Assembly: GCF_039880525.1 (NCBI RefSeq)
Contig: NZ_CP156989.1
Coordinates: forward strand, 1,240,001 to 1,304,000
Source of the DNA: Agrococcus sp. ProA11
GTDB lineage: Bacteria; Actinomycetota; Actinomycetes; Actinomycetales; Microbacteriaceae
Length of the DNA stretch: 64,000 nt
Reading direction: 5' to 3'
Shown here: positions 1 to 64,000 of the stretch, in pieces
Layout of the letters: every line of letters starts with the position of its first letter
Numbering within the stretch: position 1 is the stretch's first letter
The notes under the pieces: generated by a model
What the model was told of the DNA's origin: nothing
What the model saw: the letters and a program-made list of their open reading frames with translations, nothing else
Database searches by the model: none
Made by a program: the position numbers and the translations under genes

Positions 1-1
1 G

Positions 2-487
2 AATGCGCTGGGCGAGGGCCGCTTCGCCGCATCCGACTTCCTGCGCGAGATCCAGGCGATCGCCGATCGGTTCCAGATCATGCGGATCGACGGCGACGAC
101 TACCGGCAGCGAGACATCACGGGCAGCGCGCCGACGGTGGAGTCCGCCGATCTGGAGTCCGCGCTCGCGACGATCGGCGGCACGGCAGCGGTCGACGACT
201 TCGACGCGCTCGTGGCGCACCTCGCCAGAGTGCACCCGTCGCGGTACGTGGGGCTGGTGGAGGGCGTGGATGCGCTCGGCCTGCGGGAGGTGCGCACGCT
301 GACCGACCAGAACGACGCACTGCGCTTCGTCGCGCTGGTCGACCGGCTCTACGACGCCCAGGTCGTGCTGCGCGCCAGCGGCACCTCGCTCTCCGAGGTC
401 TTCAGCGAGGAGATGCTGGGCGGCGGCTACCGCAAGAAGTACCTGCGGGCGATCTCGAGGCTGCTCGCGCTCGCCCACGCGGGCTGA
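2..487 (+). CDS. zapE: ZapE/AFG1-type ATPase, 3' part only
   Basis: The window opens inside this gene; 161 codons of its C-terminal end remain and the reading frame is open from base 2. The visible segment has the spacing of the C-terminal region of the AFG1/ZapE family of P-loop ATPases: a stretch with FLREIQAIADRF, the downstream MRIDGDDYRQRD, and the final helix with YRKKYLRAISRLL. The Walker motifs lie upstream of the window and cannot be checked. In proteobacteria ZapE acts at the division septum; the actinobacterial role is not well defined, so the name rests on family resemblance only. The gene converges with nhaA, the two stop codons being only a few bases apart. Confidence 0.7.
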   Translation, partial: NALGEGRFAASDFLREIQAIADRFQIMRIDGDDYRQRDITGSAPTVESADLESALATIGGTAAVDDFDALVAHLARVHPSRYVGLVEGVDALGLREVRTLTDQNDALRFVALVDRLYDAQVVLRASGTSLSEVFSEEMLGGGYRKKYLRAISRLLALAHAG

Positions 488-491
488 AGCC

Positions 492-1700
492 TCACGCCTC
501 CGAGTCGGTGCGGCGCGAGTACTCCTGCTCGTCCCTGGTGGTGACGGCGGCCTCGTCGACCGGCGGGTAGCTTCTGCTCAGGAAGCCGAGGTAGAACGCG
601 CCGAGCACGACCGCGATCAGCGAGCCGGCCAGCACGCCGAGCGTGCCCTCGACGATGAGATCCTCGGCGCTGCGGTGCGCGAGCTCGTTCATCAGCATCG
701 AGACGGTGAAGCCGATGCCGCCCAGCAGGCTGATGCCGATGAGCTCCGAGAGCTTGACGCGCTCGGGCTTCGGCACCCGCAGCGCCGCCTGACCGATCAG
801 CCCCGCGATCGTGATGCCGAAGAGCTTGCCGAACGGCAGCGCCACGACGATCGCCCAGAAGACCGGGCTCAGCTCGTTCAGCGGCACCTGCGGGATCGCG
901 ACGGATGCGCTCGTGAACGCGAACAGCGGCAGCACGATGCCGTTGGTGAACGGCTCGAGCCGCTCTCGCGCCGATTCCGCAGGCGCGGGGGAGAGCACGA
1001 GCCCGAGCAGCACGCCGGCGATGGTGGCGTGGATGCCGCTCATCGCGATAAGCCACCAGGTGATGAGCGCGACCGCGAGCAGCGCGATGCGCAGCGGCCA
1101 GCTGCCGCGCTTGCCCCGGTAGGCGCGCCCGAGCAGCCAGAACAGCGCGACGCCGAGGGCGCCCAGGCCCAGGTGCGGCAGGGAGACGGACTCGGTGAAG
1201 AAGACCGCGATGAAGAAGATGCCGATGAGGTCGTCGATGACGGCCAGGGCGAGCAGCAGCGCGCGCACGCTCGAGGGGAGCCGGCGCCCGAACAGGGCCA
1301 GCACGCCGAGGGCGAAGGTGATGTCGGTGGCGGTGGGGATCGGCCAGCCCTGCGCACCGTCGGCGCCGGCGAGGTTGATGTAGACGAGCGCCGGGATGGC
1401 GACGCCGCCGAGCGCAGCGATCGTCGGCACGGCGGCCTTGGACACCGAGTTGAGATCGCCCTGCGTGAACTCGTAGCGCAGCTCGATCGCGACCACGAAG
1501 AAGAAGACCACGAGGAGTCCGTCGGTCACCCAGTGCGCCGCCGAGAGGTCGAGGCCGAAGATGGTGAACGGCAGATGCGCGTGCTTCAGCTCGTCGAGAC
1601 CGGGGCCGAGACCCGTGTTCGCGATGACCAGACCGAGGACCGCGGCCGCCAGCAGCAGCATCGCCGAGACTTGCGGGTTCCGGATCCAGGACAGCTTCAT
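492..1700 (-). CDS. nhaA: Na+/H+ antiporter NhaA
   Basis: A 402-residue polytopic membrane protein of the NhaA family, which exchanges external protons for cytoplasmic Na+ (or Li+) in pH and salt homeostasis. Family landmarks are visible: GLLVVFFFVVAIELRYE near the N-terminal third, the ATDITFALGVLALFG stretch and the following AVIDDLIGIFFIAVFF with the paired aspartates that bind the ion, and GGIGFTVSMLMNELA near the C-terminus. The frame is open further upstream, but the start at 1700 (MKLSWIRN) puts the first membrane helix at the usual distance; the extra 56 residues upstream are Cys/Arg-rich and unlike NhaA. Transcribed divergently from the ammonium transporter. Confidence 0.92.
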   Translation of the reverse strand: MKLSWIRNPQVSAMLLLAAAVLGLVIANTGLGPGLDELKHAHLPFTIFGLDLSAAHWVTDGLLVVFFFVVAIELRYEFTQGDLNSVSKAAVPTIAALGGVAIPALVYINLAGADGAQGWPIPTATDITFALGVLALFGRRLPSSVRALLLALAVIDDLIGIFFIAVFFTESVSLPHLGLGALGVALFWLLGRAYRGKRGSWPLRIALLAVALITWWLIAMSGIHATIAGVLLGLVLSPAPAESARERLEPFTNGIVLPLFAFTSASVAIPQVPLNELSPVFWAIVVALPFGKLFGITIAGLIGQAALRVPKPERVKLSELIGISLLGGIGFTVSMLMNELAHRSAEDLIVEGTLGVLAGSLIAVVLGAFYLGFLSRSYPPVDEAAVTTRDEQEYSRRTDSEA

Positions 1701-1773
1701 GCGTCCATCTTTCCATCCGGTCGGCGTCCGGCCGCACAGCGGGCAACACGGCCGAAACATGCCGCGCGGATCT

Positions 1774-1812
1774 GTAACCGGCTCGAAACCTGGCAGGCAC
1801 GCGTCTCGAAAC
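1774..1812 (+). promoter_or_regulatory. GlnR-like nitrogen-control box
   Basis: Upstream of the ammonium transporter the sequence reads GTAAC (1774-1778), six bases, GAAAC (1785-1789), six bases, GGCAC (1796-1800), seven bases, GAAAC (1808-1812). The published actinobacterial GlnR site is gTnAC-n6-GaAAc repeated at 6-nt spacing. The first pair is an exact match; the second pair is degenerate and off by one base. The position, 56-94 bases before the ATG of a gene classically under GlnR control, supports the call; binding is inferred. Confidence 0.55.
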
Positions 1813-1867
1813 GAGCGCGGAGCATGCTCGAAGCGTCCCCTCTCATGCACATCAAGGAGAACCCCCA

Positions 1868-3103
1868 ATGCCCGATATCGATGCAGGCAGCATGTCGTTC
1901 GGCGTCATCGCCACGGCACTCGTGCTGTTCATGACGCCAGGACTCGCCTTCTTCTACGGCGGGCTGGTCCGCTCGAAGAGCGTGATCAGCATGATGATGA
2001 TGTCCTTCGGCGCCATCGGTCTGGTCGGCACGCTCTGGATCCTGTACGGCTACAGCATGTCGGCCGTCGACTCGCCCTTCGCGTTCTCCGGCAACCCGTT
2101 CGCCGACATCGGCCTCGCGGCCATGGCAGCGGGCGAGAGCGCCAACACCGACCTCATCGGCGTCGCCTTCGGCTCGACCTTCGCGATCATCACGATCGCG
2201 CTCATCTCCGGCTCCATCGCTGACCGCGCGAAGTTCGGCGCCTGGATGCTGTTCGCCGGCGCCTTCGCCACGCTCGGCTACTTCCCGATCGCGGCCTGGG
2301 TGTGGGGCGGCGGCTGGGTCTTCTCGCTCGGTGACCTGCTCGGCCTGCCCGCCGTGATCGACTACGCGGGCGGCACCGCCGTGCACATCAACGCGGGCGC
2401 CGCGGCGCTGGCGCTGACGTTCGTGCTGGGCAAGCGGATCGGCTTCAGCAAGGGCGCGCACAAGCCCCACAACGTGCCGTTCGTCATCCTCGGCGCGAGC
2501 ATCCTGTGGTTCGGCTGGTTCGGCTTCAACGTCGGAGCCGAGTGGCTGAACGGCCTCGAGAACGCCGGACTCATCGCGCTGAACACCATCGGCGCCACCG
2601 CCGCCTCGATCTGCGCCTGGCTGCTGGTCGAGAAGCTCAAGGACGGCAAGCCCACGTCGGTCGGCGCCGCGTCGGGTGCCGTCGCCGGTCTCGTCGCGAT
2701 CACGCCGGCCTGCGCGAACGTGACGCCCGGGTGGGCGCTGCTGCTGGGAGCGCTCTCCGGTGCGCTGTGCGCACTCGCGATCGAGCTGAAGTACCGCTTC
2801 GGCTACGACGACTCGCTCGACGTGGTCGGCATCCACCTGGTCGGCGGCATGCTCGGCACCGTCTACCTCGGCTTCTTCGCCACCGGCACGGGCCTCTTCC
2901 TCGGCGGCGGCATCGGCCAGCTGGTCGTGCAGCTGATCGCATCGCTCGGCGTGATGGTGTTCGCGTTCGTCGTCGCCTTCCTGATCGGCCTCGCGATCGA
3001 GAAGACGATCGGCTTCCGCCTCACGAGCGAGGACGAGCTCGCGGGCGTCGACCAGATCGTGCACGGCGAAGAGGCGTACGAGTACGAGCTCGAGCGCGCC
3101 TGA
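1868..3103 (+). CDS. amt: Ammonium transporter Amt
   Basis: A 411-residue Amt/MEP/Rh-family channel conducting ammonium/ammonia across the membrane. The N-terminal segment MTPGLAFFYGGLVRSKS is the family signature; the second signature region with GGTAVHINAGAAAL carries a pore histidine in HIN, and the second pore histidine lies in DVVGIHLVGG. About eleven hydrophobic helices fill the length, followed by a short charged C-terminal tail (HGEEAYEYELERA). The ATG at 1868 has a strong ribosome-binding site (AAGGAGA, about 7 nt upstream). No glnK or glnD follows; after the stop comes a repeat cluster. A GlnR-like box lies in the 5' region. Confidence 0.95.
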   Translation: MPDIDAGSMSFGVIATALVLFMTPGLAFFYGGLVRSKSVISMMMMSFGAIGLVGTLWILYGYSMSAVDSPFAFSGNPFADIGLAAMAAGESANTDLIGVAFGSTFAIITIALISGSIADRAKFGAWMLFAGAFATLGYFPIAAWVWGGGWVFSLGDLLGLPAVIDYAGGTAVHINAGAAALALTFVLGKRIGFSKGAHKPHNVPFVILGASILWFGWFGFNVGAEWLNGLENAGLIALNTIGATAASICAWLLVEKLKDGKPTSVGAASGAVAGLVAITPACANVTPGWALLLGALSGALCALAIELKYRFGYDDSLDVVGIHLVGGMLGTVYLGFFATGTGLFLGGGIGQLVVQLIASLGVMVFAFVVAFLIGLAIEKTIGFRLTSEDELAGVDQIVHGEEAYEYELERA

Positions 3104-3203
3104 GCGTCACTGATCGCAGCAGACGGGGAGGGTCGGCGAGAGCCGCCCTCCCCGTCTCGCGCGTCCGCCCCCGCAGTTCGGCGGCGCCCCGCGCCCGCAC
3201 TCC

Positions 3204-3312
3204 GTAGGTCGAGGAGCGGTCGGCGGAGCCGTCCGCGTCACGAGACCGGATGTCGGTCGCGTTCGGTCTCGTGACGCCAGCGCGCCTGCGGCGCGGTGGC
3301 TCCTCGACCTAC
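3204..3312. repeat. Dispersed palindromic (REP-like) element, copy 1
   Basis: A long imperfect palindrome between the convergent amt and SDR genes. The outer arms are GTAGGTCGAGGAGC (3204-3217) and its exact reverse complement (3299-3312); the inner arms are CACGAGACC (3239-3247) and GGTCTCGTG (3265-3273). The same two words, CTCCTCGACC and GGTCTCGTG, build two further elements near 42.2 and 42.8 kb in the opposite arrangement, so this belongs to a dispersed family. Confidence 0.8.
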
Positions 3313-3401
3313 GAGGCAGGGTCGCGCCTGCGGCGCGGTGGCTCCTCGACCTACGAGGCAGGGTCGCGCCTGCGGCGCGGTGGCTCCTCGACCTACGAGG
3401 C
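3281..3401. repeat. 42-bp tandem repeat, 2.9 copies
   Basis: Three head-to-tail copies with a period of 42 bases start at 3281, 3323 and 3365; the last stops after 37 bases. Each unit contains GCGCCTGCGGCGCGGTGG followed by CTCCTCGACCTACGAGGC, that is, one arm of the dispersed palindrome. The copies are identical over the aligned length. With the palindrome it fills the 307-base gap between the amt and SDR stop codons, in which no gene is seen. Confidence 0.9.
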
Positions 3402-3410
3402 GACGGGGCG

Positions 3411-4088
3411 CTAGAGGATGACGGCGCCGCGGATGCGGTGGCCGCTGGCGATCGACTCGCTCGAGACCGCGAGCCTGGGCGAGAGCAGCATGACGACCAG
3501 ATCGGCGACCTGCTGCGGGGTCGATTCGCCGGGCTTGCCGGGCGCGACCTCACGGGTGGCGGATTCGGTGACGGGGCCGGGGTTGACGACGTTGACGCTG
3601 ACCCCGGTGCCGGCGAGCTCATCCGCGAGGCTCTCCGCCGCGATGATGAGCGCCGCATTGCGCACCGCGCCGGTGATGTTGCCGGTCATGAGCGCGTTCT
3701 GACCGCTCAGCCCCACGATGCGGCCGGAGCCGGCCTCCCGCATGTGGGGGATGACGGCATTGGCGATGCGCAGGAAGGTCAGCGCCTTGTCGTCGATCGC
3801 CCGCCCGACCTGCTCGGGGTCGCTCGCGCGCGCCGGATCCAGGGTCTGGGCCGCGGGAGCCGCGGCGACCACGAGCGCGTCGATGCGGTCGTGCTGCTCG
3901 AGCACGCGAGCGATCGCCGATGCGACGGAGCCGTCGTCGCCACCGTCCATCCGCACGTCGGCGCCCTCGCCGCGCGCCGCCGTGATGACGGTCGCGCCCT
4001 CTGCGCGGGCGGTGGCGGCGACGGCGCTGCCGATGAGGCCGGTGCCACCCACGACCAGGATGACGTGATCGGTCAGCTGCAGATCCAT
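3411..4088 (-). CDS. SDR-family NAD(P)-dependent oxidoreductase
   Basis: A 225-residue short-chain dehydrogenase/reductase. The nucleotide-binding glycine motif is seen as VVGGTGLIGSAVA near residue 10-22, a D-x-R/M site after strand 2 (GADVRMDGG), and VVAAAPAA in the place of the NNAG motif. A catalytic Tyr-x3-Lys is not evident: the corresponding region reads AVRNAALIIAAESLADELA, and the active-site Ser region is LSGQNALMTG. It may therefore be a divergent or non-catalytic SDR; the substrate is unknown. The start at 4088 begins directly with the Rossmann strand. A TATGGT (4095-4100) six bases upstream could be the -10 of a nearly leaderless transcript. Confidence 0.8.
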   Translation of the reverse strand: MDLQLTDHVILVVGGTGLIGSAVAATARAEGATVITAARGEGADVRMDGGDDGSVASAIARVLEQHDRIDALVVAAAPAAQTLDPARASDPEQVGRAIDDKALTFLRIANAVIPHMREAGSGRIVGLSGQNALMTGNITGAVRNAALIIAAESLADELAGTGVSVNVVNPGPVTESATREVAPGKPGESTPQQVADLVVMLLSPRLAVSSESIASGHRIRGAVIL

Positions 4089-4143
4089 GCGCCAACCATA
4101 TTCCGCCTTGGCGCGCATGGCTGAGCGGTGCGAAGGTGGCTGG

Positions 4144-4611
4144 ATGTCACGCACCAACCGATCACTCTCTCGTCGGTCGCTCATGCTCGGCATCGCCGGC
4201 GGCATGCGCTCGCTCACGCCGATGGCGGTGATCGCGCTCACAGCGGGCGCCTCGCCGCCGTGGCCGCTCCTGCAGCGGCCGTGGGGCAAGGCGGCGCTGC
4301 TGACGCTCGCGATCGGGGAGCTGGTCGGCGACAAGCTGCCGATGACGCCGTCGCGGCTCTCGCCTCCCGCGCTGCTGGGCCGCGTCGGCTCCGCTGCGCT
4401 CGCGGGCGCGGCGCTCGGCGCAGGCACCGGTCGGCGCGGCGCTGCCTCCAGCGGAGCCGGCATCGCCGCAGCGGCAGCCGTGCTCGGCGCGGTCGGCGGC
4501 TACTGGGCACGGCGCGGCCTGGTGGAGGGCGGCGGTCTGGCCGACCCGGCGGTGGCACTGCTCGAGGATGCGGCGGCGGTCGCTCTGAGCCGCGCTGCCG
4601 CGACGCCGTAG
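4144..4611 (+). CDS. DUF4126-like membrane protein
   Basis: A 155-residue hydrophobic Ala/Gly-rich protein. It resembles DUF4126 proteins: GIAGGMRSLTPMAVIAL near the N-terminus, a LTLAIGELVGDKLP stretch, then Gly-rich helices (AALAGAALGAG, AVLGAVGGYWARRGL) and a C-terminal amphipathic helix. The function is unknown; several predicted membrane segments suggest an integral membrane location. The start at 4144 (MSRTNRSLSRRS) is preferred over one at 4087 because the extra leader is unlike the family and overlaps the SDR start. A hairpin terminator follows at 4639-4670. Confidence 0.7.
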   Translation: MSRTNRSLSRRSLMLGIAGGMRSLTPMAVIALTAGASPPWPLLQRPWGKAALLTLAIGELVGDKLPMTPSRLSPPALLGRVGSAALAGAALGAGTGRRGAASSGAGIAAAAAVLGAVGGYWARRGLVEGGGLADPAVALLEDAAAVALSRAAATP

Positions 4612-4638
4612 TCAGGGCCGCAGCCGCACAGCATGCAG

Positions 4639-4670
4639 CAGGGGCCGGCATCTCGCGATGCCGGCCCCTG
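4639..4670. terminator. Bidirectional hairpin terminator
   Basis: A perfect 13-bp stem, CAGGGGCCGGCAT with its reverse complement, closes a 6-base loop. It sits between the end of the DUF4126 gene (plus strand) and the 3' end of tRNA-Val(CAC) (minus strand), so it can serve both transcripts. There is no U-tract, as is common in actinobacteria. Confidence 0.65.
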
Positions 4671-4674
4671 TCGG

Positions 4675-4747
4675 TGGGCGATGCGGGACTCGAACCCACG
4701 ACCTCTTCGGTGTGAACGAAGCGCGCTACCAACTGCGCCAATCGCCC
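4675..4747 (-). tRNA. tRNA-Val(CAC)
   Basis: A 73-nt cloverleaf on the minus strand. The acceptor stem GGGCGAT pairs with ATCGCCC, the anticodon stem is CTTCG/CGAAG with loop TTCACAC (anticodon CAC), and the T-loop is GTTCGAACC. CCA is not encoded. The body is very similar to tRNA-Val(GAC) at 5086. Confidence 0.95.
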
Positions 4748-4837
4748 GTGCCGCGATGACGCGGACCGGATAAGTCTGCCACATTCCGCGACCCAGTCAT
4801 GACGCCCTGCGGCCGAGGCGGCCCCGCACGGCCCGAT

Positions 4838-4866
4838 TTGGCACGCACCCGATCGGTGGGTATAGT
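4838..4866 (+). promoter_or_regulatory. Promoter of the tRNA Gly-Cys-Val cluster
   Basis: TTGGCA (4838-4843) and TATAGT (4861-4866) are separated by exactly 17 bases and lie 26 bases before tRNA-Gly. This is one of the best sigma-70-type promoters visible in the window. Confidence 0.75.
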
Positions 4867-4892
4867 TTTCCAAGTGCTCAGCGATGAGCCCC

Positions 4893-4964
4893 GCGGATGT
4901 GGCGCAGTGGTAGCGCATCACCTTGCCAAGGTGAGGGTCGCGAGTTCGAATCTCGTCATCCGCT
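4893..4964 (+). tRNA. tRNA-Gly(GCC)
   Basis: A 72-nt cloverleaf with acceptor stem GCGGATG/CATCCGC and anticodon stem-loop CACCTTGCCAAGGTG (anticodon GCC). T-arm GTTCGAATC. First gene of a three-tRNA plus-strand cluster with its own promoter. Confidence 0.96.
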
Positions 4965-5001
4965 CGACAGCAATGTCATGAGAGTCAATCTCACACCACC
5001 T

Positions 5002-5072
5002 GGTGGGGTGGCCGAGTGGTGAGGCAGCGGCCTGCAAAGCCGTCTACGCGGGTTCGAATCCCGTCTCCACCT
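5002..5072 (+). tRNA. tRNA-Cys(GCA)
   Basis: A 71-nt cloverleaf with acceptor GGTGGGG/CTCCACC (one G-U pair), anticodon loop CTGCAAA (anticodon GCA) and T-loop GTTCGAATC. It lies 37 bases after tRNA-Gly. Confidence 0.95.
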
Positions 5073-5085
5073 CGAGCACTCAAGA

Positions 5086-5157
5086 GGGCGATTGGCGCAG
5101 CGGTAGCGCGCTTCCCTGACACGGAAGAGGTCACTGGTTCGAACCCAGTATCGCCCA
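5086..5157 (+). tRNA. tRNA-Val(GAC), integration target
   Basis: A 72-nt cloverleaf with acceptor GGGCGAT/ATCGCCC and anticodon loop CTGACAC (anticodon GAC); CCA follows in the DNA (5158-5160). Its last 25 bases plus CCA (5133-5160) recur exactly at 14659-14686, so the present 3' end was supplied or restored by the integrated element. Confidence 0.96.
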
Positions 5158-5160
5158 CCA
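5133..5160 (+). repeat. attL core (28-bp direct repeat)
   Basis: T-arm, acceptor strand and CCA of tRNA-Val(GAC). It is identical to 14659-14686; the base before the repeat already differs (C at 5132, T at 14658). Confidence 0.93.
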
Positions 5161-5162
5161 CG

Positions 5163-5187
5163 AAACCCCCGGTTTTCCGGGGGTTTT
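5163..5187 (+). terminator. Element-borne terminator of tRNA-Val
   Basis: AAACCCCCGG (5163-5172) pairs with CCGGGGGTTT (5177-5186) around a TTTT loop, three bases after CCA. It differs in sequence from the hairpin after attR (14689-14714), so it came in with the element and replaces the original terminator. Confidence 0.85.
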
Positions 5188-5205
5188 CGCTTGCCCGGGA
5201 GGGCG

Positions 5206-5223
5206 CGTGCAATACCCGTGCAA
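5206..5223 (+). repeat. Arm-type integrase site, left
   Basis: CGTGCAATACCCGTGCAA, present in the same orientation at 14511-14528. Each 18-mer contains two CGTGCAA words 11 bases apart, one helical turn. It lies 46 bases inside attL. Paired arm sites on both sides of a core are typical of tyrosine integrases; the role is inferred. Confidence 0.75.
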
Positions 5224-5294
5224 CATCTCCGCGGCTGTCACGAACGAGGCTAGGGGCTTGATCCCGCACCGGCGTGTCGCGGTACCGTCACACC

Positions 5295-5453
5295 ATGCCT
5301 GACCCGCTCGACGAGCTCGACGACCGCTGCGAAGCGTGCGGCGTCCTCATCTACCGAGACACCTGCCAGAACTGCGGACACGTCCACGAGTTCCCAGCAC
5401 ACGCCGACAAGCCCGACGACGGCGAAGTGCCAAGCATCGGCGGCTGGCAGTGA
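5295..5453 (+). CDS. Small zinc-ribbon protein
   Basis: A 52-residue acidic protein with two CxxC knuckles (CEAC near residue 12 and CQNC near residue 24), the spacing of a compact zinc ribbon, and the tail PSIGGWQ. No specific family is recognised; such ribbons are frequent among small actinophage proteins. TTGATC (5258-5263) and GGTACC (5281-5286), 17 bases apart, stand 8 bases before the ATG, which would give a nearly leaderless mRNA like the other plus-strand genes of this arm; the -10 match is weak. It is the first gene inside the left end of the element. Confidence 0.55.
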   Translation: MPDPLDELDDRCEACGVLIYRDTCQNCGHVHEFPAHADKPDDGEVPSIGGWQ

Positions 5454-5546
5454 TGCCCGCGAAGCGCACCGGCAACGCTGGCGCCATCTAGAGTCAGAAA
5501 CGGAAGCATCAAAGCGCGGGAGAAATACGCGAACATGCCACCGCTA

Positions 5547-5575
5547 GTGACGAACTCGTAGTAAACCAGTACACT
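5547..5575 (+). promoter_or_regulatory. Promoter, leaderless transcript
   Basis: GTGACG (5547-5552), 17 bases, TACACT (5570-5575), with the ATG at 5582 only six bases after the -10 box. Transcription would begin at or next to the start codon. It drives the 61-residue protein and probably the overlapping GNAT gene. Confidence 0.6.
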
Positions 5576-5581
5576 AAAGCC

Positions 5582-5767
5582 ATGGACCTTCTCTCCACCG
5601 TGCGTTCGCAGGCGACCTCTGCCCAGCGCGGTAGCGACGGCCTGACCTCGGGTGAGCGCAAGAGGCTTGCCAATCTCCACGAGTCGCGCGAGGCTCGTCC
5701 GCACGCAGGCGCGTCCGTCATGCAGAAGCTCGCTGCACGTCGCGCCGCGCGGCGTGCCCACGCCTAG
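5582..5767 (+). CDS. Small basic protein, unknown
   Basis: A 61-residue Arg-rich protein, not recognised. The middle reads LTSGERKRLANLHESRE and the C-terminus AARRAARRAHA, suggesting a helical nucleic-acid- or partner-binding protein. It overlaps the proposed GTG start of the GNAT gene by 14 bases, so the two are likely translationally coupled. An antitoxin for an acetyltransferase toxin is possible from the arrangement, but no ribbon-helix-helix motif is evident and the idea is weak. Confidence 0.5.
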   Translation: MDLLSTVRSQATSAQRGSDGLTSGERKRLANLHESREARPHAGASVMQKLAARRAARRAHA

Positions 5768-6284
5768 CAGAGTCCGCATAGCGGTCCACGACGACCGCGC
5801 GGCTTTGATGGAGTTCGTTTGCACACAGCCTGCAAAGCAGAGTTTCGGTGTGCCGCACCCACGACCGTGGGAGTTGGTTACCCAGTCAGCGTTCAGAGAG
5901 TTGCGCCCGCCAATGCGGGATGGCTCGCAACTGTACGTCCTCGAGGAAGATGGCGTAATCGCAGGGTTGTGCAGAACCCGCCCGACTGACGACGGCGCTG
6001 TGCTCATTGCCAGCATCGCGGTGTCACACTTCGCGCGTTGCGAAGGGCGCGGTGCTGCTTTGCTCGGCGAGGTACTCGACGAGATCCAAGCGACGCGCCC
6101 TGGGGTAGACGTCATCGCTCGCATCCACTCGCGCAACGAGCCCAGCCGAAAATTGTTCCGCGCCTTCGGCTTCGAGTACGTGGAGCCCTTCGAAGGCGGC
6201 GGTTCACTCGACGTGTTCGGCCTCGTCGGGCCAGATGTTGAAGAGCAAGACAGCACGAACGGGCCAAGCACGCGCGGCTGGTAG
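5754..6284 (+). CDS. GNAT-family N-acetyltransferase
   Basis: A 176-residue protein with a GNAT fold. The acetyl-CoA-binding motif A is seen as ARCEGRGAALL (R-x-x-G-x-G/A), preceded by the strand ASIAVSHFA and followed by motif B, NEPSRKLFRAFGF, where the family has N-xx-A-xx-L-Y-x-x-x-G-F. The acceptor is unknown. The GTG at 5754 starts just before the first strand; an ATG at 5808 would remove that strand. Located in the accessory left arm of the element next to the attachment site, where satellites and prophages often carry cargo. It could modify a host or phage protein or a drug; nothing in the sequence decides. Confidence 0.75.
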   Translation: MPTPSRVRIAVHDDRAALMEFVCTQPAKQSFGVPHPRPWELVTQSAFRELRPPMRDGSQLYVLEEDGVIAGLCRTRPTDDGAVLIASIAVSHFARCEGRGAALLGEVLDEIQATRPGVDVIARIHSRNEPSRKLFRAFGFEYVEPFEGGGSLDVFGLVGPDVEEQDSTNGPSTRGW

Positions 6285-6287
6285 GCG

Positions 6288-6623
6288 CTACGCCCTCGAC
6301 GCGTGTAGCCGAGGACGCGCGGGCCTTCCACGCTCAAACGCGACAGGCGGAGGCTTCTGCGGAGGCACCACGAGCGCCGGCCCACGATCACCACCAGCCA
6401 ACGCACGCCCGGTCGCACGCTCATACAAGGCCAGGCACGCCGTATGCGCTTCATCGAGACTCGACCAGTAGCCCAGCAGCCTCCGTCGCGCCCTGTCCGG
6501 ATTCGCCGTCACAGCCCTGTAGAACGGCTCCTGACGGACGCCAAGCCACACTAGCCGGACGACAGCGAGCGGCTGCCCATCGAGCGGGTGCAACACATCC
6601 CACTCGACAGGCCTCAACGTCAC
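6288..6623 (-). CDS. Phage-type hypothetical protein
   Basis: A 111-residue protein; function not recognised. Its core has VRLVWLGVRQEPFYRAV, then NPDRARRRLLGYWSS and DEAHTACLALYERATGR, with a Pro/Arg-rich tail. Small proteins with a Trp-rich strand followed by a GYW motif and an AxxAxxxYE helix are, from memory, common in actinophages. The GTG at 6623 is preferred: the 54 residues before it look like noncoding translation and overlap the divergent gene at 6684. The stop lies 3 bases from that of the convergent GNAT gene. Confidence 0.5.
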   Translation of the reverse strand: MTLRPVEWDVLHPLDGQPLAVVRLVWLGVRQEPFYRAVTANPDRARRRLLGYWSSLDEAHTACLALYERATGRALAGGDRGPALVVPPQKPPPVAFERGRPARPRLHASRA

Positions 6624-6646
6624 AGCCGCAAATCTAGGCGCGACGG

Positions 6647-6677
6647 CTGACGCGGCGCGGCTGCTACGGCCTACTCT
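6647..6677 (+). promoter_or_regulatory. Promoter, leaderless transcript
   Basis: CTGACG (6647-6652) and TACTCT (6672-6677), 19 bases apart, with the ATG at 6684 six bases after the -10. The arrangement matches that at 5547-5575, including the distance from -10 to ATG. Confidence 0.45.
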
Positions 6678-6683
6678 TGAACC

Positions 6684-6920
6684 ATGACATCCGACGATAA
6701 GCAACCCGCCGAGGCGACCGGTCACATTCGATATGGGGGCCGCAATTACAACGCGCCCGCCCGAGAAATCGAAGCAGTGATTCAAGACATGAAGACCGCC
6801 CAGCCCGGATCGTCGCGGATGTTCTCAGTCGATGACGGCAACGGCCCCGACTTCCTCTTTTGGACGTTCGGAGCGCCAATCAGTTTCCACATGTGGGAAG
6901 CCCCGACGCACAACAACTAA
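6684..6920 (+). CDS. Small hypothetical protein
   Basis: A 78-residue protein of unknown function with a conserved-looking body (GHIRYGGRNYNAP, then AREIEAVIQDMKTA, then GPDFLFWTFGAPISFHMW). Mixed beta/alpha content, no membrane segment and no cysteines. The start follows a promoter-like sequence by six bases. It is transcribed divergently from the gene at 6623 and converges on the long minus-strand operon that ends at 7104. Base composition is notably more AT-rich than in host genes. Confidence 0.5.
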   Translation: MTSDDKQPAEATGHIRYGGRNYNAPAREIEAVIQDMKTAQPGSSRMFSVDDGNGPDFLFWTFGAPISFHMWEAPTHNN

Positions 6921-7103
6921 GGCAACCAGGGGGGAGTCCGCTCAAAGCCTCTTCGCCGGGACCTCCGGGGCTTGCCCGTTTTCACACACGGGGTGAAATC
7001 CACACCTGAGGTCGATCAAGCCAGTGCCTTGCTGCGGCTGAGAGAGCGGCCAACGAGGTACGAAACCGCTTTCACACACGCGCTTTCGCACTGCGAATCG
7101 GCA
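6921..7103. other. Noncoding gap with direct repeats
   Basis: Between the convergent ends of the 78-residue gene and the terS operon. It contains two copies of TTTCACACACG (6980-6990 and 7070-7080), 90 bases apart. A plus-strand open frame runs through from 6972 but lies antisense to the better-supported minus-strand genes and is not taken as coding. Confidence 0.5.
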
Positions 7104-7355
7104 TCAGAGGCTCGTCGGATCGAATGGGGCATCAGGGATCAGTTCGGAGCTCGTAGACAACTTCTCAGGATCAATGCCCCGCCGTGCAGCCCAGACGAGA
7201 CGTGCCGCACGCCACGCCTCGAACTCCTCCATCCAGCCCTCCCACGCCCGCACACGAGCCCGGATCGGCTTCGACGTGTCATCCGCCCACCCCGGCAAGC
7301 TGTCCGGCGACAGCGCGTCTGGGACGTTGCTGCCGATCGGCTTTCTGCGCCTCAT
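7104..7355 (-). CDS. Small hypothetical protein downstream of terS
   Basis: An 83-residue protein, last gene of the long operon. Its ATG overlaps the terS stop (ATGA), so it is probably co-translated. It has a Pro-rich N-terminus (DALSPDSLPGWADD), a Trp-rich helix (ARVRAWEGWMEEFEAWRAARLVW) broken at its middle, and an acidic tail (SELIPDAPFDP). No family is recognised. Position right after the small terminase subunit suggests a packaging or helper-interaction role, but this is inference. Confidence 0.6.
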   Translation of the reverse strand: MRRRKPIGSNVPDALSPDSLPGWADDTSKPIRARVRAWEGWMEEFEAWRAARLVWAARRGIDPEKLSTSSELIPDAPFDPTSL

Positions 7356-7684
7356 GGCTGGTACACGCCACGGACGCCACGCGAGGCCGGCAGGCCGTCC
7401 TCCTCGAGCCCAGGCACCTTCAGCGTGGCGAGCATTCGAGCGAGCGCCAGTCGCTGCTGACGGATCTCCGCGATAGCCGGATGCAGACGCTTCCCCTGAG
7501 GAGACGCGAGCATCTGCCCGTCCTTCTCCACCTGCTTCCGAAGCGACGTGATCGTGTCCCGCATCCGGCACGCTTCCTCGAGTTGCGCGGCCTCGTGTTC
7601 GGGTAGTTCAAACTCGTCTGTGACGGCTTTCCACAGCTTCCGACCCTGGGCATCCAGCCCTACAGGGGTGCGCATTCCGTTCAT
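7352..7684 (-). CDS. terS: Phage terminase small subunit, P27-like
   Basis: A 110-residue protein of the type actinophages use as small terminase subunit, the DNA-recognition part of the packaging motor. Seen: LDAQGRKLWKAVTDEF at the N-terminus, an EAAQLEEACRMRDTITSL helix, and the C-terminal HPAIAEIRQQRLALARMLATL, the most characteristic part of the family. Start ATG at 7684 has AGGAG about six bases upstream. No large subunit, portal or capsid gene exists in the element. In staphylococcal islands a private TerS redirects the helper motor to the island genome; the same role is inferred here. It is preceded by a 164-base gap with its own hairpin and two 10-bp repeats. Confidence 0.72.
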   Translation of the reverse strand: MNGMRTPVGLDAQGRKLWKAVTDEFELPEHEAAQLEEACRMRDTITSLRKQVEKDGQMLASPQGKRLHPAIAEIRQQRLALARMLATLKVPGLEEDGLPASRGVRGVYQP

Positions 7685-7848
7685 TACCTGCTCCTATCGC
7701 AGTTTCAAGGGTCGATCGTTTGAGATCCAGAGAGAGACACGGCCTAGCACCGGAGGCGCTATGGGACGTTTCAAGGGGGTCCCCCGCCTGGTGGTCATAG
7801 CGGTTGGTGATGGTCGGGCCGTCGTGTTGACCGGCCCGACCGTGGTTG
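7685..7848. other. Gap before terS with repeats
   Basis: The only sizeable break in the minus-strand operon. It holds a hairpin (7812-7841) and two direct copies of GTTTCAAGGG (7702-7711 and 7768-7777; CCCTTGAAAC on the coding strand), 66 bases apart. These could be sites for separate control of terS; no convincing -10 box was found. Confidence 0.45.
7812..7841 (-). terminator. Hairpin after the 48-residue gene
   Basis: A perfect 10-bp stem, GGTCGGGCCG (7812-7821) with its complement (7832-7841), and a 10-base loop, beginning 8 bases past the TAA at 7849. No U-tract; it may attenuate transcription into terS. Confidence 0.5.
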
Positions 7849-7995
7849 TTACGGAGTGGTGCGGAACAGTCCGCGGACGAAGGCGGTCATGTCGTCGTCT
7901 GCGGCTGTCGTGTGTCCGTTGTCCTCAGCGCCAGCCTCGGCTTCCGAGTCGGGGAAGAGTGAGCGGACGAATGCGCGCATGTCGTCGTCGTTCAT
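7849..7995 (-). CDS. 48-residue protein with duplicated motif
   Basis: A 48-residue acidic protein whose ATG overlaps the upstream stop (ATGA). It is an internal duplication: DDDMRAFVRSLF near the N-terminus and DDDMTAFVRGLF near the C-terminus, joined by a Glu/Ala linker. The rest of the protein is only linker, so the motif is probably the functional unit, for example a short binding peptide used twice. Family not recognised. Short length makes it easy to miss, but the coupling and the repeat support it as real. Confidence 0.65.
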   Translation of the reverse strand: MNDDDMRAFVRSLFPDSEAEAGAEDNGHTTAADDDMTAFVRGLFRTTP

Positions 7996-8822
7996 GCGAG
8001 TGAGCCCGCGGCACTGGGGGTCTTGAACCGGTATGCGGAGCCCATGGCGGCCTGGTCGGATTCCTGGCTGCTGAGGTCGGCTCGTGTCTGTGCCGCGTTT
8101 GCCTTTTCGACGCGTTCTTCGGTTTCGGCGGGCGTTGCGAGGCTGATCGTGTAGCCGCGCCTGACGCCTTCCCAGTGGGTGACCTTGGTGCGGGTCGTCT
8201 GGCCGGCTTCGACTTCGGCGCGTGAGAGGTCGCCGGTGTCGAAGCGCGCGTGCGTCTTGCCGGTGCGTGCGGCGTTGCTGAGTCCGAGGGCGTAGATCAG
8301 CTGCCCGATTGAGAGATCGATCTGCTCGAGGGCTGTGATGGCGGTGCGCGCGGTGACGTTGGCTGCTGCGACTTCGAGGGACGCCCGCTGGATGTCGGGG
8401 CTTGCGAGGTCGTGGATGCCTGCTGCGGTGAGCGTGGCGTACGCGTCGGTGAGTGCCTGTCCTGCGTCGGCGTAGGGCTTCTGGAAGACGGTGACGAGCT
8501 GGTCGATGTTCTCTCGCAGGGTCGCGGTGAGGCGGTCGCGTGCGGCGTTGGAGAGGCCTTCGAATGCGGTCATGTTCGACAGTTGCTTGGCGAGTGCGGC
8601 GCGCTGCACGGCGGGGTCGGTGAGCGGGTCGCGGCCTTCGGTGATCGCGTCGGCGAGTGCTTCTCCGACGCTGACGCTGCCGAGGTCGATGCTGCTTGCG
8701 TCGTCGATGAGCTGGATCTGCTGTTCGATGCGCTTGCGGAGCGCGGCGGGGATGGTCGCGCGGTGGTCGTCTGCGGCTTTGAGGACGTTGGTTGCGATGT
8801 CGGGGAGGATGCGAGCGGTCAT
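7992..8822 (-). CDS. Hypothetical protein, 276 residues
   Basis: A largely alpha-helical protein, not recognised. N-terminal MTARILPDIATNVL, helices such as AALRKRIEQQIQLIDD and GLSNAARDRLTATLRENI, a second GLSNAARTGKTHARF copy near residue 190, and a basic C-terminal third ending FKTPSAAGSLA. The phrase GLSNAAR occurs twice about 100 residues apart. An AAAGG ribosome-binding site lies 7-8 bases before the ATG. Size and place in the operon would suit a structural or scaffold-like protein, but the sequence does not show it. Confidence 0.65.
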   Translation of the reverse strand: MTARILPDIATNVLKAADDHRATIPAALRKRIEQQIQLIDDASSIDLGSVSVGEALADAITEGRDPLTDPAVQRAALAKQLSNMTAFEGLSNAARDRLTATLRENIDQLVTVFQKPYADAGQALTDAYATLTAAGIHDLASPDIQRASLEVAAANVTARTAITALEQIDLSIGQLIYALGLSNAARTGKTHARFDTGDLSRAEVEAGQTTRTKVTHWEGVRRGYTISLATPAETEERVEKANAAQTRADLSSQESDQAAMGSAYRFKTPSAAGSLA

Positions 8823-8837
8823 GGTGTGCCTTTCGGG

Positions 8838-9329
8838 CTAGAGGTAGTTGATGGGGTTGAGGTCGTCGGCCTTGGCGCGCTTGCGGCGCGGTGCCGGGGT
8901 GCAGTCTTTGCAGTAAGCGACTGCGGGTTTGGAGCGGAGCAGCATGTGGTTGCAGCCGCCGGCGCATGCGACGTAGGGGGTGCCGGGTCGGACGCGCCTG
9001 CCGGAGTTGATGACTGCGGGGCGGGCCGTGCTGGTTCGTGCCGTGTCGGGTTCGCCGTCGAGCGTGTCTGCGGGCTCGTCAGGCGCGTGTTCGTCGCCTT
9101 GCCCGCGTTCCGCTTGCGCTTCCCGCTCGAGGCCGTCTGCGGCGATCTGGCGGCGTTCCGCGGGCGTCGACTGCCGGTAGAGGCCGAGGTCGATCCACTC
9201 GTCGAGCCAGCGGGGCGGGTTGGGCCGTCGCAGGTCGAGGAGTCCGCGGGTGGTGAGCTTGTCGAGCTCTGCGAGGATCGCCTTCGATGGGACGACGGGC
9301 GTGTGCTTCGTGATCGTCATCGTGTCCAT
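8838..9329 (-). CDS. Hypothetical protein with zinc-binding cysteines
   Basis: A 163-residue protein beginning one base after the upstream stop. The N-terminal half is helical (ILAELDKLTTRGLLDLRR; RWLDEWIDLGLYRQST), followed by an acidic linker and a C-terminal knuckle with CAGGC and CKDC 16 residues apart, then basic PAPRRKRAK. That is a C4 zinc ribbon with a basic tail, suggesting DNA or RNA contact. Alternative start ATG at 9320. No family recognised. Confidence 0.65.
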   Translation of the reverse strand: MDTMTITKHTPVVPSKAILAELDKLTTRGLLDLRRPNPPRWLDEWIDLGLYRQSTPAERRQIAADGLEREAQAERGQGDEHAPDEPADTLDGEPDTARTSTARPAVINSGRRVRPGTPYVACAGGCNHMLLRSKPAVAYCKDCTPAPRRKRAKADDLNPINYL

Positions 9330-9330
9330 G

Positions 9331-10131
9331 TCAGGCCTGGTTCAGGAAGCGGAGCGCGCCGGTGGCGTTGTTCACGAGCAGCACTGACCAGCCGTTGCCG
9401 GTTGAGCCGGATGTGATGCCGGTGACCTTGGGGGCGACGAGAGTTGGCGACTGGAGGGCCGTGTTGCCGTTCTTGACGTTGTTGAGGTCGGCCTGGACGG
9501 CGTTGACGGATGAGACGGTCGCGCGCCCGTTCGCGGTCGACTGCGCCGCGTTAGCCGCAGCCTGCGCAGTCCCGGCCCTATCCCACGCAGCATCCGCGAG
9601 GTTCCACGCCGACTGACCCTTAGCGTCAGCATCATCAGCCTTCGTCACACCAAGATCCGCGCGCGACTTCGCCGCCGCAGCCTCCGACCGCGCCGCCATC
9701 GCATTGTCATACCCAGACTGCCCCTTACGGTCAGCCTCCTTCACAGCCGGCCCTAGCGACGTCATCACGCCATCGATGGGGGCTTCGACGCCGAGCTTGC
9801 CGCGCGTCACCCCGTCGAAGGTGGCGTTCGCGATGCCGGTGACGTTCGTGAGGAACTTGACTGTGCCGTCAGCGTCCCAGATGCCTTCGGGCCGGATGTA
9901 GGTGCTTCCTGCTCCGACCCTGCCGCCGTTCGCTGCAGACATCGAGGCTGCGCCTGCAGTGACTGATCCAGCGTCCTCGATGTGCACGCCTGCGGGGATG
10001 CGGACAGCGATGCCGCTGCCGTGGGAGATGGATGCGTTGTTGAGCGGCGATGCGGTCTCGAGCATGCGCACGCGCTCTTCGAGTCGGCGGATGACGCGCC
10101 CGAAGTCTTCGCGGTCGTGCATTCCGGTCAT
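9331..10131 (-). CDS. Minor-tail-like coiled-coil protein
   Basis: A 266-residue protein; its ATG overlaps the preceding stop (ATGA). The N-terminus (DFGRVIRRLEERVRMLETASPL) is a short coiled coil, followed by NNASISHGSGIAVRI and IRPEGIWDADGTVKFL, a pattern seen in actinophage minor tail and receptor-binding proteins. Residues about 130-220 are Ala-rich heptads with a repeated (D/E)ADxKGQS word (EADRKGQSGYDNA, DADAKGQSAWNLA), and the end is a Gly/Asn/Ser-rich globular segment. A trimeric fibre is plausible. A tail protein in an element without capsid genes is unusual for a classical satellite. Confidence 0.6.
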   Translation of the reverse strand: MTGMHDREDFGRVIRRLEERVRMLETASPLNNASISHGSGIAVRIPAGVHIEDAGSVTAGAASMSAANGGRVGAGSTYIRPEGIWDADGTVKFLTNVTGIANATFDGVTRGKLGVEAPIDGVMTSLGPAVKEADRKGQSGYDNAMAARSEAAAAKSRADLGVTKADDADAKGQSAWNLADAAWDRAGTAQAAANAAQSTANGRATVSSVNAVQADLNNVKNGNTALQSPTLVAPKVTGITSGSTGNGWSVLLVNNATGALRFLNQA

Positions 10132-10397
10132 GAGGTTGCCTTCCGGTTGATGTAGATGAGTTCGTGCTTGCCGCGGCAGTAGGTGCCGCAGCCGGACGCG
10201 AAGAGCAGCGAGTCCCGGTCGCGTGCTTCGGTCTCGGTGGCCCAGAGCGTGAATGTCGCAGCTCGGCCGCACCAGGCGACGAGCGCCCAGTCGCCGGTGC
10301 CGGTGATCCACTTCGCGGGCGGGTACTTACAGCGGATGAAACCGCGATTGGTGGCATGCTCGCCGCGAAGGCACCGACACCGGCTCCACTCGGTCAT
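10128..10397 (-). CDS. Small cysteine-rich protein
   Basis: An 89-residue protein coupled by ATGA overlap on both sides. Cysteines at about positions 7, 9, 23, 43, 70 and 74 (SRCRCLRG, CGTYC) plus His residues could bind one or two zinc ions. The core WALVAWCGRAATFTLWATETEARDRD resembles a compact beta-sheet. Function not recognised. Confidence 0.6.
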   Translation of the reverse strand: MTEWSRCRCLRGEHATNRGFIRCKYPPAKWITGTGDWALVAWCGRAATFTLWATETEARDRDSLLFASGCGTYCRGKHELIYINRKATS

Positions 10398-10558
10398 GCT
10401 CGGCCCCGCTTCCTGGCGAGCACTGGGCAGGTGTCGTCGTGGTAGATGCGGAGCGTGTAGATGCCGTCGCCGTCACGGATGAGTCGCTGGTAGGCGAGGC
10501 AGTCGTCGCAGCCGCCGTCCATGCGCGTTTCGAGGTAGTCGTCGAAGCGGATGCTCAT
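10394..10558 (-). CDS. Small CxxC protein
   Basis: A 54-residue protein between the ATPase gene and the cysteine-rich gene, overlapping both by four bases. It shows GGCDDCLAYQRL and a later DDTCPVLARKRGRA, so three cysteines and a His could make an incomplete zinc site. Start at 10558 (MSIRFDDYLE) follows from the ATGA overlap. Unknown function. Confidence 0.6.
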   Translation of the reverse strand: MSIRFDDYLETRMDGGCDDCLAYQRLIRDGDGIYTLRIYHDDTCPVLARKRGRA

Positions 10559-11757
10559 GCGGCCATCTCCTTGCACGAGCGAGTGTGCTTACCGGTCATG
10601 CCGCACGCGGTGCAGTAGCCGGGGTCGTCCGTAACGGCGCGTGTAACGCCCACACCCATTGCTACTTGTGTTACGTGTGTATCGTTTTCCGCCGCGTTCG
10701 TGACACTCGTAACACTCGTAACGGGGGGTGTGTGCGTTACTTCGGCGTTACGGATGGATTGGAACGCGCCTCGGGTTGCTCTCGAGATGCGCCCACTGTC
10801 TGCGAGCCGGTTGAGGTAGACGCGCCCCTGGCCCTTTGGCACACTCAGTGCCTCATCCGCTTCCACGTCCTGAGCTGTCACCGCGCCTGGCGCATTGTCG
10901 ACGAACTCGAGCACGGCGGTCGAGCGGTCGCCCAGGTTGCGCGGGTCACGGTTCAGGATGTCCTGCACGGTCAGTGTCGAGTCGCCCAGGCACACGGCCT
11001 TGCCAATCGTGGTGAACTCGCCGCCGCCAACGGGAACGTCGACGCTGTCCACGCGGAACGCCAATGATGGCTTTACGGCGGAGTAGTTCGACTTCTCGAT
11101 CGTGAGGATTCGGTTATCGGTTTGGTCGTCTACCGCGAGCACCATGAGCGACCGCGCAATGTCGCGGAAGCCGTGGGAGCCCGATACCTTGTCGCCGGCC
11201 TGCCCTGCGCTTTTGTTGAAGTGCATAACGCAAATGACGGCTACCTCAAGCTCCGCTGCCATAGATGCGAGCGGGTCAAGGTTCCTGCGCACGTCCTCGA
11301 GCCGGTGGCTGTCGCCATGCATGAGGCTGATGATTGGGTCGATGATGAGCACGCGCGCGCCCGTTGACACGATCTCGTCGCGGATCGCCGCTAGATCCTC
11401 GGCCAGCGTCGGTGACGTGATCCAGTCTCGGTTCTCTTCGCCTTGCACTCTGATGCCGGTAATCGCGATAACCCTGCTGAGGTTCGCGTCTGCGACCGTG
11501 AGGCGAGGGGCGAGCATCTTCGACAGGTCGTCCTCGCCCGCGATCATCGCGACGTTCACAGGCTGCCCGTGGTAGTCGCCCTCGAGGGTTCCACGCGTCA
11601 GCCCGGATACGTACCAAGCGAGAATCGTCGACTTCGCGATGCCCGCCGTACCGGCCAAGATCGTGATGACTCCCAGCGGCACCTGATCCCGCACTGCCCA
11701 TTTCTGCCGCTCGATCGGAACGTGCGCGAGCGTCGTGCTCATTAGTTGCCGACTCAT
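10555..11757 (-). CDS. RecA/RepA-fold ATPase (AAA_25-like), replication candidate
   Basis: A 400-residue protein with a RecA-like ATPase core of the RepA/AAA_25 type used by phages and plasmids as replicative helicase or primase partner. The P-loop is at residues 36-43 but reads GTAGIAKS, with Ala for the usual Gly before Lys. Walker B is VLIIDPIISL, followed by VICVMHFNKS as a sensor segment and GSHGFRDIARS as the arginine-rich element. The C-terminal third contains a winged-helix-like stretch, a Val-Thr-rich region and a final zinc knuckle (CTAC then C). Start at 11757 is fixed by the ATGA overlap; an internal ATG at 11742 is possible. Probably replicates the excised element. Confidence 0.7.
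   Translation of the reverse strand: MSRQLMSTTLAHVPIERQKWAVRDQVPLGVITILAGTAGIAKSTILAWYVSGLTRGTLEGDYHGQPVNVAMIAGEDDLSKMLAPRLTVADANLSRVIAITGIRVQGEENRDWITSPTLAEDLAAIRDEIVSTGARVLIIDPIISLMHGDSHRLEDVRRNLDPLASMAAELEVAVICVMHFNKSAGQAGDKVSGSHGFRDIARSLMVLAVDDQTDNRILTIEKSNYSAVKPSLAFRVDSVDVPVGGGEFTTIGKAVCLGDSTLTVQDILNRDPRNLGDRSTAVLEFVDNAPGAVTAQDVEADEALSVPKGQGRVYLNRLADSGRISRATRGAFQSIRNAEVTHTPPVTSVTSVTNAAENDTHVTQVAMGVGVTRAVTDDPGYCTACGMTGKHTRSCKEMAA
10630..10752. repeat. Cluster of GTTAC/GTAAC words (iteron-like)
   Basis: Seven copies of GTTAC or its complement GTAAC in 123 bases of the 3' part of the ATPase gene, at 10631, 10643, 10670, 10709, 10719, 10736 and 10747. Two sit in a 10-bp tandem (CACTCGTAA at 10704 and 10714). 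They encode Val-Thr pairs using GTT and GTA codons, which the host rarely uses, so the DNA words themselves may be selected. A replication origin inside the rep gene is a possible reading. Confidence 0.4.
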
Positions 11758-12191
11758 GCGGCACCTCCAATCGAACCGGCGAGCGCCAGCGCAAAATATT
11801 CGGGGGAGTGTTCGAGAACGCCGGCAGGCATCGCGTCGATTGCTTTGTCGAGGCGTGCCTGCACGCGGGCGGCGTTCTCGTCGGGGAATGCCTTGGCCCA
11901 CAGGCGGTTGCTTGTCCACTCGGCTTGCTTCACGCGCTCGACCTGTGCCGCGATTCCGGCGTCGAATCCGGCCAGGTAAATTGCGCCTGCGTGCGGCGAC
12001 ATCTGGCGGAGTCGATCGAGCCGCAGTGTTCCCGACACGAGGCCCGTCCAGACGGCTTCGAGAGTGTCGTCGATTTCGCGCAAACGGGTCGCGTGGTCGG
12101 GTCGATCGGCGCTAGACTGGAGGTGCGTGAACTTGTGAGCGGCCCCAGAGTTTGACGGCTTGGGGCCGTTCCCCTTTTCGTGATGGGTCAT
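11754..12191 (-). CDS. Hypothetical protein, 145 residues
   Basis: A helical protein coupled by ATGA overlaps to the HTH gene before it and the ATPase gene after it. Seen: a polar N-terminus, RLREIDDTLEAVWTGLVSG, LDRLRQMSPHAGAIYLAGF, QVERVKQAEWTSNRLW, and ARVQARLDKAIDAMP. No catalytic motif or known family. Its place directly before the ATPase suggests an accessory replication or regulatory protein; this is inference from context. Confidence 0.65.
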   Translation of the reverse strand: MTHHEKGNGPKPSNSGAAHKFTHLQSSADRPDHATRLREIDDTLEAVWTGLVSGTLRLDRLRQMSPHAGAIYLAGFDAGIAAQVERVKQAEWTSNRLWAKAFPDENAARVQARLDKAIDAMPAGVLEHSPEYFALALAGSIGGAA

Positions 12192-12385
12192 GCGGCACCA
12201 CCGACGTACTGCAGCGACTGACCCCAGCGTTCGAGGCTTGCTGGGTTGATGCGGATGAGTCGCGGCCCGAAGCGTCGGGCGTCGAGTGTTCCGTCTGAGA
12301 TGCGGCGCCTAATCGTCTTTTCGCTCATTCCGTACTGCATGGCTGCGTTTCGGATCGTCGGCCAGGTTTCGGCAGTGGTGTTCAT
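12188..12385 (-). CDS. xis: Excisionase-like HTH protein
   Basis: A 65-residue winged-HTH protein of the MerR/excisionase type: WPTIRNAAMQYGMSEKTIRRRISDGTLDARRFGPRLIRI. The helix-turn-helix (AAMQYGMSEKTIRRRI) and following strand pair match HTH_17-type DNA-binding domains used by Xis proteins and small phage regulators. Start at 12385 has GGGGA about seven bases upstream; an open extension to 12529 has no ribosome-binding site. First gene of the eleven-gene operon; it could promote excision, control the operon, or both. Confidence 0.72.
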   Translation of the reverse strand: MNTTAETWPTIRNAAMQYGMSEKTIRRRISDGTLDARRFGPRLIRINPASLERWGQSLQYVGGAA

Positions 12386-12406
12386 CGCGTTCCCCTTTAT
12401 TCGGAA

Positions 12407-12449
12407 ACGGACACAGCTCCGCCAAGAGGGGGCGCAAACTTGTGTCCGT
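12407..12449 (-). promoter_or_regulatory. Inverted repeat, candidate operator
   Basis: ACGGACACA (12407-12415) and its exact complement TGTGTCCGT (12441-12449), separated by 25 bases, lie just upstream of the operon's first gene. A TTGGCG stands within the spacer on the minus strand with a poor -10 (GAATAA) 17 bases on. Likely binding site for the element's XRE or HTH protein; inferred. Confidence 0.45.
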
Positions 12450-12595
12450 GGTGGAGCCCGTAGGACGGGCGTACAAGAGCGCCACCTCGCTGGTGGCTGT
12501 TGGTGCGCGGCGACGTGTCCCGGTTCCACTTCGGGGCGTGCGTCGTCGTGCGGTTGTCCGCTAAACGCGGGTCATGCCTGCCGACAAGCGGGCAT

Positions 12596-12628
12596 AAAAA
12601 AAGCCCGGACGGGATTACCGTTCGGGCT
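12596..12628 (-). terminator. Intrinsic terminator 1 (minus strand)
   Basis: On the minus strand an 11-bp stem (outer GCCCG/CGGGC, one G-U pair, loop TAATC) is followed by seven T. It is a textbook rho-independent terminator facing transcripts from the integrase/XRE side. Confidence 0.85.
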
Positions 12629-12696
12629 CAACTCACGCGGGGTGAGTGGTCAGTGCTGCGTCATCGCAGGAAGTCGTGGTCGACTCGAGGGCATAG

Positions 12697-12725
12697 AAAA
12701 ACCCCCGGCGTCAAGCTCGGGGGTT
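12697..12725 (-). terminator. Intrinsic terminator 2 (minus strand)
   Basis: An AACCCCC/GGGGGTT stem (12700-12706 and 12719-12725) extended by one G-C pair, followed on the minus strand by TTTTT. Confidence 0.8.
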
Positions 12726-12756
12726 GGGTCTAGCTGAGGGCACAGATGTACTGCGT
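12697..12756 (-). ncRNA. Possible small RNA
   Basis: A promoter at 12763-12791 would start transcription near 12756, and terminator 2 would end it at 12697, giving an RNA of about 60 nt with no start codon with a ribosome-binding site. Read-through to terminator 1 would give about 160 nt. Entirely inferred from flanking signals. Confidence 0.35.
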
Positions 12757-12762
12757 AGTCCA

Positions 12763-12791
12763 AGTATGCCCTACTACGTCCGTCAGTGCAA
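12763..12791 (-). promoter_or_regulatory. Minus-strand promoter between terminators
   Basis: Reading the minus strand: TTGCAC (12791-12786), 17 bases, CATACT (12768-12763). Spacing is ideal. It lies between terminators 3 and 2 with no gene immediately downstream. Confidence 0.55.
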
Positions 12792-12807
12792 GTCGGCACG
12801 ACAAAAC

Positions 12808-12834
12808 GAAAGAGCCTCCGCTCGGAAGGCTCTT
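12808..12834 (-). terminator. Hairpin terminator 3 (minus strand)
   Basis: AAGAGCCT (12810-12817) and AGGCTCTT (12827-12834) form an 8-bp stem; on the minus strand TTTCGTTTTG follows. It is the first of the three met by transcripts leaving the XRE gene, whose stop is at 12904. Confidence 0.65.
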
Positions 12835-12903
12835 CGCTCTGGTGCCCGTCTGGACGCACTAGTAGAGCACGCCACTAGTTTAGCACGCCGTGGCGTGTCC
12901 CGT

Positions 12904-13248
12904 CTAAATGTGTCGGCTCATCTCGCGTTCAGTGACGAGCCGATCCCATGCACGCCCAATCACTGCTGTCTCTCGACCGCTTGTCCGCCACTCCGACACG
13001 ACGGGGCGCGAGTCCTCGAACCAGGAAACGATCGAGACATCAAAGAATGCGGACACCAACTCAAGCTCGTGGAGCGTGAATCGCTTCCGGCCGGCCCACA
13101 AGTCGCGGGCGCGTTGCGTGGAGATTTCCAGCATCTCCCTCAGCACGGTCGAGTTAGCGATGTCCCAACAAACAAAACACGCGCGGATGTTCAGGTTCAC
13201 GTTCTTGAGTCGGGCGTCAGCCTCGGGGTTGTCGATAGTGTTGTTCAT
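12904..13248 (-). CDS. XRE-type HTH regulator
   Basis: A 114-residue DNA-binding protein. The middle reads NSTVLREMLEISTQRARDLWAGRKRFTLHELELVSAFFDVSIVSWFED, the helix pattern of a Cro/CI-type domain (recognition helix TQRARDLWAG, then HELELVSAFFDV). The N-terminus contains two Cys (ACFVCWD). AGGA stands 12 bases before the ATG. It is a candidate repressor of the element, analogous in position to the CI/Stl-type regulators beside integrase genes. Its transcript would be stopped by three terminators before the excisionase operon, so the two units are separated. Confidence 0.68.
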   Translation of the reverse strand: MNNTIDNPEADARLKNVNLNIRACFVCWDIANSTVLREMLEISTQRARDLWAGRKRFTLHELELVSAFFDVSIVSWFEDSRPVVSEWRTSGRETAVIGRAWDRLVTEREMSRHI

Positions 13249-13326
13249 GGCCTTGGTTCCTTTCGTGGGTCTTGGCCGGCCCTCGCCGCGCTGCTATCGC
13301 GTCGGGGGCGTTCCTCTTGCTGAGGT

Positions 13327-14496
13327 CTATTGAGCGCCGCTGCTATCCAGCGCGGCCATCCTTCGCGCGAGCTCGAAGTCGCGGCCAGCGGTGTGCTGGT
13401 AACGCATCGCAGCCGAGACAGTCGAGTGCCCGAGCCGTGCCTGCAGTTCCTTCAGCGTTGCGCCCGCGAGCGCCGCTCTCGTCGCCCCGAAGTGGCGCAG
13501 TGCGTGCCAGGGCATATCGGGCCGTCCAGCCGCCTTGCGCGCAGGGTAGAAGTGCTTGACGAGCGAAGACTGCGGGAGGTGGCTGATGCCGTCAGTAGCA
13601 GGGAACAGCAGAGCGTCAGGGGAGGGGTCGACGTGCTCTCGCATGTGCGCCTCGAGGGCAGGTGCAATGTGCGGCGGCACAGGCACGACTCGCACGCCGG
13701 CTGCGCTCTTGGGCTGCCCCACGCTGTAACCCTCACCAGTGACCTGAGTGACAGCACGTTCGATGTTGATGAGAGTGAGGTGACCGGCGGCATCGTCCAC
13801 GGTGCGCACATCCTTGCGGCGTAGTTCCGTGAGTTCCCCGTACCGTGCCCCTACCCACGCGGCTAGGAGCACCGCGGCCCTCAGCCGGTCGGGCATCGCT
13901 TCCGTGATCGCGGCAAGCTCCGTCGCGGTGGGGGGTTCGACCTTGCGGCCAGTGCTCGAGTTCTGAGCGCCCCGAATGATGCATGGGTTCGCGGTCAGTC
14001 GCCCATCTGTCACCGCAGTGGACATCATCGACTTGAGCAATGAGTAGGCGCGCGCTGCGAGCGTCTTGCGGCCCGACTTCACAAGTCCCGCGTACCAAGC
14101 GCGAACCGACTCGGGCGTGATCGCTGACATGCGCTGCGGAGCCAGGGGCGCAAGGGCAGTGTCGAGCAGGCGCAGATACTCCACTCGAGTCCGGTCGCGG
14201 AGGGGTTCGCCGTTGCGGTTCGTGCGGGTCTCGATCCAAGTGCGTCCGTAGGCGTCGAGCGTGTCGGTCGCGGGCTTCGCTGGGGTCGGTCTGCGGGCTG
14301 CGTGAGCCTGCCATTGACCGGATGCCAACTCCGCCTGTCGGGCCGCAAGCCAGGCTCTCGCGTCGGTCACCCCGGCGAATGTAGAAGGGGCGGTGTAACG
14401 CTGTCCGTCATGCCCCATGTAGCTGGCCTGGAAGCGCCCCGAGGGGAGCTTGCGGACGGCCCCGAAGGACTCACGCCTCTTACGCTTCGTCGCCAT
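13327..14496 (-). CDS. int: Tyrosine-type site-specific integrase
   Basis: A 389-residue phage integrase. An N-terminal arm-binding domain (FQASYMGHDGQRY, AP2-like) and a core-binding SAM-like domain precede the catalytic domain. The catalytic set is complete: Arg218 in GARYGEL, His331-x-x-Arg334 in HALRHFGATR, His357 in LGHST and the nucleophile Tyr366 in RYQHT. The start at 14496 (MATKRKRRES) is chosen over 14517 because of its basic N-terminus. It lies 162 bases from attR and is transcribed inward. It should recombine the tRNA-Val 3' end. Confidence 0.92.
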   Translation of the reverse strand: MATKRKRRESFGAVRKLPSGRFQASYMGHDGQRYTAPSTFAGVTDARAWLAARQAELASGQWQAHAARRPTPAKPATDTLDAYGRTWIETRTNRNGEPLRDRTRVEYLRLLDTALAPLAPQRMSAITPESVRAWYAGLVKSGRKTLAARAYSLLKSMMSTAVTDGRLTANPCIIRGAQNSSTGRKVEPPTATELAAITEAMPDRLRAAVLLAAWVGARYGELTELRRKDVRTVDDAAGHLTLINIERAVTQVTGEGYSVGQPKSAAGVRVVPVPPHIAPALEAHMREHVDPSPDALLFPATDGISHLPQSSLVKHFYPARKAAGRPDMPWHALRHFGATRAALAGATLKELQARLGHSTVSAAMRYQHTAGRDFELARRMAALDSSGAQ

Positions 14497-14658
14497 GCTT
14501 CGCCCCCCGTCGTGCAATACCCGTGCAATATCTAGTGTCTAGTGCTGTCCATTTGCGGACAACAGTGACTCTAGCGGGTAGGAGTGCTATCCGGCATGGA
14601 TAGGCGCAAATCGGGCTGAAATGCTGAGCGGATGAGGCATCCACACAGTATCGTAAAT
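14497..14658. other. Right attachment arm region
   Basis: No gene. Contains the right arm-type repeat, a tandem TCTAGTG pair (14531-14537, 14538-14544) and GTCC/GGAC half-sites (14547-14560). Probably the integrase/excisionase binding arm and integrase promoter. Confidence 0.55.
14511..14528 (+). repeat. Arm-type integrase site, right
   Basis: Identical in sequence and orientation to 5206-5223. It ends 130 bases before the attR core. Confidence 0.75.
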
Positions 14659-14686
14659 ACTGGTTCGAACCCAGTATCGCCCACCA
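14659..14686 (+). repeat. attR core (28-bp direct repeat)
   Basis: Copy of the tRNA-Val(GAC) T-arm, acceptor strand and CCA. Only the 3' fragment of the tRNA is here; it is not a gene. Confidence 0.93.
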
Positions 14687-14688
14687 GC

Positions 14689-14714
14689 AGAACCCCCGGC
14701 ATGCCGGGGGTTCT
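14689..14714 (+). terminator. Original tRNA-Val terminator
   Basis: A perfect palindrome, AGAACCCCCGGCA and its complement, immediately after attR. Before integration it ended the tRNA Gly-Cys-Val transcript; now it is separated from it by the element. Confidence 0.75.
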
Positions 14715-14773
14715 TTGCGTTCGGTGCGCCGGGCTGAGCACGGCGGGGTACGAGCGACGCCTACGATAGATGA

Positions 14774-16729
14774 GTGACCACCGGATTCGATCTCTTCACC
14801 GACCGTGCCATCGTCGCTATGCGCGTCGACGGCGAGCTGCAGGACCTCGCCCGCGAGGTGACCGAGACGCAGACGGTCGAGCCCGTCACGATCGACAGCC
14901 CGGACGGACTCGACATCCTCCGTCACTCCGCCGCGCACGTGCTCGCGCAGGCGGTGCAGCGCGTGAACCCCGAGGCGAAGCTCGGCATCGGCCCGCCCAT
15001 CCAGGACGGCTTCTACTACGACTTCGACCTGAGCGAGCCGTTCTCCAGCGATGACATGAAGTCGCTCGAGAAGGAGATGCAGCGCATCGTCAAGGCGGGA
15101 CAGCGCTTCGTGCGCCGGGCCGTGACCGACGACGAGGCGCGCACCGAGCTCGCGGACGAGCCGTACAAGCTCGAGCTCATCGGGCTGAAGGGCGGCGCGG
15201 CCAGTGCCGCGGAGGGCGCCTCGGTCGAGGTGGGGGCGGGCGAGCTCACCATCTACGACAACGTCGACCCGAAGACGGGCGAGGTGCAGTGGAAGGATCT
15301 CTGCCGCGGCCCGCACCTGCCCTCCACGCGGCAGATCGGCAACGGGTTCGCGCTCACGCGCGTTGCCGGGGCCTACTGGCGCGGCAAGACCGACCGGCCG
15401 CAGCTGCAGCGCATCTACGGCACCGCCTGGCCGACCAAGGACGAGCTGCGCGCCCACCAGGAGCGGTTGGAGGAGGCCGCGAAGCGCGACCACCGCAAGC
15501 TCGGTCGCGAGCTCGACCTGTTCTCGTTCCCGGAGGAGATCGGCTCCGGCCTCTCGGTCTGGCACCCGCGCGGCGCGATCGCCCGCGGCGAGATGGAGCA
15601 GCACGCCCGCAAGCGCCACATCGAGCAGGGCTACAGCTACGTCTACACCCCGCACATCACGAAGCAGGATCTCTTCGCGACCTCCGGTCACCTCGAGACC
15701 TATGCCGACGGCATCTGGCCGCCCATCCACATGGACGAGGAGCGCGACGAGGCGGGCAACGTCACCAAGCAGGGCGTCGACTACTACCTCAAGCCGATGA
15801 ACTGCCCGATGCACATCCTCGTCTACAAGGATCGCTCTCGCAGCTACCGCGACCTGCCGCTGCGGCTGGCCGAGAACGGCACCGTCTACCGCAACGAGCT
15901 CTCCGGCGCGCTGCACGGCCTCACGCGTGTGCGCGGCTTCACGCAGGACGACGCCCACCTGTTCGTCACGCCCGAGCAGCTCGAGGAGGAGACCACCAAG
16001 GTCCTCGAGTTCGTGCTGTCGCTGCTGGGCGACTTCGGTCTCACCGACTTCCGTCTCGAGCTCTCGATGCGCGACGACGAGAAGGGGAAGTGGATCGGCG
16101 ACGAGGCAATCTGGGAGACGGCGACGGATGCGCTGCGGCGCGTCGCCAAGAGCTCCGGGCTCGAGGTCGTGGAGGAGCCGGGCGAAGCGGCGTTCTACGG
16201 GCCGAAGATCGACCTCAAGGTCACCGACGCCATCGGTCGCTCGTGGCAGCTCTCGACCGTGCAGCTCGACTTCAACCTGCCGGAGCGCTTCGATCTGGAG
16301 TTCACCTCCTCGGACGGCTCGAAGCAGCGACCGATCATGATCCACCGCGCGCTGTTCGGCTCGATCGAGCGCTTCTTCGCCATCCTGCTCGAGCACTACG
16401 CGGGCGCCTTCCCGGTCTGGCTCGCGCCCGTGCAGGTCGTCGGCGTGCCCGTCGCCGAGGACTTCGCCGACTACCTGGAAGAGATCGCCGGCAGGCTGCG
16501 TGCCAAGGGCGTGCGCGTGGAGGTCGACCGCTCCGACGAGCGCATGCAGAAGAAGATCCGCAGCCACACGCTCCAGAAGGTGCCCTTCCAGCTCATCGCC
16601 GGCGCCAAGGACCAGGAGGCGGGCAGCGTCTCGTTCCGGTTCCGTGACGGCACGCAGGACAACGGCGTGCCCGTCGACGAGGCGATCGCGCGCATCCTGG
16701 AGGCCATCGAGACGAAGGCGCACGTGTGA
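14774..16729 (+). CDS. thrS: Threonine-tRNA ligase
   Basis: A 651-residue class II synthetase charging tRNA-Thr. The editing-domain zinc/His motif begins at [11 protein letters not shown] (His51, His55); class II motif 2 is [22 protein letters not shown], with the catalytic-domain entry at KPMNCPMHI; motif 3 is [19 protein letters not shown]; the anticodon domain closes the protein. The N-terminal TGS domain is short: only its second half ([14 protein letters not shown]) is visible after the GTG start, which I recall as usual for this family of actinobacteria. The stop overlaps the next gene's GTG by 4 bases. Confidence 0.97.
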
Positions 16730-17385
16730 GCGACGACCAGCCCCGTCACCTCGACGAGCCTGCCGAGCGCGCGGCCGTGCACCGCGACACGCTGCCCCAG
16801 TTCGAGCCGGCTCCCGCGCAGGAGCCGCCGCTCGTGGCGGAGCACGCGTGGGGCGCGCCGACGCAGATGTCGAGCGAGCTGGCGGGGGTGCCCGACCACT
16901 TCCAGCGCCTCTGGACGCCCTACCGGATGGTCTACATCCAGCAGGGTCAGATGCCCGACGAGCACGCCTGCCCCTTCTGCCGCGCGCCCGAGCTGCGCGA
17001 CGACCAGGGGCTCATCGTCGCGCGCGGCGAGACGTGCTTCGTGCTGCTGAACCTCTACCCGTACAACACCGGCCACATGATGGTCTGCCCTTACCGCCAC
17101 GTGGGCATGTACGACCAGGCCACCACCGACGAGGTCGCCGAGATGGCCGTGCTCACGCAGACCGCCATGCGCGTGCTGTCGCAGGTGACGCGCTGCCAGG
17201 GCTTCAACATCGGCATGAACCAGGGCCGCATCGCCGGCGCCGGCATCGCCGACCACCTCCACCAGCACATCGTTCCGCGATGGAGCCTGGACTCGAACTT
17301 CTTCCCGATCATCGCGAAGACGAAGGCGCTGCCCATCCTGCTGGAGGACATGCGCCAGGACATCCAAGCCGCTTGGCCAGCCTGA
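16726..17385 (+). CDS. HIT-family Ap4A phosphorylase/hydrolase
   Basis: A 219-residue histidine-triad protein. The triad is [11 protein letters not shown] near residue 180, preceded by [14 protein letters not shown], and a CPFC knuckle near residue 83 begins the domain. The arrangement matches actinobacterial Ap4A phosphorylase-type proteins encoded beside thrS. It would break down Ap4A, a by-product of aminoacyl-tRNA synthetases, which fits the overlap with thrS. The N-terminal 65 residues are acidic and variable. Confidence 0.88.
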
Positions 17386-17419
17386 ACCGCCAGCCATCAA
17401 CCCCCACGAAAGCCAGATC

Positions 17420-18310
17420 ATGACTGAATCCACCACCGGCTCCGCACGCGTCAAGCGGGGTCTCGCCGAGATGCTGAAGGGCGGCGTCATCATGGATGTC
17501 GTCACGCCCGAGCAGGCGCGCATCGCCGAGGACGCCGGGGCGGTCGCCGTGATGGCGCTTGAGCGCGTGCCGGCCGACATCCGCGCGCAGGGCGGCGTCG
17601 CCCGCATGTCCGACCCGGATCTGATCGACGCGATCAAGGCCGAGGTCTCCATCCCCGTCATGGCCAAGGCGCGCATCGGCCACTTCGTCGAGGCGCAGGT
17701 GCTCGAGGCGCTCGAGGTCGACTACATCGACGAGTCCGAGGTGCTGAGCCCGGCCGACTACGTCAACCACATCGACAAGTGGCCCTTCACGGTGCCGTTC
17801 GTCTGCGGTGCGACGAACCTGGGTGAGGCGCTCCGCCGCATCACCGAGGGCGCGGCCATGATCCGCTCGAAGGGCGAGGCCGGCACCGGCGACGTCTCCG
17901 AGGCCACCAAGCACATCCGCACGATCAAGGGCGAGATCCGTCGGCTGCAGACGCTGTCGAAGGACGAGCTGTACGTGGCCGCCAAGGAGCTGCAGGCGCC
18001 CTACGAGCTCGTCGCCGAGGTGGCGGAGCGCGGCGCCCTGCCCGTGGTGCTCTTCACCGCCGGCGGCGTCGCGACGCCCGCCGACGCGGCACTCATGATG
18101 CAGCTGGGCGCCGACGGCGTGTTCGTCGGCTCCGGCATCTTCAAGTCGGGCGAGCCCGAGCGCCGCGCGGCGGCGATCGTCAAGGCGACCGCGGCATTCG
18201 AGGACCCGAAGGCGATCGCTGATGCCTCCAGAGGCCTCGGCGAGGCGATGGTCGGCATCAACGTGGCCGACCTCGCCGCGCCGCACCGGCTCGCAGAGCG
18301 CGGCTGGTAG
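17420..18310 (+). CDS. pdxS: Pyridoxal 5'-phosphate synthase subunit PdxS
   Basis: A 296-residue beta/alpha-barrel enzyme that joins ribose 5-phosphate, glyceraldehyde 3-phosphate and ammonia to form PLP. The N-terminal [21 protein letters not shown] and the two catalytic-lysine segments, [13 protein letters not shown] and [13 protein letters not shown], are present. It forms a dodecamer with PdxT, whose gene begins two bases after this stop. Confidence 0.97.
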
Positions 18311-18312
18311 GG

Positions 18313-18918
18313 GTGGCGGACCGACGCGGCGTCAGCCGCGTCGGCGTCCTCGCGCTGCAGGGCGACGTGCGCGAGCACGTCGCCGTGCTCGCGTCGCTGG
18401 GCGCCGACGTGTCGCTCGTGCGCACGCCCGCCCAGCTCGCCGAGGTCGAGGGGCTCGTGCTCCCCGGTGGCGAGTCGAGCGTGATCGACAAGCTCGCCAG
18501 GCTCTTCGACCTGCGCGAGCCGATCGTGGCGCGCATCGGATCGGGCATGCCCGTCTACGGCACCTGCGCCGGCCTCATCATGCTCGCCGATCGGATCCTG
18601 GACGGCCTGCCGACGCAGCTGCCGTTCGGCGGTCTCGACGTCGATGTGCGACGCAACGCCTTCGGCAGCCAGGTCGATTCCTTCGAGGCCGAGCTGGACG
18701 TGCCGGTGCTGGGTGCCCCGCCCGTGCACGCGACCTTCATCCGCGCACCCGCGGTCGAGCGCATCGGCGACGGCGTGCAGGTGCTCGCGCGCGTCGACGA
18801 CCGGGTGGTCGCGGTCGAGCAGGGCGCCCTGCTGGCGACCGCCTTCCACCCGGAGGTCGACGGCGAGGTGCGGTTCCACCGCCGGTTCCTCGACCACGTC
18901 ACCGGCCGGCGAGCATGA
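18313..18918 (+). CDS. pdxT: Pyridoxal 5'-phosphate synthase glutaminase PdxT
   Basis: A 201-residue class I glutaminase that feeds ammonia to PdxS. VGVLALQGDVREH at the N-terminus, the oxyanion loop LPGGESSVI, the nucleophile in YGTCAGLI and the His-Glu pair in TAFHPEVDGE are all visible. GTG start. Confidence 0.96.
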   Translation: MADRRGVSRVGVLALQGDVREHVAVLASLGADVSLVRTPAQLAEVEGLVLPGGESSVIDKLARLFDLREPIVARIGSGMPVYGTCAGLIMLADRILDGLPTQLPFGGLDVDVRRNAFGSQVDSFEAELDVPVLGAPPVHATFIRAPAVERIGDGVQVLARVDDRVVAVEQGALLATAFHPEVDGEVRFHRRFLDHVTGRRA

Positions 18919-18946
18919 CCGTCGACCGCGTCGCGCGGCGCACGCG

Positions 18947-19882
18947 ATGACGGCCCTCGGTCGCGTCCCGTGGCAGGCCATGTGGATCTCGCTCGCCGTC
19001 ATCTGGGGCTCCTCGTTCCTGCTCATGAAGGTCGGCCTCGAGGCGCTGCACCCGATGCAGATCGCGACGCTGCGCATCGGCATCGCCGCCGTCACCCTCG
19101 TGCTGCTCGCGGTCGCGACGCGGGCGAGGCTGCCGAAGGATCTGACCACCTGGGGGCTGCTCGCCGTGTGCTCGCTGTTCCTGACCGCGCTGCCGTTCAC
19201 GGCGTTCGTGGTCGCCGAGACGCGCGTGTCCTCCGCCGCGGCCGGGCTCGGCAACGCCATCACGCCCGTCGCGACCGTGCTGTTCGCGCTCCTGCTGCTG
19301 CCCAGCGACCGTCTCACCACGCGCAAGCTGCTGGCCGTGCTGCTCGGGCTCGCGGGTGTCGTGCTCATCGCCCAGCCCTGGACGACCGAGTCGGGGCCCG
19401 ACCTCGTCGGCTTCGGCATCGCGGTGCTGGGCGGCGCCTCCTACGGGGTGGGCTGGACGCTCAACCGGCGCCTGCTCGCGCACCGCGAGGTGCCCGGTCT
19501 CGCGCATCCGACCGCGCTCATGATCCTGGGCTTCCCGATGGCGCTGCTCGCGCTGCTCGGCTGGAGCGCCGTCGAGGGATGGTCGCCGGTCGGCGTGCAC
19601 GGCGATGCGGATGCGCTGCCGCTGGCGCTGTCGGCGGTGATCGCCCTCGGCTCGATCGGCACGGGGATCGCCTACATCCTGCAGTTCGAGGTCGTGCGCG
19701 CCGTCGGCCCGACGGTCTCCGCCACGGTCACCTACCTGATCCCCGTGGTCGCGGTCACGCTCGGCGTCGTGGTGCTGGGGGAGCAGCTCGGGCTCTGGCA
19801 GGTGGTGGGCGCCGCGGTCGTCATCGGCGCGGGCATCCTCGTGGGGCAGCGGCCCAAGCCGAAGCTGGCCGCGCCCGCCTGA
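18947..19882 (+). CDS. EamA/DMT-family transporter
   Basis: A 311-residue membrane protein with ten hydrophobic helices in two EamA repeats. The first begins ISLAVIWGSSFLLMKVGLEAL, where WGSSF is typical, and the second repeat contains ASYGVGWTLNRRLL and ends in GVVVLGEQLGLWQVVGAAVV with the usual GE. Such carriers export amino acids or other metabolites; the substrate is unknown. Short gap after pdxT. Confidence 0.88.
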   Translation: MTALGRVPWQAMWISLAVIWGSSFLLMKVGLEALHPMQIATLRIGIAAVTLVLLAVATRARLPKDLTTWGLLAVCSLFLTALPFTAFVVAETRVSSAAAGLGNAITPVATVLFALLLLPSDRLTTRKLLAVLLGLAGVVLIAQPWTTESGPDLVGFGIAVLGGASYGVGWTLNRRLLAHREVPGLAHPTALMILGFPMALLALLGWSAVEGWSPVGVHGDADALPLALSAVIALGSIGTGIAYILQFEVVRAVGPTVSATVTYLIPVVAVTLGVVVLGEQLGLWQVVGAAVVIGAGILVGQRPKPKLAAPA

Positions 19883-19920
19883 TCCCGGGCCTGGTTGCAT
19901 CAGCCTGGTTGAATCGGCAC

Positions 19921-20520
19921 GTGCAGCTCTACTCCAGCCGACCCCTTCGCGCGACCTGGCAGGCGACCGGCGACCTGGTCTCGATCGCCACCGTCGTCAT
20001 CGCCGTCTGGATCGCGCAGCAGGTGCGCGACGCGATCGCCGCGCTCGGCGCCCTCGGCACGCAGATCGAGGATGCCGGCAGCGGCTTCTCGACCACGATG
20101 ACGGATGCGGGCGACGCGCTCGCGCAGGTGCCGCTCATCGGCGACGGCGTGGCCCAACCCTTCCGGGACGCCGCTGGGCCCGCCGACGACCTGGCCGCGG
20201 CCGGGTCGAGCCTGCGCAGCGGCATCGAGACGCTCGCCGGCACCGTGGGCACCGCGCTGTGGCTGCTGCCGCTGCTGCTCGTACTGGTGGTCTGGTGGTG
20301 GCCGCGGCTGCGCTTCGTCCTGCGCGCGCGCTCGACCCGACAGCTGGCGCGGTCGCGCGAGGGGCGGGACCTGCTGGCGCTGCGCGCGCTCGTCGCCCAG
20401 CCCGCGGCGCGCGTGCTGGCAGCGGCGCCCGACCCCGTCGCGGCGCTCCGCAGCGCCGATGCGCGATCGCTGGAGGCGCTCGCCGCGCTGGAGCTGCGCG
20501 CGGGCGGCGTGCGTCCCTGA
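19921..20520 (+). CDS. Conserved membrane protein
   Basis: A 199-residue protein with two membrane segments (VSIATVVIAVWIAQQV near residue 25; ALWLLPLLLVLVVWWWP near residue 115) and an extracytoplasmic loop between them with helical polar sequence. The C-terminal cytoplasmic part is Arg/Ala-rich. No family is recognised with confidence. GTG start inferred. It precedes pmpR. Confidence 0.65.
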   Translation: MQLYSSRPLRATWQATGDLVSIATVVIAVWIAQQVRDAIAALGALGTQIEDAGSGFSTTMTDAGDALAQVPLIGDGVAQPFRDAAGPADDLAAAGSSLRSGIETLAGTVGTALWLLPLLLVLVVWWWPRLRFVLRARSTRQLARSREGRDLLALRALVAQPAARVLAAAPDPVAALRSADARSLEALAALELRAGGVRP

Positions 20521-20580
20521 CCGTCGTCGGCTCCAGCGCGGATAAGATGGGGCGACCCCGACCCGCGATCAGGAAGCACC

Positions 20581-21345
20581 ATGTCCGGACACTCCAAGTG
20601 GGCGACCACGAAGCACAAGAAGGCCGTGATCGACGCCCGCCGTGCCAAGTCGTTCGCGAAGCTCATCAAGACCATCGAGGTCGCCGCGAAGATCGGCGGC
20701 GCCGACCTGAGCGGCAACCCGACGCTCGTGGACGCCGTGCAGAAGGCGAAGAAGACGAGCGTTCCCAACGACAACATCGACCGCGCCATCAAGCGCGGCG
20801 CGGGACTCACGGGCGAGTCGATCGACTACGCCACGATCCTCTACGAGGGCTACGCCGCGAGCGGTGTGGCGCTCATGATCGAGTGCCTCACCGACAACCG
20901 GAACCGCGCGGCTGCCGAGGTCCGCACGGCCATGACCCGCAACGGCGGGGCGATGGCCGATCCCGGCTCGGTCGCCTACAACTTCAACCGCAAGGGCGTC
21001 GTCTCCGTCACCAAGACCGACGGCGTGACCGAGGATGACATCCTGCTCGCGGTGCTCGACGCCGGCGCCGAGGAGGTCACCGATCAGGGCGGCGGCTTCG
21101 AGATCCTCTCGGAGGCGACCGACCTCGTCGCGGTGCGCACCGCGCTGCAGGATGCCGGGATCGACTACGACTCGGCGGATGTCGAGTTCGTGCCGAACCT
21201 CAAGGTCGAGGTCGACGCCGAGACCGCGCGGAAGATCTTCCGCCTCATCGACGCGCTGGAGGACAGCGACGACGTGCAGAACGTCTACGCCAACGTCGAC
21301 ATCACGCCCGAGGTGCAGGCGCAGCTCGACGAGGACGACGAGTAG
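20581..21345 (+). CDS. yebC: YebC/PmpR-family regulator
   Basis: A 254-residue protein with the family N-terminus [21 protein letters not shown], then [14 protein letters not shown] and [22 protein letters not shown]. YebC proteins act as transcription factors and, in recent work, help ribosomes pass proline stretches. Immediately upstream of ruvC as in most actinobacteria. Confidence 0.95.
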
Positions 21346-21350
21346 CGCCT

Positions 21351-21923
21351 GTGCCGGGGTCGGTGCGCGTGCTCGGCGTCGACCCGGGCCTCACGCGCTG
21401 CGGCGTTGGCGTCATCGACGTCGTGCAGCGCACCCCGAGCCTGGTGCACGTGGAGGTGCTGCGCTCGGTCGCTGACGAGCCGATCGAGCAGCGGCTGCTG
21501 CGCATCGGCAGGGGCGTGGAAGCGGCGATCGACGCGCATCGTCCCGACGCGATCGCCCTCGAGCAGGTCTTCGCCCAGGCGAACCTGCGCAGCGTCATGG
21601 GTGTCGCGCAGATCTCCGGCATCGTGCTGCGGGCAGCGGCCGAGCGCGAGATCCCGATCGCGTTGCTCACGCCCACGCAGGTCAAGGCGGCGGTGACGGG
21701 CTACGGCGCCGCCGACAAGCGCCAGGTCGGCGAGATGGTCCGTCGGCTGCTGCGGCTGGAGGCTGCGCCGAAGCCGGCGGATGCCGCGGATGCGCTGGCG
21801 ATCGCGATCGCCGAGGGCTGGCGTCCGCAACCGGTGGCGCGAGGCGCCGGTGCGATCACGCCCGCCCAGCGAGCGTGGGCTGCGGCCGAGGCGAGTGCGC
21901 GCTCTGGCCGTGCTCGCCGCTGA
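21351..21923 (+). CDS. ruvC: Holliday-junction resolvase RuvC
   Basis: A 190-residue endonuclease cutting Holliday junctions. The acidic active site is visible: Asp11 in GVDPGLTRCG, Glu71 in ALEQVFAQANL, and Asp144/Asp147 in ADAADALAIAI. GTG start five bases after the yebC stop. Confidence 0.96.
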   Translation: MPGSVRVLGVDPGLTRCGVGVIDVVQRTPSLVHVEVLRSVADEPIEQRLLRIGRGVEAAIDAHRPDAIALEQVFAQANLRSVMGVAQISGIVLRAAAEREIPIALLTPTQVKAAVTGYGAADKRQVGEMVRRLLRLEAAPKPADAADALAIAIAEGWRPQPVARGAGAITPAQRAWAAAEASARSGRARR

Positions 21924-21935
21924 GCGGCCCCGGCG

Positions 21936-22130
21936 CTACTGCTGCGAGCGGCGGTGGCCGGCGCGCCAGAGCAGCGCGGGGATCGCGGAGGCGATGAAGA
22001 GCATGATGAGACCGACGGAGAACATGATGAGCTCCAGGCCGGGCGTGTCGAACGCGTAGCCCATGACGAGCAGGCCGCCGACGAAGAGGACCATCGCCAG
22101 GACGAAGGTCAGCACGGTGGTGACGTTCAT
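21936..22130 (-). CDS. Small two-helix membrane protein
   Basis: A 64-residue protein with two hydrophobic segments (LTFVLAMVLFVGGLLVMGYAF and LIMFSVGLIMLFIASAIPALL) and a basic C-terminus. It sits on the opposite strand inside the ruv cluster, between ruvC and ruvA. Function unknown. Confidence 0.65.
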   Translation of the reverse strand: MNVTTVLTFVLAMVLFVGGLLVMGYAFDTPGLELIMFSVGLIMLFIASAIPALLWRAGHRRSQQ

Positions 22131-22200
22131 GGTGCTCCGTTTCGCAGTGCAGGGGTGTCGGTACCCACCGTATCGTGCGGGCGCCGCCTAGGCTGACGTG

Positions 22201-22797
22201 GTGATCTCCAGGCTCGACGGCACCGTCCTCTCCGCCCGCGGGCAGCGCCTCGTCGTCGGCATCGGCGGCATCGGCTACGCCGTGGCGGTCACGCCGCAGA
22301 GCTCGCTGACCGCGGCCGTCGGGCGCGAGGTCTCGCTGCACACGCACCTGGTCGTCCGCGAGGACGAGCTCTCGCTCTACGGCTTCGAGACCGAGGCCGA
22401 GCTCGAGGCGTTCGAGCTGCTCATCGGCGTGTCGGGCGTCGGCCCGAAGTCGGCACTCGGCGTGCTCGCGCACCTGTCGCCGGACGATCTCGCGCGTGCG
22501 ATCGAGGAGCAGGACGAGCGCGCCTTCAAAGCGGTCAGCGGCATCGGCCCCAAGACGGCGAAGCTCCTGATCCTGCAGCTGCAGGGCAAGCTCGCCGCGC
22601 CCGCCGCCCGCGCGACCGCCAAGGGCTCGGATGCGCGCGCCGACGTGCTCACGGCGCTGACCGGGCTCGGCTGGCCGGAGCGCACCGCGGCCGACGCCAT
22701 CGAGCGCGCGGCGGTCGCCGCGCCGGATGCGGTCGGCACGACCGGCGCGCTGCTGCGTGCAGCCCTGGCGATCCTGGGGCCGGGAGCACGATCGTGA
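22201..22797 (+). CDS. ruvA: Holliday-junction branch-migration protein RuvA
   Basis: A 198-residue protein that binds the four-way junction and loads RuvB. OB-fold N-terminus (VISRLDGTV), tandem helix-hairpin-helix motifs ([14 protein letters not shown] and [14 protein letters not shown]) and a C-terminal RuvB-contact domain. The second of two adjacent GTG codons is chosen since the family starts with M-I-(S/A). The stop overlaps the ruvB GTG. Confidence 0.96.
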
Positions 22798-23819
22798 CCG
22801 ACCCGATCGTCGACCCGGACGCGACCCCGGACGAGCTCGCGTTCGAGGGGGCGCTGCGCCCGACCACGCTGCAGGAGTTCGTCGGCCAGCCAAAGGTCAA
22901 GGGGCAGCTCGAGGTGCTGCTGCACGCCGCTCGGCTGCAGGACCGCGCGCCCGACCACATCCTGCTCGCCGGGCCGCCAGGGCTCGGCAAGACGACGCTC
23001 GCGACGATCATCGGCGCGGAGACCGGCCGACCCATCCGCTACTCGTCCGGTCCCGCGATCCAGCACGCCGGCGATCTGGCCGCCGTGCTCTCGGCGCTCG
23101 TGCCCGGCGAGGTGCTCTTCATCGACGAGATCCACCGCATGTCGCGCGCCGCCGAGGAGATGCTCTACCTCGCGATGGAGGACTTCCGCATCGACATCAT
23201 GGTGGGCAAGGGCGCGGGCGCCGCGTCGATCCCGCTGGAGCTCGCACCCTTCACGCTCGTCGGGGCGACGACGCGCTCGGGCATGCTGCCGGCCCCCCTG
23301 CGCGATCGCTTCGGCTTCACCGCCCACCTGGAGTTCTACGAGACGAGCGACCTGGAGCGCGTGCTCGCGCGCTCGTCACGGCTGATGGATCTCGGCATCG
23401 AGCCGGCGGCGCTCGCCGAGCTCGCGGGCCGCTCGCGCGGCACCCCCAGGATCGCCAACCGACTGCTGCGACGCGTGCGCGACTGGCTGCTCGTGCACGC
23501 CGGGTCGAGCGATCTGGACGGCGTGCGCGCGGCGCTCGAGCTCTACGACGTCGATGCCGCGGGCCTCGACCGCATCGACCGTGCCGTGCTGCACGCGATC
23601 GCGCATCGCTTCGGCGGGGGACCGGTCGGGCTCTCTACGCTCGCCGCCGCGGTCGGCGAGGAGGCCGACACCATCGAGTCGGTGGTCGAGCCGTTCCTGG
23701 TGCGGGAGGGCCTCATCGGGCGCACGCCGCGCGGCAGGGTCGCCACACCGAGCGGGATGCGCCACGTGCACGCCGACACGGCACGGGGCAACGGGGAAGC
23801 GACGCTCGACGGGGTATGA
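22794..23819 (+). CDS. ruvB: Holliday-junction helicase motor RuvB
   Basis: A 341-residue AAA+ motor. [11 protein letters not shown] start motif, Walker [10 protein letters not shown] (about 60-68), Walker B LFIDEIHR, sensor 1 GATTRSG, and the C-terminal winged helix with RTPRGRVAT. Overlaps ruvA by four bases. Confidence 0.97.
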
Positions 23820-23883
23820 TGGGGGTTTGGTCCTGTGCGCAGACGCGACGGGACGAACCACCCCCGAGAGGCCCCTTCAGACG

Positions 23884-24264
23884 ATGCTGTTCCTGCAGAC
23901 GACCGCCACCGCCCAGCAAGGGTTCACGTTCGACCCGCTCACCGCGATCATGCTGGTCGTCCTCGCGGCGATGATCTTCTTCATGTTCCGCAGCAACAAG
24001 AAGCGCAAGGCGCAGGCTGCCGAGCTGCAGGACCAGATGGTCCCCGGCGCCGAGATCATGACGAACTTCGGCCTGTTCGGCGAGCTGCGCGAGATCGACG
24101 AGGAGCGCAACGAGGCGCTCATCGAGATCGCGCCGGGCACCATCGTGCGCGTGCACCGCCAGACGCTGGCGCGCGTGGTCGAGGACGAGCCCGCGCTCGC
24201 CGACGACGCTGCAGACGCTGCCGACGACGCTGGCGAGGCCGGCGAGCCTCGCGACCGCGCCTGA
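23884..24264 (+). CDS. yajC: Preprotein translocase accessory subunit YajC
   Basis: A 126-residue protein with one membrane helix (AIMLVVLAAMIFFMFRSNKKRK) followed by the typical MVPGAEIMTNFGLFGEL domain and an acidic Asp/Ala tail. Part of the SecDF-YajC complex; secD follows three bases later. Confidence 0.93.
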   Translation: MLFLQTTATAQQGFTFDPLTAIMLVVLAAMIFFMFRSNKKRKAQAAELQDQMVPGAEIMTNFGLFGELREIDEERNEALIEIAPGTIVRVHRQTLARVVEDEPALADDAADAADDAGEAGEPRDRA

Positions 24265-24267
24265 TCC

Positions 24268-25935
24268 GTGGCCAAGGCTCGAACCCGGGGCGCTCGCGCC
24301 CTCATCTGGCTGGTCGTGCTCATCGCCGGCCTGATCGGCGTCAACTTCTCGGCCGTGCAGTGGGCCGGCGGATCGTGGACGCCGCAGCTCGCCCTCGACC
24401 TCGAGGGCGGCACGCAGATCGTGCTGGAGCCCCGGCTCGCTGAGGGCGACTCCATCTCGCAGGAGCAGCTCGACCAGGCCGTGGCGATCATCCGCCAGCG
24501 CGTCGACGCATCCGGCATCTCGGAGACCGAGATCACCACGCAGGGCGGGCGCAACATCGTCGTGGCCCTGCCCGGCGAGCCCGATGCCGCGACGATGCAG
24601 CGCATCCAGGCGAGCGCCAAGATGGAGTTCCGCCCGGTACTCGCCTCCGCGCAGGCGAACGCTCCCGGCTCCACGCCGGAGCCGACGGAACCGGCCGCAG
24701 AGGAGTCGACTGAGGAGTCGACCACCGAGCCCACCGATCCGTGGGACCAGGCGTGGGTCACGCCGGAGGTCCTTGCCGATTTCGATGCACTCCAGTGCGC
24801 CGACGTCGACGCGACCGAGGTCGCCGACCCGGAGCAGCCGTTCCTCACCTGCTCGACCGACGGCACGGCGAGGTTCATCCTCGGGCCGGTCGCCGTCGAC
24901 GGCTCGAGCATCGCGGACGCACAGGTCTCCGCTGCCGTCAACTCGCAGGGTCAGGCGACCGGCGGCTGGGCAGTGAACCTGGAGCTCAAGGGCGAGGGAC
25001 CTGCCGACTTCGAAGCCACCACGCGTGCCATCACCGGATTGCCGGAGCCGACGAACCAGTTCGCAGTCGTGCTGGACGCGTCGGTGCTGATGCCGATCAC
25101 CTCGAACGCCATCATCACCGACGGCAACGCGCAGATCACCGGCGGCTTCACGCAGGAGGGCGCGCAGTCGCTCGCCGACCAGCTGCGCTTCGGTGCGCTG
25201 CCGGTGAGCTTCCAGGTGCAGTCGAACGAGACCATCTCACCCACGCTCGGCGCGAGCCAGCTGCAGGCGGGCCTCATCGCAGGCCTCATCGGTCTGCTGC
25301 TCGTGGTCGCATACTCGGTGCTGCAGTACCGCGCGCTCGGCGTGGTGGTCGTCTTCTCGCTCCTCATCGCCGCGGTGCTGAGCTACCTCGTGGTGACCTT
25401 CCTCTCCAGCACCGAGGGCTACCGCCTGTCGCTCGCGGGCATCGCGGGTCTCGTGATCGCGATCGGCATCACCGCCGACTCGTTCATCGTGTACTTCGAG
25501 CGGATCCGAGACGAGCTTCGTGAGGGCAAGCACCTCTCGAGTGCGCTGGAGACCGGCTGGAAGCGCGCGTTCCGCACCATCCTGATCTCGGACGCGGTGA
25601 GCTTCCTCGCCGCCGTGATCCTGTTCCTCCTGTCGGTGGGCAACGTGCGCGGCTTCGCCTACACGCTCGGCATCACGACCTTCATCGACGTGGTCGTCGT
25701 CGCGCTGTTCACGCATCCGCTGCTCAGGCTGCTCTCACGCACCCGGTTCTTCTCCTCCGGCCACCGGCTCTCGGGCCTGAATCCGGACGAGCTCGGGGCC
25801 GTCTACCGGGGCCGTGCGAGGTTCCGCGAGCCCGTCGCCGCCGGCAAGGGTGGGAAGTCGGTCAAGGAGGCGCAGCGGCGCCAGACCATCGCGGAACGCA
25901 AGGCCGCAGCCGCGACGACGGGCAAGGAGTCCTGA
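24268..25935 (+). CDS. secD: Protein translocase subunit SecD
   Basis: A 555-residue inner-membrane protein using the proton gradient to pull exported proteins. Seen: first helix, then LDLEGGTQIVLEP, a large periplasmic P1 region with an acidic Pro/Glu/Thr linker near residue 135-155, GNAQITGGF, and six C-terminal helices starting at ASQLQAGLIAGLIGLLLV, with GIAGLVIAIGITADSFIVYFERIRDE. GTG start; ends in ATGA-type overlap with secF. Confidence 0.96.
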   Translation: MAKARTRGARALIWLVVLIAGLIGVNFSAVQWAGGSWTPQLALDLEGGTQIVLEPRLAEGDSISQEQLDQAVAIIRQRVDASGISETEITTQGGRNIVVALPGEPDAATMQRIQASAKMEFRPVLASAQANAPGSTPEPTEPAAEESTEESTTEPTDPWDQAWVTPEVLADFDALQCADVDATEVADPEQPFLTCSTDGTARFILGPVAVDGSSIADAQVSAAVNSQGQATGGWAVNLELKGEGPADFEATTRAITGLPEPTNQFAVVLDASVLMPITSNAIITDGNAQITGGFTQEGAQSLADQLRFGALPVSFQVQSNETISPTLGASQLQAGLIAGLIGLLLVVAYSVLQYRALGVVVVFSLLIAAVLSYLVVTFLSSTEGYRLSLAGIAGLVIAIGITADSFIVYFERIRDELREGKHLSSALETGWKRAFRTILISDAVSFLAAVILFLLSVGNVRGFAYTLGITTFIDVVVVALFTHPLLRLLSRTRFFSSGHRLSGLNPDELGAVYRGRARFREPVAAGKGGKSVKEAQRRQTIAERKAAAATTGKES

Positions 25936-26906
25936 TGGCATCGCTCACCACCATCGGCAATCAGCTCTACACCGGAGAGCGCTCGATCCCGATCGTGCCG
26001 AAGCGCAAGCTGTGGTTCACGGTCGTCGCGGCCGTGCTGATCGTGCTGGCGCTCGGCACCATCGTGCGCGGAGGCTTCACCTTCGGCATCGAGTTCACCG
26101 GCGGCAGCGAGTTCCGGGTCACGGGCCTCGAGTCGGCGTCCACGGAGGGCGTGCCGGAGACGATCGACGGCATCGTGCCCGACAGCGCCGTGCGCGTCGC
26201 GACGCTCGGCACCGACACCGTGCGCGTGCAGACCGACGAGGTCACCCAGGAGCAGGCCGCGGAGATCCGCGGCGCCCTGGCCGAGCAGTACGGCGTCGAG
26301 ACCGGCGACGTGGCGTTCTCGTTCATCGGCCCGTCCTGGGGCCAGGACATCTCGCGGCAGGCGCTCATCGCGCTCGTGGTGTTCCTCGCGGTCGTCTCGA
26401 TGGTGCTGGCGATCTACTTCCGCACCTGGAAGATGTCGCTCGCCGCGCTCTCGTCGCTCGCCTTCGACCTGCTGGTGACCGCCGGCATCTACGGCGTCAT
26501 CGGCTTCGAGGTGACGCCCGCGGCGGTGATCGGATTCCTGACGATCCTCGGCTACTCGCTGTACGACACCGTCGTGGTGTTCGACAAGGTGCGCGAGAAC
26601 ACCGCACCCGGCTCCAGCGGCACGATGCTCGGCCAGATCAACCTCGCCGTCAACCAGACCCTGGTGCGCTCCATCAACACCTCGATCGTCGCCTCGCTGC
26701 CGATCGCGTCGATCCTGTTCATCGGGGCGCTCGCGCTCGGCGCCGGCACGCTCCGCGACATCGCGCTGGCGCTGTTCATCGGCACGATCGTCGGCACCTG
26801 GTCGTCGATGTTCGTCGCCGCGCCTGTCTATGCTCAGCTGAGGCAGAACGACGAGATCGGTGCCGAGCAGGTCAAGGTCAAGCGCGACCAGGGGGCCGTG
26901 GTCTGA
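25935..26906 (+). CDS. secF: Protein translocase subunit SecF
   Basis: A 323-residue partner of SecD. FGIEFTGGSEFRV after the first helix, the SecF signature ILGYSLYDTVVVFDKVRENT near residue 205, and NQTLVRSINTS. The C-terminus is basic and acidic in alternation. Confidence 0.96.
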   Translation: MASLTTIGNQLYTGERSIPIVPKRKLWFTVVAAVLIVLALGTIVRGGFTFGIEFTGGSEFRVTGLESASTEGVPETIDGIVPDSAVRVATLGTDTVRVQTDEVTQEQAAEIRGALAEQYGVETGDVAFSFIGPSWGQDISRQALIALVVFLAVVSMVLAIYFRTWKMSLAALSSLAFDLLVTAGIYGVIGFEVTPAAVIGFLTILGYSLYDTVVVFDKVRENTAPGSSGTMLGQINLAVNQTLVRSINTSIVASLPIASILFIGALALGAGTLRDIALALFIGTIVGTWSSMFVAAPVYAQLRQNDEIGAEQVKVKRDQGAVV

Positions 26907-26926
26907 GCCGGTAGGGGAGCGACAGC

Positions 26927-29164
26927 ATGAGCGAGGTGCAGCCCAGCGGAGGCTTCCGCACGCTGCTGCCGTTCCTGTTCTCGCGCTCGCACCGCGCGGG
27001 CGCCATCGACGAGCTCATCCGCTCGGTCAAGGCGCAGCACCCGAAGGCCGACACCGGGCTGATCCAGCGCGCCTACATCGTCGCCGAGGAGGCGCACCGC
27101 GGGCAGTACCGCAAGTCGGGCGAGCCGTACATCACCCATCCGGTCGCGGTCGCGCAGATCCTGGCCGATCTCGGCATCGGGGCGATCACGGTGGCGGCGG
27201 CGCTACTGCACGACACGGTGGAGGATACGACCTACACGCTCGAGCAGTGCCGCGCCGACTTCGGGGATGAGATCGCCATGCTGGTCGACGGCGTCACCAA
27301 GCTCGACAAGCTGAAGTACGGCCAGAGCGCGCAGGCCGAGACGGTCCGCAAGATGGTCGTGGCGATGTCGAAGGACATCCGCGTGCTCGTGATCAAGCTC
27401 GCCGACCGCCTGCACAATGCGCGCACCTGGGGCTTCGTCTCCGACGACTCCGCGCAGCGCAAGGCGCGGGAGACGATGGAGATCTACGCCCCGCTCGCGC
27501 ACAGGCTCGGCATCCAGACCATCAAGGTCGAGCTCGAGGACCTCTCGTTCGCGGTGCTGCAGCCGAAGGTCTACCTCGAGATCAAGAACCTGGTGGATGC
27601 TCGCGCGCCCGAGCGCGAGCGCTACCTCGACGAGGTCGTTGCGGCGCTGAGCGAGGACATGCGGGCGGGCAAGATCCGTGGCCGCATCGCAGGCAGGCCG
27701 AAGCAGTACTACTCGATCTACACGAAGATGCAGGTGCGCGGCCACGACTTCGCCGACATCTACGACCTCGTCGGCGTGCGCGTGATCGTCGCGTCGGTGC
27801 GCGACTGCTACGCGGTGCTGGGCGCGATCCATGCGCGCTGGCAGCCGATGCCCGGCAGGCTCAAGGACTACATCGCCACGCCGAAGTTCAACCTGTACCA
27901 GTCCTTGCACACGACCGTGATCGGTCCTCGCGGGCACCACGTCGAGGTGCAGATCCGCACCGAGGAGATGCATCGTCGCGCCGAGTTCGGCGTCGCGGCG
28001 CACTGGAAGTACAAGCAGGGCACCGCGGGCGGCGGCGAGGTGTCGTCGACCGACATGGCGTGGCTCCAGCACATCAACGACTGGCAGGAGGAGACGACCG
28101 ACCCGGGCGAGTTCCTCGACTCGCTGCGGTTCGAGATCGGCGCGAAGGAGCTCTACGTCTTCACGCCGAAGGGCAAGGTCATCGGGCTGCCCGCGGGCGC
28201 CACCCCGATCGACTTCGCCTACGCCGTGCACACCGAGGTCGGGCACCGCACGATGGGCGGCAAGGTCAACGGCAGGCTCGTGCCGCTCGACACCAAGCTC
28301 ACCACCGGCGACATCGTCGAGGTGCTGACGTCGAAGAACCCGGATGCCGGCCCCAGCCAGGATTGGCTGTCGTTCGTCACCTCTGCCCGCGCACGCAGCA
28401 AGATCCGCCAGTGGTTCCAGCGCGAGCGGCGCGACGAGGCCGTCGAGGTCGGCAAGGAGGCGATCGCGAAGGCGATGCGCCGCCACGACCTGCCGCTGCA
28501 GAAGCTGATGGGGCGGGATGCCTTCGCGCAGGTCGCCGCGCAGCTCAAGTACGACGACGTCACCAGCCTCTACGCGGCGGTGGGCGAGGGCCACGTCTCG
28601 ACGCAGTCGGTGCTCGAGAAGGTCGTCGCCTACATCCGTGCCGAGGAGGGCTCCACCGACGACGAGCCCGCGCGCGTCCTCGCGCCCACGCGTGCGCCGC
28701 GCCCGCCGTCGAGCACCTCCGGCGTGCTCGTGCGCGGCGCCGACGACATCCTGGTGAAGCTCTCGAAGTGCTGCACGCCGGTGCCCGGCGACGACATCGT
28801 CGGCTTCGTCACCCGCGGTCAGGGCGTCAGCGTCCATCAGCGCAGCTGCCCGAACGTGCAGGGCCTGCTCGCCGAGCCGGAGCGCATGATCGAGGTCGAG
28901 TGGGGCACGGGGTCGCAGGGCCTGTTCCTGGTCAACATCCAGGTCGAGGCGCTCGACCGAGCCGCGCTGCTGAGCGACATCACGCGCGTGCTGAGCGAGC
29001 ACCACGTCAACATCCTGTCGGCGAGCGTCACCACCGGCACCGACCGCCTCGCGATCAGCCGCTTCTCGTTCGAGATGGGCGATGTCACGCACCTGGACAG
29101 CGTGCTGAACGCCGTGCGACGCATCGAAGGCGTCTACGACGTCTACCGCATCACCACCGGCTGA
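26927..29164 (+). CDS. rel: Bifunctional (p)ppGpp synthetase/hydrolase Rel
   Basis: A 745-residue long RelA/SpoT homologue governing the stringent response. HD hydrolase domain with ITHPVAVAQIL and LLHDTVEDT (residues about 65-110), synthetase domain with GRPKQYYSIYTKMQ and YQSLHTTVIGP, TGS domain (YVFTPKGKVIGLPAGATPIDFAYAVH), zinc-finger-like CCTPVPGDDIVGFVT and a C-terminal ACT domain. All catalytic regions of both activities look intact. A strong hairpin follows. Confidence 0.97.
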   Translation: MSEVQPSGGFRTLLPFLFSRSHRAGAIDELIRSVKAQHPKADTGLIQRAYIVAEEAHRGQYRKSGEPYITHPVAVAQILADLGIGAITVAAALLHDTVEDTTYTLEQCRADFGDEIAMLVDGVTKLDKLKYGQSAQAETVRKMVVAMSKDIRVLVIKLADRLHNARTWGFVSDDSAQRKARETMEIYAPLAHRLGIQTIKVELEDLSFAVLQPKVYLEIKNLVDARAPERERYLDEVVAALSEDMRAGKIRGRIAGRPKQYYSIYTKMQVRGHDFADIYDLVGVRVIVASVRDCYAVLGAIHARWQPMPGRLKDYIATPKFNLYQSLHTTVIGPRGHHVEVQIRTEEMHRRAEFGVAAHWKYKQGTAGGGEVSSTDMAWLQHINDWQEETTDPGEFLDSLRFEIGAKELYVFTPKGKVIGLPAGATPIDFAYAVHTEVGHRTMGGKVNGRLVPLDTKLTTGDIVEVLTSKNPDAGPSQDWLSFVTSARARSKIRQWFQRERRDEAVEVGKEAIAKAMRRHDLPLQKLMGRDAFAQVAAQLKYDDVTSLYAAVGEGHVSTQSVLEKVVAYIRAEEGSTDDEPARVLAPTRAPRPPSSTSGVLVRGADDILVKLSKCCTPVPGDDIVGFVTRGQGVSVHQRSCPNVQGLLAEPERMIEVEWGTGSQGLFLVNIQVEALDRAALLSDITRVLSEHHVNILSASVTTGTDRLAISRFSFEMGDVTHLDSVLNAVRRIEGVYDVYRITTG

Positions 29165-29168
29165 CGCA

Positions 29169-29212
29169 GCACGGCCGGTCCGGCGGGGTGAACCCCCGCG
29201 AACCGGCCGTGC
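29169..29212. terminator. Two-tier hairpin terminator
   Basis: GCACGGCCGGT (29169-29179) pairs with 29202-29212, enclosing a second stem GCGGGG/CCCCGC. It separates the convergent rel and DUF349 genes and can serve both. Confidence 0.8.
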
Positions 29213-29241
29213 CTGCCTCCTCGCCGCGAAGGCGCGGTGGA

Positions 29242-30726
29242 TCAGCCTGCGGCGGCGACGACCTGCAGCCAGGAGCGCTTGGTCTCCAGCTCGGTCTCGA
29301 TCTCCGACTTGCGCTTCGCGTCGGTGGTCGCGGCGAGCTCGGCCTCGAGCTTCTCGATGGCCTCCTCGAGCTGCCCGGCGACGCCCTCCGAGCGCGCCTT
29401 GCGCTCGGGGTTGTTGCTCTTCCAGTGCTGCTCGTCGAGCTCGCGCACGTGCGTCTCGATCTTGCGCATCCGGTCCTCGACGTCGCGCAGCGACGCACGC
29501 GGCACGCGTCCGATCTCGTCCCAGCGCTGCTGGATGCGGATCAGGGCGTCGCGCGCGGCGGTGCGGTCCCGCATCTCCAGGATGGGTGCTGCCTCGTCGA
29601 GCAGCGCCTGCTTCTTCACGAGGTTCTCGGCGAACTCCTCGTCGTCGACGGCAGCCTGCTCGGCCTTCGCCTGGAACAGCACGTCGCCGGCGTCCTTGAA
29701 CTGCGCCCAGAGCGCGTCATCGACCTTGCGACCCGCGCGTCCGGCTGCCTTCCACTGGTCGAGCAGCGTGCGATAGGCCGGGATGCCGTCGACGCCCTTG
29801 GGCGCGAGCGCCTGCGCCTGCTCGACGAGCGCCTGCTTGCGGGCGCGCACATCCTTGTTGGAGGCGTCGAGCTCGGCGAAGAACTTGCGGCGAGCGGTCT
29901 CGAGCGTGCTGCGCGCATCGCGAAAGCGCTTCCAGAGCGCGTCCGCCTGCTGCTTCGGCACGCGGGGGCCGTCCTTCTGCAGGCGCTGCCAGTCGGCGAA
30001 GAGCACGTCGACCTTCTGCATCATCTGCTTCCACTGCACGTCGGAGAGGTCGCCGGCGGCCAGCCGCTCGATCGACTCGACGACGACCGTGCGCTCGGCG
30101 ACCGCGGCCTCCACCTCGGCCTTGCTCGCGGCCTGCTGCTGCTGCTCGAGCTCACCCAGCTCGCCGCGGAGGGCGTCGAGGCGACCGAGCAGCGAGGCGA
30201 TGTCGCCGACGGCATTCGCACTGCGCACGTTCTTGTGCAGGTGGCTCGCGGCCTTGGCGACGTCCTTGGCGTTCGCGCCGCCGCGCACCCGCTGCTCGAG
30301 CAGGCGCACCTGGCCCTCGAGGTCGGCGAACTTGCGCTCGAAGTAGGCGAGCGCCTCCTCGGGGGTCGCGTCGGGGAACTGACCGACCACGCGCCAGTCG
30401 TCGCCGTCCTGCACGGCCACGGTGCCGGCGGCATCGACGCGGCCAACGCCGCGCTCGATCACGTGCTCGCCCATCGTGGGGCCGCTCGGCGCCGCGGCGG
30501 CGTCAGCCTCAGCTGCGGGCGTCTCGTCCGGGCTCGCCTCGTCTGCTGCCGGGGTCTCGTCCGGGCTCGCCTCATCTGCTGCGGGCTGCGCGTCGTCTGC
30601 TGCGGGCTGTGCGTCGTCGCTGGCCTCGGCGGCGCCGGGCGCGACATCCTCGACGACGTCGGGCGCGACATCCTCAGTGGCGCTGTGCTGCGCGTCGGGG
30701 TCGGTGGGCTGGATGGGCTCAGGCAT
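29242..30726 (-). CDS. DUF349 coiled-coil protein
   Basis: A 494-residue, highly charged helical protein with several DUF349 repeats, recognisable by W-x-x-(I/L)-G-(R/P)-style segments such as DVLFADWQRLQKDGPRVP, LLDQWKAAGRAGRKVDDALW and QQRWDEIGRVPRASLRDVEDR. The N-terminus is a low-complexity acidic region with internal duplications (AQPAADD twice, EASPDETPAAD twice). The function is unclear; some members are linked to RNA or ribosome processes. Start at 30726 begins MPEPIQPTD. Confidence 0.85.
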   Translation of the reverse strand: MPEPIQPTDPDAQHSATEDVAPDVVEDVAPGAAEASDDAQPAADDAQPAADEASPDETPAADEASPDETPAAEADAAAAPSGPTMGEHVIERGVGRVDAAGTVAVQDGDDWRVVGQFPDATPEEALAYFERKFADLEGQVRLLEQRVRGGANAKDVAKAASHLHKNVRSANAVGDIASLLGRLDALRGELGELEQQQQAASKAEVEAAVAERTVVVESIERLAAGDLSDVQWKQMMQKVDVLFADWQRLQKDGPRVPKQQADALWKRFRDARSTLETARRKFFAELDASNKDVRARKQALVEQAQALAPKGVDGIPAYRTLLDQWKAAGRAGRKVDDALWAQFKDAGDVLFQAKAEQAAVDDEEFAENLVKKQALLDEAAPILEMRDRTAARDALIRIQQRWDEIGRVPRASLRDVEDRMRKIETHVRELDEQHWKSNNPERKARSEGVAGQLEEAIEKLEAELAATTDAKRKSEIETELETKRSWLQVVAAAG

Positions 30727-30816
30727 GACGGAGTCTCTCGTACGAGGGAACGGGCAGGACGAGCGTACCGCGACCAAGCCGCCGCAGGGGCCACGCACGG
30801 CCCCCGCAGCACCGTC

Positions 30817-31590
30817 CTACTGCAGGACGAAGTCGTCGATCGTCACGGGCTCGGTCGGCGCACCGTCGGGCGCGTCATCCACGGTGCCCTTGGCGATGAC
30901 CTGCTCCTGCAGCTGGTCGAGCCCGGAGGTCACCTGACCGATCACCGAGTAGCCGCCGGCGGCGTCCGCGGGGATCGTGGTGTCGCCGTAGACGAGGAAG
31001 AACTGGTGGCCGTTGGAGTCGGCGTCGCCGCCGGCGCGAGCCATCGCGATCGTGCCCTCGGGGTACACGTCGTCGGCGGGCGCGTTCTCGATCGGGCCGT
31101 ACTGGTACGACGGGTCGCCGGCTCCCGTGCCGTCGACGGAGCCGCACTGCAGCACGCTGAAGCCCTCGCTGGTCGTGAGGCGGTGGCAGGTCTTGCCGTC
31201 GTAGTAGTCGACGAGCGTGTCGTTGAGCACGGCCGCGACCGCCTGCGGCGCGGCTGCACCGTCGAGCTCGACGCCGAGCTCCACGCCGTTGATCGTCAGC
31301 GTGCCCGTCCACGTGCGATCCTCGGCGAGCGAGGGATCGGGCACGGTGGACTCGGTGTCGTCGGGAGCTGCCGACTCGCTCGCGGTCGGCGCCGCGGTCG
31401 CGGCGGGGTCGACAGGATCGGCTGCGGGCTGCACGAGCGCGATGATCCCGATGCCGCCGAGCAGCACGACGCCGGCGAGCAGCGCTCCGATGATCGAATC
31501 GCGCGTCTGGCGACGCTTCCTGCGCTCGTGCACCGTCTGCCGTGCGCGATAGTCGCGCACGCGGCGCTCCTGCTCCTGCTTCGTGACCAC
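30817..31590 (-). CDS. Membrane-anchored cyclophilin-type peptidylprolyl isomerase
   Basis: A 257-residue protein: basic N-terminus, one membrane helix (IIGALLAGVVLLGGIGIIALV), a Thr/Asp/Pro linker, then a cyclophilin domain with YYDGKTCHRLTTSEGFSVLQCG, GTIAMARAGGDADSNGHQFFLVY and YSVIGQVTSGLDQL. The usual catalytic Arg of F-H-R appears as CHRL, and GQFFI-type as HQFFLV. It would help fold proteins outside the membrane. GTG at 31590 has GAGGAG five to six bases upstream. Two cysteines bracket the core. Confidence 0.88.
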   Translation of the reverse strand: MVTKQEQERRVRDYRARQTVHERRKRRQTRDSIIGALLAGVVLLGGIGIIALVQPAADPVDPAATAAPTASESAAPDDTESTVPDPSLAEDRTWTGTLTINGVELGVELDGAAAPQAVAAVLNDTLVDYYDGKTCHRLTTSEGFSVLQCGSVDGTGAGDPSYQYGPIENAPADDVYPEGTIAMARAGGDADSNGHQFFLVYGDTTIPADAAGGYSVIGQVTSGLDQLQEQVIAKGTVDDAPDGAPTEPVTIDDFVLQ

Positions 31591-31721
31591 ACGTACTCCT
31601 CGTAGGACCTGCCGCACTGCCTCAGGGACGTCCCAGGTGCGACCGTCGATCAGGCTACCGGCTCGGCTGAGCACCGCCGTCTGCGACCGACCGCGTCAGC
31701 GGCCGCACCTAGCATGGAGGT

Positions 31722-33050
31722 ATGGCCAGGGGGACGACAGCGCCGCTCGCGGTGCGCATGCGCCCGACGGGCCTCGACGAGGTCGTCGGCCAACGGCACC
31801 TGCTCGGTCCCGGCTCGCCGCTGCGACGGCTCGCCGCGCCCGGTGAGGGAGCGAGCGGTCAGAGCGTGATCCTCTGGGGGCCGCCCGGCACCGGCAAGAC
31901 GACGCTCGCGCAGTCGATCGCCCACACCTCCGACCGCAGGTTCGTCGAGCTGAGCGCTGTCACCGCCGGCGTGAAGGACGTGCGCCAGGTGATGGAGGAC
32001 TCGCTCAACCAGCGCGACCTCTTCGGCCAGTCGACCGTGCTCTTCCTCGACGAGATCCACCGCTTCTCCAAGGCACAGCAGGATGCGCTGCTGCCGGGCG
32101 TCGAGCAGGGGTGGGTCACGCTCATCGCCGCGACCACGGAGAACCCGTCGTTCAGCGTCGTCAGCCCGCTGCTGTCCCGCTCGCTGCTGCTCACCCTGGA
32201 GCCGCTCGAGGATCACGACATCGCCTCGCTCGTCGACCGCGCGATCGCCGACCCGCGAGGCTTCGGCGCAGCGATCGTGCTCGACGACGACGCGAAGGCG
32301 CAGCTCATCCGGCTCTCGTCCGGCGATGCGCGGCGTGCGCTCACCGCACTCGAAGCCGCGGGGGCGCATGCGCTGCAAGCGGCGGAGGCTGCGGGGGAGT
32401 CGGACGGACCGGCGACCGTCACCGCCGAGGCGCTGGCGAGCGCCGTCGACCGAGCGCTGCTGCGCTACGACCGGCAGGGCGACGAGCACTACGACGTGAT
32501 CTCGGCCTTCATCAAGTCGGTGCGCGGCTCCGATCCGGATGCCGCGCTGCACTACTTGGCGCGCATGATCGAGGCCGGAGAGGATCCGCGCTTCATCGCC
32601 AGGCGCATCATCGTGCTCGCGAGCGAGGACATCGGCATGGCTGATCCGCAGGGACTCGTGATCGCGACCGCCGCCGCCACCGCGGTGCAGATGATCGGCA
32701 TGCCGGAAGGTCGCATCCCCCTGGCCGAGGCCACCGTCTATCTCGCCACCGCGCCGAAGTCGAACCGCGCCTACCTGGGCATCGACGCGGCGATCGCCGA
32801 CGTGCGCGCGGGGGACTTCGGCCGCGTGCCCAAGCATCTGCGCGACGGGCACTACCCGGGCGCGAAGCGCCTCGGGCACGGTAAGGGCTACCGATACGCC
32901 CACGACGCGCCGCACGGCGTCGCCGCGCAGCAGTACCTCCCCGATCCGCTCATCGGCCGGCGCTACTACGATGCCGGTCAGCACGGCTTCGAGCGCGAGC
33001 TCGCCGCGAGGCTGGAGCGCATCCGCGCGATCCTCGGCGGCGACCGCTGA
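31722..33050 (+). CDS. rarA: Replication-associated recombination protein RarA (MgsA)
   Basis: A 442-residue AAA+ ATPase acting at stalled forks. [17 protein letters not shown], Walker [13 protein letters not shown], Walker [16 protein letters not shown], sensor TTENPSF, and the C-terminal segment EDIGMADPQ and tetramer domain with [18 protein letters not shown]. Confidence 0.95.
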
Positions 33051-33173
33051 TCTGGTAGGCTCTTCCACGGCCTTGCAGGCACTGCCCTGCTGTTTCTGGC
33101 CCGCAACCCTCCTTACGTCGCGGCATTCCGCCGTGACAGCCGCTCGCGCGGCAGCGAATCAGCGAAGGAAGTC

Positions 33174-33803
33174 ATGTCCACGAAGTCCCGTTCCCGTTCG
33201 AAGGTGCGCCTGTCGCGCGCCCTCGGCGTCGCCCTCACCCCGAAGGCGGCCCGTTACCTCGAGAAGCGTCCCTATGGCCCCGGCCAGCACGGCCGCACCA
33301 AGCGCAAGGCCGACAGCGACTACGCCGTCCGTCTGCGCGAGAAGCAGCGTCTGCGGGCCCAGTACGGGCTCCGCGAGGCGCAGCTGCGCATCGTCTTCAA
33401 CGAGGCTCGCCGCCAGCGCGGCCTGACCGGTGAGAACCTGGTCGAGCTGCTCGAGATGCGTCTCGACGCGCTCGTGCTGCGCGCCGGCTTCGCCCGCACC
33501 ACCTCGCAGGCTCGCCAGCTCGTGGTGCACCGCCACATCATGGTCGACGGCCAGCGCGTCGACCGCCCGTCCTTCCGCGTGAAGGAGGGTCAGACGATCC
33601 ACGTGCACGAGCGCAGCGAGGGCATGGAGCCCTTCCAGGTCGCAGCAGCCGGCGGTCACGCCCAGGTGCTGCCTCCGGTGCCGCCGTACCTCGACGTGCA
33701 GCTCGACCGCCTGCAGGCGCGCCTCGTGCGTCGCCCGAAGCGCGCCGAGGTGCCGGTCGTCGCCGACGTGCAGCTCGTCGTCGAGTACTACGCCGCTCGC
33801 TGA
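33174..33803 (+). CDS. rpsD: 30S ribosomal protein S4
   Basis: A 209-residue primary 16S rRNA-binding protein. YGPGQHGRTKRKADSDYAVRLREKQRLRAQYG, then the S4 domain with RLDALVLRAGFARTTSQARQLVVHRHIMVDGQRVDRPSF. The N-terminal cysteine knuckle found in some S4 proteins is absent, so this is the zinc-free form. A 123-base untranslated leader precedes it, and a hairpin follows. Confidence 0.98.
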   Translation: MSTKSRSRSKVRLSRALGVALTPKAARYLEKRPYGPGQHGRTKRKADSDYAVRLREKQRLRAQYGLREAQLRIVFNEARRQRGLTGENLVELLEMRLDALVLRAGFARTTSQARQLVVHRHIMVDGQRVDRPSFRVKEGQTIHVHERSEGMEPFQVAAAGGHAQVLPPVPPYLDVQLDRLQARLVRRPKRAEVPVVADVQLVVEYYAAR

Positions 33804-33818
33804 TCCCGCGATCGAGGA

Positions 33819-33845
33819 GAGGGGTCGCCCAGGTGGCGGCCCCTC
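33819..33845 (+). terminator. rpsD terminator
   Basis: GAGGGGTCGCC (33819-33829) pairs with GGCGGCCCCTC (33835-33845) with one G-U pair; TTCGTCGTT follows. Confidence 0.75.
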
Positions 33846-33918
33846 TTCGTCGTTACACTTGGGCTTCGCCCCGTTGCCGATCCGGTTCGGGGCAAGCGAC
33901 ACACGAGGGGAACCCGCT

Positions 33919-34098
33919 GTGAAGAAAGTCCTGCTCCTGGCCGTCGGCGTCGTGATCGGCGTCCTTGCCGCTCGTCGCATCGAGGAGACCGAGAAGGGCA
34001 AGGCGTTCCTCGATGGCGTCGACGACCGCTCCCGTGAGTTCACCGATGCCGTCAAGGATGGCTACCAGTCTCGCGACCGCGAGCTGCGAGGCGAGTGA
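33919..34098 (+). CDS. Small membrane-anchored protein
   Basis: A 59-residue protein with one N-terminal hydrophobic helix (KVLLLAVGVVIGVLAAR) and an acidic/basic amphipathic tail (TEKGKAFLDGVDDRSREFTDAV). The GTG start has GAGGGGA upstream. Small proteins of this type occur next to alaS in other actinobacteria as far as I recall. Function unknown. Confidence 0.75.
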   Translation: MKKVLLLAVGVVIGVLAARRIEETEKGKAFLDGVDDRSREFTDAVKDGYQSRDRELRGE

Positions 34099-34110
34099 CA
34101 CCACCCGATT

Positions 34111-34139
34111 CGAACCCGGGCGCGACGCGCCCGGGTTCG
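34111..34139. terminator. Perfect palindrome between small gene and alaS
   Basis: A 14-bp arm CGAACCCGGGCGCG and its exact complement around a single base. It follows the 59-residue gene and lies 35 bases before alaS, so it probably terminates that short transcript. Confidence 0.7.
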
Positions 34140-34173
34140 TCAGGCCCCGATGGGGCTGGAAAGACCTGAGCGA

Positions 34174-36831
34174 ATGCAGACCGCAGAGATCCACCGCCGC
34201 TTCCTGGCCCACTTCGAGCGGCGCGATCACACGATCCTCCCCTCCGCCTCGCTGGTGAGCGACGACCCGGCGATCATGTTCACGATCGCCGGCATGGTGC
34301 CGTTCATCCCGTACCTCTCGGGAAGCGTGCCCGCACCGTGGCCCCGGGTGGCGGACGTGCAGAAGTGCATTCGCACCAACGACATCGAAGAGGTCGGCCG
34401 CACGCCCAGGCACGGCACGTTCTTCCAGATGGCGGGCAACTGGTCGTTCGGCGACTACTTCAAGCGCGAGGCGATCGACTACGCCTGGCAGTTGCTGACG
34501 AACTCCGAGGCCGACGGCGGCTACGGCTTCGACCCGAAGAAGCTGTGGGCGACGGTCTACCTCACCGATGACGAGGCCGAGCGGCTGTGGCTCGAGGTCA
34601 CCGACATCGATGCCGAGCGCATCCAGCGACTGGGCCTCGAGGACAACTACTGGATGACCGGGCAGCCGGGCCCGGCCGGACCCGACTCCGAGATCTTCTA
34701 CGACCTGGGGCCCGAGTACGGGCCCGACGGCGGCCCCGCGACCGGATCGGACCGCTACGTCGAGATCTGGAACCTCGTCTTCATGCAGGACGAGATCGCC
34801 GACGTGCGCTCGAAGACCGAGTTCACGATCGTGCGCGAGCTGCCGAAGAAGAACATCGACACCGGCATGGGCCTCGAGCGGATCGCCTTCTTGAAGCAGG
34901 GCGTGCAGAACATGTACGAGATCGACCAGGTGCGCCCGGTCCTCGATCTCGCGAGCGAGCTCTCCGGCCGCCGCTACGGCGCCGACCACGAGGACGACGT
35001 GCGGATGCGCGTGGTCGCCGACCATGTGCGCTCCTCGCTCATGCTCATGGGCGACGGCGTCACGCCGGGCAACGACGGGCGCGGCTACATCCTGCGCCGC
35101 CTCATGCGCCGCTCGGTGCGAGCGATGCGCCTGCTGGGCGTGCACGAGGCGACCTTCCCCACGCTCTTCCGCGCCAGCTACGACGCGATGTCGCTGGCGT
35201 ACCCGGATCTGCAGGAGACCTTCCCGCGCATCGAGCGCATGGCGATCGCCGAGGAGGAGACGTTCCTGAAGACGCTCGAGTCCGGCTCGACCGTGCTCGA
35301 CCTCGCCATGCAGGACGTGCGCGCGTCCTCCGGGCAGGTGGTGCCCGGCAAGACCGCGTTCCTGCTGCATGACACCTACGGCTTCCCCATCGACCTGACG
35401 ATGGAGATCGCCGAGGAGGCTGGCCTCGAGGTCGACCGCTCGACGTTCGAAACGCTCATGAGCGAGCAGCGCACGCGCGCCAAGGCCGACGCCAAGGCCC
35501 GCCGCCGCCAGCTCGCCGACCTCTCGGTCTACTCCGAGCTGCGTGGCAAGGGCGAGACGGCCTTCCTCGGCTACGACGAGCTGGAGGCCGACGGCGAGGT
35601 CATCGGCATCATCGCCGACGGCGCGACCGTGCCCGCCGCATCCGTCGACCAGGAGGTCGAGGTCATCCTCACCGCCACGCCGCTGTATGCGGAGGCGGGC
35701 GGTCAGGACAGCGACCAGGGCCGCCTGATCGGCAACGGCTTCGAGGCGGAGGTGCTCGACGTGCAGCGCCCGGTGCAGGGCCTCATCAGCCACACGGTGC
35801 GGATCACGAGCGGCGAGATGGTCGTCGGCGACATCGCTCGCGCCGTCGTCGACCCGCGCTACCGGCGCGGCGCCAACACGGCGCACTCGGCCACGCACCT
35901 CGTGCACGCGGCCCTGCGCCAGCTGCTCGGCCCCGATGCCGTGCAGGCCGGCTCCTACAACAAGGCCGGCTACATGCGGCTCGACTTCTCCTGGACCAGC
36001 CCGCTCTCGAGCGACATGCGGCAGGAGCTCGAGGGCATCGCCAACAGCGCGATCCGCGACGACCTGCCGGTGGAGACCCGCGTCATGCCGCTCGACGAGG
36101 CGAAGGCCCTCGGCGCGATGTCGCTGTTCGGCGAGAAGTACGGCTCCACGGTGCGCATGGTCGACATCGGCGGCCCCTGGTCGCGCGAGCTGTGCGGCGG
36201 CACGCACGTCGGCTCGTCGAGCCAGGTCGGGCTCATCTCCATCACGAGCGAGTCGAGCGTCGGCTCGGGTGCGCGCCGCGTCGAGGCGGCGGTGGGCGCG
36301 GATGCCTTCGAGCAGCTGGTCGCCGAGCGCACGCTCGTCAGCGAGCTGACCTCGATGCTGAAGACCCCCAAAGAGCAGCTCCCCGGCCGCATCCAGGAGA
36401 TCGTCGCGTCGCTCAAGACGGCCGAGAAGCGCATCGCCGACTTCGAGTCGAAGCAGCTCGCGGGCCGCGCCAAGCCGATCGCCGACGCGGCCGAGCGGCT
36501 GGGCTCCGTGCGCCTTGCCAGCGTCGACCTCGGCGGAGTCGGGTCGCAGGACGACCTGCGCTCGCTCGCCACGCAGGTGCGCGAGCGGCTCGGTGCCGAG
36601 GCAGCAGTCGTCGCCATCGGCGGCGCCGTCGACGGTCGCCCCGCGATCGTGGTCGCCACGAACCAGGCGGCCAGGGACGCGGGCGTCGCAGCCGGTCCGC
36701 TGGCGAAGGCCGCGGCGACGGTGCTCGGCGGCGGCGGCGGCGGCAAGCCTGACATGGCGCAGGGCGGCGGACAGGACGCGGAGGCGATGCCCGCCGCACT
36801 CGTGGCCGTGCGCGACGGAGTGAGCCGCTGA
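34174..36831 (+). CDS. alaS: Alanine-tRNA ligase
   Basis: An 885-residue class II synthetase. The family start MQTAEIHRRFLAHFERRDH favours 34174 over 34150. Catalytic domain with SLVSDDPAIMFTIAGMVPFI, RHGTFFQMAGNWSFGDYF; editing-domain zinc ligands in HSATHLVHAALRQ and CGGTHVGSS; C-terminal C-Ala domain with the Gly-rich GGGGGGKPDMAQGGG. Confidence 0.97.
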   Translation: MQTAEIHRRFLAHFERRDHTILPSASLVSDDPAIMFTIAGMVPFIPYLSGSVPAPWPRVADVQKCIRTNDIEEVGRTPRHGTFFQMAGNWSFGDYFKREAIDYAWQLLTNSEADGGYGFDPKKLWATVYLTDDEAERLWLEVTDIDAERIQRLGLEDNYWMTGQPGPAGPDSEIFYDLGPEYGPDGGPATGSDRYVEIWNLVFMQDEIADVRSKTEFTIVRELPKKNIDTGMGLERIAFLKQGVQNMYEIDQVRPVLDLASELSGRRYGADHEDDVRMRVVADHVRSSLMLMGDGVTPGNDGRGYILRRLMRRSVRAMRLLGVHEATFPTLFRASYDAMSLAYPDLQETFPRIERMAIAEEETFLKTLESGSTVLDLAMQDVRASSGQVVPGKTAFLLHDTYGFPIDLTMEIAEEAGLEVDRSTFETLMSEQRTRAKADAKARRRQLADLSVYSELRGKGETAFLGYDELEADGEVIGIIADGATVPAASVDQEVEVILTATPLYAEAGGQDSDQGRLIGNGFEAEVLDVQRPVQGLISHTVRITSGEMVVGDIARAVVDPRYRRGANTAHSATHLVHAALRQLLGPDAVQAGSYNKAGYMRLDFSWTSPLSSDMRQELEGIANSAIRDDLPVETRVMPLDEAKALGAMSLFGEKYGSTVRMVDIGGPWSRELCGGTHVGSSSQVGLISITSESSVGSGARRVEAAVGADAFEQLVAERTLVSELTSMLKTPKEQLPGRIQEIVASLKTAEKRIADFESKQLAGRAKPIADAAERLGSVRLASVDLGGVGSQDDLRSLATQVRERLGAEAAVVAIGGAVDGRPAIVVATNQAARDAGVAAGPLAKAAATVLGGGGGGKPDMAQGGGQDAEAMPAALVAVRDGVSR

Positions 36832-36845
36832 CCGCGGCAGGCGCG

Positions 36846-37322
36846 ATGCGACGCGGCGTGCGGATCGGGGTCGACGTGGGCAGGGCCCGCGTGGGCGTCG
36901 CCCGCTGCGACGTGGACGGGCTGCTCGCGACGCCGGTGGAGACGATCCAGCGCGCCACGGTCGAGCCGGTCGCGCGGCTGCGCGAGATCGCGGCGGAGCT
37001 GGGTGCCATCGAGGCGGTGGTCGGTCTGCCGATCTCGCTCTCCGGCGGCGATACGCCGAGCACGCAGGACGCGCGGGAGATGGCCGCGATGCTGGCGGCC
37101 GCGATGCCGGTGCGGCTCGTCGACGAGCGGCTCTCGACCGTGACCGCGTCGGCCGGCATGCGCGCATCCGGCAAGTCATCGCGCCAGCAGCGCGCCACGA
37201 TCGATCAGGCGGCGGCAGTCGTCATCCTGCAGCACGCGCTCGACAGCGAGCGAGCATCCGGACGCACGCCGGGTGCGCTGCTCACCGACAGCGGGCAGGC
37301 CCCGCAGCGAGAAGAGGACTGA
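36846..37322 (+). CDS. ruvX: RuvX/YqgF-family RNase H-fold nuclease
   Basis: A 158-residue protein with RIGVDVGRARVGVA (first catalytic Asp), VVGLPISLSG, and VRLVDERLSTVTA, plus the DQAAAVVILQHAL helix with a late Asp. Members process pre-16S rRNA ends or Holliday junctions. Sits between alaS and mltG as is common. Confidence 0.92.
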   Translation: MRRGVRIGVDVGRARVGVARCDVDGLLATPVETIQRATVEPVARLREIAAELGAIEAVVGLPISLSGGDTPSTQDAREMAAMLAAAMPVRLVDERLSTVTASAGMRASGKSSRQQRATIDQAAAVVILQHALDSERASGRTPGALLTDSGQAPQREED

Positions 37323-37323
37323 C

Positions 37324-38409
37324 ATGGCCGGACGTCGAGCACGCGCGCGCGAGGCGCGCAAGCAGCAGATTCGCAGGCGGATCATCGGCGGCGTGATCGC
37401 GCTGGCCGTGCTGGGTGGTCTCGTCTGGGCGGTGTCCTGGGGCGCCTCCCAGCTCGCTGAGCGCTTCGCGGCCGCGGAGGACTACCCGGGCCCCGGCACG
37501 GGCGAGACCGTCATCCAGATCCAGTCGGGCGAGAACGGCTACGACGTGGCGGCCACGCTGCTGGAGGAGGACGTGATCGCGAGCACCGAGGCGTTCACCG
37601 ACATCCTGGTCGCGGATCCGTCGATCCAGCTGCACCCCGGCGCCTACCGCCTGCAGCAGCAGATGTCGGCGCAGGGCGCGCTCGATGCGATCCTCGACCC
37701 GGCCAACAAGGCCGAGCTGCGCGTCACCGTGCCGGAGGGCTACGTGCTGCGGCAGGTGTTCGAGCGCCTCGAGCGCGATCTGGGCATCCCGCAGGAGGAG
37801 TTCCTGCAGCTCGCCGGCAACTTCTCGCAGTTCGACCTGCCGGAGGATGCGATCTCCCTCGAGGGCTGGCTCTTCCCCGCCACCTACACCTTCGACGACG
37901 GGGTGACGGCAGAGGGCGTGCTGGAGGCGATGATCGCTCGCCAGCATCAGGCGCTCGACCAGCACGGTGTCGCCGAGGAGGATGCGCAGCGCGTGATCAC
38001 CTTCGCGTCGCTCGTGCAGCGCGAGGCGCGCTTCGCCGACGACTTCGGCAAGGTCGCGCGCGTGTTCCAGAACCGTCTCGACATCAACATGCCGATGCAG
38101 TCGGATGCCACCGTCGCCTACGGCACCACGAACCTGCATGTGGTGACGACGACCGCCGAGGAGCGCGCCGACGCCACCAACCCGTACAACACGTATCAGC
38201 ATCCCGGGCTGCCCGTCGGGCCGATCGGTGCGCCGGGGGATCAGGCGATCCAGGCCGTGCTGGAGCCGACCGAGGGGCCGTGGCTGTACTTCGTGACGGT
38301 GAACCCGAACACCGGGGAGACGGTCTTCTCGGAGACCTACGCCGAGCATCAGCAGGCCGTGGCGCAGTTCCAGCAGTTCCTGCGCGACAACCCGGGCTGG
38401 GGCGGCTGA
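37324..38409 (+). CDS. mltG: Endolytic murein transglycosylase MltG
   Basis: A 361-residue YceG-domain protein that cuts nascent glycan strands. Basic cytoplasmic N-terminus, one membrane helix (IIGGVIALAVLGGLVWAV), a LysM-like region (IQIQSGENGYDVAATLLEEDVI), then the catalytic domain with EGWLFPATYTF, the catalytic-Glu segment FASLVQREARFADDF and PYNTYQHPGLPVGPI. Complete. Confidence 0.95.
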   Translation: MAGRRARAREARKQQIRRRIIGGVIALAVLGGLVWAVSWGASQLAERFAAAEDYPGPGTGETVIQIQSGENGYDVAATLLEEDVIASTEAFTDILVADPSIQLHPGAYRLQQQMSAQGALDAILDPANKAELRVTVPEGYVLRQVFERLERDLGIPQEEFLQLAGNFSQFDLPEDAISLEGWLFPATYTFDDGVTAEGVLEAMIARQHQALDQHGVAEEDAQRVITFASLVQREARFADDFGKVARVFQNRLDINMPMQSDATVAYGTTNLHVVTTTAEERADATNPYNTYQHPGLPVGPIGAPGDQAIQAVLEPTEGPWLYFVTVNPNTGETVFSETYAEHQQAVAQFQQFLRDNPGWGG

Positions 38410-38410
38410 G

Positions 38411-39277
38411 TTGTCGCTCGCGGGGGCGGGCGCACGCCGATTGGCCGTGGTGGGCTCGCCCATCGAGCATTCGCTCTCGCCCGCGCTCCACAGCGCCGCC
38501 GCGCGCGCGCTCGGGCTCGACTGGCGCTACGAGCGTCGGCCGGTGTCGGCGGGCGAGCTGAGCGACTTCGTCGACGTGCTCGACGGCGCGTGGCTCGGCC
38601 TGTCGGTCACCGCGCCGCTGAAGGAGGAGGCGCGCGTGCTCTCGGTGCGCGTCGACGATCGCGCGAGGCTCACGGGCGCGGTGAACACGCTGCTGCTGGG
38701 CCGCGAGACGCGCGGCTACAACACCGACGTCGGCGGGATCGTCCGCGCGTTCACGGAGGCCGGGGTCGGTGCGGTCACGAGCGGCGCGATCGTCGGCGCC
38801 GGCGCCACTGCGCTGTCGGCGTTGCTCGCGCTCGCCGAGCTGGGCGCCAGGCGCGTCACCGTCGGCCTGCGCACCGCAGCGCGGGGCGCGCGACTGGAGG
38901 AGCTGGCCGCCGCGCTCGGCGTCGCGATCACGCTGCAGCCGCTCGAGGCGCCGCTGCCCGCTGCGGACGCGGCGGTGTCGACGCTCCCGGCTTCCGCGCC
39001 GAGCCTGCCGAGCTTCGAGGTGCCGCCGATGCGCCTGCTGGACGCGGACTATGCGAGGCCAGAGGGATCTCGCTTCGCGTCCTCGGTGCCGGAGGAGCAG
39101 CGCATCGACGGGCGGGAGATGCTGCTGGGCCAGGCCGTGCTGCAGGTGCGGATCTTCGCGCTCGGCGACGTCGAGGTGCCGCTCCCGGACGAGCCACGGG
39201 TGGTGGCGGCCATGCGCGCGGCGATGCACGACGCGGGGCGCGTCCGGGCGGCATCCGCGCATCTGGAAGAATCGTAG
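38411..39277 (+). CDS. aroE: Shikimate dehydrogenase
   Basis: A 288-residue NADPH enzyme reducing 3-dehydroshikimate. Substrate domain [20 protein letters not shown] and [11 protein letters not shown] (catalytic Lys in the NVTxPxK place; Asn is Ser here), GYNTDVGGI, then the Rossmann domain [20 protein letters not shown] start one base after the mltG stop; the weak start suggests coupling. Confidence 0.9.
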
Positions 39278-39279
39278 GC

Positions 39280-40476
39280 ATGCTGCGCTGGTTGACTGCC
39301 GGGGAATCCCATGGCCCCGAACTGATCGCGATCCTCGAGGGGCTCCCCGCGGGAGTGCCGATCACGGCCGAGCAGATCCAGGCCGACCTGCAGCGGCGCA
39401 AGCTCGGCGCCGGCCGCGGCGCCCGGATGAAGTTCGAGCAGGACGCGCTCTCGATCTCCGGTGGCGTGCGCCACGGCTTGACGCAGGGCGGGCCGATCGC
39501 GCTGCGGGTGGGCAACACCGAGTGGCCCAAGTGGATGGACGTGATGTCCGCCGCACCCCTCGAGAGCGAGCCGACCGGCGCCCGCGCCGCCAAGCTGACC
39601 AGGCCGCGACCGGGCCATGCCGATCTGGTCGGCATGCAGAAGCACGGCTTCGACGAGGCCCGGCCGGTGCTGGAGCGCGCCAGCGCTCGTGAGACCGCCG
39701 CGCGCGTCGCGCTCGGAGCTGTCGCTCGCGCCTTCCTCGCCGAGCTGGGCGTGCGGCTGGTGAGCCACACGCTCTCGATCGGGCCGGTGCGCGTGCCGGA
39801 GGACGCCGAGCTTCCCGTGCCCGACGACGTCGACCGACTGGATGCCGACGAGCTGCGCTGCAACCACCCGGAGACGAGCGTCGCGATGCTCGCCGAGGTC
39901 GAGGATGCTCGCCGCGCTGGCGACACGCTCGGCGGCATCGTCGAGGTGCTCGCCTACGGCCTGCCGCCGGGCATCGGCTCCTACGTGCACTGGGATCGCA
40001 GGCTCGACGGGCGCCTCGCGCAGGCGCTCATGGGCATCCAGGCCATCAAGGGCGTCGAGGTCGGCGACGGCTTCGAGACCACTCGCCGCCGCGGCAGCGC
40101 CGCGCACGACGAGCTGCTCGTCTCAGACGCGGGCGTCCACCGGCCGACCGGCAGGGCGGGCGGCATCGAGGGCGGCATGTCGACCGGCGACGCGCTGCGC
40201 GTGCGCGCTGGCATGAAGCCGATCGCGACGGTGCCGCGCGCGCTGCGCACCATCGACACCGCCACCGGCGAGGCCGCGCAGGCGCACCACCAGCGCAGCG
40301 ACGTGTGCGCGGTGCCGGCTGCCGGCGTGGTCGCCGAGGCGATGGTCGCGCTCGTGCTCGCCGACGCGATGGTCGAGAAGTTCGGCGGCGACTCGGTCGC
40401 CGAGACCCGCAGGAACGTCGACGCCTACCTCGCCGCCATCCCGGAGCAGCTGCGCACGGTGCCGGAGGCGCACTGA
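39280..40476 (+). CDS. aroC: Chorismate synthase
   Basis: A 398-residue FMN-dependent enzyme forming chorismate from [25 protein letters not shown], then [35 protein letters not shown] and [20 protein letters not shown] are family signatures. Begins two bases after aroE. Confidence 0.97.
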
Positions 40477-40492
40477 TGCGCACTGCGCCGGC

Positions 40493-41035
40493 ATGACCGC
40501 TGACGGCCCGCGCCCCGGCGACGAGGCGAGCGCGACACCTCCGATCGTGCTGATCGGGCCGATGGCCGCGGGCAAGACCTCGATCGGGCGCAAGCTCGCC
40601 TCCCGCATCGGCCGCACCTTCGCCGACACCGACCGCCTGATCGCGCTCGAGCACGGGCCGATCCCCGCGATCTTCGCCGAGCACGGCGAGGCGACGTTCC
40701 GGCGGTGGGAGGCCGAGACGGTGCGGCGGGCGCTCACGCCCGGCACGGTCGTCGCCCTGGGCGGCGGCGCCGTGCTCGACCGGGACACTCGCGCGCTGCT
40801 GCGTGCCCAGACCACCGTGGTGCTCGTCACCGTCGACGAAGCGGCCGCGGAGCGCCGGATCGGCGGCGGCGGACGACCGCTCGTCGCCGACGGCATCGAC
40901 GCCTGGCGCCGCATCGCGGCCCAGCGCGAACCCATCTACCGCGAGCTCGCCGACACCACCGTCGACACCTCCCGCACCCCGTTGGCCAAGCTGGTCGACC
41001 AGCTGGAGGCCTGGCTGGGGGAGCGCGGACTGTGA
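40493..41035 (+). CDS. aroK: Shikimate kinase
   Basis: A 180-residue P-loop kinase: LIGPMAAGKTSIGRKLA, FADTDRLIA (shikimate-binding Asp), GEATFRRWEAE and VVALGGGAVLD. The first 16 residues are a variable extension. Confidence 0.93.
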   Translation: MTADGPRPGDEASATPPIVLIGPMAAGKTSIGRKLASRIGRTFADTDRLIALEHGPIPAIFAEHGEATFRRWEAETVRRALTPGTVVALGGGAVLDRDTRALLRAQTTVVLVTVDEAAAERRIGGGGRPLVADGIDAWRRIAAQREPIYRELADTTVDTSRTPLAKLVDQLEAWLGERGL

Positions 41036-41108
41036 GCCGCTCGACCACCGGATCCGCCGCACACCGCCCGATCCGCCACCGCACGCCGCACGCACAGGGA
41101 GCACGCGC

Positions 41109-42170
41109 ATGACCACGATCCACGTTCCGACCACCGACCCCTACGACGTCCACATCGGCCGCGGCATCCTGGTCGAGCGACTGCAGCAGCAGCTCGAAGG
41201 TGTGGAGCGTCTGCTGGTCGTGCACCAGCCGTCGATGTCGCGCATCGCCGACCACCTGAAGGCGTCACTCGGCATCGAGGTGCTGCTCGCCGAGGTGCCG
41301 GATGCCGAGGAGGCGAAGCGCATCGAGGTCGCGCAGTTCCTGTGGCAGATCATGGGTCAGGCCGATTTCACCAGGACGGATGCGGTGCTAGGCCTCGGCG
41401 GCGGTGCCGTCACCGATCTGGCCGGCTTCGTCGCCGCGACGTGGCTGCGCGGCGTGCGGGTCGTGCAAGTGCCGACGAGCGTGCTCGGCATGGTCGACGC
41501 GGCCGTGGGCGGGAAGACCGGCATCAACACCGAGCAGGGAAAGAACCTCGTCGGCGCGTTCCACCACCCGGCGGCGGTGATCGCCGACCTCGAGCTCGTC
41601 GACTCGCTGCCGCGCAACGAGCTGCTGACCGGCTTCGCCGAGATCGTCAAAGCCGGCTTCATCGCCGACCCGCGCATCCTCGACCTGCTGGAGCACGACC
41701 TCGACGCATCCACCGACCCGACGCAGCCGCAGTTCGCCGAGATCGTGGCGCGCTCGATCGAGGTGAAGGCGCGGGTGGTCGCGAACGACTTCCGCGAGGC
41801 GGGTGAGCGCGAGTTCCTCAACTACGGGCACACGCTCGGCCACGCCATCGAGCACAACGAGCGCTACCGCTGGCGCCACGGCGCCGCGGTGTCGATCGGC
41901 ATGGTGTTCGCGGCAGAGCTCTCGCGCCTCGCCGGCCGGCTGCCGGAGCGCGTCGTGGATCGTCACCGCGAGATCCTCGGCTCGCTGGAGCTGCCGATGA
42001 CCTATCCCGTGGGTCGCTGGCAGACGCTGCTGGCCTCGATGCGCAAGGACAAGAAGACGCGCGGGTCGATGCTGCGCTTCGTCGTGCTCGACGATGTGGC
42101 GAAGCCGCGGATCCTCGAGGGGCCCGACGAGGGGCTGCTGTTCATGGCGTACCAGTCGCTCGCCGACTGA
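41109..42170 (+). CDS. aroB: 3-Dehydroquinate synthase
   Basis: A 353-residue NAD+/metal enzyme. GLGGGAVTDLAGFVAATWLRG, TSVLGMVDAAVGGKTGIN, the metal ligands in LLTGFAEIVKAG, LNYGHTLGHAIEH and YRWRHGAAVSIGM. The 73 bases after aroK hold no gene. Confidence 0.97.
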   Translation: MTTIHVPTTDPYDVHIGRGILVERLQQQLEGVERLLVVHQPSMSRIADHLKASLGIEVLLAEVPDAEEAKRIEVAQFLWQIMGQADFTRTDAVLGLGGGAVTDLAGFVAATWLRGVRVVQVPTSVLGMVDAAVGGKTGINTEQGKNLVGAFHHPAAVIADLELVDSLPRNELLTGFAEIVKAGFIADPRILDLLEHDLDASTDPTQPQFAEIVARSIEVKARVVANDFREAGEREFLNYGHTLGHAIEHNERYRWRHGAAVSIGMVFAAELSRLAGRLPERVVDRHREILGSLELPMTYPVGRWQTLLASMRKDKKTRGSMLRFVVLDDVAKPRILEGPDEGLLFMAYQSLAD

Positions 42171-42191
42171 CCGCCTGCGGTGTCGCTGACC

Positions 42192-42326
42192 GGTCTCGTG
42201 ACGGCGGCGGGCTGCGCCCGCCGCCTCCTCGACCTGCGGGGTCGGTCGGGGAGCGGGCCGCAGAGCCGCGCGTCTGCCTGTAGTCGGTCGGGGAGCGTGC
42301 GGCGAAGCCGCGCGCGTCACGAGACC
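42192..42326. repeat. Dispersed palindromic element, copy 2
   Basis: Bounded by GGTCTCGTG (42192-42200) and CACGAGACC (42318-42326). It contains GGCTGCGCCCGC, CTCCTCGACCTGCGG and two GTCGGTCGGGGAGCG words (42242 and 42284). It lies between aroB and the VOC gene; nothing else is seen in this gap. Confidence 0.8.
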
Positions 42327-42413
42327 GTGACGCGACCCTGGCGCCCAGCGCGCGCATCTGAGACGCTTCAGGCGAGCGCCCGCGCTCGACGGGCGGTGAC
42401 GAGGGAGCGCGTC

Positions 42414-42770
42414 ATGGCGCACGGCGACATCACCCATCTGGAGATCCCGGTCAGCGATCTCGACAAGGCGACAGCCTTCTACCGCGACGTGTTCGGCTGG
42501 CAGATCGCCGAGATGGAGCAGTTCCCCGGCTATCCCATGTGGCAGGCGCCGAACGGCGTCTCCGGCGGCGCGCTCACGCAGCGCGAGGACGGCTTCACGC
42601 AGCCCAGGAACATGGTCGAGGTCGACTCGATCGACGAGGCGCTGGAGAAGGCGACCGCCCAGGGCGCGACGGTCGTCGTCGCGAAGTCCGAGATCACGCC
42701 GACGAGCTGGTGGGCGCTCTTCGCCGATCCGGACGGCAACCACATCGGCGTCTTCGAAGGCGACATGTAG
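42414..42770 (+). CDS. VOC-superfamily (glyoxalase-like) protein
   Basis: A 118-residue protein with one VOC module pair: HLEIPVSDLDKATAFYRDVFGWQI at the N-terminus and SWWALFADPDGNHIGVFEG at the C-terminus. Metal ligands His8 and the late Glu are in place. Dioxygenase, isomerase, resistance or binding roles are all possible. It is flanked on both sides by copies of the same repeat element, splitting aroB from aroQ. Confidence 0.85.
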   Translation: MAHGDITHLEIPVSDLDKATAFYRDVFGWQIAEMEQFPGYPMWQAPNGVSGGALTQREDGFTQPRNMVEVDSIDEALEKATAQGATVVVAKSEITPTSWWALFADPDGNHIGVFEGDM

Positions 42771-42780
42771 CGCGGTTGCG

Positions 42781-42908
42781 GGTCTCGTGACGGCCACGGG
42801 CTGCGCCCGCGGCCTCCTCGACCTGCGGTGGGGCGTCGCTCTCGTCCGCGCGCGTCTGCCTCTCGTCGGTCGAGGAGCGGGCGGCGCAGCCGCGCGCGTC
42901 ACGAGACC
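42781..42908. repeat. Dispersed palindromic element, copy 3
   Basis: GGTCTCGTG (42781-42789) and CACGAGACC (42900-42908) bound GGCTGCGCCCGCGG, CCTCCTCGACCTGCGG, and GTCGGTCGAGGAGCG. Same structure as copy 2, on the other side of the VOC gene. Confidence 0.82.
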
Positions 42909-42932
42909 AGGCGCATGCGGCAGACTGACCGC

Positions 42933-43367
42933 ATGCGCATCCTCGTCCTGAACGGCCCGAACCTCGGCAGGCTCGGCACGCGCGAGCCAGAGGTCTACGG
43001 CACGGCGACGATCGCCGACATCGCGCCGCTGGTCGCCGCGGCCGGCACGGACGCCGCCCCGGTCGAGCCGGATGTGCGGCAGACCGACGACGAGGCCGAG
43101 CTGGTCGGCTGGCTGCACGAAGCCGTCGACACGCGCACTCCCGTGATCCTCAACCCGGCAGCGTTCACGCACTACTCCTACGCGCTCCGCGACGCATGCG
43201 CGCAGCTGCAGGGCGTCGCGCCGCTGATCGAGGTGCACATCTCGAACCCGCACGCGCGCGACACGTTCCGCCACACGTCGGTCGTCTCTGCGGTCGCGAC
43301 CGGGGTGATCGCGGGCCTCGGCATCGATGGCTACCGCCTGGCCGCGCTGGCGATCGTCGGGCGCTGA
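42933..43367 (+). CDS. aroQ: Type II 3-dehydroquinate dehydratase
   Basis: A 144-residue enzyme: MRILVLNGPNLGRLGTREPEVYG with the catalytic Arg/Tyr pair, NPAAFTHYSYALRDA and EVHISNPHARDTFRH with the catalytic His. The middle motif, usually QSNxEGELV, is RQTDDEAELV here, a conservative but unusual variant. It completes the aroE-C-K-B-Q set of this region. Confidence 0.9.
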   Translation: MRILVLNGPNLGRLGTREPEVYGTATIADIAPLVAAAGTDAAPVEPDVRQTDDEAELVGWLHEAVDTRTPVILNPAAFTHYSYALRDACAQLQGVAPLIEVHISNPHARDTFRHTSVVSAVATGVIAGLGIDGYRLAALAIVGR

Positions 43368-43404
43368 GCGCTGAGCCGCTGACGCTGCACTGCGGCGTAG
43401 CGCC

Positions 43405-44298
43405 TCAGTCGCGGACGGCCGCCACCGTGAGGGAGGCGGGCACCAGCAGCCGCTCACCGTCCGGGAGGGCGTAGCCGCCGTCGACGGCGACCATGCGCGG
43501 GTGCGCGTCCCACTCGAGCACCGTGCCCTCGTCGAGCGCGACGATCCGCAGCCCCGCATCGAGCAGTGCCGTCACGATCTCGGCGACCGAGTGCGGCCAC
43601 TCGAGGGTCCTCGGGTGCGCGACCCGCTCGCCGTCGCTCGCATAGGTGGTGTCGTCGATCCATTCGAGGGCGGTGCCGTTCGGGAAGTAGCGGTAGGCGA
43701 GGGTGAGCGCATCCGCGTCCGCATCGTCGAGGGCGAGCATCGCGGGATGGGCGTCGCGGAAGTACAGCAGCCCGCCGGGCACGAGCAGCTGCGCGATCTG
43801 CGCTGCCCAGCGCTCGAGATCCTGGAACCAGCAGATGGTGCCGATCGACGTGTACACGACATCCACTTGCGTCCCGATCGCCGAGGCCGCGTCGAGCACG
43901 TCGCTGTGCACCCAGCGGGCGTCGACGCCGCAGGTCGTCGAGAGCTCGGCCGCGACCTCAAGGGCGACGGTGGAGAAGTCGAGGCCGATGACGGATGCGC
44001 CCGCATACGCGAGCGAGACGGTGTCGGTGCCGATGTGGCACTGCAGGTGCGCCAGCGACCGTCCCGCGAGCGGACGCGGATCGTCGGCGGCGGCGCCCAG
44101 CAGCCGCGCGATCACCGGCAGATCGCGCCGCACGACGTCGGTGAGTGCGCTCGGGTTTCCCGGCAGGATGCGCAGCCCGTCGTAGTGCCGGGCGTGGATG
44201 GGCACCCGGTCATCCCAGTTCGCTCGATTGACCGCGGATGCGTCCGCGTGCGAGACACGATGGCCGTCGGAGTGCTGCGCGTCGGTGAGATCCTGCAC
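43405..44298 (-). CDS. Class I SAM-dependent methyltransferase
   Basis: A 297-residue methyltransferase. [18 protein letters not shown] near the N-terminus, motif I in [17 protein letters not shown] followed by [13 protein letters not shown], a post-I acidic residue, and [19 protein letters not shown]. The central glycine-rich loop reads QCHIGT. The acceptor is unknown. GTG start at 44298. Confidence 0.85.
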
Positions 44299-44384
44299 GG
44301 GGCAACTCTACGAGCCCTCGCGCGCCAGGTACACTCGTCTGTCGGCCCCTGCCAGGGTCATCAATCGACGGAATGGATCTCGGC

Positions 44385-44948
44385 ATGGCAACCACGAACG
44401 ACATCAAGAACGGCGCGGTGCTCAACCTCGACGGTCAGCTCTGGACCGTCATCGAGTTCCAGCACGTCAAGCCCGGCAAGGGCGGTGCATTCGTGCGCAC
44501 CAAGCTGCGCAACGCGCGCAGCCAGAAGACGGTCGACAAGACCTTCAACGCAGGCCAGAAGATGGAGTTCGCAACAGTCGACCGTCGCGACTACCAGTTC
44601 CTCTACAACGACGGCACCGACTTCGTGTTCATGGACAACGACACGTACGAGCAGCTGCCGATCCCGGCCGAGACCGTCGGCGACGGCGCCAAGTTCCTGC
44701 TCGAGAACGGCACCGCGACCATCTCGATGCACGAGGGCGAGGCGCTGCAGGTCGAGCTGCCCGCATCCGTCGTGCTCGAGATCACCTACACCGAGCCCGG
44801 CCTGCAGGGCGACCGCTCGAGCGCCGGCACGAAGTCGGCCACGGTCGAGACGGGCGCCGAGATCCAGGTGCCGCTGTTCGTCGAGCAGGGCACCCGCGTC
44901 AAGGTCGACACGCGCGACGGCAGCTACCTCGGCCGGATCAACGACTGA
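44385..44948 (+). CDS. efp: Translation elongation factor P
   Basis: A 187-residue factor helping ribosomes through polyproline. Family start [10 protein letters not shown] sets 44385; the tip loop is [13 protein letters not shown] with the Lys usually modified in some bacteria; [23 protein letters not shown] and the C-terminal [17 protein letters not shown] follow. A TACACT -10-like hexamer lies at 44330. Confidence 0.97.
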
Positions 44949-44949
44949 C

Positions 44950-45384
44950 GTGTCGGCGACGAACCCCGCGACCGAGTCCTATCCGTCGCGCCGCAAGGCT
45001 CGCAAGCACGCCGTCGAGGTGCTGTACTCGGCGAATGCGCGCGGTGAGGCGCCGACGACGGTGCTGCGCGACACTGCAGACAGGCTCGGCTGGGCCTCGC
45101 ACGGCTGGTTCGCCTTCGCCCACGAGCTCGTGGCTGGGGTCGCCGACGAGACCGAGGCGCTCGACGAGCTCATCGCGTCGTCCAGCGAGCACTGGCCCAT
45201 CGATCGGATGCCGCGCACCGACCTCGCGATCCTGCGGGTCGGCGCATGGGAGCTCGAGCACGAGACCGCTCCGGTGAGCGTCGTCATCTCGGAGGCCGTG
45301 CACCTCGCCAATGAGCTCTCGACAGACCGCTCTGGCTCGTTCATCAACGGCGTGCTCGGAAAGATCGCGGCGCAGCGAGGCTGA
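44950..45384 (+). CDS. nusB: Transcription antitermination protein NusB
   Basis: A 144-residue all-helical protein: RRKARKHAVEVLYSANARG, RMPRTDLAILRVGAWELEHE, VISEAVHLANELSTDRSGSFINGVLGKI. GTG start just after efp; this pair is conserved. Confidence 0.95.
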   Translation: MSATNPATESYPSRRKARKHAVEVLYSANARGEAPTTVLRDTADRLGWASHGWFAFAHELVAGVADETEALDELIASSSEHWPIDRMPRTDLAILRVGAWELEHETAPVSVVISEAVHLANELSTDRSGSFINGVLGKIAAQRG

Positions 45385-45418
45385 CTTGTGGGGGCCGGCC
45401 CCAGCGCTGCCGACCCGA

Positions 45419-45470
45419 TGCGCCCTGCTCCGGTGCGCCCGACTCCGGTGCGCCCGACTCCGGTGCGCCC
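45419..45470 (+). repeat. 15-bp tandem repeat
   Basis: TGCGCCCGACTCCGG in three full copies from 45419 (first copy differs at two bases) and a partial fourth. It lies in the 194-base nusB-DUF222 gap upstream of the SOS box. Confidence 0.85.
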
Positions 45471-45553
45471 CGCTGCAGCCTGTGAGCTCGAAGCGACTTC
45501 TCCACAGCCGCTGCGGGGGAGCCGCGGGATGTGGGCGGTGCGAGATAGCCTGT

Positions 45554-45569
45554 TCGAACAAACGTTCGA
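45554..45569 (+). promoter_or_regulatory. LexA (SOS) box
   Basis: TCGAAC-AAAC-GTTCGA, a perfect match to the actinobacterial LexA palindrome TCGAAC-N4-GTTCGA. It is 45 bases before the DUF222/HNH start, so that gene is probably DNA-damage inducible. Confidence 0.85.
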
Positions 45570-45614
45570 GTAGACGGGGTGCATGCGCTCCCCGGCGACG
45601 GGCAGGAGTCGAAG

Positions 45615-47303
45615 GTGACGAGCATCGAGCAGGTGGGGGTGGCGGTCGAGGCCGCGCGTGCCGCGCTCGCCGACGCCGACTCGCTGTCGCGGGCACCGCA
45701 CGAGGAGATCGCGGCGCTGCTGGCTCGCACGGCCGAGCTGTCGCGGGTGGTCGGTGGTCTGCAGCTGCGAGTGGTCGAGCAGGTCGCGGCACGCTCGACC
45801 GGGCCCGCGGAGGAGGCGCTGTGTCGGCGGCTCGGGCAGCGCAGCGCAAAGGAAGCGGTCGCGCACGCGTTCGGCGTCCGCGCCGGTGACGCGCAAGGAC
45901 TGCTCGCGCTGGCCGCCGCCACGACTGCGTCGGTGAGCCTGACTGGCGCCGAGCTCGCGGCTCGCTATCCCCACGTCGCGGGCGCGCTCGGCGAGGGCGC
46001 AGTGTCGGTGGCGCAGGCGCGCGCGATCGTCGGCACGCTCGAGCCGGCGGCGCCGCGCGCCGATCTGGAGCAGCTGGCGTGGGCCGAGGCGCAGCTGGTG
46101 GAGGTGGCGACCGACCCGACCGGACCGCTGGTGCCGGAGCTGCTGGTGACGCAGGCGCGCGCCTACGCGGCGCTGCTCGACCCCGATGGTGCACTGCCTG
46201 CCGACGAGCGGCTGCGGGCGATGCGCAGCGTGCGGCAACGCCAGCGCCCCGACGGCATCTGGCAGACCACGCTACTGTCTCCGCCGGAAGACGGTTCCGC
46301 GCTGAAAGCGTTCATGGACGCCTACTCCAGCCCCCGCGTGCAGGTCGCGTTCCACGACACCGACCCGGGCACCGACCCCGCCGCAGGCAGTGGCGAAGGC
46401 GACGGTGACGCGGACGGTGGCGTGGTGGATGACCGCACGCGCGAGCAGCGGCGGCACGACGCGTTCATGGCGCTGGTGCGGCAGCACGCCGCCTCCGGCA
46501 CCGCGCCCACCGCTGGCGGCGAGCCGCCCACGCTCGTCTTCCACGGCAACATCGCCGCCTACACCGCCTACCTGCTCGGCACCGAGCACCCCGAGCGCAC
46601 GCTCCGCATCGAGCACACCGGCGACCTCCTCCCGATCGAGACCGTCGACCGGCTGCTGTGCTCCGCGCAGGTGCAGCACAGCGTCGTCGACGAGACCGGC
46701 CACGTGCTCGCGCTCGGCCGCACCCAACGCCTCTTCAGTCGCGCCCAGCACCGCGCGCTCGCCATCCGCGACCGCGGCTGCCGCGTCAAGGGCTGCGGCA
46801 TGCCCGTCGCCTGGACCGAAGCCCACCACATCATCTGGTGGCAGCACGGCGGCGACACCGACATCGACAACGGCATTCTCGTCTGCAGCTACCACCACCA
46901 CGAGATCCACGCCGGCCGCCTCCACGTCGAACGCGCAGGAGACCAGCCCGGCAGCTGGCGCATCGTCGCAGCACTCCGACCACCAGACCGCTACGCACGC
47001 ACGACACGCGCCCCGGCCACCGCTGGCGCGATCACCGCCGCGAGCAACGGCCCAGTGCCGCGGTACGAGCGGATCATCGAGCGGTCGGTAGACGATGCGG
47101 CGGCACCGCACCACGTGCGGGCGCAGGGCGGCCGGAGCCCGCGGGATGCCGCTCCGCGAGTCGCGGGCGCTCGGCATCGTCGACGGATCCCCAGCCTGGT
47201 CGAGGCGTCAGTCGGGCATCGCCTGCACGTCCGAGGCACCCGCGGACGCGCGCTGGCGGCATGCGATCACCTGCCTCGGGCACGGATCGTCATGCGGCGA
47301 TGA
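45615..47303 (+). CDS. DUF222/13E12-type protein with HNH endonuclease domain
   Basis: A 562-residue protein: N-terminal DUF222 helical domain (EIAALLARTAELSRVVGGLQLRVVEQVAARS, GLLALAAATTASVS, RYPHVAGALGEGAVSVAQARAIV), then a C-terminal HNH nuclease with RDRGCRVKGCGMP, WTEAHHIIWWQHGGDTDIDNGILVC and HHHEIHAGR, including CxxC-type zinc ligands. The GTG at 45615 has AGGAG six bases upstream and is preferred over GTG 45579. Such proteins are multicopy in actinobacteria, and their biological role is unsettled. The upstream perfect SOS box ties this copy to DNA damage. Confidence 0.88.
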   Translation: MTSIEQVGVAVEAARAALADADSLSRAPHEEIAALLARTAELSRVVGGLQLRVVEQVAARSTGPAEEALCRRLGQRSAKEAVAHAFGVRAGDAQGLLALAAATTASVSLTGAELAARYPHVAGALGEGAVSVAQARAIVGTLEPAAPRADLEQLAWAEAQLVEVATDPTGPLVPELLVTQARAYAALLDPDGALPADERLRAMRSVRQRQRPDGIWQTTLLSPPEDGSALKAFMDAYSSPRVQVAFHDTDPGTDPAAGSGEGDGDADGGVVDDRTREQRRHDAFMALVRQHAASGTAPTAGGEPPTLVFHGNIAAYTAYLLGTEHPERTLRIEHTGDLLPIETVDRLLCSAQVQHSVVDETGHVLALGRTQRLFSRAQHRALAIRDRGCRVKGCGMPVAWTEAHHIIWWQHGGDTDIDNGILVCSYHHHEIHAGRLHVERAGDQPGSWRIVAALRPPDRYARTTRAPATAGAITAASNGPVPRYERIIERSVDDAAAPHHVRAQGGRSPRDAAPRVAGARHRRRIPSLVEASVGHRLHVRGTRGRALAACDHLPRARIVMRR

Positions 47304-47405
47304 GCGCCACTGCTCGGCTCTTCGGGGCAGCCGGCGACACGGCACCGCGAGTCGTTCACCCTTTGACCCCTCGTGCCTTCGCGCGAACGCGCGCACCATA
47401 GGAGC

Positions 47406-48644
47406 ATGCATGAGGCTGTCGAGCGCACCGAGCGCACCGAGCGCACCGAGCGGCTCGAGCGGCTCGAGCGCGACTGCGTCGTCGTGGGCGGGGGACCGGC
47501 CGGGCTCATGCTCGGCCTGCTGCTGGCACGCGGCGGGGTGCGCGTGACCGTGCTGGAGCAGCACGGCGACTTCCTGCACGACTTCCGCGGCGACACGATC
47601 CACCCCTCGACCCAGGAGGTGCTGCACGAGCTCGGCCTGCTGGATCGCTTCCTCGCGCGCCCGCACGCGGATCTGCCGCGAGTGAGGCTGTCGTTCTCGG
47701 GCCGCGACCTCGTGCTCGCGGACTTCACGCGGCTGCCGACCGAGCGCAAAGCAGTCGCCTTCATGCCGCAGTGGGACTTCCTCGACCTGCTCGCCGAGGC
47801 CGGCGGCGAGCACACCGGCTTCTCGCTCCGCATGCGCACCGCTGGCACAGCACTGCTGCATGACGGCGAACGCATCGCGGGCGTCGTCGCCGAGGGCCCC
47901 GATGGGCCGGTCGAGATCCGGGCGAAGCTCACGGTGCTGGCCGACGGGCGCGACTCCGCGCTCCGCACCGCAGCGGGCCTGACGCCGGTGGGAGCGAGGA
48001 GCGCGATCGATGTGCTGTGGTTCCGCCTGCCGCGAGCCGCCGACGAGCAGCTGCCGTTCCTGCTGGCCGGCGACGGCGCGGTGCTCTCGATCCCACGCGG
48101 CGACTTCTACCAGTGCGCCCACATCGTGCGGAAGGATGCCTGGCGCGCCGACGAGGCCTCTCTCGAGGCGATGCGGCGCAGGGTCGGGCTGCTGGCTCCG
48201 GTGTTCCGGCAGCGGATGTCGGCGCTGCGGCTCGACGAGGTGCGGGTGCTGCACGTGCGCATCGAGCGTCTCGAGCGCTGGTATCGCGACGGACTCCTCG
48301 CGATCGGCGACGCCGCGCACGCGATGTCGCCGGCCGGCGGCGTGGGCATCAACCTCGCGATCCAGGATGCGGTCGCCGCCGCGAACGCGCTCGTCCCGCG
48401 CCTGCGCCGCGCGCGACCGACTCCGGCGCTGCTGCGCGGCATCCAGCGTCGTCGAGAACGACCGGCCCGCATGACGCAGGCGTTCCAGCGTCGTCTCGAG
48501 ACGGTGCTCGCGCGACTGGCCGAGCCGGGCGAGCGCGTGCCGGTGCCGGTGCCGCTGCGCGTGCTGCAGCACCTGCCTGCGCTGCGGCACGTGATGGGCC
48601 GCTTCATCGGCATCGGGCTCCGACCGGAGCACGTCGCGCGATAG
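47406..48644 (+). CDS. FAD-dependent monooxygenase
   Basis: A 412-residue PHBH-type flavoprotein. FAD dinucleotide fold [20 protein letters not shown], the DG motif [11 protein letters not shown] and the GD motif [26 protein letters not shown]. It starts with a low-complexity [17 protein letters not shown] encoded by 9-bp DNA repeats. Substrate unknown; members hydroxylate aromatic or polyketide compounds. Confidence 0.88.
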
Positions 48645-48671
48645 AGTGGAGCCATCAGACAACCTTGAAGC

Positions 48672-48709
48672 CCGTCCTGTGAGGCGGAGACCGTCCTGTG
48701 AGGCGGAGA
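48672..48709 (+). promoter_or_regulatory. Duplicated PyrR-binding leader element
   Basis: CCGTCCTGTGAGGCGGAGA is present twice in perfect tandem (48672-48690, 48691-48709), the second running into the pyrR ribosome-binding site (AAGGGAG). The word fits the PyrR RNA motif (UCC-x-GxGAGGC). In mycobacteria PyrR represses translation of such leaders. Regulation by uridine nucleotides is inferred. Confidence 0.7.
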
Positions 48710-48720
48710 AGGGAGTCGCA

Positions 48721-49356
48721 GTGACTCAGCGCACAGCGCCCACCAACAACGAGCCCAACACCAACGGGCCCACCGCCGACGAGCCTGTGACGAACGCGCC
48801 CGCGAGAACCGTGCTCGGCCCCGATGAGATCGCCAGGGCCCTCACCCGCATCGCCCACGAGATCCTCGAGGCGAATCACGGCGCAGACGATCTCATCCTG
48901 CTCGGCATCCCCACGCGCGGCGTGCATCTCGCGGCGCGGCTCGCCGATCGGCTGAGCGAGATCACGGGCGAGGACTTCGCCGCACGCACGGGCGCGCTCG
49001 ACATCACGATGCACCGCGACGATCTGCGCGCGCGCCCGACTCGCGCGTCGCACCCCACGCACATCCCCGCCGACGGCATCGACGATCGTGTCGTCGTCCT
49101 CGTCGACGACGTGCTCTACTCCGGCCGCACGATCCGGGCCGCGCTCGATGCGCTCTCGGATCTCGGCCGCCCGCGTGCCGTGCGGCTCGCGGTGCTCGTC
49201 GACCGCGGCCACCGTGAGCTGCCGATCCGCGCCGACTCCGTGGGCAAGAACCTGCCGAGCGCGCGCAGCGAGCACGTCTCGATCCTGCTCGACGAGGTCG
49301 ACGGTCGGGATGCCGTGCTGATCCAGGACGCCTCGGCCGCGAGCGGCGCCGCATGA
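48721..49356 (+). CDS. pyrR: Pyrimidine operon regulator / UPRTase PyrR
   Basis: A 211-residue PRTase-fold RNA-binding regulator. PRPP loop [35 protein letters not shown], and the [20 protein letters not shown] block. The first 35 residues are a low-complexity Asn/Pro/Thr extension ([14 protein letters not shown]). GTG start; stop overlaps pyrB. Confidence 0.95.
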
Positions 49357-50303
49357 AGCACCTGCTGACCGCGGGCATGCCCCGCGACGAGGCGATCGCG
49401 CTGCTCGACCTCGCCGAGGACATGCATCAGATCCAGGATCGCGAGCTGAAGAAGCTGCCGGCGCTGCGAGGTCGCACGGTCGTGAACCTGTTCTTCGAGG
49501 ACTCGACCCGCACGCGCTCGTCGTTCGAGATCGCCGGCAAGTGGCTCTCGGCCGACGTCATCAACGTCTCGGGCAAGGGCTCGAGCGCATCGAAGGGCGA
49601 GTCGCTGCGCGACACCGGCCTGACGATCGCGGCCATGGGCGTCGACGGCGTCGTGGTGCGCTCCGGCTCATCCGGCGCTCCGGCGCTGCTCGCCGACTGG
49701 ATCGGGCGCCCGGTCGTCAATGCCGGCGACGGCACGCACGAGCATCCGACGCAGGCGCTGCTCGACGCCTTCGCGCTGCGCCGCCGGATCCACGGCGACG
49801 CCGCTCGAGGCAGAGGGCTCGACGGGGTGCGGGTGGCCGTCGTCGGCGACATCGCCCACTCGCGCGTCGCGCGCTCCAACGCGCTGCTGCTGCCGGCGCT
49901 CGGCGCCGAGGTGACCCTCGTCGGCCCGCCCTCGCTGCTGCCGCTCCCCGCTGCAGATGGCAAGCGGCTCGGCGTGCGCGCCGAGACCAGCCTCGATCGC
50001 GTGCTCGCCGAGCAGCCGGACGCCCTGATGCTGCTGCGCGTGCAGCTCGAGCGGCAGGCGGGCAAGGTCGCGCCGAGCGCGGCCGAGTACATCACCGGCT
50101 GGTCGCTCACCGACGAGCGCCTCGCGCGCATCCCGAAGACGCAGATCATGCACCCCGGCCCCATGAACCGCGGCCTCGAGCTCTCGAGCCGTGCCGCCGA
50201 CAGCGACGCGTCGACCGTGCTCGAGCAGGTCACCGCCGGCGTCTCGGTGCGCATGGCCGTGCTCTACTCGCTGCTGGCATCCGACCAGGGAGGCTCACGA
50301 TGA
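49353..50303 (+). CDS. pyrB: Aspartate carbamoyltransferase
   Basis: A 316-residue enzyme making N-carbamoyl-aspartate. Carbamoyl-phosphate site [13 protein letters not shown] (about 48-60), [15 protein letters not shown], and [11 protein letters not shown] are complete. Overlaps pyrR and pyrC by ATGA. Confidence 0.97.
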
Positions 50304-51631
50304 CCACGACGCAGCCCCGAACCACGCTCCTGACGGGCGCCTCGATCCTGGGCGGGGAGGTGCGCGACCTCGCGATCGTCGACGGCGCCTTCGTCGACCC
50401 CGCGGCCATTGATCGCGATGCCGCCGAGGTCGTGGATGCATCCGGCCTCATCGCGCTGCCCGGCCTGGTCGACCTGCACACGCACCTGCGCCAGCCCGGC
50501 GGCGAGCAGGCGGAGACCATCGCCACCGGCGTGCGCGCCGCAGCCGCCGGCGGCTACACGTGCGTCTTCGCGATGGCGAACACGACGCCCGTCGCGGACA
50601 CGCAGGCTGTGGTCGAGCAGGTGCACCGACTGGGCCTGGAGGCCGGTCTCGCGACCGTGCGACCGATCGGCGCCGTGAGCGTCGGGCTCGCGGGGGAGCG
50701 GCTGGCCGACATGGGCATGCTCGCGGGCAGCGCGGCACGGGTCACGGTCTTCAGCGACGACGGCCACTGCGTCGCCGACGCCGAGCTCATGCGCCGCGCG
50801 CTCGAGCATGCGGCGTCGCTGGGCGCCGTGATCGCGCAGCACGCGCAGGATCCCGCGCTCACCCGCGGCTCCGTGATGCATGAGAGCCCGCTGGCGGCCG
50901 AGCTCGGCCTCACCGGGTGGCCGTCGGTCGCGGAGGCGTCGATCGTGGCGCGCGACGCAATGCTCGCCGAGGCGACGGGCGCGCGGCTGCATGTCTGCCA
51001 CGTGTCGACCGTCGAGACCGTCGAGGTCGTGCGCGCCGCCAAGGCGCGCGGCATCGCAATCACCGCAGAGGTCACGCCGCACCACCTGCTGCTCACCGAG
51101 GAGCTCGTGCGCGGCTACGACGGCCGCTTCAAGGTCAACCCGCCGCTGCGCGCCGACCGCGACGTGCGGGCGCTGCGCGAGGCCCTCGCCGACGGCACGA
51201 TCGACATCGTCGCGACCGACCACGCCCCGCACACCCCGGAGGCCAAGCAGACGGCGTTCGCGGATGCCGCCTTCGGCATGGTCGGACTCGAGACGGCGCT
51301 GAGCGTGGTGCAGCAGGCCTGCGTGGAGACCGGGCTGCTGGACTGGGCCGATGTCGCACGGGTGATGTCGACCGCGCCGGCCGCGATCGGCAGCGAGCCC
51401 GGGTACGACGCCCCGCTCGAGATCGGCTCGCCGGCGCACCTCGTGCTCGTCGACGCGGCCGCGCGCAGCACGGTCGAGATCGCCAGCCTGCATGGCCGCT
51501 CGACCAACTCGCCCTTCCTGGGCACCGAGCTGCCCGGTCGGGTCCTGCACGTCTGGCATGGCGGCCGGCGCACCGTCGACGGCGGAGCGATCGTCGACCA
51601 GCGCGCACAGGCCGCGGAGGTGCGTGCATGA
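50300..51631 (+). CDS. pyrC: Dihydroorotase
   Basis: A 443-residue class I amidohydrolase. Metal ligands in [22 protein letters not shown] and the late catalytic [13 protein letters not shown]. Coupled to pyrB. Confidence 0.96.
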
Positions 51632-52134
51632 CCAAGGAGCTCTTCGCGCTGCTGAGCGCGGCGTTCGTGGCGCTCGTGGCGCTGCTAGTCGTGCTCGGCC
51701 TGTGGACGAAGCGCCGCCGCCAGCGCGACATCGTCGAGCCGCAGGGCTGGATCGAGGCGCTGCCGACGCTCGTCACCGAGGCGCTCTACATCGCGACGAC
51801 ACGCGCCGGTGACCCGTACGAGCGCATCTTCGCGCACGGCCTGGGCTTCCGCGGTCGCACGCAGCTCGCGATCGACGCCGAGGGCGTGCAGCTGCTCGCC
51901 GACCGGCGCGAGGTGCGCATCCCGGCGTCCAGCATCCGCGCCGTCGACCGCGCCACCTGGACCATCGACCGCGTCGTCGAGCCTGGCGGGATCCTCGTGA
52001 TCGCGCACACGCTCGGAGCGGATGTCGACACCTACCTCCGCGTCATCGGCGATGACGCTCCCGTGCTCGAGGCGCTCAGCAGCCTCGTGCGCGGCCCCAA
52101 GACCACCACGACCGGGGAAGGGACCACCCCATGA
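51628..52134 (+). CDS. PH-like membrane protein of the pyr operon
   Basis: A 168-residue protein with one N-terminal membrane helix (LLSAAFVALVALLVVLGLW) and a soluble beta-rich domain (ALYIATTRAGDPYERIFAHGLGFRGRTQLAIDAEGVQLL) resembling bacterial PH-like domains found in pyrimidine operons of actinobacteria. Overlaps pyrC and carA by ATGA. Function unknown. Confidence 0.8.
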   Translation: MTKELFALLSAAFVALVALLVVLGLWTKRRRQRDIVEPQGWIEALPTLVTEALYIATTRAGDPYERIFAHGLGFRGRTQLAIDAEGVQLLADRREVRIPASSIRAVDRATWTIDRVVEPGGILVIAHTLGADVDTYLRVIGDDAPVLEALSSLVRGPKTTTTGEGTTP

Positions 52135-53275
52135 CCGCAGCATCCACACCCGCCGGGCCCGCGGCGCTCGTCCTCGAGGACGGCACGATCTTCCGCGGCA
52201 CCGCGTACGGCGCCACCGGGCAGGCGCTCGGCGAGGCCGTCTTCGCGACCGGCATGACCGGGTACCAGGAGACGCTCACCGACCCGAGCTACGCCGGCCA
52301 GATCGTCGTGCAGACGTCGCCGCACATCGGCATCACCGGCGTGAACAAGGAGGACGACGAGTCCCGCCGCATGTGGCCGACGGGCTACGTCCTGCGCGCC
52401 GCCAGCCGGATCACGTCGAACTGGCGCTCTGAGGAGCCGCTCGGCGCGCAGCTCGAGCGCGACGGCGTCGTCGGCATCGCCGGCGTCGACACGCGCGCCA
52501 TCACCCGCCGCCTGCGCAACGTGGGCGCGATGCGCGCCGGCGTGTTCTCGGGCGACGCGCTCACGAGCGACGAGGCGATGCTCTCCGCCGTGCGCGAGAG
52601 CCCTGCCATGGCCGGTCGCAGCCTCGCCGCGGACGTCAGCACCCGGGAGCCCTACCGCTTGGAGGCGCTCACCGACTCGATCGGCACGCTCGCGGTGCTC
52701 GACCTCGGCGTGAAGGCCTCGACGCTCACCTACCTGCGTGAGCAGGGCTTCGACGTCGTGGTGCTGCCGCAGGACTCGACGCTCGAGGAGGTGCTCTCGC
52801 ACCAGCCTGTCGCCGCGTTCTACTCGAACGGTCCCGGCGACCCGGCCGCCTCCGACGCGCAGGTCGAGCTGCTGCAGGGTCTGCTGCGCGAGGAGCTGCC
52901 GTTCTTCGGCATCTGCTTCGGCAACCAGCTGCTCGGGCGCGCCCTGGGCTTCGGCACCTACAAGCTGCCCTTCGGTCACCGCGGCATCAACCAGCCGGTG
53001 CTCGACATCGCGACCGGCAGGGTCGAGATCACCAGCCAGAACCACGGCTTCGCGGTCGACGCCGTCGCGGGCGACGAGCTCGTCAGCCCGACCGGCTTCG
53101 GCCGCGTCGAGGTGAGCCACGTGTCGCTCAACGACCGGGTGGTCGAGGGTCTCCGCGCGCTCGACATCCCCGCCTTCAGCGTGCAGTACCACCCGGAGTC
53201 CGCGGCAGGGCCGAACGACGCCCGCCACATGTTCGATCAGTTCCGCCAGCTGGTGCTGGCGAAGAAGGGGGCCTG

Positions 53276-53276
<1 letters not shown>
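52131..53276 (+). CDS. carA: Carbamoyl-phosphate synthase small subunit
   Basis: A 381-residue glutaminase subunit. N-terminal domain [20 protein letters not shown], nucleophile Cys262 in [14 protein letters not shown], and [13 protein letters not shown] with His/Glu. Ends in a one-base overlap with carB. Confidence 0.97.
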
Positions 53277-56544
<3,268 letters not shown>

Positions 56545-56548
<4 letters not shown>

Positions 56549-57351
56549 GCTTCCTCACCCGGCTCCGCGCCGCCGTCGACCTGCAGGGCGCGCTCTGCGT
56601 CGGCATCGACCCGCACCGGGCCCTGCTCGACGCGTGGGGCGTGCCGCCGACGGCGGCCGGGCTCGAGCGCTTCGGCCGCGCGGTGGTGGCGGCGGCCGCC
56701 GGTCGAGTCGCCGCCGTCAAGCCGCAGGTGGCGCTGTTCGAGTCGCACGGCTCCGCCGGCATGGCCGCACTGGAGGCAGTGCTCGCGGATGCCCGCGCCG
56801 CTGACCTGCTCGTGATCGCCGACGCCAAGCGGGGCGACATCGGGTCGACGAACGCCGGATACGCGGCCGCATGGCTCGTGCCCGGCTCGCCGCTGGAGGC
56901 GGATGCGCTGACCGTGAGCCCGTACCTGGGCGTGGGCTCGCTCGACGGGCTGTTCCAGGCGGCGGAGTCGGCCGACAAGGCGCTGTTCGTGCTGGCCGCG
57001 ACCTCCAACCCGGAGGCTTCGGCGCTGCAGCTCGCGCGGCTCGGCGACGGCCGCACGGTGGCAGCATCCGTCGCCGATGCGGTGGCGCAGCGCAACCTCC
57101 GGACCGCCGCGGGCCACGGGCTCGTGGTGGGCGCGACGGTCGACCGGGCCGACTTCGGCATCGATGTGAGCCCCGACACGCCCATCCTCGCGCCGGGCTT
57201 CGGCGCGCAGGGTGCGCAGCTGTCGTCGCTGCGCACCCTGTTCCCTGCGGATGCGCTGGTGCTCGCGAGCGCCTCGCGCAGCATCCTGCAGGCGGGGGAG
57301 CACGGGCTCGTCGACGCGATCGACGCTGCGCGCGCAGCGCTGCCCGCGTGA
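56545..57351 (+). CDS. pyrF: Orotidine 5'-phosphate decarboxylase (type 2)
   Basis: A 268-residue decarboxylase of the longer (type 2) group: [30 protein letters not shown], the catalytic Asp-Lys-Asp in [17 protein letters not shown], and [10 protein letters not shown]. Overlaps carB and gmk. pyrD and pyrE are not in this operon. Confidence 0.96.
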
Positions 57352-58247
57352 CCGTGTCCGGACCCCGTGCGCTGCCCGATCCCGGTGCGGCCGGCCGGGC
57401 CGCTGTCGAGGCCCGGCGCGGCCGTGCAGCGGTGAAGCGCGCGCTCGCTGCGGGCCAGCGCGGGCCGCGGGATGTCGCCGAGCGCGCCTGGCAGGAGCCC
57501 GACGGCCCGGAGGGGCGGCTGCGGATGACGGAGTACCTCGGCAGCCTGCGCGGCATGGGTCCCGCCCGCGTCGCCGGGCTCATGACGACGCTGTCGATCG
57601 CGCACGGGAAGCGGCTCGGCAGGCTCGGCGGTTTGCAGCGCGAGCGCGTTCGCGGTTGGCTTGACGACGTGGATCCCTCGCGTCGCCCTCGCCTCATCGT
57701 GCTCGCCGGTCCGACCGCGGTCGGCAAGGGCACGGTCGCGCAGTACGTGCGCGAGCACTTCCCGCAGATCCGCCACTCCGTCAGCGCCACAACGCGCGCC
57801 CCGAGGCCGGGCGAGATCGACGGCGTGCACTACGCCTTCGTGAGCGATGCGGACTTCGACCGGATGGTGGACGAGGGCGAGTTCCTCGAGTGGGCGATCG
57901 TGCACAACCGCTCGCGCTACGGCACGCCCCGCTCGAGCGTGCAGGCCGCGCTCGACGAGGGCTCCTCGGTGCTGCTCGAGATCGACCTGCAGGGCGCCAG
58001 GCAGGTGCGCGAGTCGTTCCCGGATGCCGTGCTGCTGTTCCTCGCCCCGCCATCGTGGGATGAGCTGGTGCGCAGGCTCGTCGGGCGGGGCACGGAGACC
58101 GAGGAGGAGCGCACGCGCCGCCTCGAGACCGCGAAGGTCGAGCTCGCCAGCCGGTCCGAGTTCGACGCCACGGTCGTGAACACCGACATCGCCGAGGCTG
58201 CGCACGAGGTCGTGGAGCACATCCTGGCTGCGGAGGCCGCGCCGTAG
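57348..58247 (+). CDS. gmk: Guanylate kinase with N-terminal mIHF-like domain
   Basis: A 299-residue fusion. Residues about 15-100 match the actinobacterial integration host factor: [20 protein letters not shown], then [20 protein letters not shown] and [19 protein letters not shown]. Residues about 105-299 are guanylate kinase: P-loop [68 protein letters not shown] and [11 protein letters not shown]. In most actinobacteria mihF and gmk are separate neighbours; here there is one open frame without a stop. Start taken at the GTG overlapping the pyrF stop; GTG 57354 is equally possible. Confidence 0.93.
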
Positions 58248-58362
58248 CCTGCGGCTTTCCCATCCCCGCGTGCGCGTCGTAGCATCGCATCGAGAGCGGC
58301 CGTGCGGGCCCGCGCGAACGTGGTCGCGGGCTCTGGCTCTTGGTCTCCGGTGAAGGCGAGCG

Positions 58363-59055
58363 ATGATCGAAGAAGGCGAAGCGACGGGAGTGTCGCATGC
58401 GTGGGCGGCGGCGGCCGTGCAGGATCTGCTGTCGCCCTTCATCACCATGCTGCCGGTGAGCGGCGCGTCGATCACCGTCGCCAGCGGCCCTGGCCACTCC
58501 ACGCTCGGCGCCACCGATCCGCTCGCGAGTCGCCTCGAGCAGCTGCAGTTCGAGCTGGGCGAGGGACCGCACTGGAGCGCGGTGCGCAGCGGCGAGCCGG
58601 TGCTCGTCCCCAGCCTGCACGAGAGCGGCTCGTCGTGGCCGGTCTTCGCCGCCGCTGCCCGCACGCTCGATGTCGAGGCACTGTTCGCGTTCCCGCTCAC
58701 GCTCGGTGCGGCAACGGTGGGTGTCGTCGACCTGCATCGGACGTCTGCCGGTCCGCTCACCGGCAGCGAGGTCGCGACGGCGCGGTCGCTCGCCTCGATC
58801 GCCTCGGCGATCGCGCTCGGGATCGCGGCCCGGTCGGCGTCGGCACGGGAGGAGCTCGCGATCGCGCCGTCGCCGGAGCTGCGGCGTGTCGTGCATCAGG
58901 CGACCGGCATGGTGCTGGTGCAGCTCGACATCACGGCGACCGAAGCCCTCGCGCGACTGCGCGCTCATGCATTTGCGAGCGGCACCCCGCTAGAGTCGGT
59001 GGCAAGCGACGTGGTGGCGAGGCGTCTCCGATTCGACGATCGGGCGTCGGAATGA
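58363..59055 (+). CDS. GAF-ANTAR regulator 1
   Basis: A 230-residue protein: GAF sensor domain (ITMLPVSGASITVA, QLQFELGEGPHWSAVRSGEPVLVPSL, FPLTLGAATVGVVDLHR) and a C-terminal ANTAR RNA-binding domain (VVHQATGMVLVQLDITATEALARLRAHAFASGTPLESVASDVV). ANTAR proteins bind paired hexaloop hairpins and prevent termination. AAGGCGAG upstream serves as ribosome-binding site. Confidence 0.9.
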   Translation: MIEEGEATGVSHAWAAAAVQDLLSPFITMLPVSGASITVASGPGHSTLGATDPLASRLEQLQFELGEGPHWSAVRSGEPVLVPSLHESGSSWPVFAAAARTLDVEALFAFPLTLGAATVGVVDLHRTSAGPLTGSEVATARSLASIASAIALGIAARSASAREELAIAPSPELRRVVHQATGMVLVQLDITATEALARLRAHAFASGTPLESVASDVVARRLRFDDRASE

Positions 59056-59092
59056 CGACCGTGCGGCACCCTGGTCGGAAGGGATGTGGGCG

Positions 59093-59887
59093 ATGAGACA
59101 GATGTCGAGAGAGGCTCGGCTGAGCGAGTCGTTCGCCATGATCGCGCACACGCTGGCGACGGACTACGACGTGGTGCAGCTGCTGCACGACGTCATGGGC
59201 GAGTGCATCGGACTGCTGGACGTGCAGGCGAGCGGCCTGCTGCTGAAGAACGCGCACGGGGAGCTCGAGCTCGTCGCCTCGACGAGCGAGGCCGCAGCCT
59301 TCGTCGAGATCATGCAGCTGAACGCCGACGCGGGACCCTGCGTCGAGAGCCTGCGCACGGGCGAGACGATCACGCTCGCCGACGTGACGCAGGCGCCTCC
59401 CGCGTGGGAGCAGTTCCAGGCAGCGGCGCTGCAGCACGGCTTCTGCGCGGCGCACGCCGTGCCCCTGCGTGCGCAGGCAGACACCATCGGCGCGATCGGG
59501 CTCTTCCGCGAGCAGACCGGCGAGCTCAGCCGCGCAGACGCGGCTGCCGCGGGCGCGCTCGCGAGCCTGGCAGCGCTCGGCATCCTGCAGGAGCGCACGA
59601 TGCGCAGCAGCAGTGTCGTGGCGGCCCAGCTGCAGCGGGCCCTGGACAGCCGGGTGATCATCGAGCAGGCGAAGGGCGTGCTCGCGGCATCCGCGGATGT
59701 CGACATCGAGGAGGCGTTCCGCATCCTGCGCCGCCATGCCCGCAGCAGCAATCGCAAGCTCCACGAGATCGCGCGGGAGGTGGTGGCGCGCACGCTGCGG
59801 CTGACCGCGTCGGCCGCCGGCGCAGCGCGATCGGCCGCCGCGCCATCGGTTGACGGTGGCGCCCCGCAGGGGGATACTGGCACCTAG
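59093..59887 (+). CDS. GAF-ANTAR regulator 2
   Basis: A 264-residue paralogue: GAF domain (LLHDVMGECIGLLDVQASGLLL, NADAGPCVESLRTGETITL, HAVPLRAQADTIGAIGLFRE) and ANTAR domain (LDSRVIIEQAKGVLAASADVDIEEAFRILRRHARSSNRKLHEIAREVV). GGAAGGG nine bases before 59093 supports this start over 59084. Follows the first by 37 bases; a tandem pair. The signal and RNA targets are unknown. Confidence 0.9.
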   Translation: MRQMSREARLSESFAMIAHTLATDYDVVQLLHDVMGECIGLLDVQASGLLLKNAHGELELVASTSEAAAFVEIMQLNADAGPCVESLRTGETITLADVTQAPPAWEQFQAAALQHGFCAAHAVPLRAQADTIGAIGLFREQTGELSRADAAAAGALASLAALGILQERTMRSSSVVAAQLQRALDSRVIIEQAKGVLAASADVDIEEAFRILRRHARSSNRKLHEIAREVVARTLRLTASAAGAARSAAAPSVDGGAPQGDTGT

Positions 59888-60031
59888 GACAAGCGTGCTC
59901 TCCAGACCTCGGAGCACATTTCGCTGGCACGACGCCAGCCAGATGTGGAAGAGGCGGAGATGCTCGGGTTCTCGAAAGCCCAGGTGCGGGCAGCACGGCT
60001 GCGTTCGGCAGCGGTCGGGACGGCCTGAGCC

Positions 60032-60217
60032 ATGGCGACCTTCTCGCAGCTGCCGATCGCGCTGCAGGTGATCGCGGCGTTCGTCGCGGCGCAGGCGCTG
60101 GTGCTGCTCGGCTGGTGGATCGTACGCGCTGTGCGCAGCATGATCGCGTCCGCGGCGCGTTCGAGGGCCGGACGCGCATCGGTGCGAGCGGTCGCCGATG
60201 GCGGCCAGAGCGTCTGA
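60032..60217 (+). CDS. Possible small membrane protein
   Basis: A 61-residue open frame with one membrane helix (IALQVIAAFVAAQALVLLGWWIVRAV) and a basic C-terminus. No ribosome-binding site is obvious, so coding is uncertain. It fills the gap before rpoZ. Confidence 0.4.
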   Translation: MATFSQLPIALQVIAAFVAAQALVLLGWWIVRAVRSMIASAARSRAGRASVRAVADGGQSV

Positions 60218-60336
60218 CCGACCCGTCCTCAGCGCCCGGCGACGCTCGGCAGCCGCTAGACTGATGGTTTGCGCCCACCGGCGCTCGAGCTTCGCGGGCC
60301 GTGTCCCGCACCTCATCACGACTGCAGGAGGCACCC

Positions 60337-60597
60337 ATGGCCAGCAAGGGCATCATCAACCCGCCGATCGACGAGCTGCTCGAGAAGGTCGACTCCAAGT
60401 ACCAGCTCGTGATCTTCGCCTCGAAGCGCGCGCGCCAGATCAACGACTACTACACCGACATCCACGAGGGTTCGATGTTCGACAACGTCGGGCCGCTCGT
60501 CGACTCGACGATCGAGGACAAGCCGCTGTCGGTCGCGCTGCACGAGATCCACCAGGACAAGCTGGCGCTGACCAAGGACGAGACCACCGAGTCCTGA
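60337..60597 (+). CDS. rpoZ: RNA polymerase omega subunit
   Basis: An 86-residue RNA polymerase assembly subunit: [34 protein letters not shown], then [23 protein letters not shown] lies six bases before the ATG. Stop overlaps coaBC. Confidence 0.96.
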
Positions 60598-61811
60598 TGC
60601 GCGTCGTCGTCGGGATCTCCGGCGGGATCGCGGCGTACAAGGCTGCGCTCGCCATTCGCGAGCTCGTGCAGGCCGGGCATGACGTGCACGTGGTGCCCAC
60701 CGCATCCGCGCTGCGCTTCATCGGGCGGCCCACGCTCGAGGCGCTCAGCCGCAACCCCGTCACCGACGAGGTCTTCGACGACGTCGCGGCCGTGCGCCAC
60801 GTCGCGCTCGGCCAGCAGGCCGACCTGATCGTGGTGCTGCCGGCGACGGCGAACACGATCGCGAAGCTCGCGCTCGGGCTCGCCGACGACCTGCTCGGCA
60901 CCACCGTCCTCGCCTCCCGCGCGCCGCTCGTGATCGCGCCGGCGATGCACACCGAGATGTGGGAGCAGCCCGCCGTGCAGGCCAACGTCTCGACGCTCCG
61001 CGAGCGCGGCATCACGATCGTCGGGCCGGTCGCCGGGCAGCTGACGGGCACGGACTCCGGCATGGGCCGCATGGCCGAGGCGCACGACGTGGTCGCCGCA
61101 GCGCTCGCGGTCGTCGCCGATCGCGCCGCCGACGGGCCGCTCGCAGGTCGAAGCGTCGTCATCTCCGCCGGTGGCACGCGCGAGCCGATCGACCCGGTGC
61201 GCTTCCTCGGCAACCGCTCGAGCGGCGCCATGGGCGCCGCGGTCGCCGCCGCCGCGCGCGATGCCGGTGCCACGGTGACGCTCGTGGGCGCCAACCTCGA
61301 CGTGGCGGTGCCCGAGGGCATCGAGCTCGTCGAGGTCGAGACGACCGCCCAGCTCGCCGCCGCCATGGAGGCGCGCGCGAGCGTCGACGTCGTGGTGATG
61401 GCGGCCGCCGTCGCCGACTACCGCGTCGACGACGTCTCCGACGGCAAGCGCTCCAAGGAGCAGTGGGGAGCAGAGCCCACCCTGCAGCTGACCGAGAACC
61501 CCGACATCCTCGCCGGGCTCGCGCGGCGAGATCGCACCAACTTGATCGTCGGCTTCGCCGCCGAGACCGAGGACGACGACGCGGCGCTGCTCGAGCGCGG
61601 CCGCGCGAAGCTCGCCCGCAAAGGCGCCGACCTGCTGGTGCTCAACCGCGTCGGCCACGACCGGGGCTTCGGCGACGTCGGCACCCACATCCGCATCCTG
61701 GCCGCCTCCGGCGTGATCGCCGAGTCGATGGGCGAGAAGGCGTCAGTGGCGCGCGAGATCATCGACGCAATCGCAGCGCGGCTGCGTGGGACAACAGAAG
61801 GAGCGCCGTGA
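60597..61811 (+). CDS. coaBC: Bifunctional phosphopantothenoylcysteine decarboxylase/synthase
   Basis: A 404-residue coenzyme A enzyme. CoaC part: [27 protein letters not shown], the catalytic His in [28 protein letters not shown]. CoaB part from about residue 180: [27 protein letters not shown] and [13 protein letters not shown]. Confidence 0.96.
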
Positions 61812-62995
61812 GCCTGCGCCTGTTCACCTCGGAGTCGGTCACCGAGGGACACCCCGACAAGATCTCCGACCAGATCTCCGATGCCGTGCTCGACGCCATG
61901 CTCGCGCAGGATCCCGAGGCGCGCGTCGCCGTCGAGACGCTCGTCACGACCGGTCTCGTGCACGTCGCGGGCGAGGTGCGCACGACCGGCTACGTCGACA
62001 TCGGCTCGCTCGCGCGCCGCACGATCGTCGACATCGGCTACGACTCCAGCGAGGTGTCGTTCGACGGCAACTCCTGCGGCGTGACGGTCTCGATCGGCGA
62101 GCAGTCGACCGAGATCGCGACCGGCGTCGACACCGCCGTGGAGGCGCGTGCCGGCTCCACCGATCCGCTCGACCTCATCGGTGCCGGCGACCAGGGCATC
62201 ATGTTCGGCTTCGCGACCGACGAGACGCCCACCTTCATGCCCGCCACCGCCTGGGCAGCGCACCGACTGGCAGAGCGGCTGGCAGCCGTGCGCCGCTCCG
62301 GCGACATCCCCTGGCTGCGGCCCGACGGCAAGACGCAGGTGACCATCGGCTACGACGGCTTCACGCCGGTGACGGTCGACGCCGTGCTCGTCTCGACGCA
62401 GCACGCGCCCGGCGTCACGGGCGACGAGATCCGCGCGGCCGTCTCCGAGCACGTGATCGAGCCGGTCATCGCGGATCTCGGCCTCGACGCATCCGCCATG
62501 CGCACGATCGTCAACCCCTCCGGCTCCTTCCTCACCGGTGGTCCGAAGGGCGACGCCGGGCTCACGGGCCGCAAGATCATCGTCGACACCTACGGCGGCG
62601 CTGCCCGGCACGGCGGCGGCGCCTTCAGCGGCAAGGACCCGTCGAAGGTCGACCGATCGGCCGCCTATGCGCTGCGCTGGGTGGCGAAGAACGCGGTCGC
62701 CGCGGGGCTCGCGTCGCGCCTCGAGGTGCAGGCCGCGTACGCGATCGGGATGGCGCAGCCCGTCGGGCTCTACGTCGAGACCTTCGGCACCGGCGCCGTC
62801 TCGAACGACGCCATCCAGGCGGCGATCCTCGAGGTCTTCGACCTGCGCCCCGGCGCGATCGTGCGCGACCTCGACCTGCGCAAGCCCATCTATCGCCAGA
62901 CGGCCGCCTACGGGCACTTCGGCCGCGAGCTGCCCGGCTTCACCTGGGAGCGGCTCGACCGCGTCGACGCGCTGCGCTCCGCCGCGGGGCTCTGA
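61808..62995 (+). CDS. metK: S-adenosylmethionine synthase
   Basis: A 395-residue enzyme: [43 protein letters not shown], and [19 protein letters not shown] are complete. GTG start overlapping the coaBC stop. Confidence 0.98.
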
Positions 62996-63000
62996 GGTCG

Positions 63001-64000
63001 TTGCCCGCCGAGTCCGAGCACACGCGGTACGCCCGGGTCGTGGTCGACTCGCGGCTGCCGCAGCTGGATCGCCTCTTCGAGTACCGGGTGCCGCCGGGCA
63101 TGACCGGCGTCGAGGCGGGCGTGCGGGTGCGCGTGCCGCTGCGCGGCGATCGCATGACCACCGGCTGGGTGGTCGAGACGACGTCGGAGCGCGCCTGGGA
63201 GGGTGAGGTCGCCGACGTCGAGAAGGTCATCTCGCCCGTGCCGGTGCTGCAGCCGGAGGTCTGGGCGCTCGCGCGGGCCGTCGCCGAGCGGGCGGCCGGT
63301 GGCGTGGCGGATGTGCTGCGCGTGGCGATCCCGGGCCGGCAGGCGCGCATCGAGAAGCAGTGGCTCGCGGCGGAGCGCGCGGCGCTGCCGGCGCTGCCGG
63401 CGCTCGCTGCGGCGTTCGCGGGCGCGGCGTCGCTGTCGGGACTGGTCGAGGATCGCCGCCGTGTCGCGCTCGAGTGCGCCGGCGGTGTGGCCGAGGTGAC
63501 CGATGGCGAGGGCGAGGCGGTCTGGGTGGGTCGCTGGGCGATCACGCTCGCGGGGCTCGCCCGGCAGGCGATCGAGCGCGGCGAGCAGGCGCTCATCGTC
63601 GTGCCCGACCATCGCGACCAGCGGCAGCTGCGCATCGCGCTCACCGCTGCCGTCGGCGCGGAGCGCGTGGTCGAGCTCGACGCGCGGCAGAAGAACCCGG
63701 AGCGGTACCGCGGCTTCCTGCGCTGCCTCGACGGCGACCCGATCGCGATCATCGGGCCGCGCTCGGCGGTCTACGCGCCGGCGGCGCGGCTCGGCCTGCT
63801 GATGATCTGGGAGGACGGCGACCCGCTGCTGTCCGAGCCGCTGTCGCCCTGGGTGCATGCGCGCGACGCCGCCCTCGTGCGGCAGGGGCAGACCGGCTGC
63901 GCCCTGCTGCTCGCCGCCCACGCCCGGTCGACCGATGCCGAGCGGCTCGTCGAGCTCGGCTTCCTCGAGCACGAGCGCGCCGGCACGCATCGGGTGCGGG
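63001..64000 (+). CDS. priA: Primosomal protein N' (PriA-like), 5' part
   Basis: The frame is open from the TTG at 63001 to the window end (333 codons). The N-terminal 3'-DNA-end-binding domain is RVVVDSRLPQLDRLFEYRVPPGM and VRVRVPLRGDRMTTGWVV; further on comes IGPRSAVYAPAARLGLLMIWEDGDP. Where a helicase P-loop belongs, the sequence is GRWAITLAGLARQAIERGEQALIVVPD, without GKT. Actinobacterial PriA is known to lack ATPase motifs, so this is expected rather than damage. The 3' end is outside the window. Confidence 0.88.
   Translation, partial: MPAESEHTRYARVVVDSRLPQLDRLFEYRVPPGMTGVEAGVRVRVPLRGDRMTTGWVVETTSERAWEGEVADVEKVISPVPVLQPEVWALARAVAERAAGGVADVLRVAIPGRQARIEKQWLAAERAALPALPALAAAFAGAASLSGLVEDRRRVALECAGGVAEVTDGEGEAVWVGRWAITLAGLARQAIERGEQALIVVPDHRDQRQLRIALTAAVGAERVVELDARQKNPERYRGFLRCLDGDPIAIIGPRSAVYAPAARLGLLMIWEDGDPLLSEPLSPWVHARDAALVRQGQTGCALLLAAHARSTDAERLVELGFLEHERAGTHRVR

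Follow-up and report, generated by a model that had tools for sequence, protein, structure and literature searches.

The window analysed here comprises 64,000 nt of the genome of Agrococcus sp. ProA11 and contains an element of 9.5 kb lying between direct repeats (5133–14686). Its integration target is a tRNA-Val(gac) gene (5086–5160, + strand; Rfam 70 bits), which is intact after the insertion. The preliminary description had reported 28-bp repeats at both ends; the two copies of this att core are indeed identical (28/28), one lying inside the 3′-end of tRNA-Val (5133–5160, +) and the other 87 bp before the thrS frame (14659–14686, +; ORF 14774–16729). In the relative G332 the unoccupied site reads tRNA-Val, then 94 bp, then thrS. 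The GC content of the element is 64.6%, versus 71.2% in the remainder of the window. Syntenic mosaic elements are present at the same tRNA-Val in two further species of the genus (L057 and L058; 24 genomes searched), and a member of another genus (L068) also carries an element there, with an integrase 59% identical to that of the window. A 23-bp repeat pair (5206–5228 and 14511–14533, both +; 22/23) sits inside the element ends and resembles integrase arm sites, making these the candidate arm-type sites; searches of L058 and L068 did not recover the exact pair.

From the integrase gene leftwards as far as o83 every gene lies on the minus strand. The tyrosine integrase (389 aa; 13327–14496) matches phrog_1 (E 5e-54) and PF00589 (E 1.4e-12), in keeping with its first annotation and with the site-specific integration by their own integrase that characterizes satellites in general. 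Near-full-length relatives of it occur in both other genus genomes bearing the element; relatives are absent from 20 of the 24 genus genomes, and G049 has an additional 49% partial match elsewhere in its genome. The adjoining 114-aa protein (12904–13248) is a putative regulator, kept in the sister elements (36% identity in L057, 41% in L058). Its earlier label of XRE regulator (12907–13248) is weak: family searches gave no significant match, the best PHROG hits having E values of 0.015 and 0.059. The Xis-like nature proposed for the 65-aa HTH protein (12188–12385; 91% in L057, 51% in L058) fared better, with matches to the phrog_66 excisionase (2.8e-5) and to HTH_17 (1.3e-5, just under the Pfam cut-off). 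It is followed by the conserved 145-aa protein o145 (11754–12191; 69% in L057, 48% in L058) and by an AAA_25 (RepA-like) ATPase, the presumed replication protein (10555–11757; AAA_25 9.7e-25), for which a RepA fold had been proposed. This ATPase is 33–37% identical to Microbacterium phage primase/helicase and is related to the helicase part of such phage proteins; no primase domain was found in it by Pfam and PHROG searches. The corresponding slot encodes an AAA_25 protein only 23% identical to it in L057 and a protein with a below-cut-off AAA_25 match in L058. Two small conserved proteins come next, o54 (54 aa; 10394–10558; 80% in L057, 58% in L058) and o89 (89 aa; 10128–10397; 64% and 54%, respectively).

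The next gene specifies a 266-aa protein (9331–10131), described at the outset as tail-like. It does match phrog_13481, at a weak E of 0.0013, and is accordingly termed weakly tail-fibre-like; L058 holds a relative (E 1e-5), and tblastn gave zero matches among 50,697 phage records. The 163-aa protein that follows (8838–9329) is 42% and 46% identical over part of its length to proteins in L057 and L058, and likewise had no tblastn match to phages. The slot before TerS is occupied by a 276-aa protein (o276; 7992–8822), for which no relative at E 0.001 was found in 248 other family genomes, viral contigs or phage records; the sole kin seen is a 29% match across ~80 residues in L058. Its AlphaFold2 single-sequence model is all-helical and of low confidence (pLDDT 46). 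In L066 and L068 this slot encodes an HK97-type capsid protein, and from its position we infer that the 276-aa product is a candidate capsid-remodelling protein. Between it and TerS lies the gene for an acidic 48-aa protein (o48; 7849–7995) with a duplicated DDDMxAFVRxLF motif, and beyond TerS that for an 83-aa protein (o83; 7104–7355; 38% in L058). All seven 4-nt overlaps noted earlier are present (hth/o145, o145/ATPase, ATPase/o54, o54/o89, o89/tail, o276/o48 and TerS/o83). The left end carries accessory genes: ORFs of 78 aa (6684–6920, +; no family match), 111 aa (6288–6623, −; 61% in L057) and 61 aa (5582–5767, +; no family match), a GNAT acetyltransferase regarded as cargo (5754–6284, +; PF00583, E 3e-10; start codon uncertain), and a zinc-ribbon-like ORF of 52 aa (5295–5453, +; weak Pfam zinc-ribbon matches; 53% in L057). 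Megablast of the whole element against phages returned no match.

The terminase small subunit (TerS, 110 aa; 7352–7684, −) belongs to the P27 family, as first proposed, on the strength of phrog_1496 (5e-20); its PF05119 score of 23.4 bits falls below the cut-off of 24.7. Pfam and PHROG searches of the element found no TerL, portal, capsid or lysis gene, which bears out the reported absences and, as far as homology is detectable, agrees with the missing full virion and lysis gene set of satellites in general. Across the whole genome (2.67 Mb, one contig) the PF03354 TerL, the TerL of phage Footloose and the PF04860 portal were also unmatched, and therefore no resident helper with proteins of these types is present; PF03354 is a weak TerL probe, since it missed a TerL in G265 that the Footloose query found. 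When viral contigs were scanned for TerS, four distant matches turned up, all in contigs of 70–82 kb. A scan of genome contigs yielded one partial relative.

The window, L057 and L058 have int, HTH, o145, o54, o89 and TerS in common, and the ATPase and tail modules are exchanged. Same-plan elements, for which the preliminary description had advised searching, are found at tRNA-Val in related genomes, and TerL and portal were unmatched in each of the four tRNA-Val elements covered over their full length (window, L057, L058 and L068). Across the family, all 12 places with a TerS of at least 40% identity (the window's own excluded) are without TerL, and in prophages that do have TerL the TerS reaches no more than 38% identity over the aligned part. 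Order-wide, TerL was missing from the stretch covered at 38 of 48 TerS loci, and the other 10 carry TerL and portal; this sample was seeded from the window TerS and a profile of TerL-less TerS and is so biased towards satellites. On the TerS tree the window falls in a supported clade (99/88) of 11 TerL-less rows from families f1, f7, f10 and f14, with no prophage or phage row; overall, five label changes are needed versus 12.6 after shuffling, and none of 500 shuffles was as low. TerL was lost more than once, since one group of phage TerS (L136, L141, L143 and Hum25) is nested among the TerL-less rows. Six genes were tested for selection and dN was lower than dS in 14/14 pairs. Twenty other TerL-less loci possess direct-repeat pairs around an integrase match and span 8.4–15.9 kb, the median being 9.98 kb with the window included. 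The element is one of a widespread, little-described family. Some other TerL-less loci bear capsid or tape-measure genes: capsid and integrase HMM matches co-occur in L066, L068, L128, L129 and L133, and a tape measure protein is encoded by 11 of the 38.

Directly upstream of TerS lies a conserved block of ~55 bp (7705–7758, −) that, judged by sequence comparison, is probably a cos packaging site. In leave-one-out searches it was the best match of its locus in 7/7 elements where it was seen (E 1e-7 to 0.22, the runner-up having E 20 or higher); the profile detected no such block in L058 or in the majority of remoter loci without TerL. Seventy-eight viral stretches were selected because they contain, without mismatch, a 16-mer from the core of the sister elements L061–L063, and the four that fit the rest of the block best are exactly the four in which it precedes a TerL frame, at a core-to-TerL distance of 226–256 nt. 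PHROGs confirm TerL and portal in both stretches tested (L224 and L228). No P27-type TerS was detected in these four, and having the core in common therefore does not necessarily imply a common machinery. The window's core variant, CCTCCGGTGCTAGGC, occurs in 25 viral stretches and that of L057 in six, none of them upstream of TerL or portal; among 378 family genomes the window core is found solely in its own. Blastn of the window and L061 cos regions against phages gave chance-level matches (Bacteroides and Erwinia phages).

A satellite with headful (pac) packaging, the block being merely a TerS binding site or the terS promoter or leader, is unlikely but deserves the most weight among the alternatives. 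The block is placed where a terS promoter or leader would be, and the satellite profile fits the genome ends of phages LeBron and Hum25 weakly (4.8 bits); elsewhere in Hum25 there is a match of 5.2 bits, and the ends of Footloose are not matched. Against a pac mechanism, the L061–L063 core stands upstream of TerL in four phage stretches where no P27 TerS is detectable, and the LeBron and Hum25 ends both fall at profile column 14.

The best explanation is that an integrated phage satellite uses a TerS and a cos site of its own to divert a helper's TerL and virion, to which we assign a probability of roughly 0.8. Read from the DNA itself, the locus presents an insertion at tRNA-Val between paired cores, a compact TerS-containing gene set in which TerL and virion-shell genes are undetected, and a conserved block adjoining TerS. 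Helper infection or induction would lead to excision by Int and the HTH/Xis-like protein, replication by the AAA_25 ATPase and production of the element's own TerS. TerS would bind the element's site (cosB) and recruit the helper TerL, which would cut the core (cosN). The ~10-kb genome would be packed in helper virions, perhaps shrunk by the product of the gene preceding TerS, and the virion would deliver it to a new cell, where Int would insert it at tRNA-Val. Comparison with phages supports the cos step; the dependence on a helper, the remodelling of capsids and the transfer are what we infer. The theft of a helper's packaging, postulated at the outset, is supported by the TerL-less kin and by a cos-like site whose core some sister elements share with tailed phages.

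That the element is an integrative island not packaged by phages, its TerS or tail-like protein serving another role such as anti-phage defence, is very improbable. No helper is known, a GNAT gene is carried and several genes are of unknown function, all of which would suit such an island; against these stand the direct adjacency of TerS to the conserved cos-like block, the core common to sister elements and phages, the tight element sizes, and the capsid or tape-measure genes of other TerL-less loci. Least credible is a decayed prophage, stripped of its structural genes, in which int, rep and terS survive by chance. Although TerS comes from a phage family, the ATPase resembles a phage primase/helicase, a weakly tail-fibre-like gene persists and the nested phage TerS imply repeated TerL loss, the plan and site are common to several species, frames are intact with dN < dS, TerL-less TerS cluster on the tree and sizes recur near 10 kb. 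Homologues accompanied at this site by TerL, portal and capsid genes, named at the start as the mark of such decay, were not found (17/24 genus sites being resolved no further than 1.5 kb); a decayed prophage is largely refuted and the satellite reading stands.

Returning to the integrated satellite, a broader proposal is put forward tentatively and at somewhat less than even odds: that a widespread family of actinobacterial satellites combines a cos site with an own TerS, the cosN matching the helper's for cutting by helper TerL while the binding part and TerS are the satellite's own; that the gene preceding TerS encodes a capsid protein in some members and, in others, a protein of different origin that reshapes the helper capsid; and that, in the part of the family with its own tape measure, the satellite dictates tail length as well. 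A cos site and an own TerS are two packaging strategies ordinarily kept apart.

PICIs and SaPIs are about 8–20 kb in size, occupy a tRNA or unique att site, and have as hallmarks a divergent regulator pair (stl/str) or AlpA and a rep/pri replication module. The window element agrees in size and site (9.5 kb at tRNA-Val) and in a gene for packaging redirection (terS or rpp), namely TerS. With int and the regulator on one strand no divergent pair is seen, and AlpA is absent from the Pfam matches of the HTH protein, where HTH_17 appears instead; the initial label of SaPI/PICI type therefore overreaches. Nor is it a cf-PICI, a class with its own capsid, portal, protease, TerS and TerL, TerS alone having been found in the element. 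The pac-type SaPIs/PICIs (PMC10690885) are similarly compact, with int, a replication gene and an own TerS redirecting packaging; the window differs in the regulators and in a packaging site that looks cos-like.

Among actinobacterial systems, the Streptomyces satellites MulchRoom and MiniFlayer, as portrayed in PMC10690885, possess TerS, TerL, portal and capsid and are of the capsid-forming type, unlike the window. The candidate PICIs of Mycobacterium are defined, in PMC10654092, by an integrase plus a major capsid gene, a definition that excludes the window element, in which no capsid gene was found; these candidates and phiRv1/phiRv2 are satellite-like, some lying at tRNA genes with a tyrosine integrase and some having a helicase and terminase. 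The satellite-like Mycolicibacterium phages Alyssa1, JSForest1/2 and Maddie1 (OR387110, OR387115, OR387116, OR387118; ~11 kb) share with the window an integrase and a TerS of the same family (34–36%) near the genome end. The Alyssa1 and JSForest2 records annotate just one short "terminase" gene, along with a serine integrase, head-tail adaptor, stopper, major capsid and tape measure, whereas the window has a tyrosine integrase and none of the last four was found in it. Mycobacterium phages LeBron/Enceladus and Arthrobacter phage Hum25 have P27-type TerS proteins 33–35% identical to the window's, close to a genome end that weakly fits the cos profile; unlike the window element they are full tailed phages, and the LeBron and Hum25 records annotate TerL, portal and capsid.

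The view that few descriptions of such satellites exist beyond Firmicutes, Proteobacteria and some systems in Streptomyces stands largely, with the exception of the capsid-bearing Mycobacterium candidates and the 11-kb Mycolicibacterium satellite phages already on record. Among the matches listed in the open-licence literature, nothing concerned TerS satellites of this order that lack a capsid gene, or what tape measure proteins do when a satellite encodes them. If the satellite reading is true, capsid-less, TerS-carrying satellites extend to a broad part of the Actinobacteria, the actinobacterial satellites found described so far all bearing capsid genes, and a defined packaging site opens helper prediction and transfer assays to direct testing. 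Whether satellites remodel tails besides heads is a question prompted by the members with a tape measure; a tape measure gene is already annotated in the GenBank records of Mycolicibacterium satellite phages.

The element (positions 5133-14686) resides in a host genome of 2.67 Mb, present as one contig. The tRNA-Val(gac) gene (5086-5160) carries a 28-bp core at its 3′ end, an exact repeat of which is found at 14659-14686, 87 bp before the thrS frame. A further pair of repeats (22/23 bases), at 5206 and 14511, provides one copy inside each end of the element, and these appear to be placed as integrase arm sites are. The minus-strand genes begin with the integrase and a putative small regulator, followed by an HTH/excisionase-like protein, a product of 145 aa, the AAA_25 ATPase, a pair of small proteins, and one that is weakly tail-fibre-like; then come proteins of 163, 276 and 48 aa, the terminase small subunit (TerS), and finally one of 83 aa. 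A GNAT acetyltransferase and small ORFs lie in the left 2 kb. The seven 4-nt overlaps of the preliminary description were all found in the element, and its TerS label has good support (phrog_1496, E 5e-20). The match behind its tail-like protein exists and is weak (E 0.0013), while its "XRE regulator" reduces to the small putative regulator, which possesses no significant family match. The acetyltransferase (5754-6284) is a cargo gene with no relative at E 0.001 in the sister elements L057 or L058. By eye, three consecutive terminator-like inverted repeats occupy 12583-12890, separating the HTH gene from the putative regulator.

The tRNA region was located in all 24 genomes of the genus; a second core copy lies near it in the window and in two genomes (G384 and G398). 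Their elements, L057 and L058 (9.6 and 8.4 kb), exhibit the gene order of the window, with respective identities of 79% and 74% for the integrase, 91% and 51% for the HTH protein, 69% and 48% for the 145-aa protein, and 58% and 67% for TerS. The elements at this site are mosaic, because the ATPase of L057 is only 23% identical, the comparison with L058 gave no match to the window ATPase, and in L057 nothing matched the tail-like gene. Integrase relatives were found in these three genomes and, as a 49% partial match elsewhere in the genome, in G049; the search gave none in 20 of the 24. Genome G332 has an empty site, with thrS following the tRNA after 94 bp; the distance is 0.9-1.2 kb in G119, G049, and G399. 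Three genomes carry the element, and in 17 of the 24 thrS lies beyond the 1.5 kb of flank examined, where other elements may be present. Locus L068, of another genus, sits at the same tRNA: its integrase is 59% identical, its repeats are a 29-bp pair, and it holds capsid, TerS, and tape measure genes. In a further genus, TerS and tape measure genes (L135:11685-15976) adjoin a tRNA-Val/Gly/Cys/Val cluster like that of the window, together with a 52%-identical HTH gene; repeats were looked for there and none found.

Searching with the window TerS produced matches in 19 of 398 family genomes (its own counted), and an 11-row TerS profile in 28 of 396 order genomes. After three repeats of the same place were dropped and L058 added, HMMs derived from proteins of phages, prophages, and some satellites were run on 48 loci. 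TerL (the large subunit) and portal were detected in ten (L059, L072, L073, L074, L136, L137, L138, L141, L143, and L144), eight of which also match capsid. The preliminary description raised the question of whether homologues sit with TerL, portal, and capsid genes; TerL was not found in 38 of the 48 stretches (window included), which mostly reach 10 kb to each side, and the clade of the window is TerL-less throughout, in keeping with a satellite. The call for L139 is limited by a contig end 1.0 kb downstream of TerS, and the ratio is no census, query and profile being satellite TerS and hence biased. Among close relatives, TerS without TerL is the rule. Of these 38 loci, 28 match integrase, five capsid (L066, L068, L128, L129, and L133) and 11 tape measure (L062-L065, L068-L070, L076, L126, L132, and L135), the latter two HMMs being partly built from some of the same loci; eight of the 11 also match the tape measure of phage Footloose directly. 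The tape measure proteins of these 11 loci are homologous to those of full phages, and in five (L064, L065, L068, L126, and L132) they lie inside repeat-bounded elements. Of 20 genomes searched, five gave a Footloose-type TerL: four of these carry full prophages, and in G250 the match is weak (27% identity). Genome G234 combines a full prophage with a satellite-like element whose TerS is 70% identical: the TerL-less element, L060, is at tmRNA, and the prophage, L074, with a distant TerS, is on another contig.

A TerS tree was built with 54 rows, comprising the 48 loci, four phages, and two Mycolicibacterium satellite phages; in it the window protein falls within an 11-row clade (99/88) composed only of TerL-less elements, of families f1, f7, f10, and f14. 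The TerL label changes five times on this tree versus 12.6 for shuffled labels (0/500 shuffles as low), from which it follows that TerL-less TerS had more than one origin yet clusters in lineages. Besides the window, 20 TerL-less loci have paired exact repeats of at least 20 bases around TerS and an integrase match; they span 8.4-15.9 kb and are often at tRNA or tmRNA genes. When the 94 proteins of at least 150 aa from these 20 loci were scanned against PHROGs, TerL and portal were absent from the 25 families with the most matches out of 90, and tape measure families matched five proteins. In all 14 pairs tested dN was below dS, from 0.06 versus 0.36 (hth, L057) to 0.42 versus 0.68 (o54, L058), several dS values being near saturation. 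In L134 a 660-bp direct repeat (13699 and 19341) surrounds TerS, and our guess is that it is part of chromosomal genes; related short repeats occur in L121 and L126.

Directly upstream of TerS (7352-7684, minus strand), at 7705-7758, lies a block of some 55 nt, conserved in seven elements selected by eye (window, L057, and L060-L064); its parts are a GC-rich core, a run of pyrimidines, an A-rich segment, and CCCTTG or a near variant. In leave-one-out trials the profile of the other six ranked the held-out block best in its locus in 7/7 cases (E 1e-7 to 0.22; next best match 20 or worse). The scores of the seven, 29-41 bits, follow from how the profile was built, and the maximum in 1440 random windows of the same loci is 5.3 bits; L120, outside the profile, scores 7.0 bits, and the scan gave nothing in most other TerL-less loci, L058 included. 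LeBron and Hum25, phages with P27 TerS, fit weakly at their physical genome ends: both ends lie at profile column 14 and score 4.8 bits, a level reached by 2/1440 controls, and elsewhere Hum25 gives a match of 5.2 bits. Enceladus is almost identical to LeBron, and the Footloose ends gave no match to the profile.

Stronger support for a packaging site comes from viral contigs, where CTCCGGGGCGGCRACC, the core of L061-L063, was found in 78 stretches, by our estimate about the chance number. The rest of the block fits best in L224, L216, L218, and L228 (15.7-23 bits; next 10.6), and these four alone have the core on the same strand as, and at most 900 nt upstream of, a match to TerL, portal, or TerS. 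The core precedes the TerL frame by 226-256 nt; for a random position in the 109 scanned stretches, the frequency of falling in the 900 nt before a TerL is 0.004. The portal HMM matches all four, and PHROGs confirm TerL and portal in two, with protease and capsid also in L228. On either side of the core, these stretches and the satellites have further bases in common, including a G-rich tract. L216, L218, and L228 are mutually close, so that the number of independent cases is closer to two than to four. A WhiB-like protein encoded in L218 (translation read by eye) agrees with an actinobacterial host. None of the short genes preceding TerL in these phages matched the TerS profile, nor did the two frames tested match PHROGs. 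The window core differs from that of L061-L063, and a viral-contig scan of its own found no phage carrying it upstream of a TerL or portal.

Paired cores, TerS, and a conserved block can be read from the sequence. The block would represent cos, to which TerS would direct the TerL of a helper; the ATPase would drive replication, and the helper would supply the virion. On a simple reading, the satellite would keep the part cut by the helper TerL and swap the TerS-bound part together with TerS. This working resembles that of a TerS-carrying PICI, but a divergent regulator pair is absent. The Mycolicibacterium 11-kb phages possess a related TerS and, unlike the window element, carry capsid, adaptor, and tape measure genes; having been submitted from Williamsburg, they are presumably the "novel mycobacteria satellite phages" that a conference report (PMC12908700) names for a group at the College of William and Mary. 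Candidate PICIs of Mycobacterium are defined by integrase plus a capsid gene (PMC10654092), and satellites of Streptomyces possess TerS, TerL, portal, and capsid (PMC10690885). The element fits none of the three and, lacking also the PICI regulator pair, is therefore filed as a new variant of phage satellite.

In L066 and L068 the slot before TerS contains a capsid protein of the HK97 type; elsewhere it contains 178-333-aa proteins forming several groups without detectable kinship. Tentatively, the slot protein might be a capsid remodeller, by analogy with P4 Sid and PLE TcaP. In L061-L065, five elements at different places, the 178-201-aa slot protein constitutes a recognisable family (27-45% identity), three members of which gave no PHROG match below E 0.01. 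Just before TerS, the 48-aa protein of the window (7849-7995, minus strand) consists of two copies of a DDDMxAFVRxLF motif. By eye, similar-looking small ORFs occupy the same place in L058, ending in LVRDLFTK, and in L060, with two RDLY copies.
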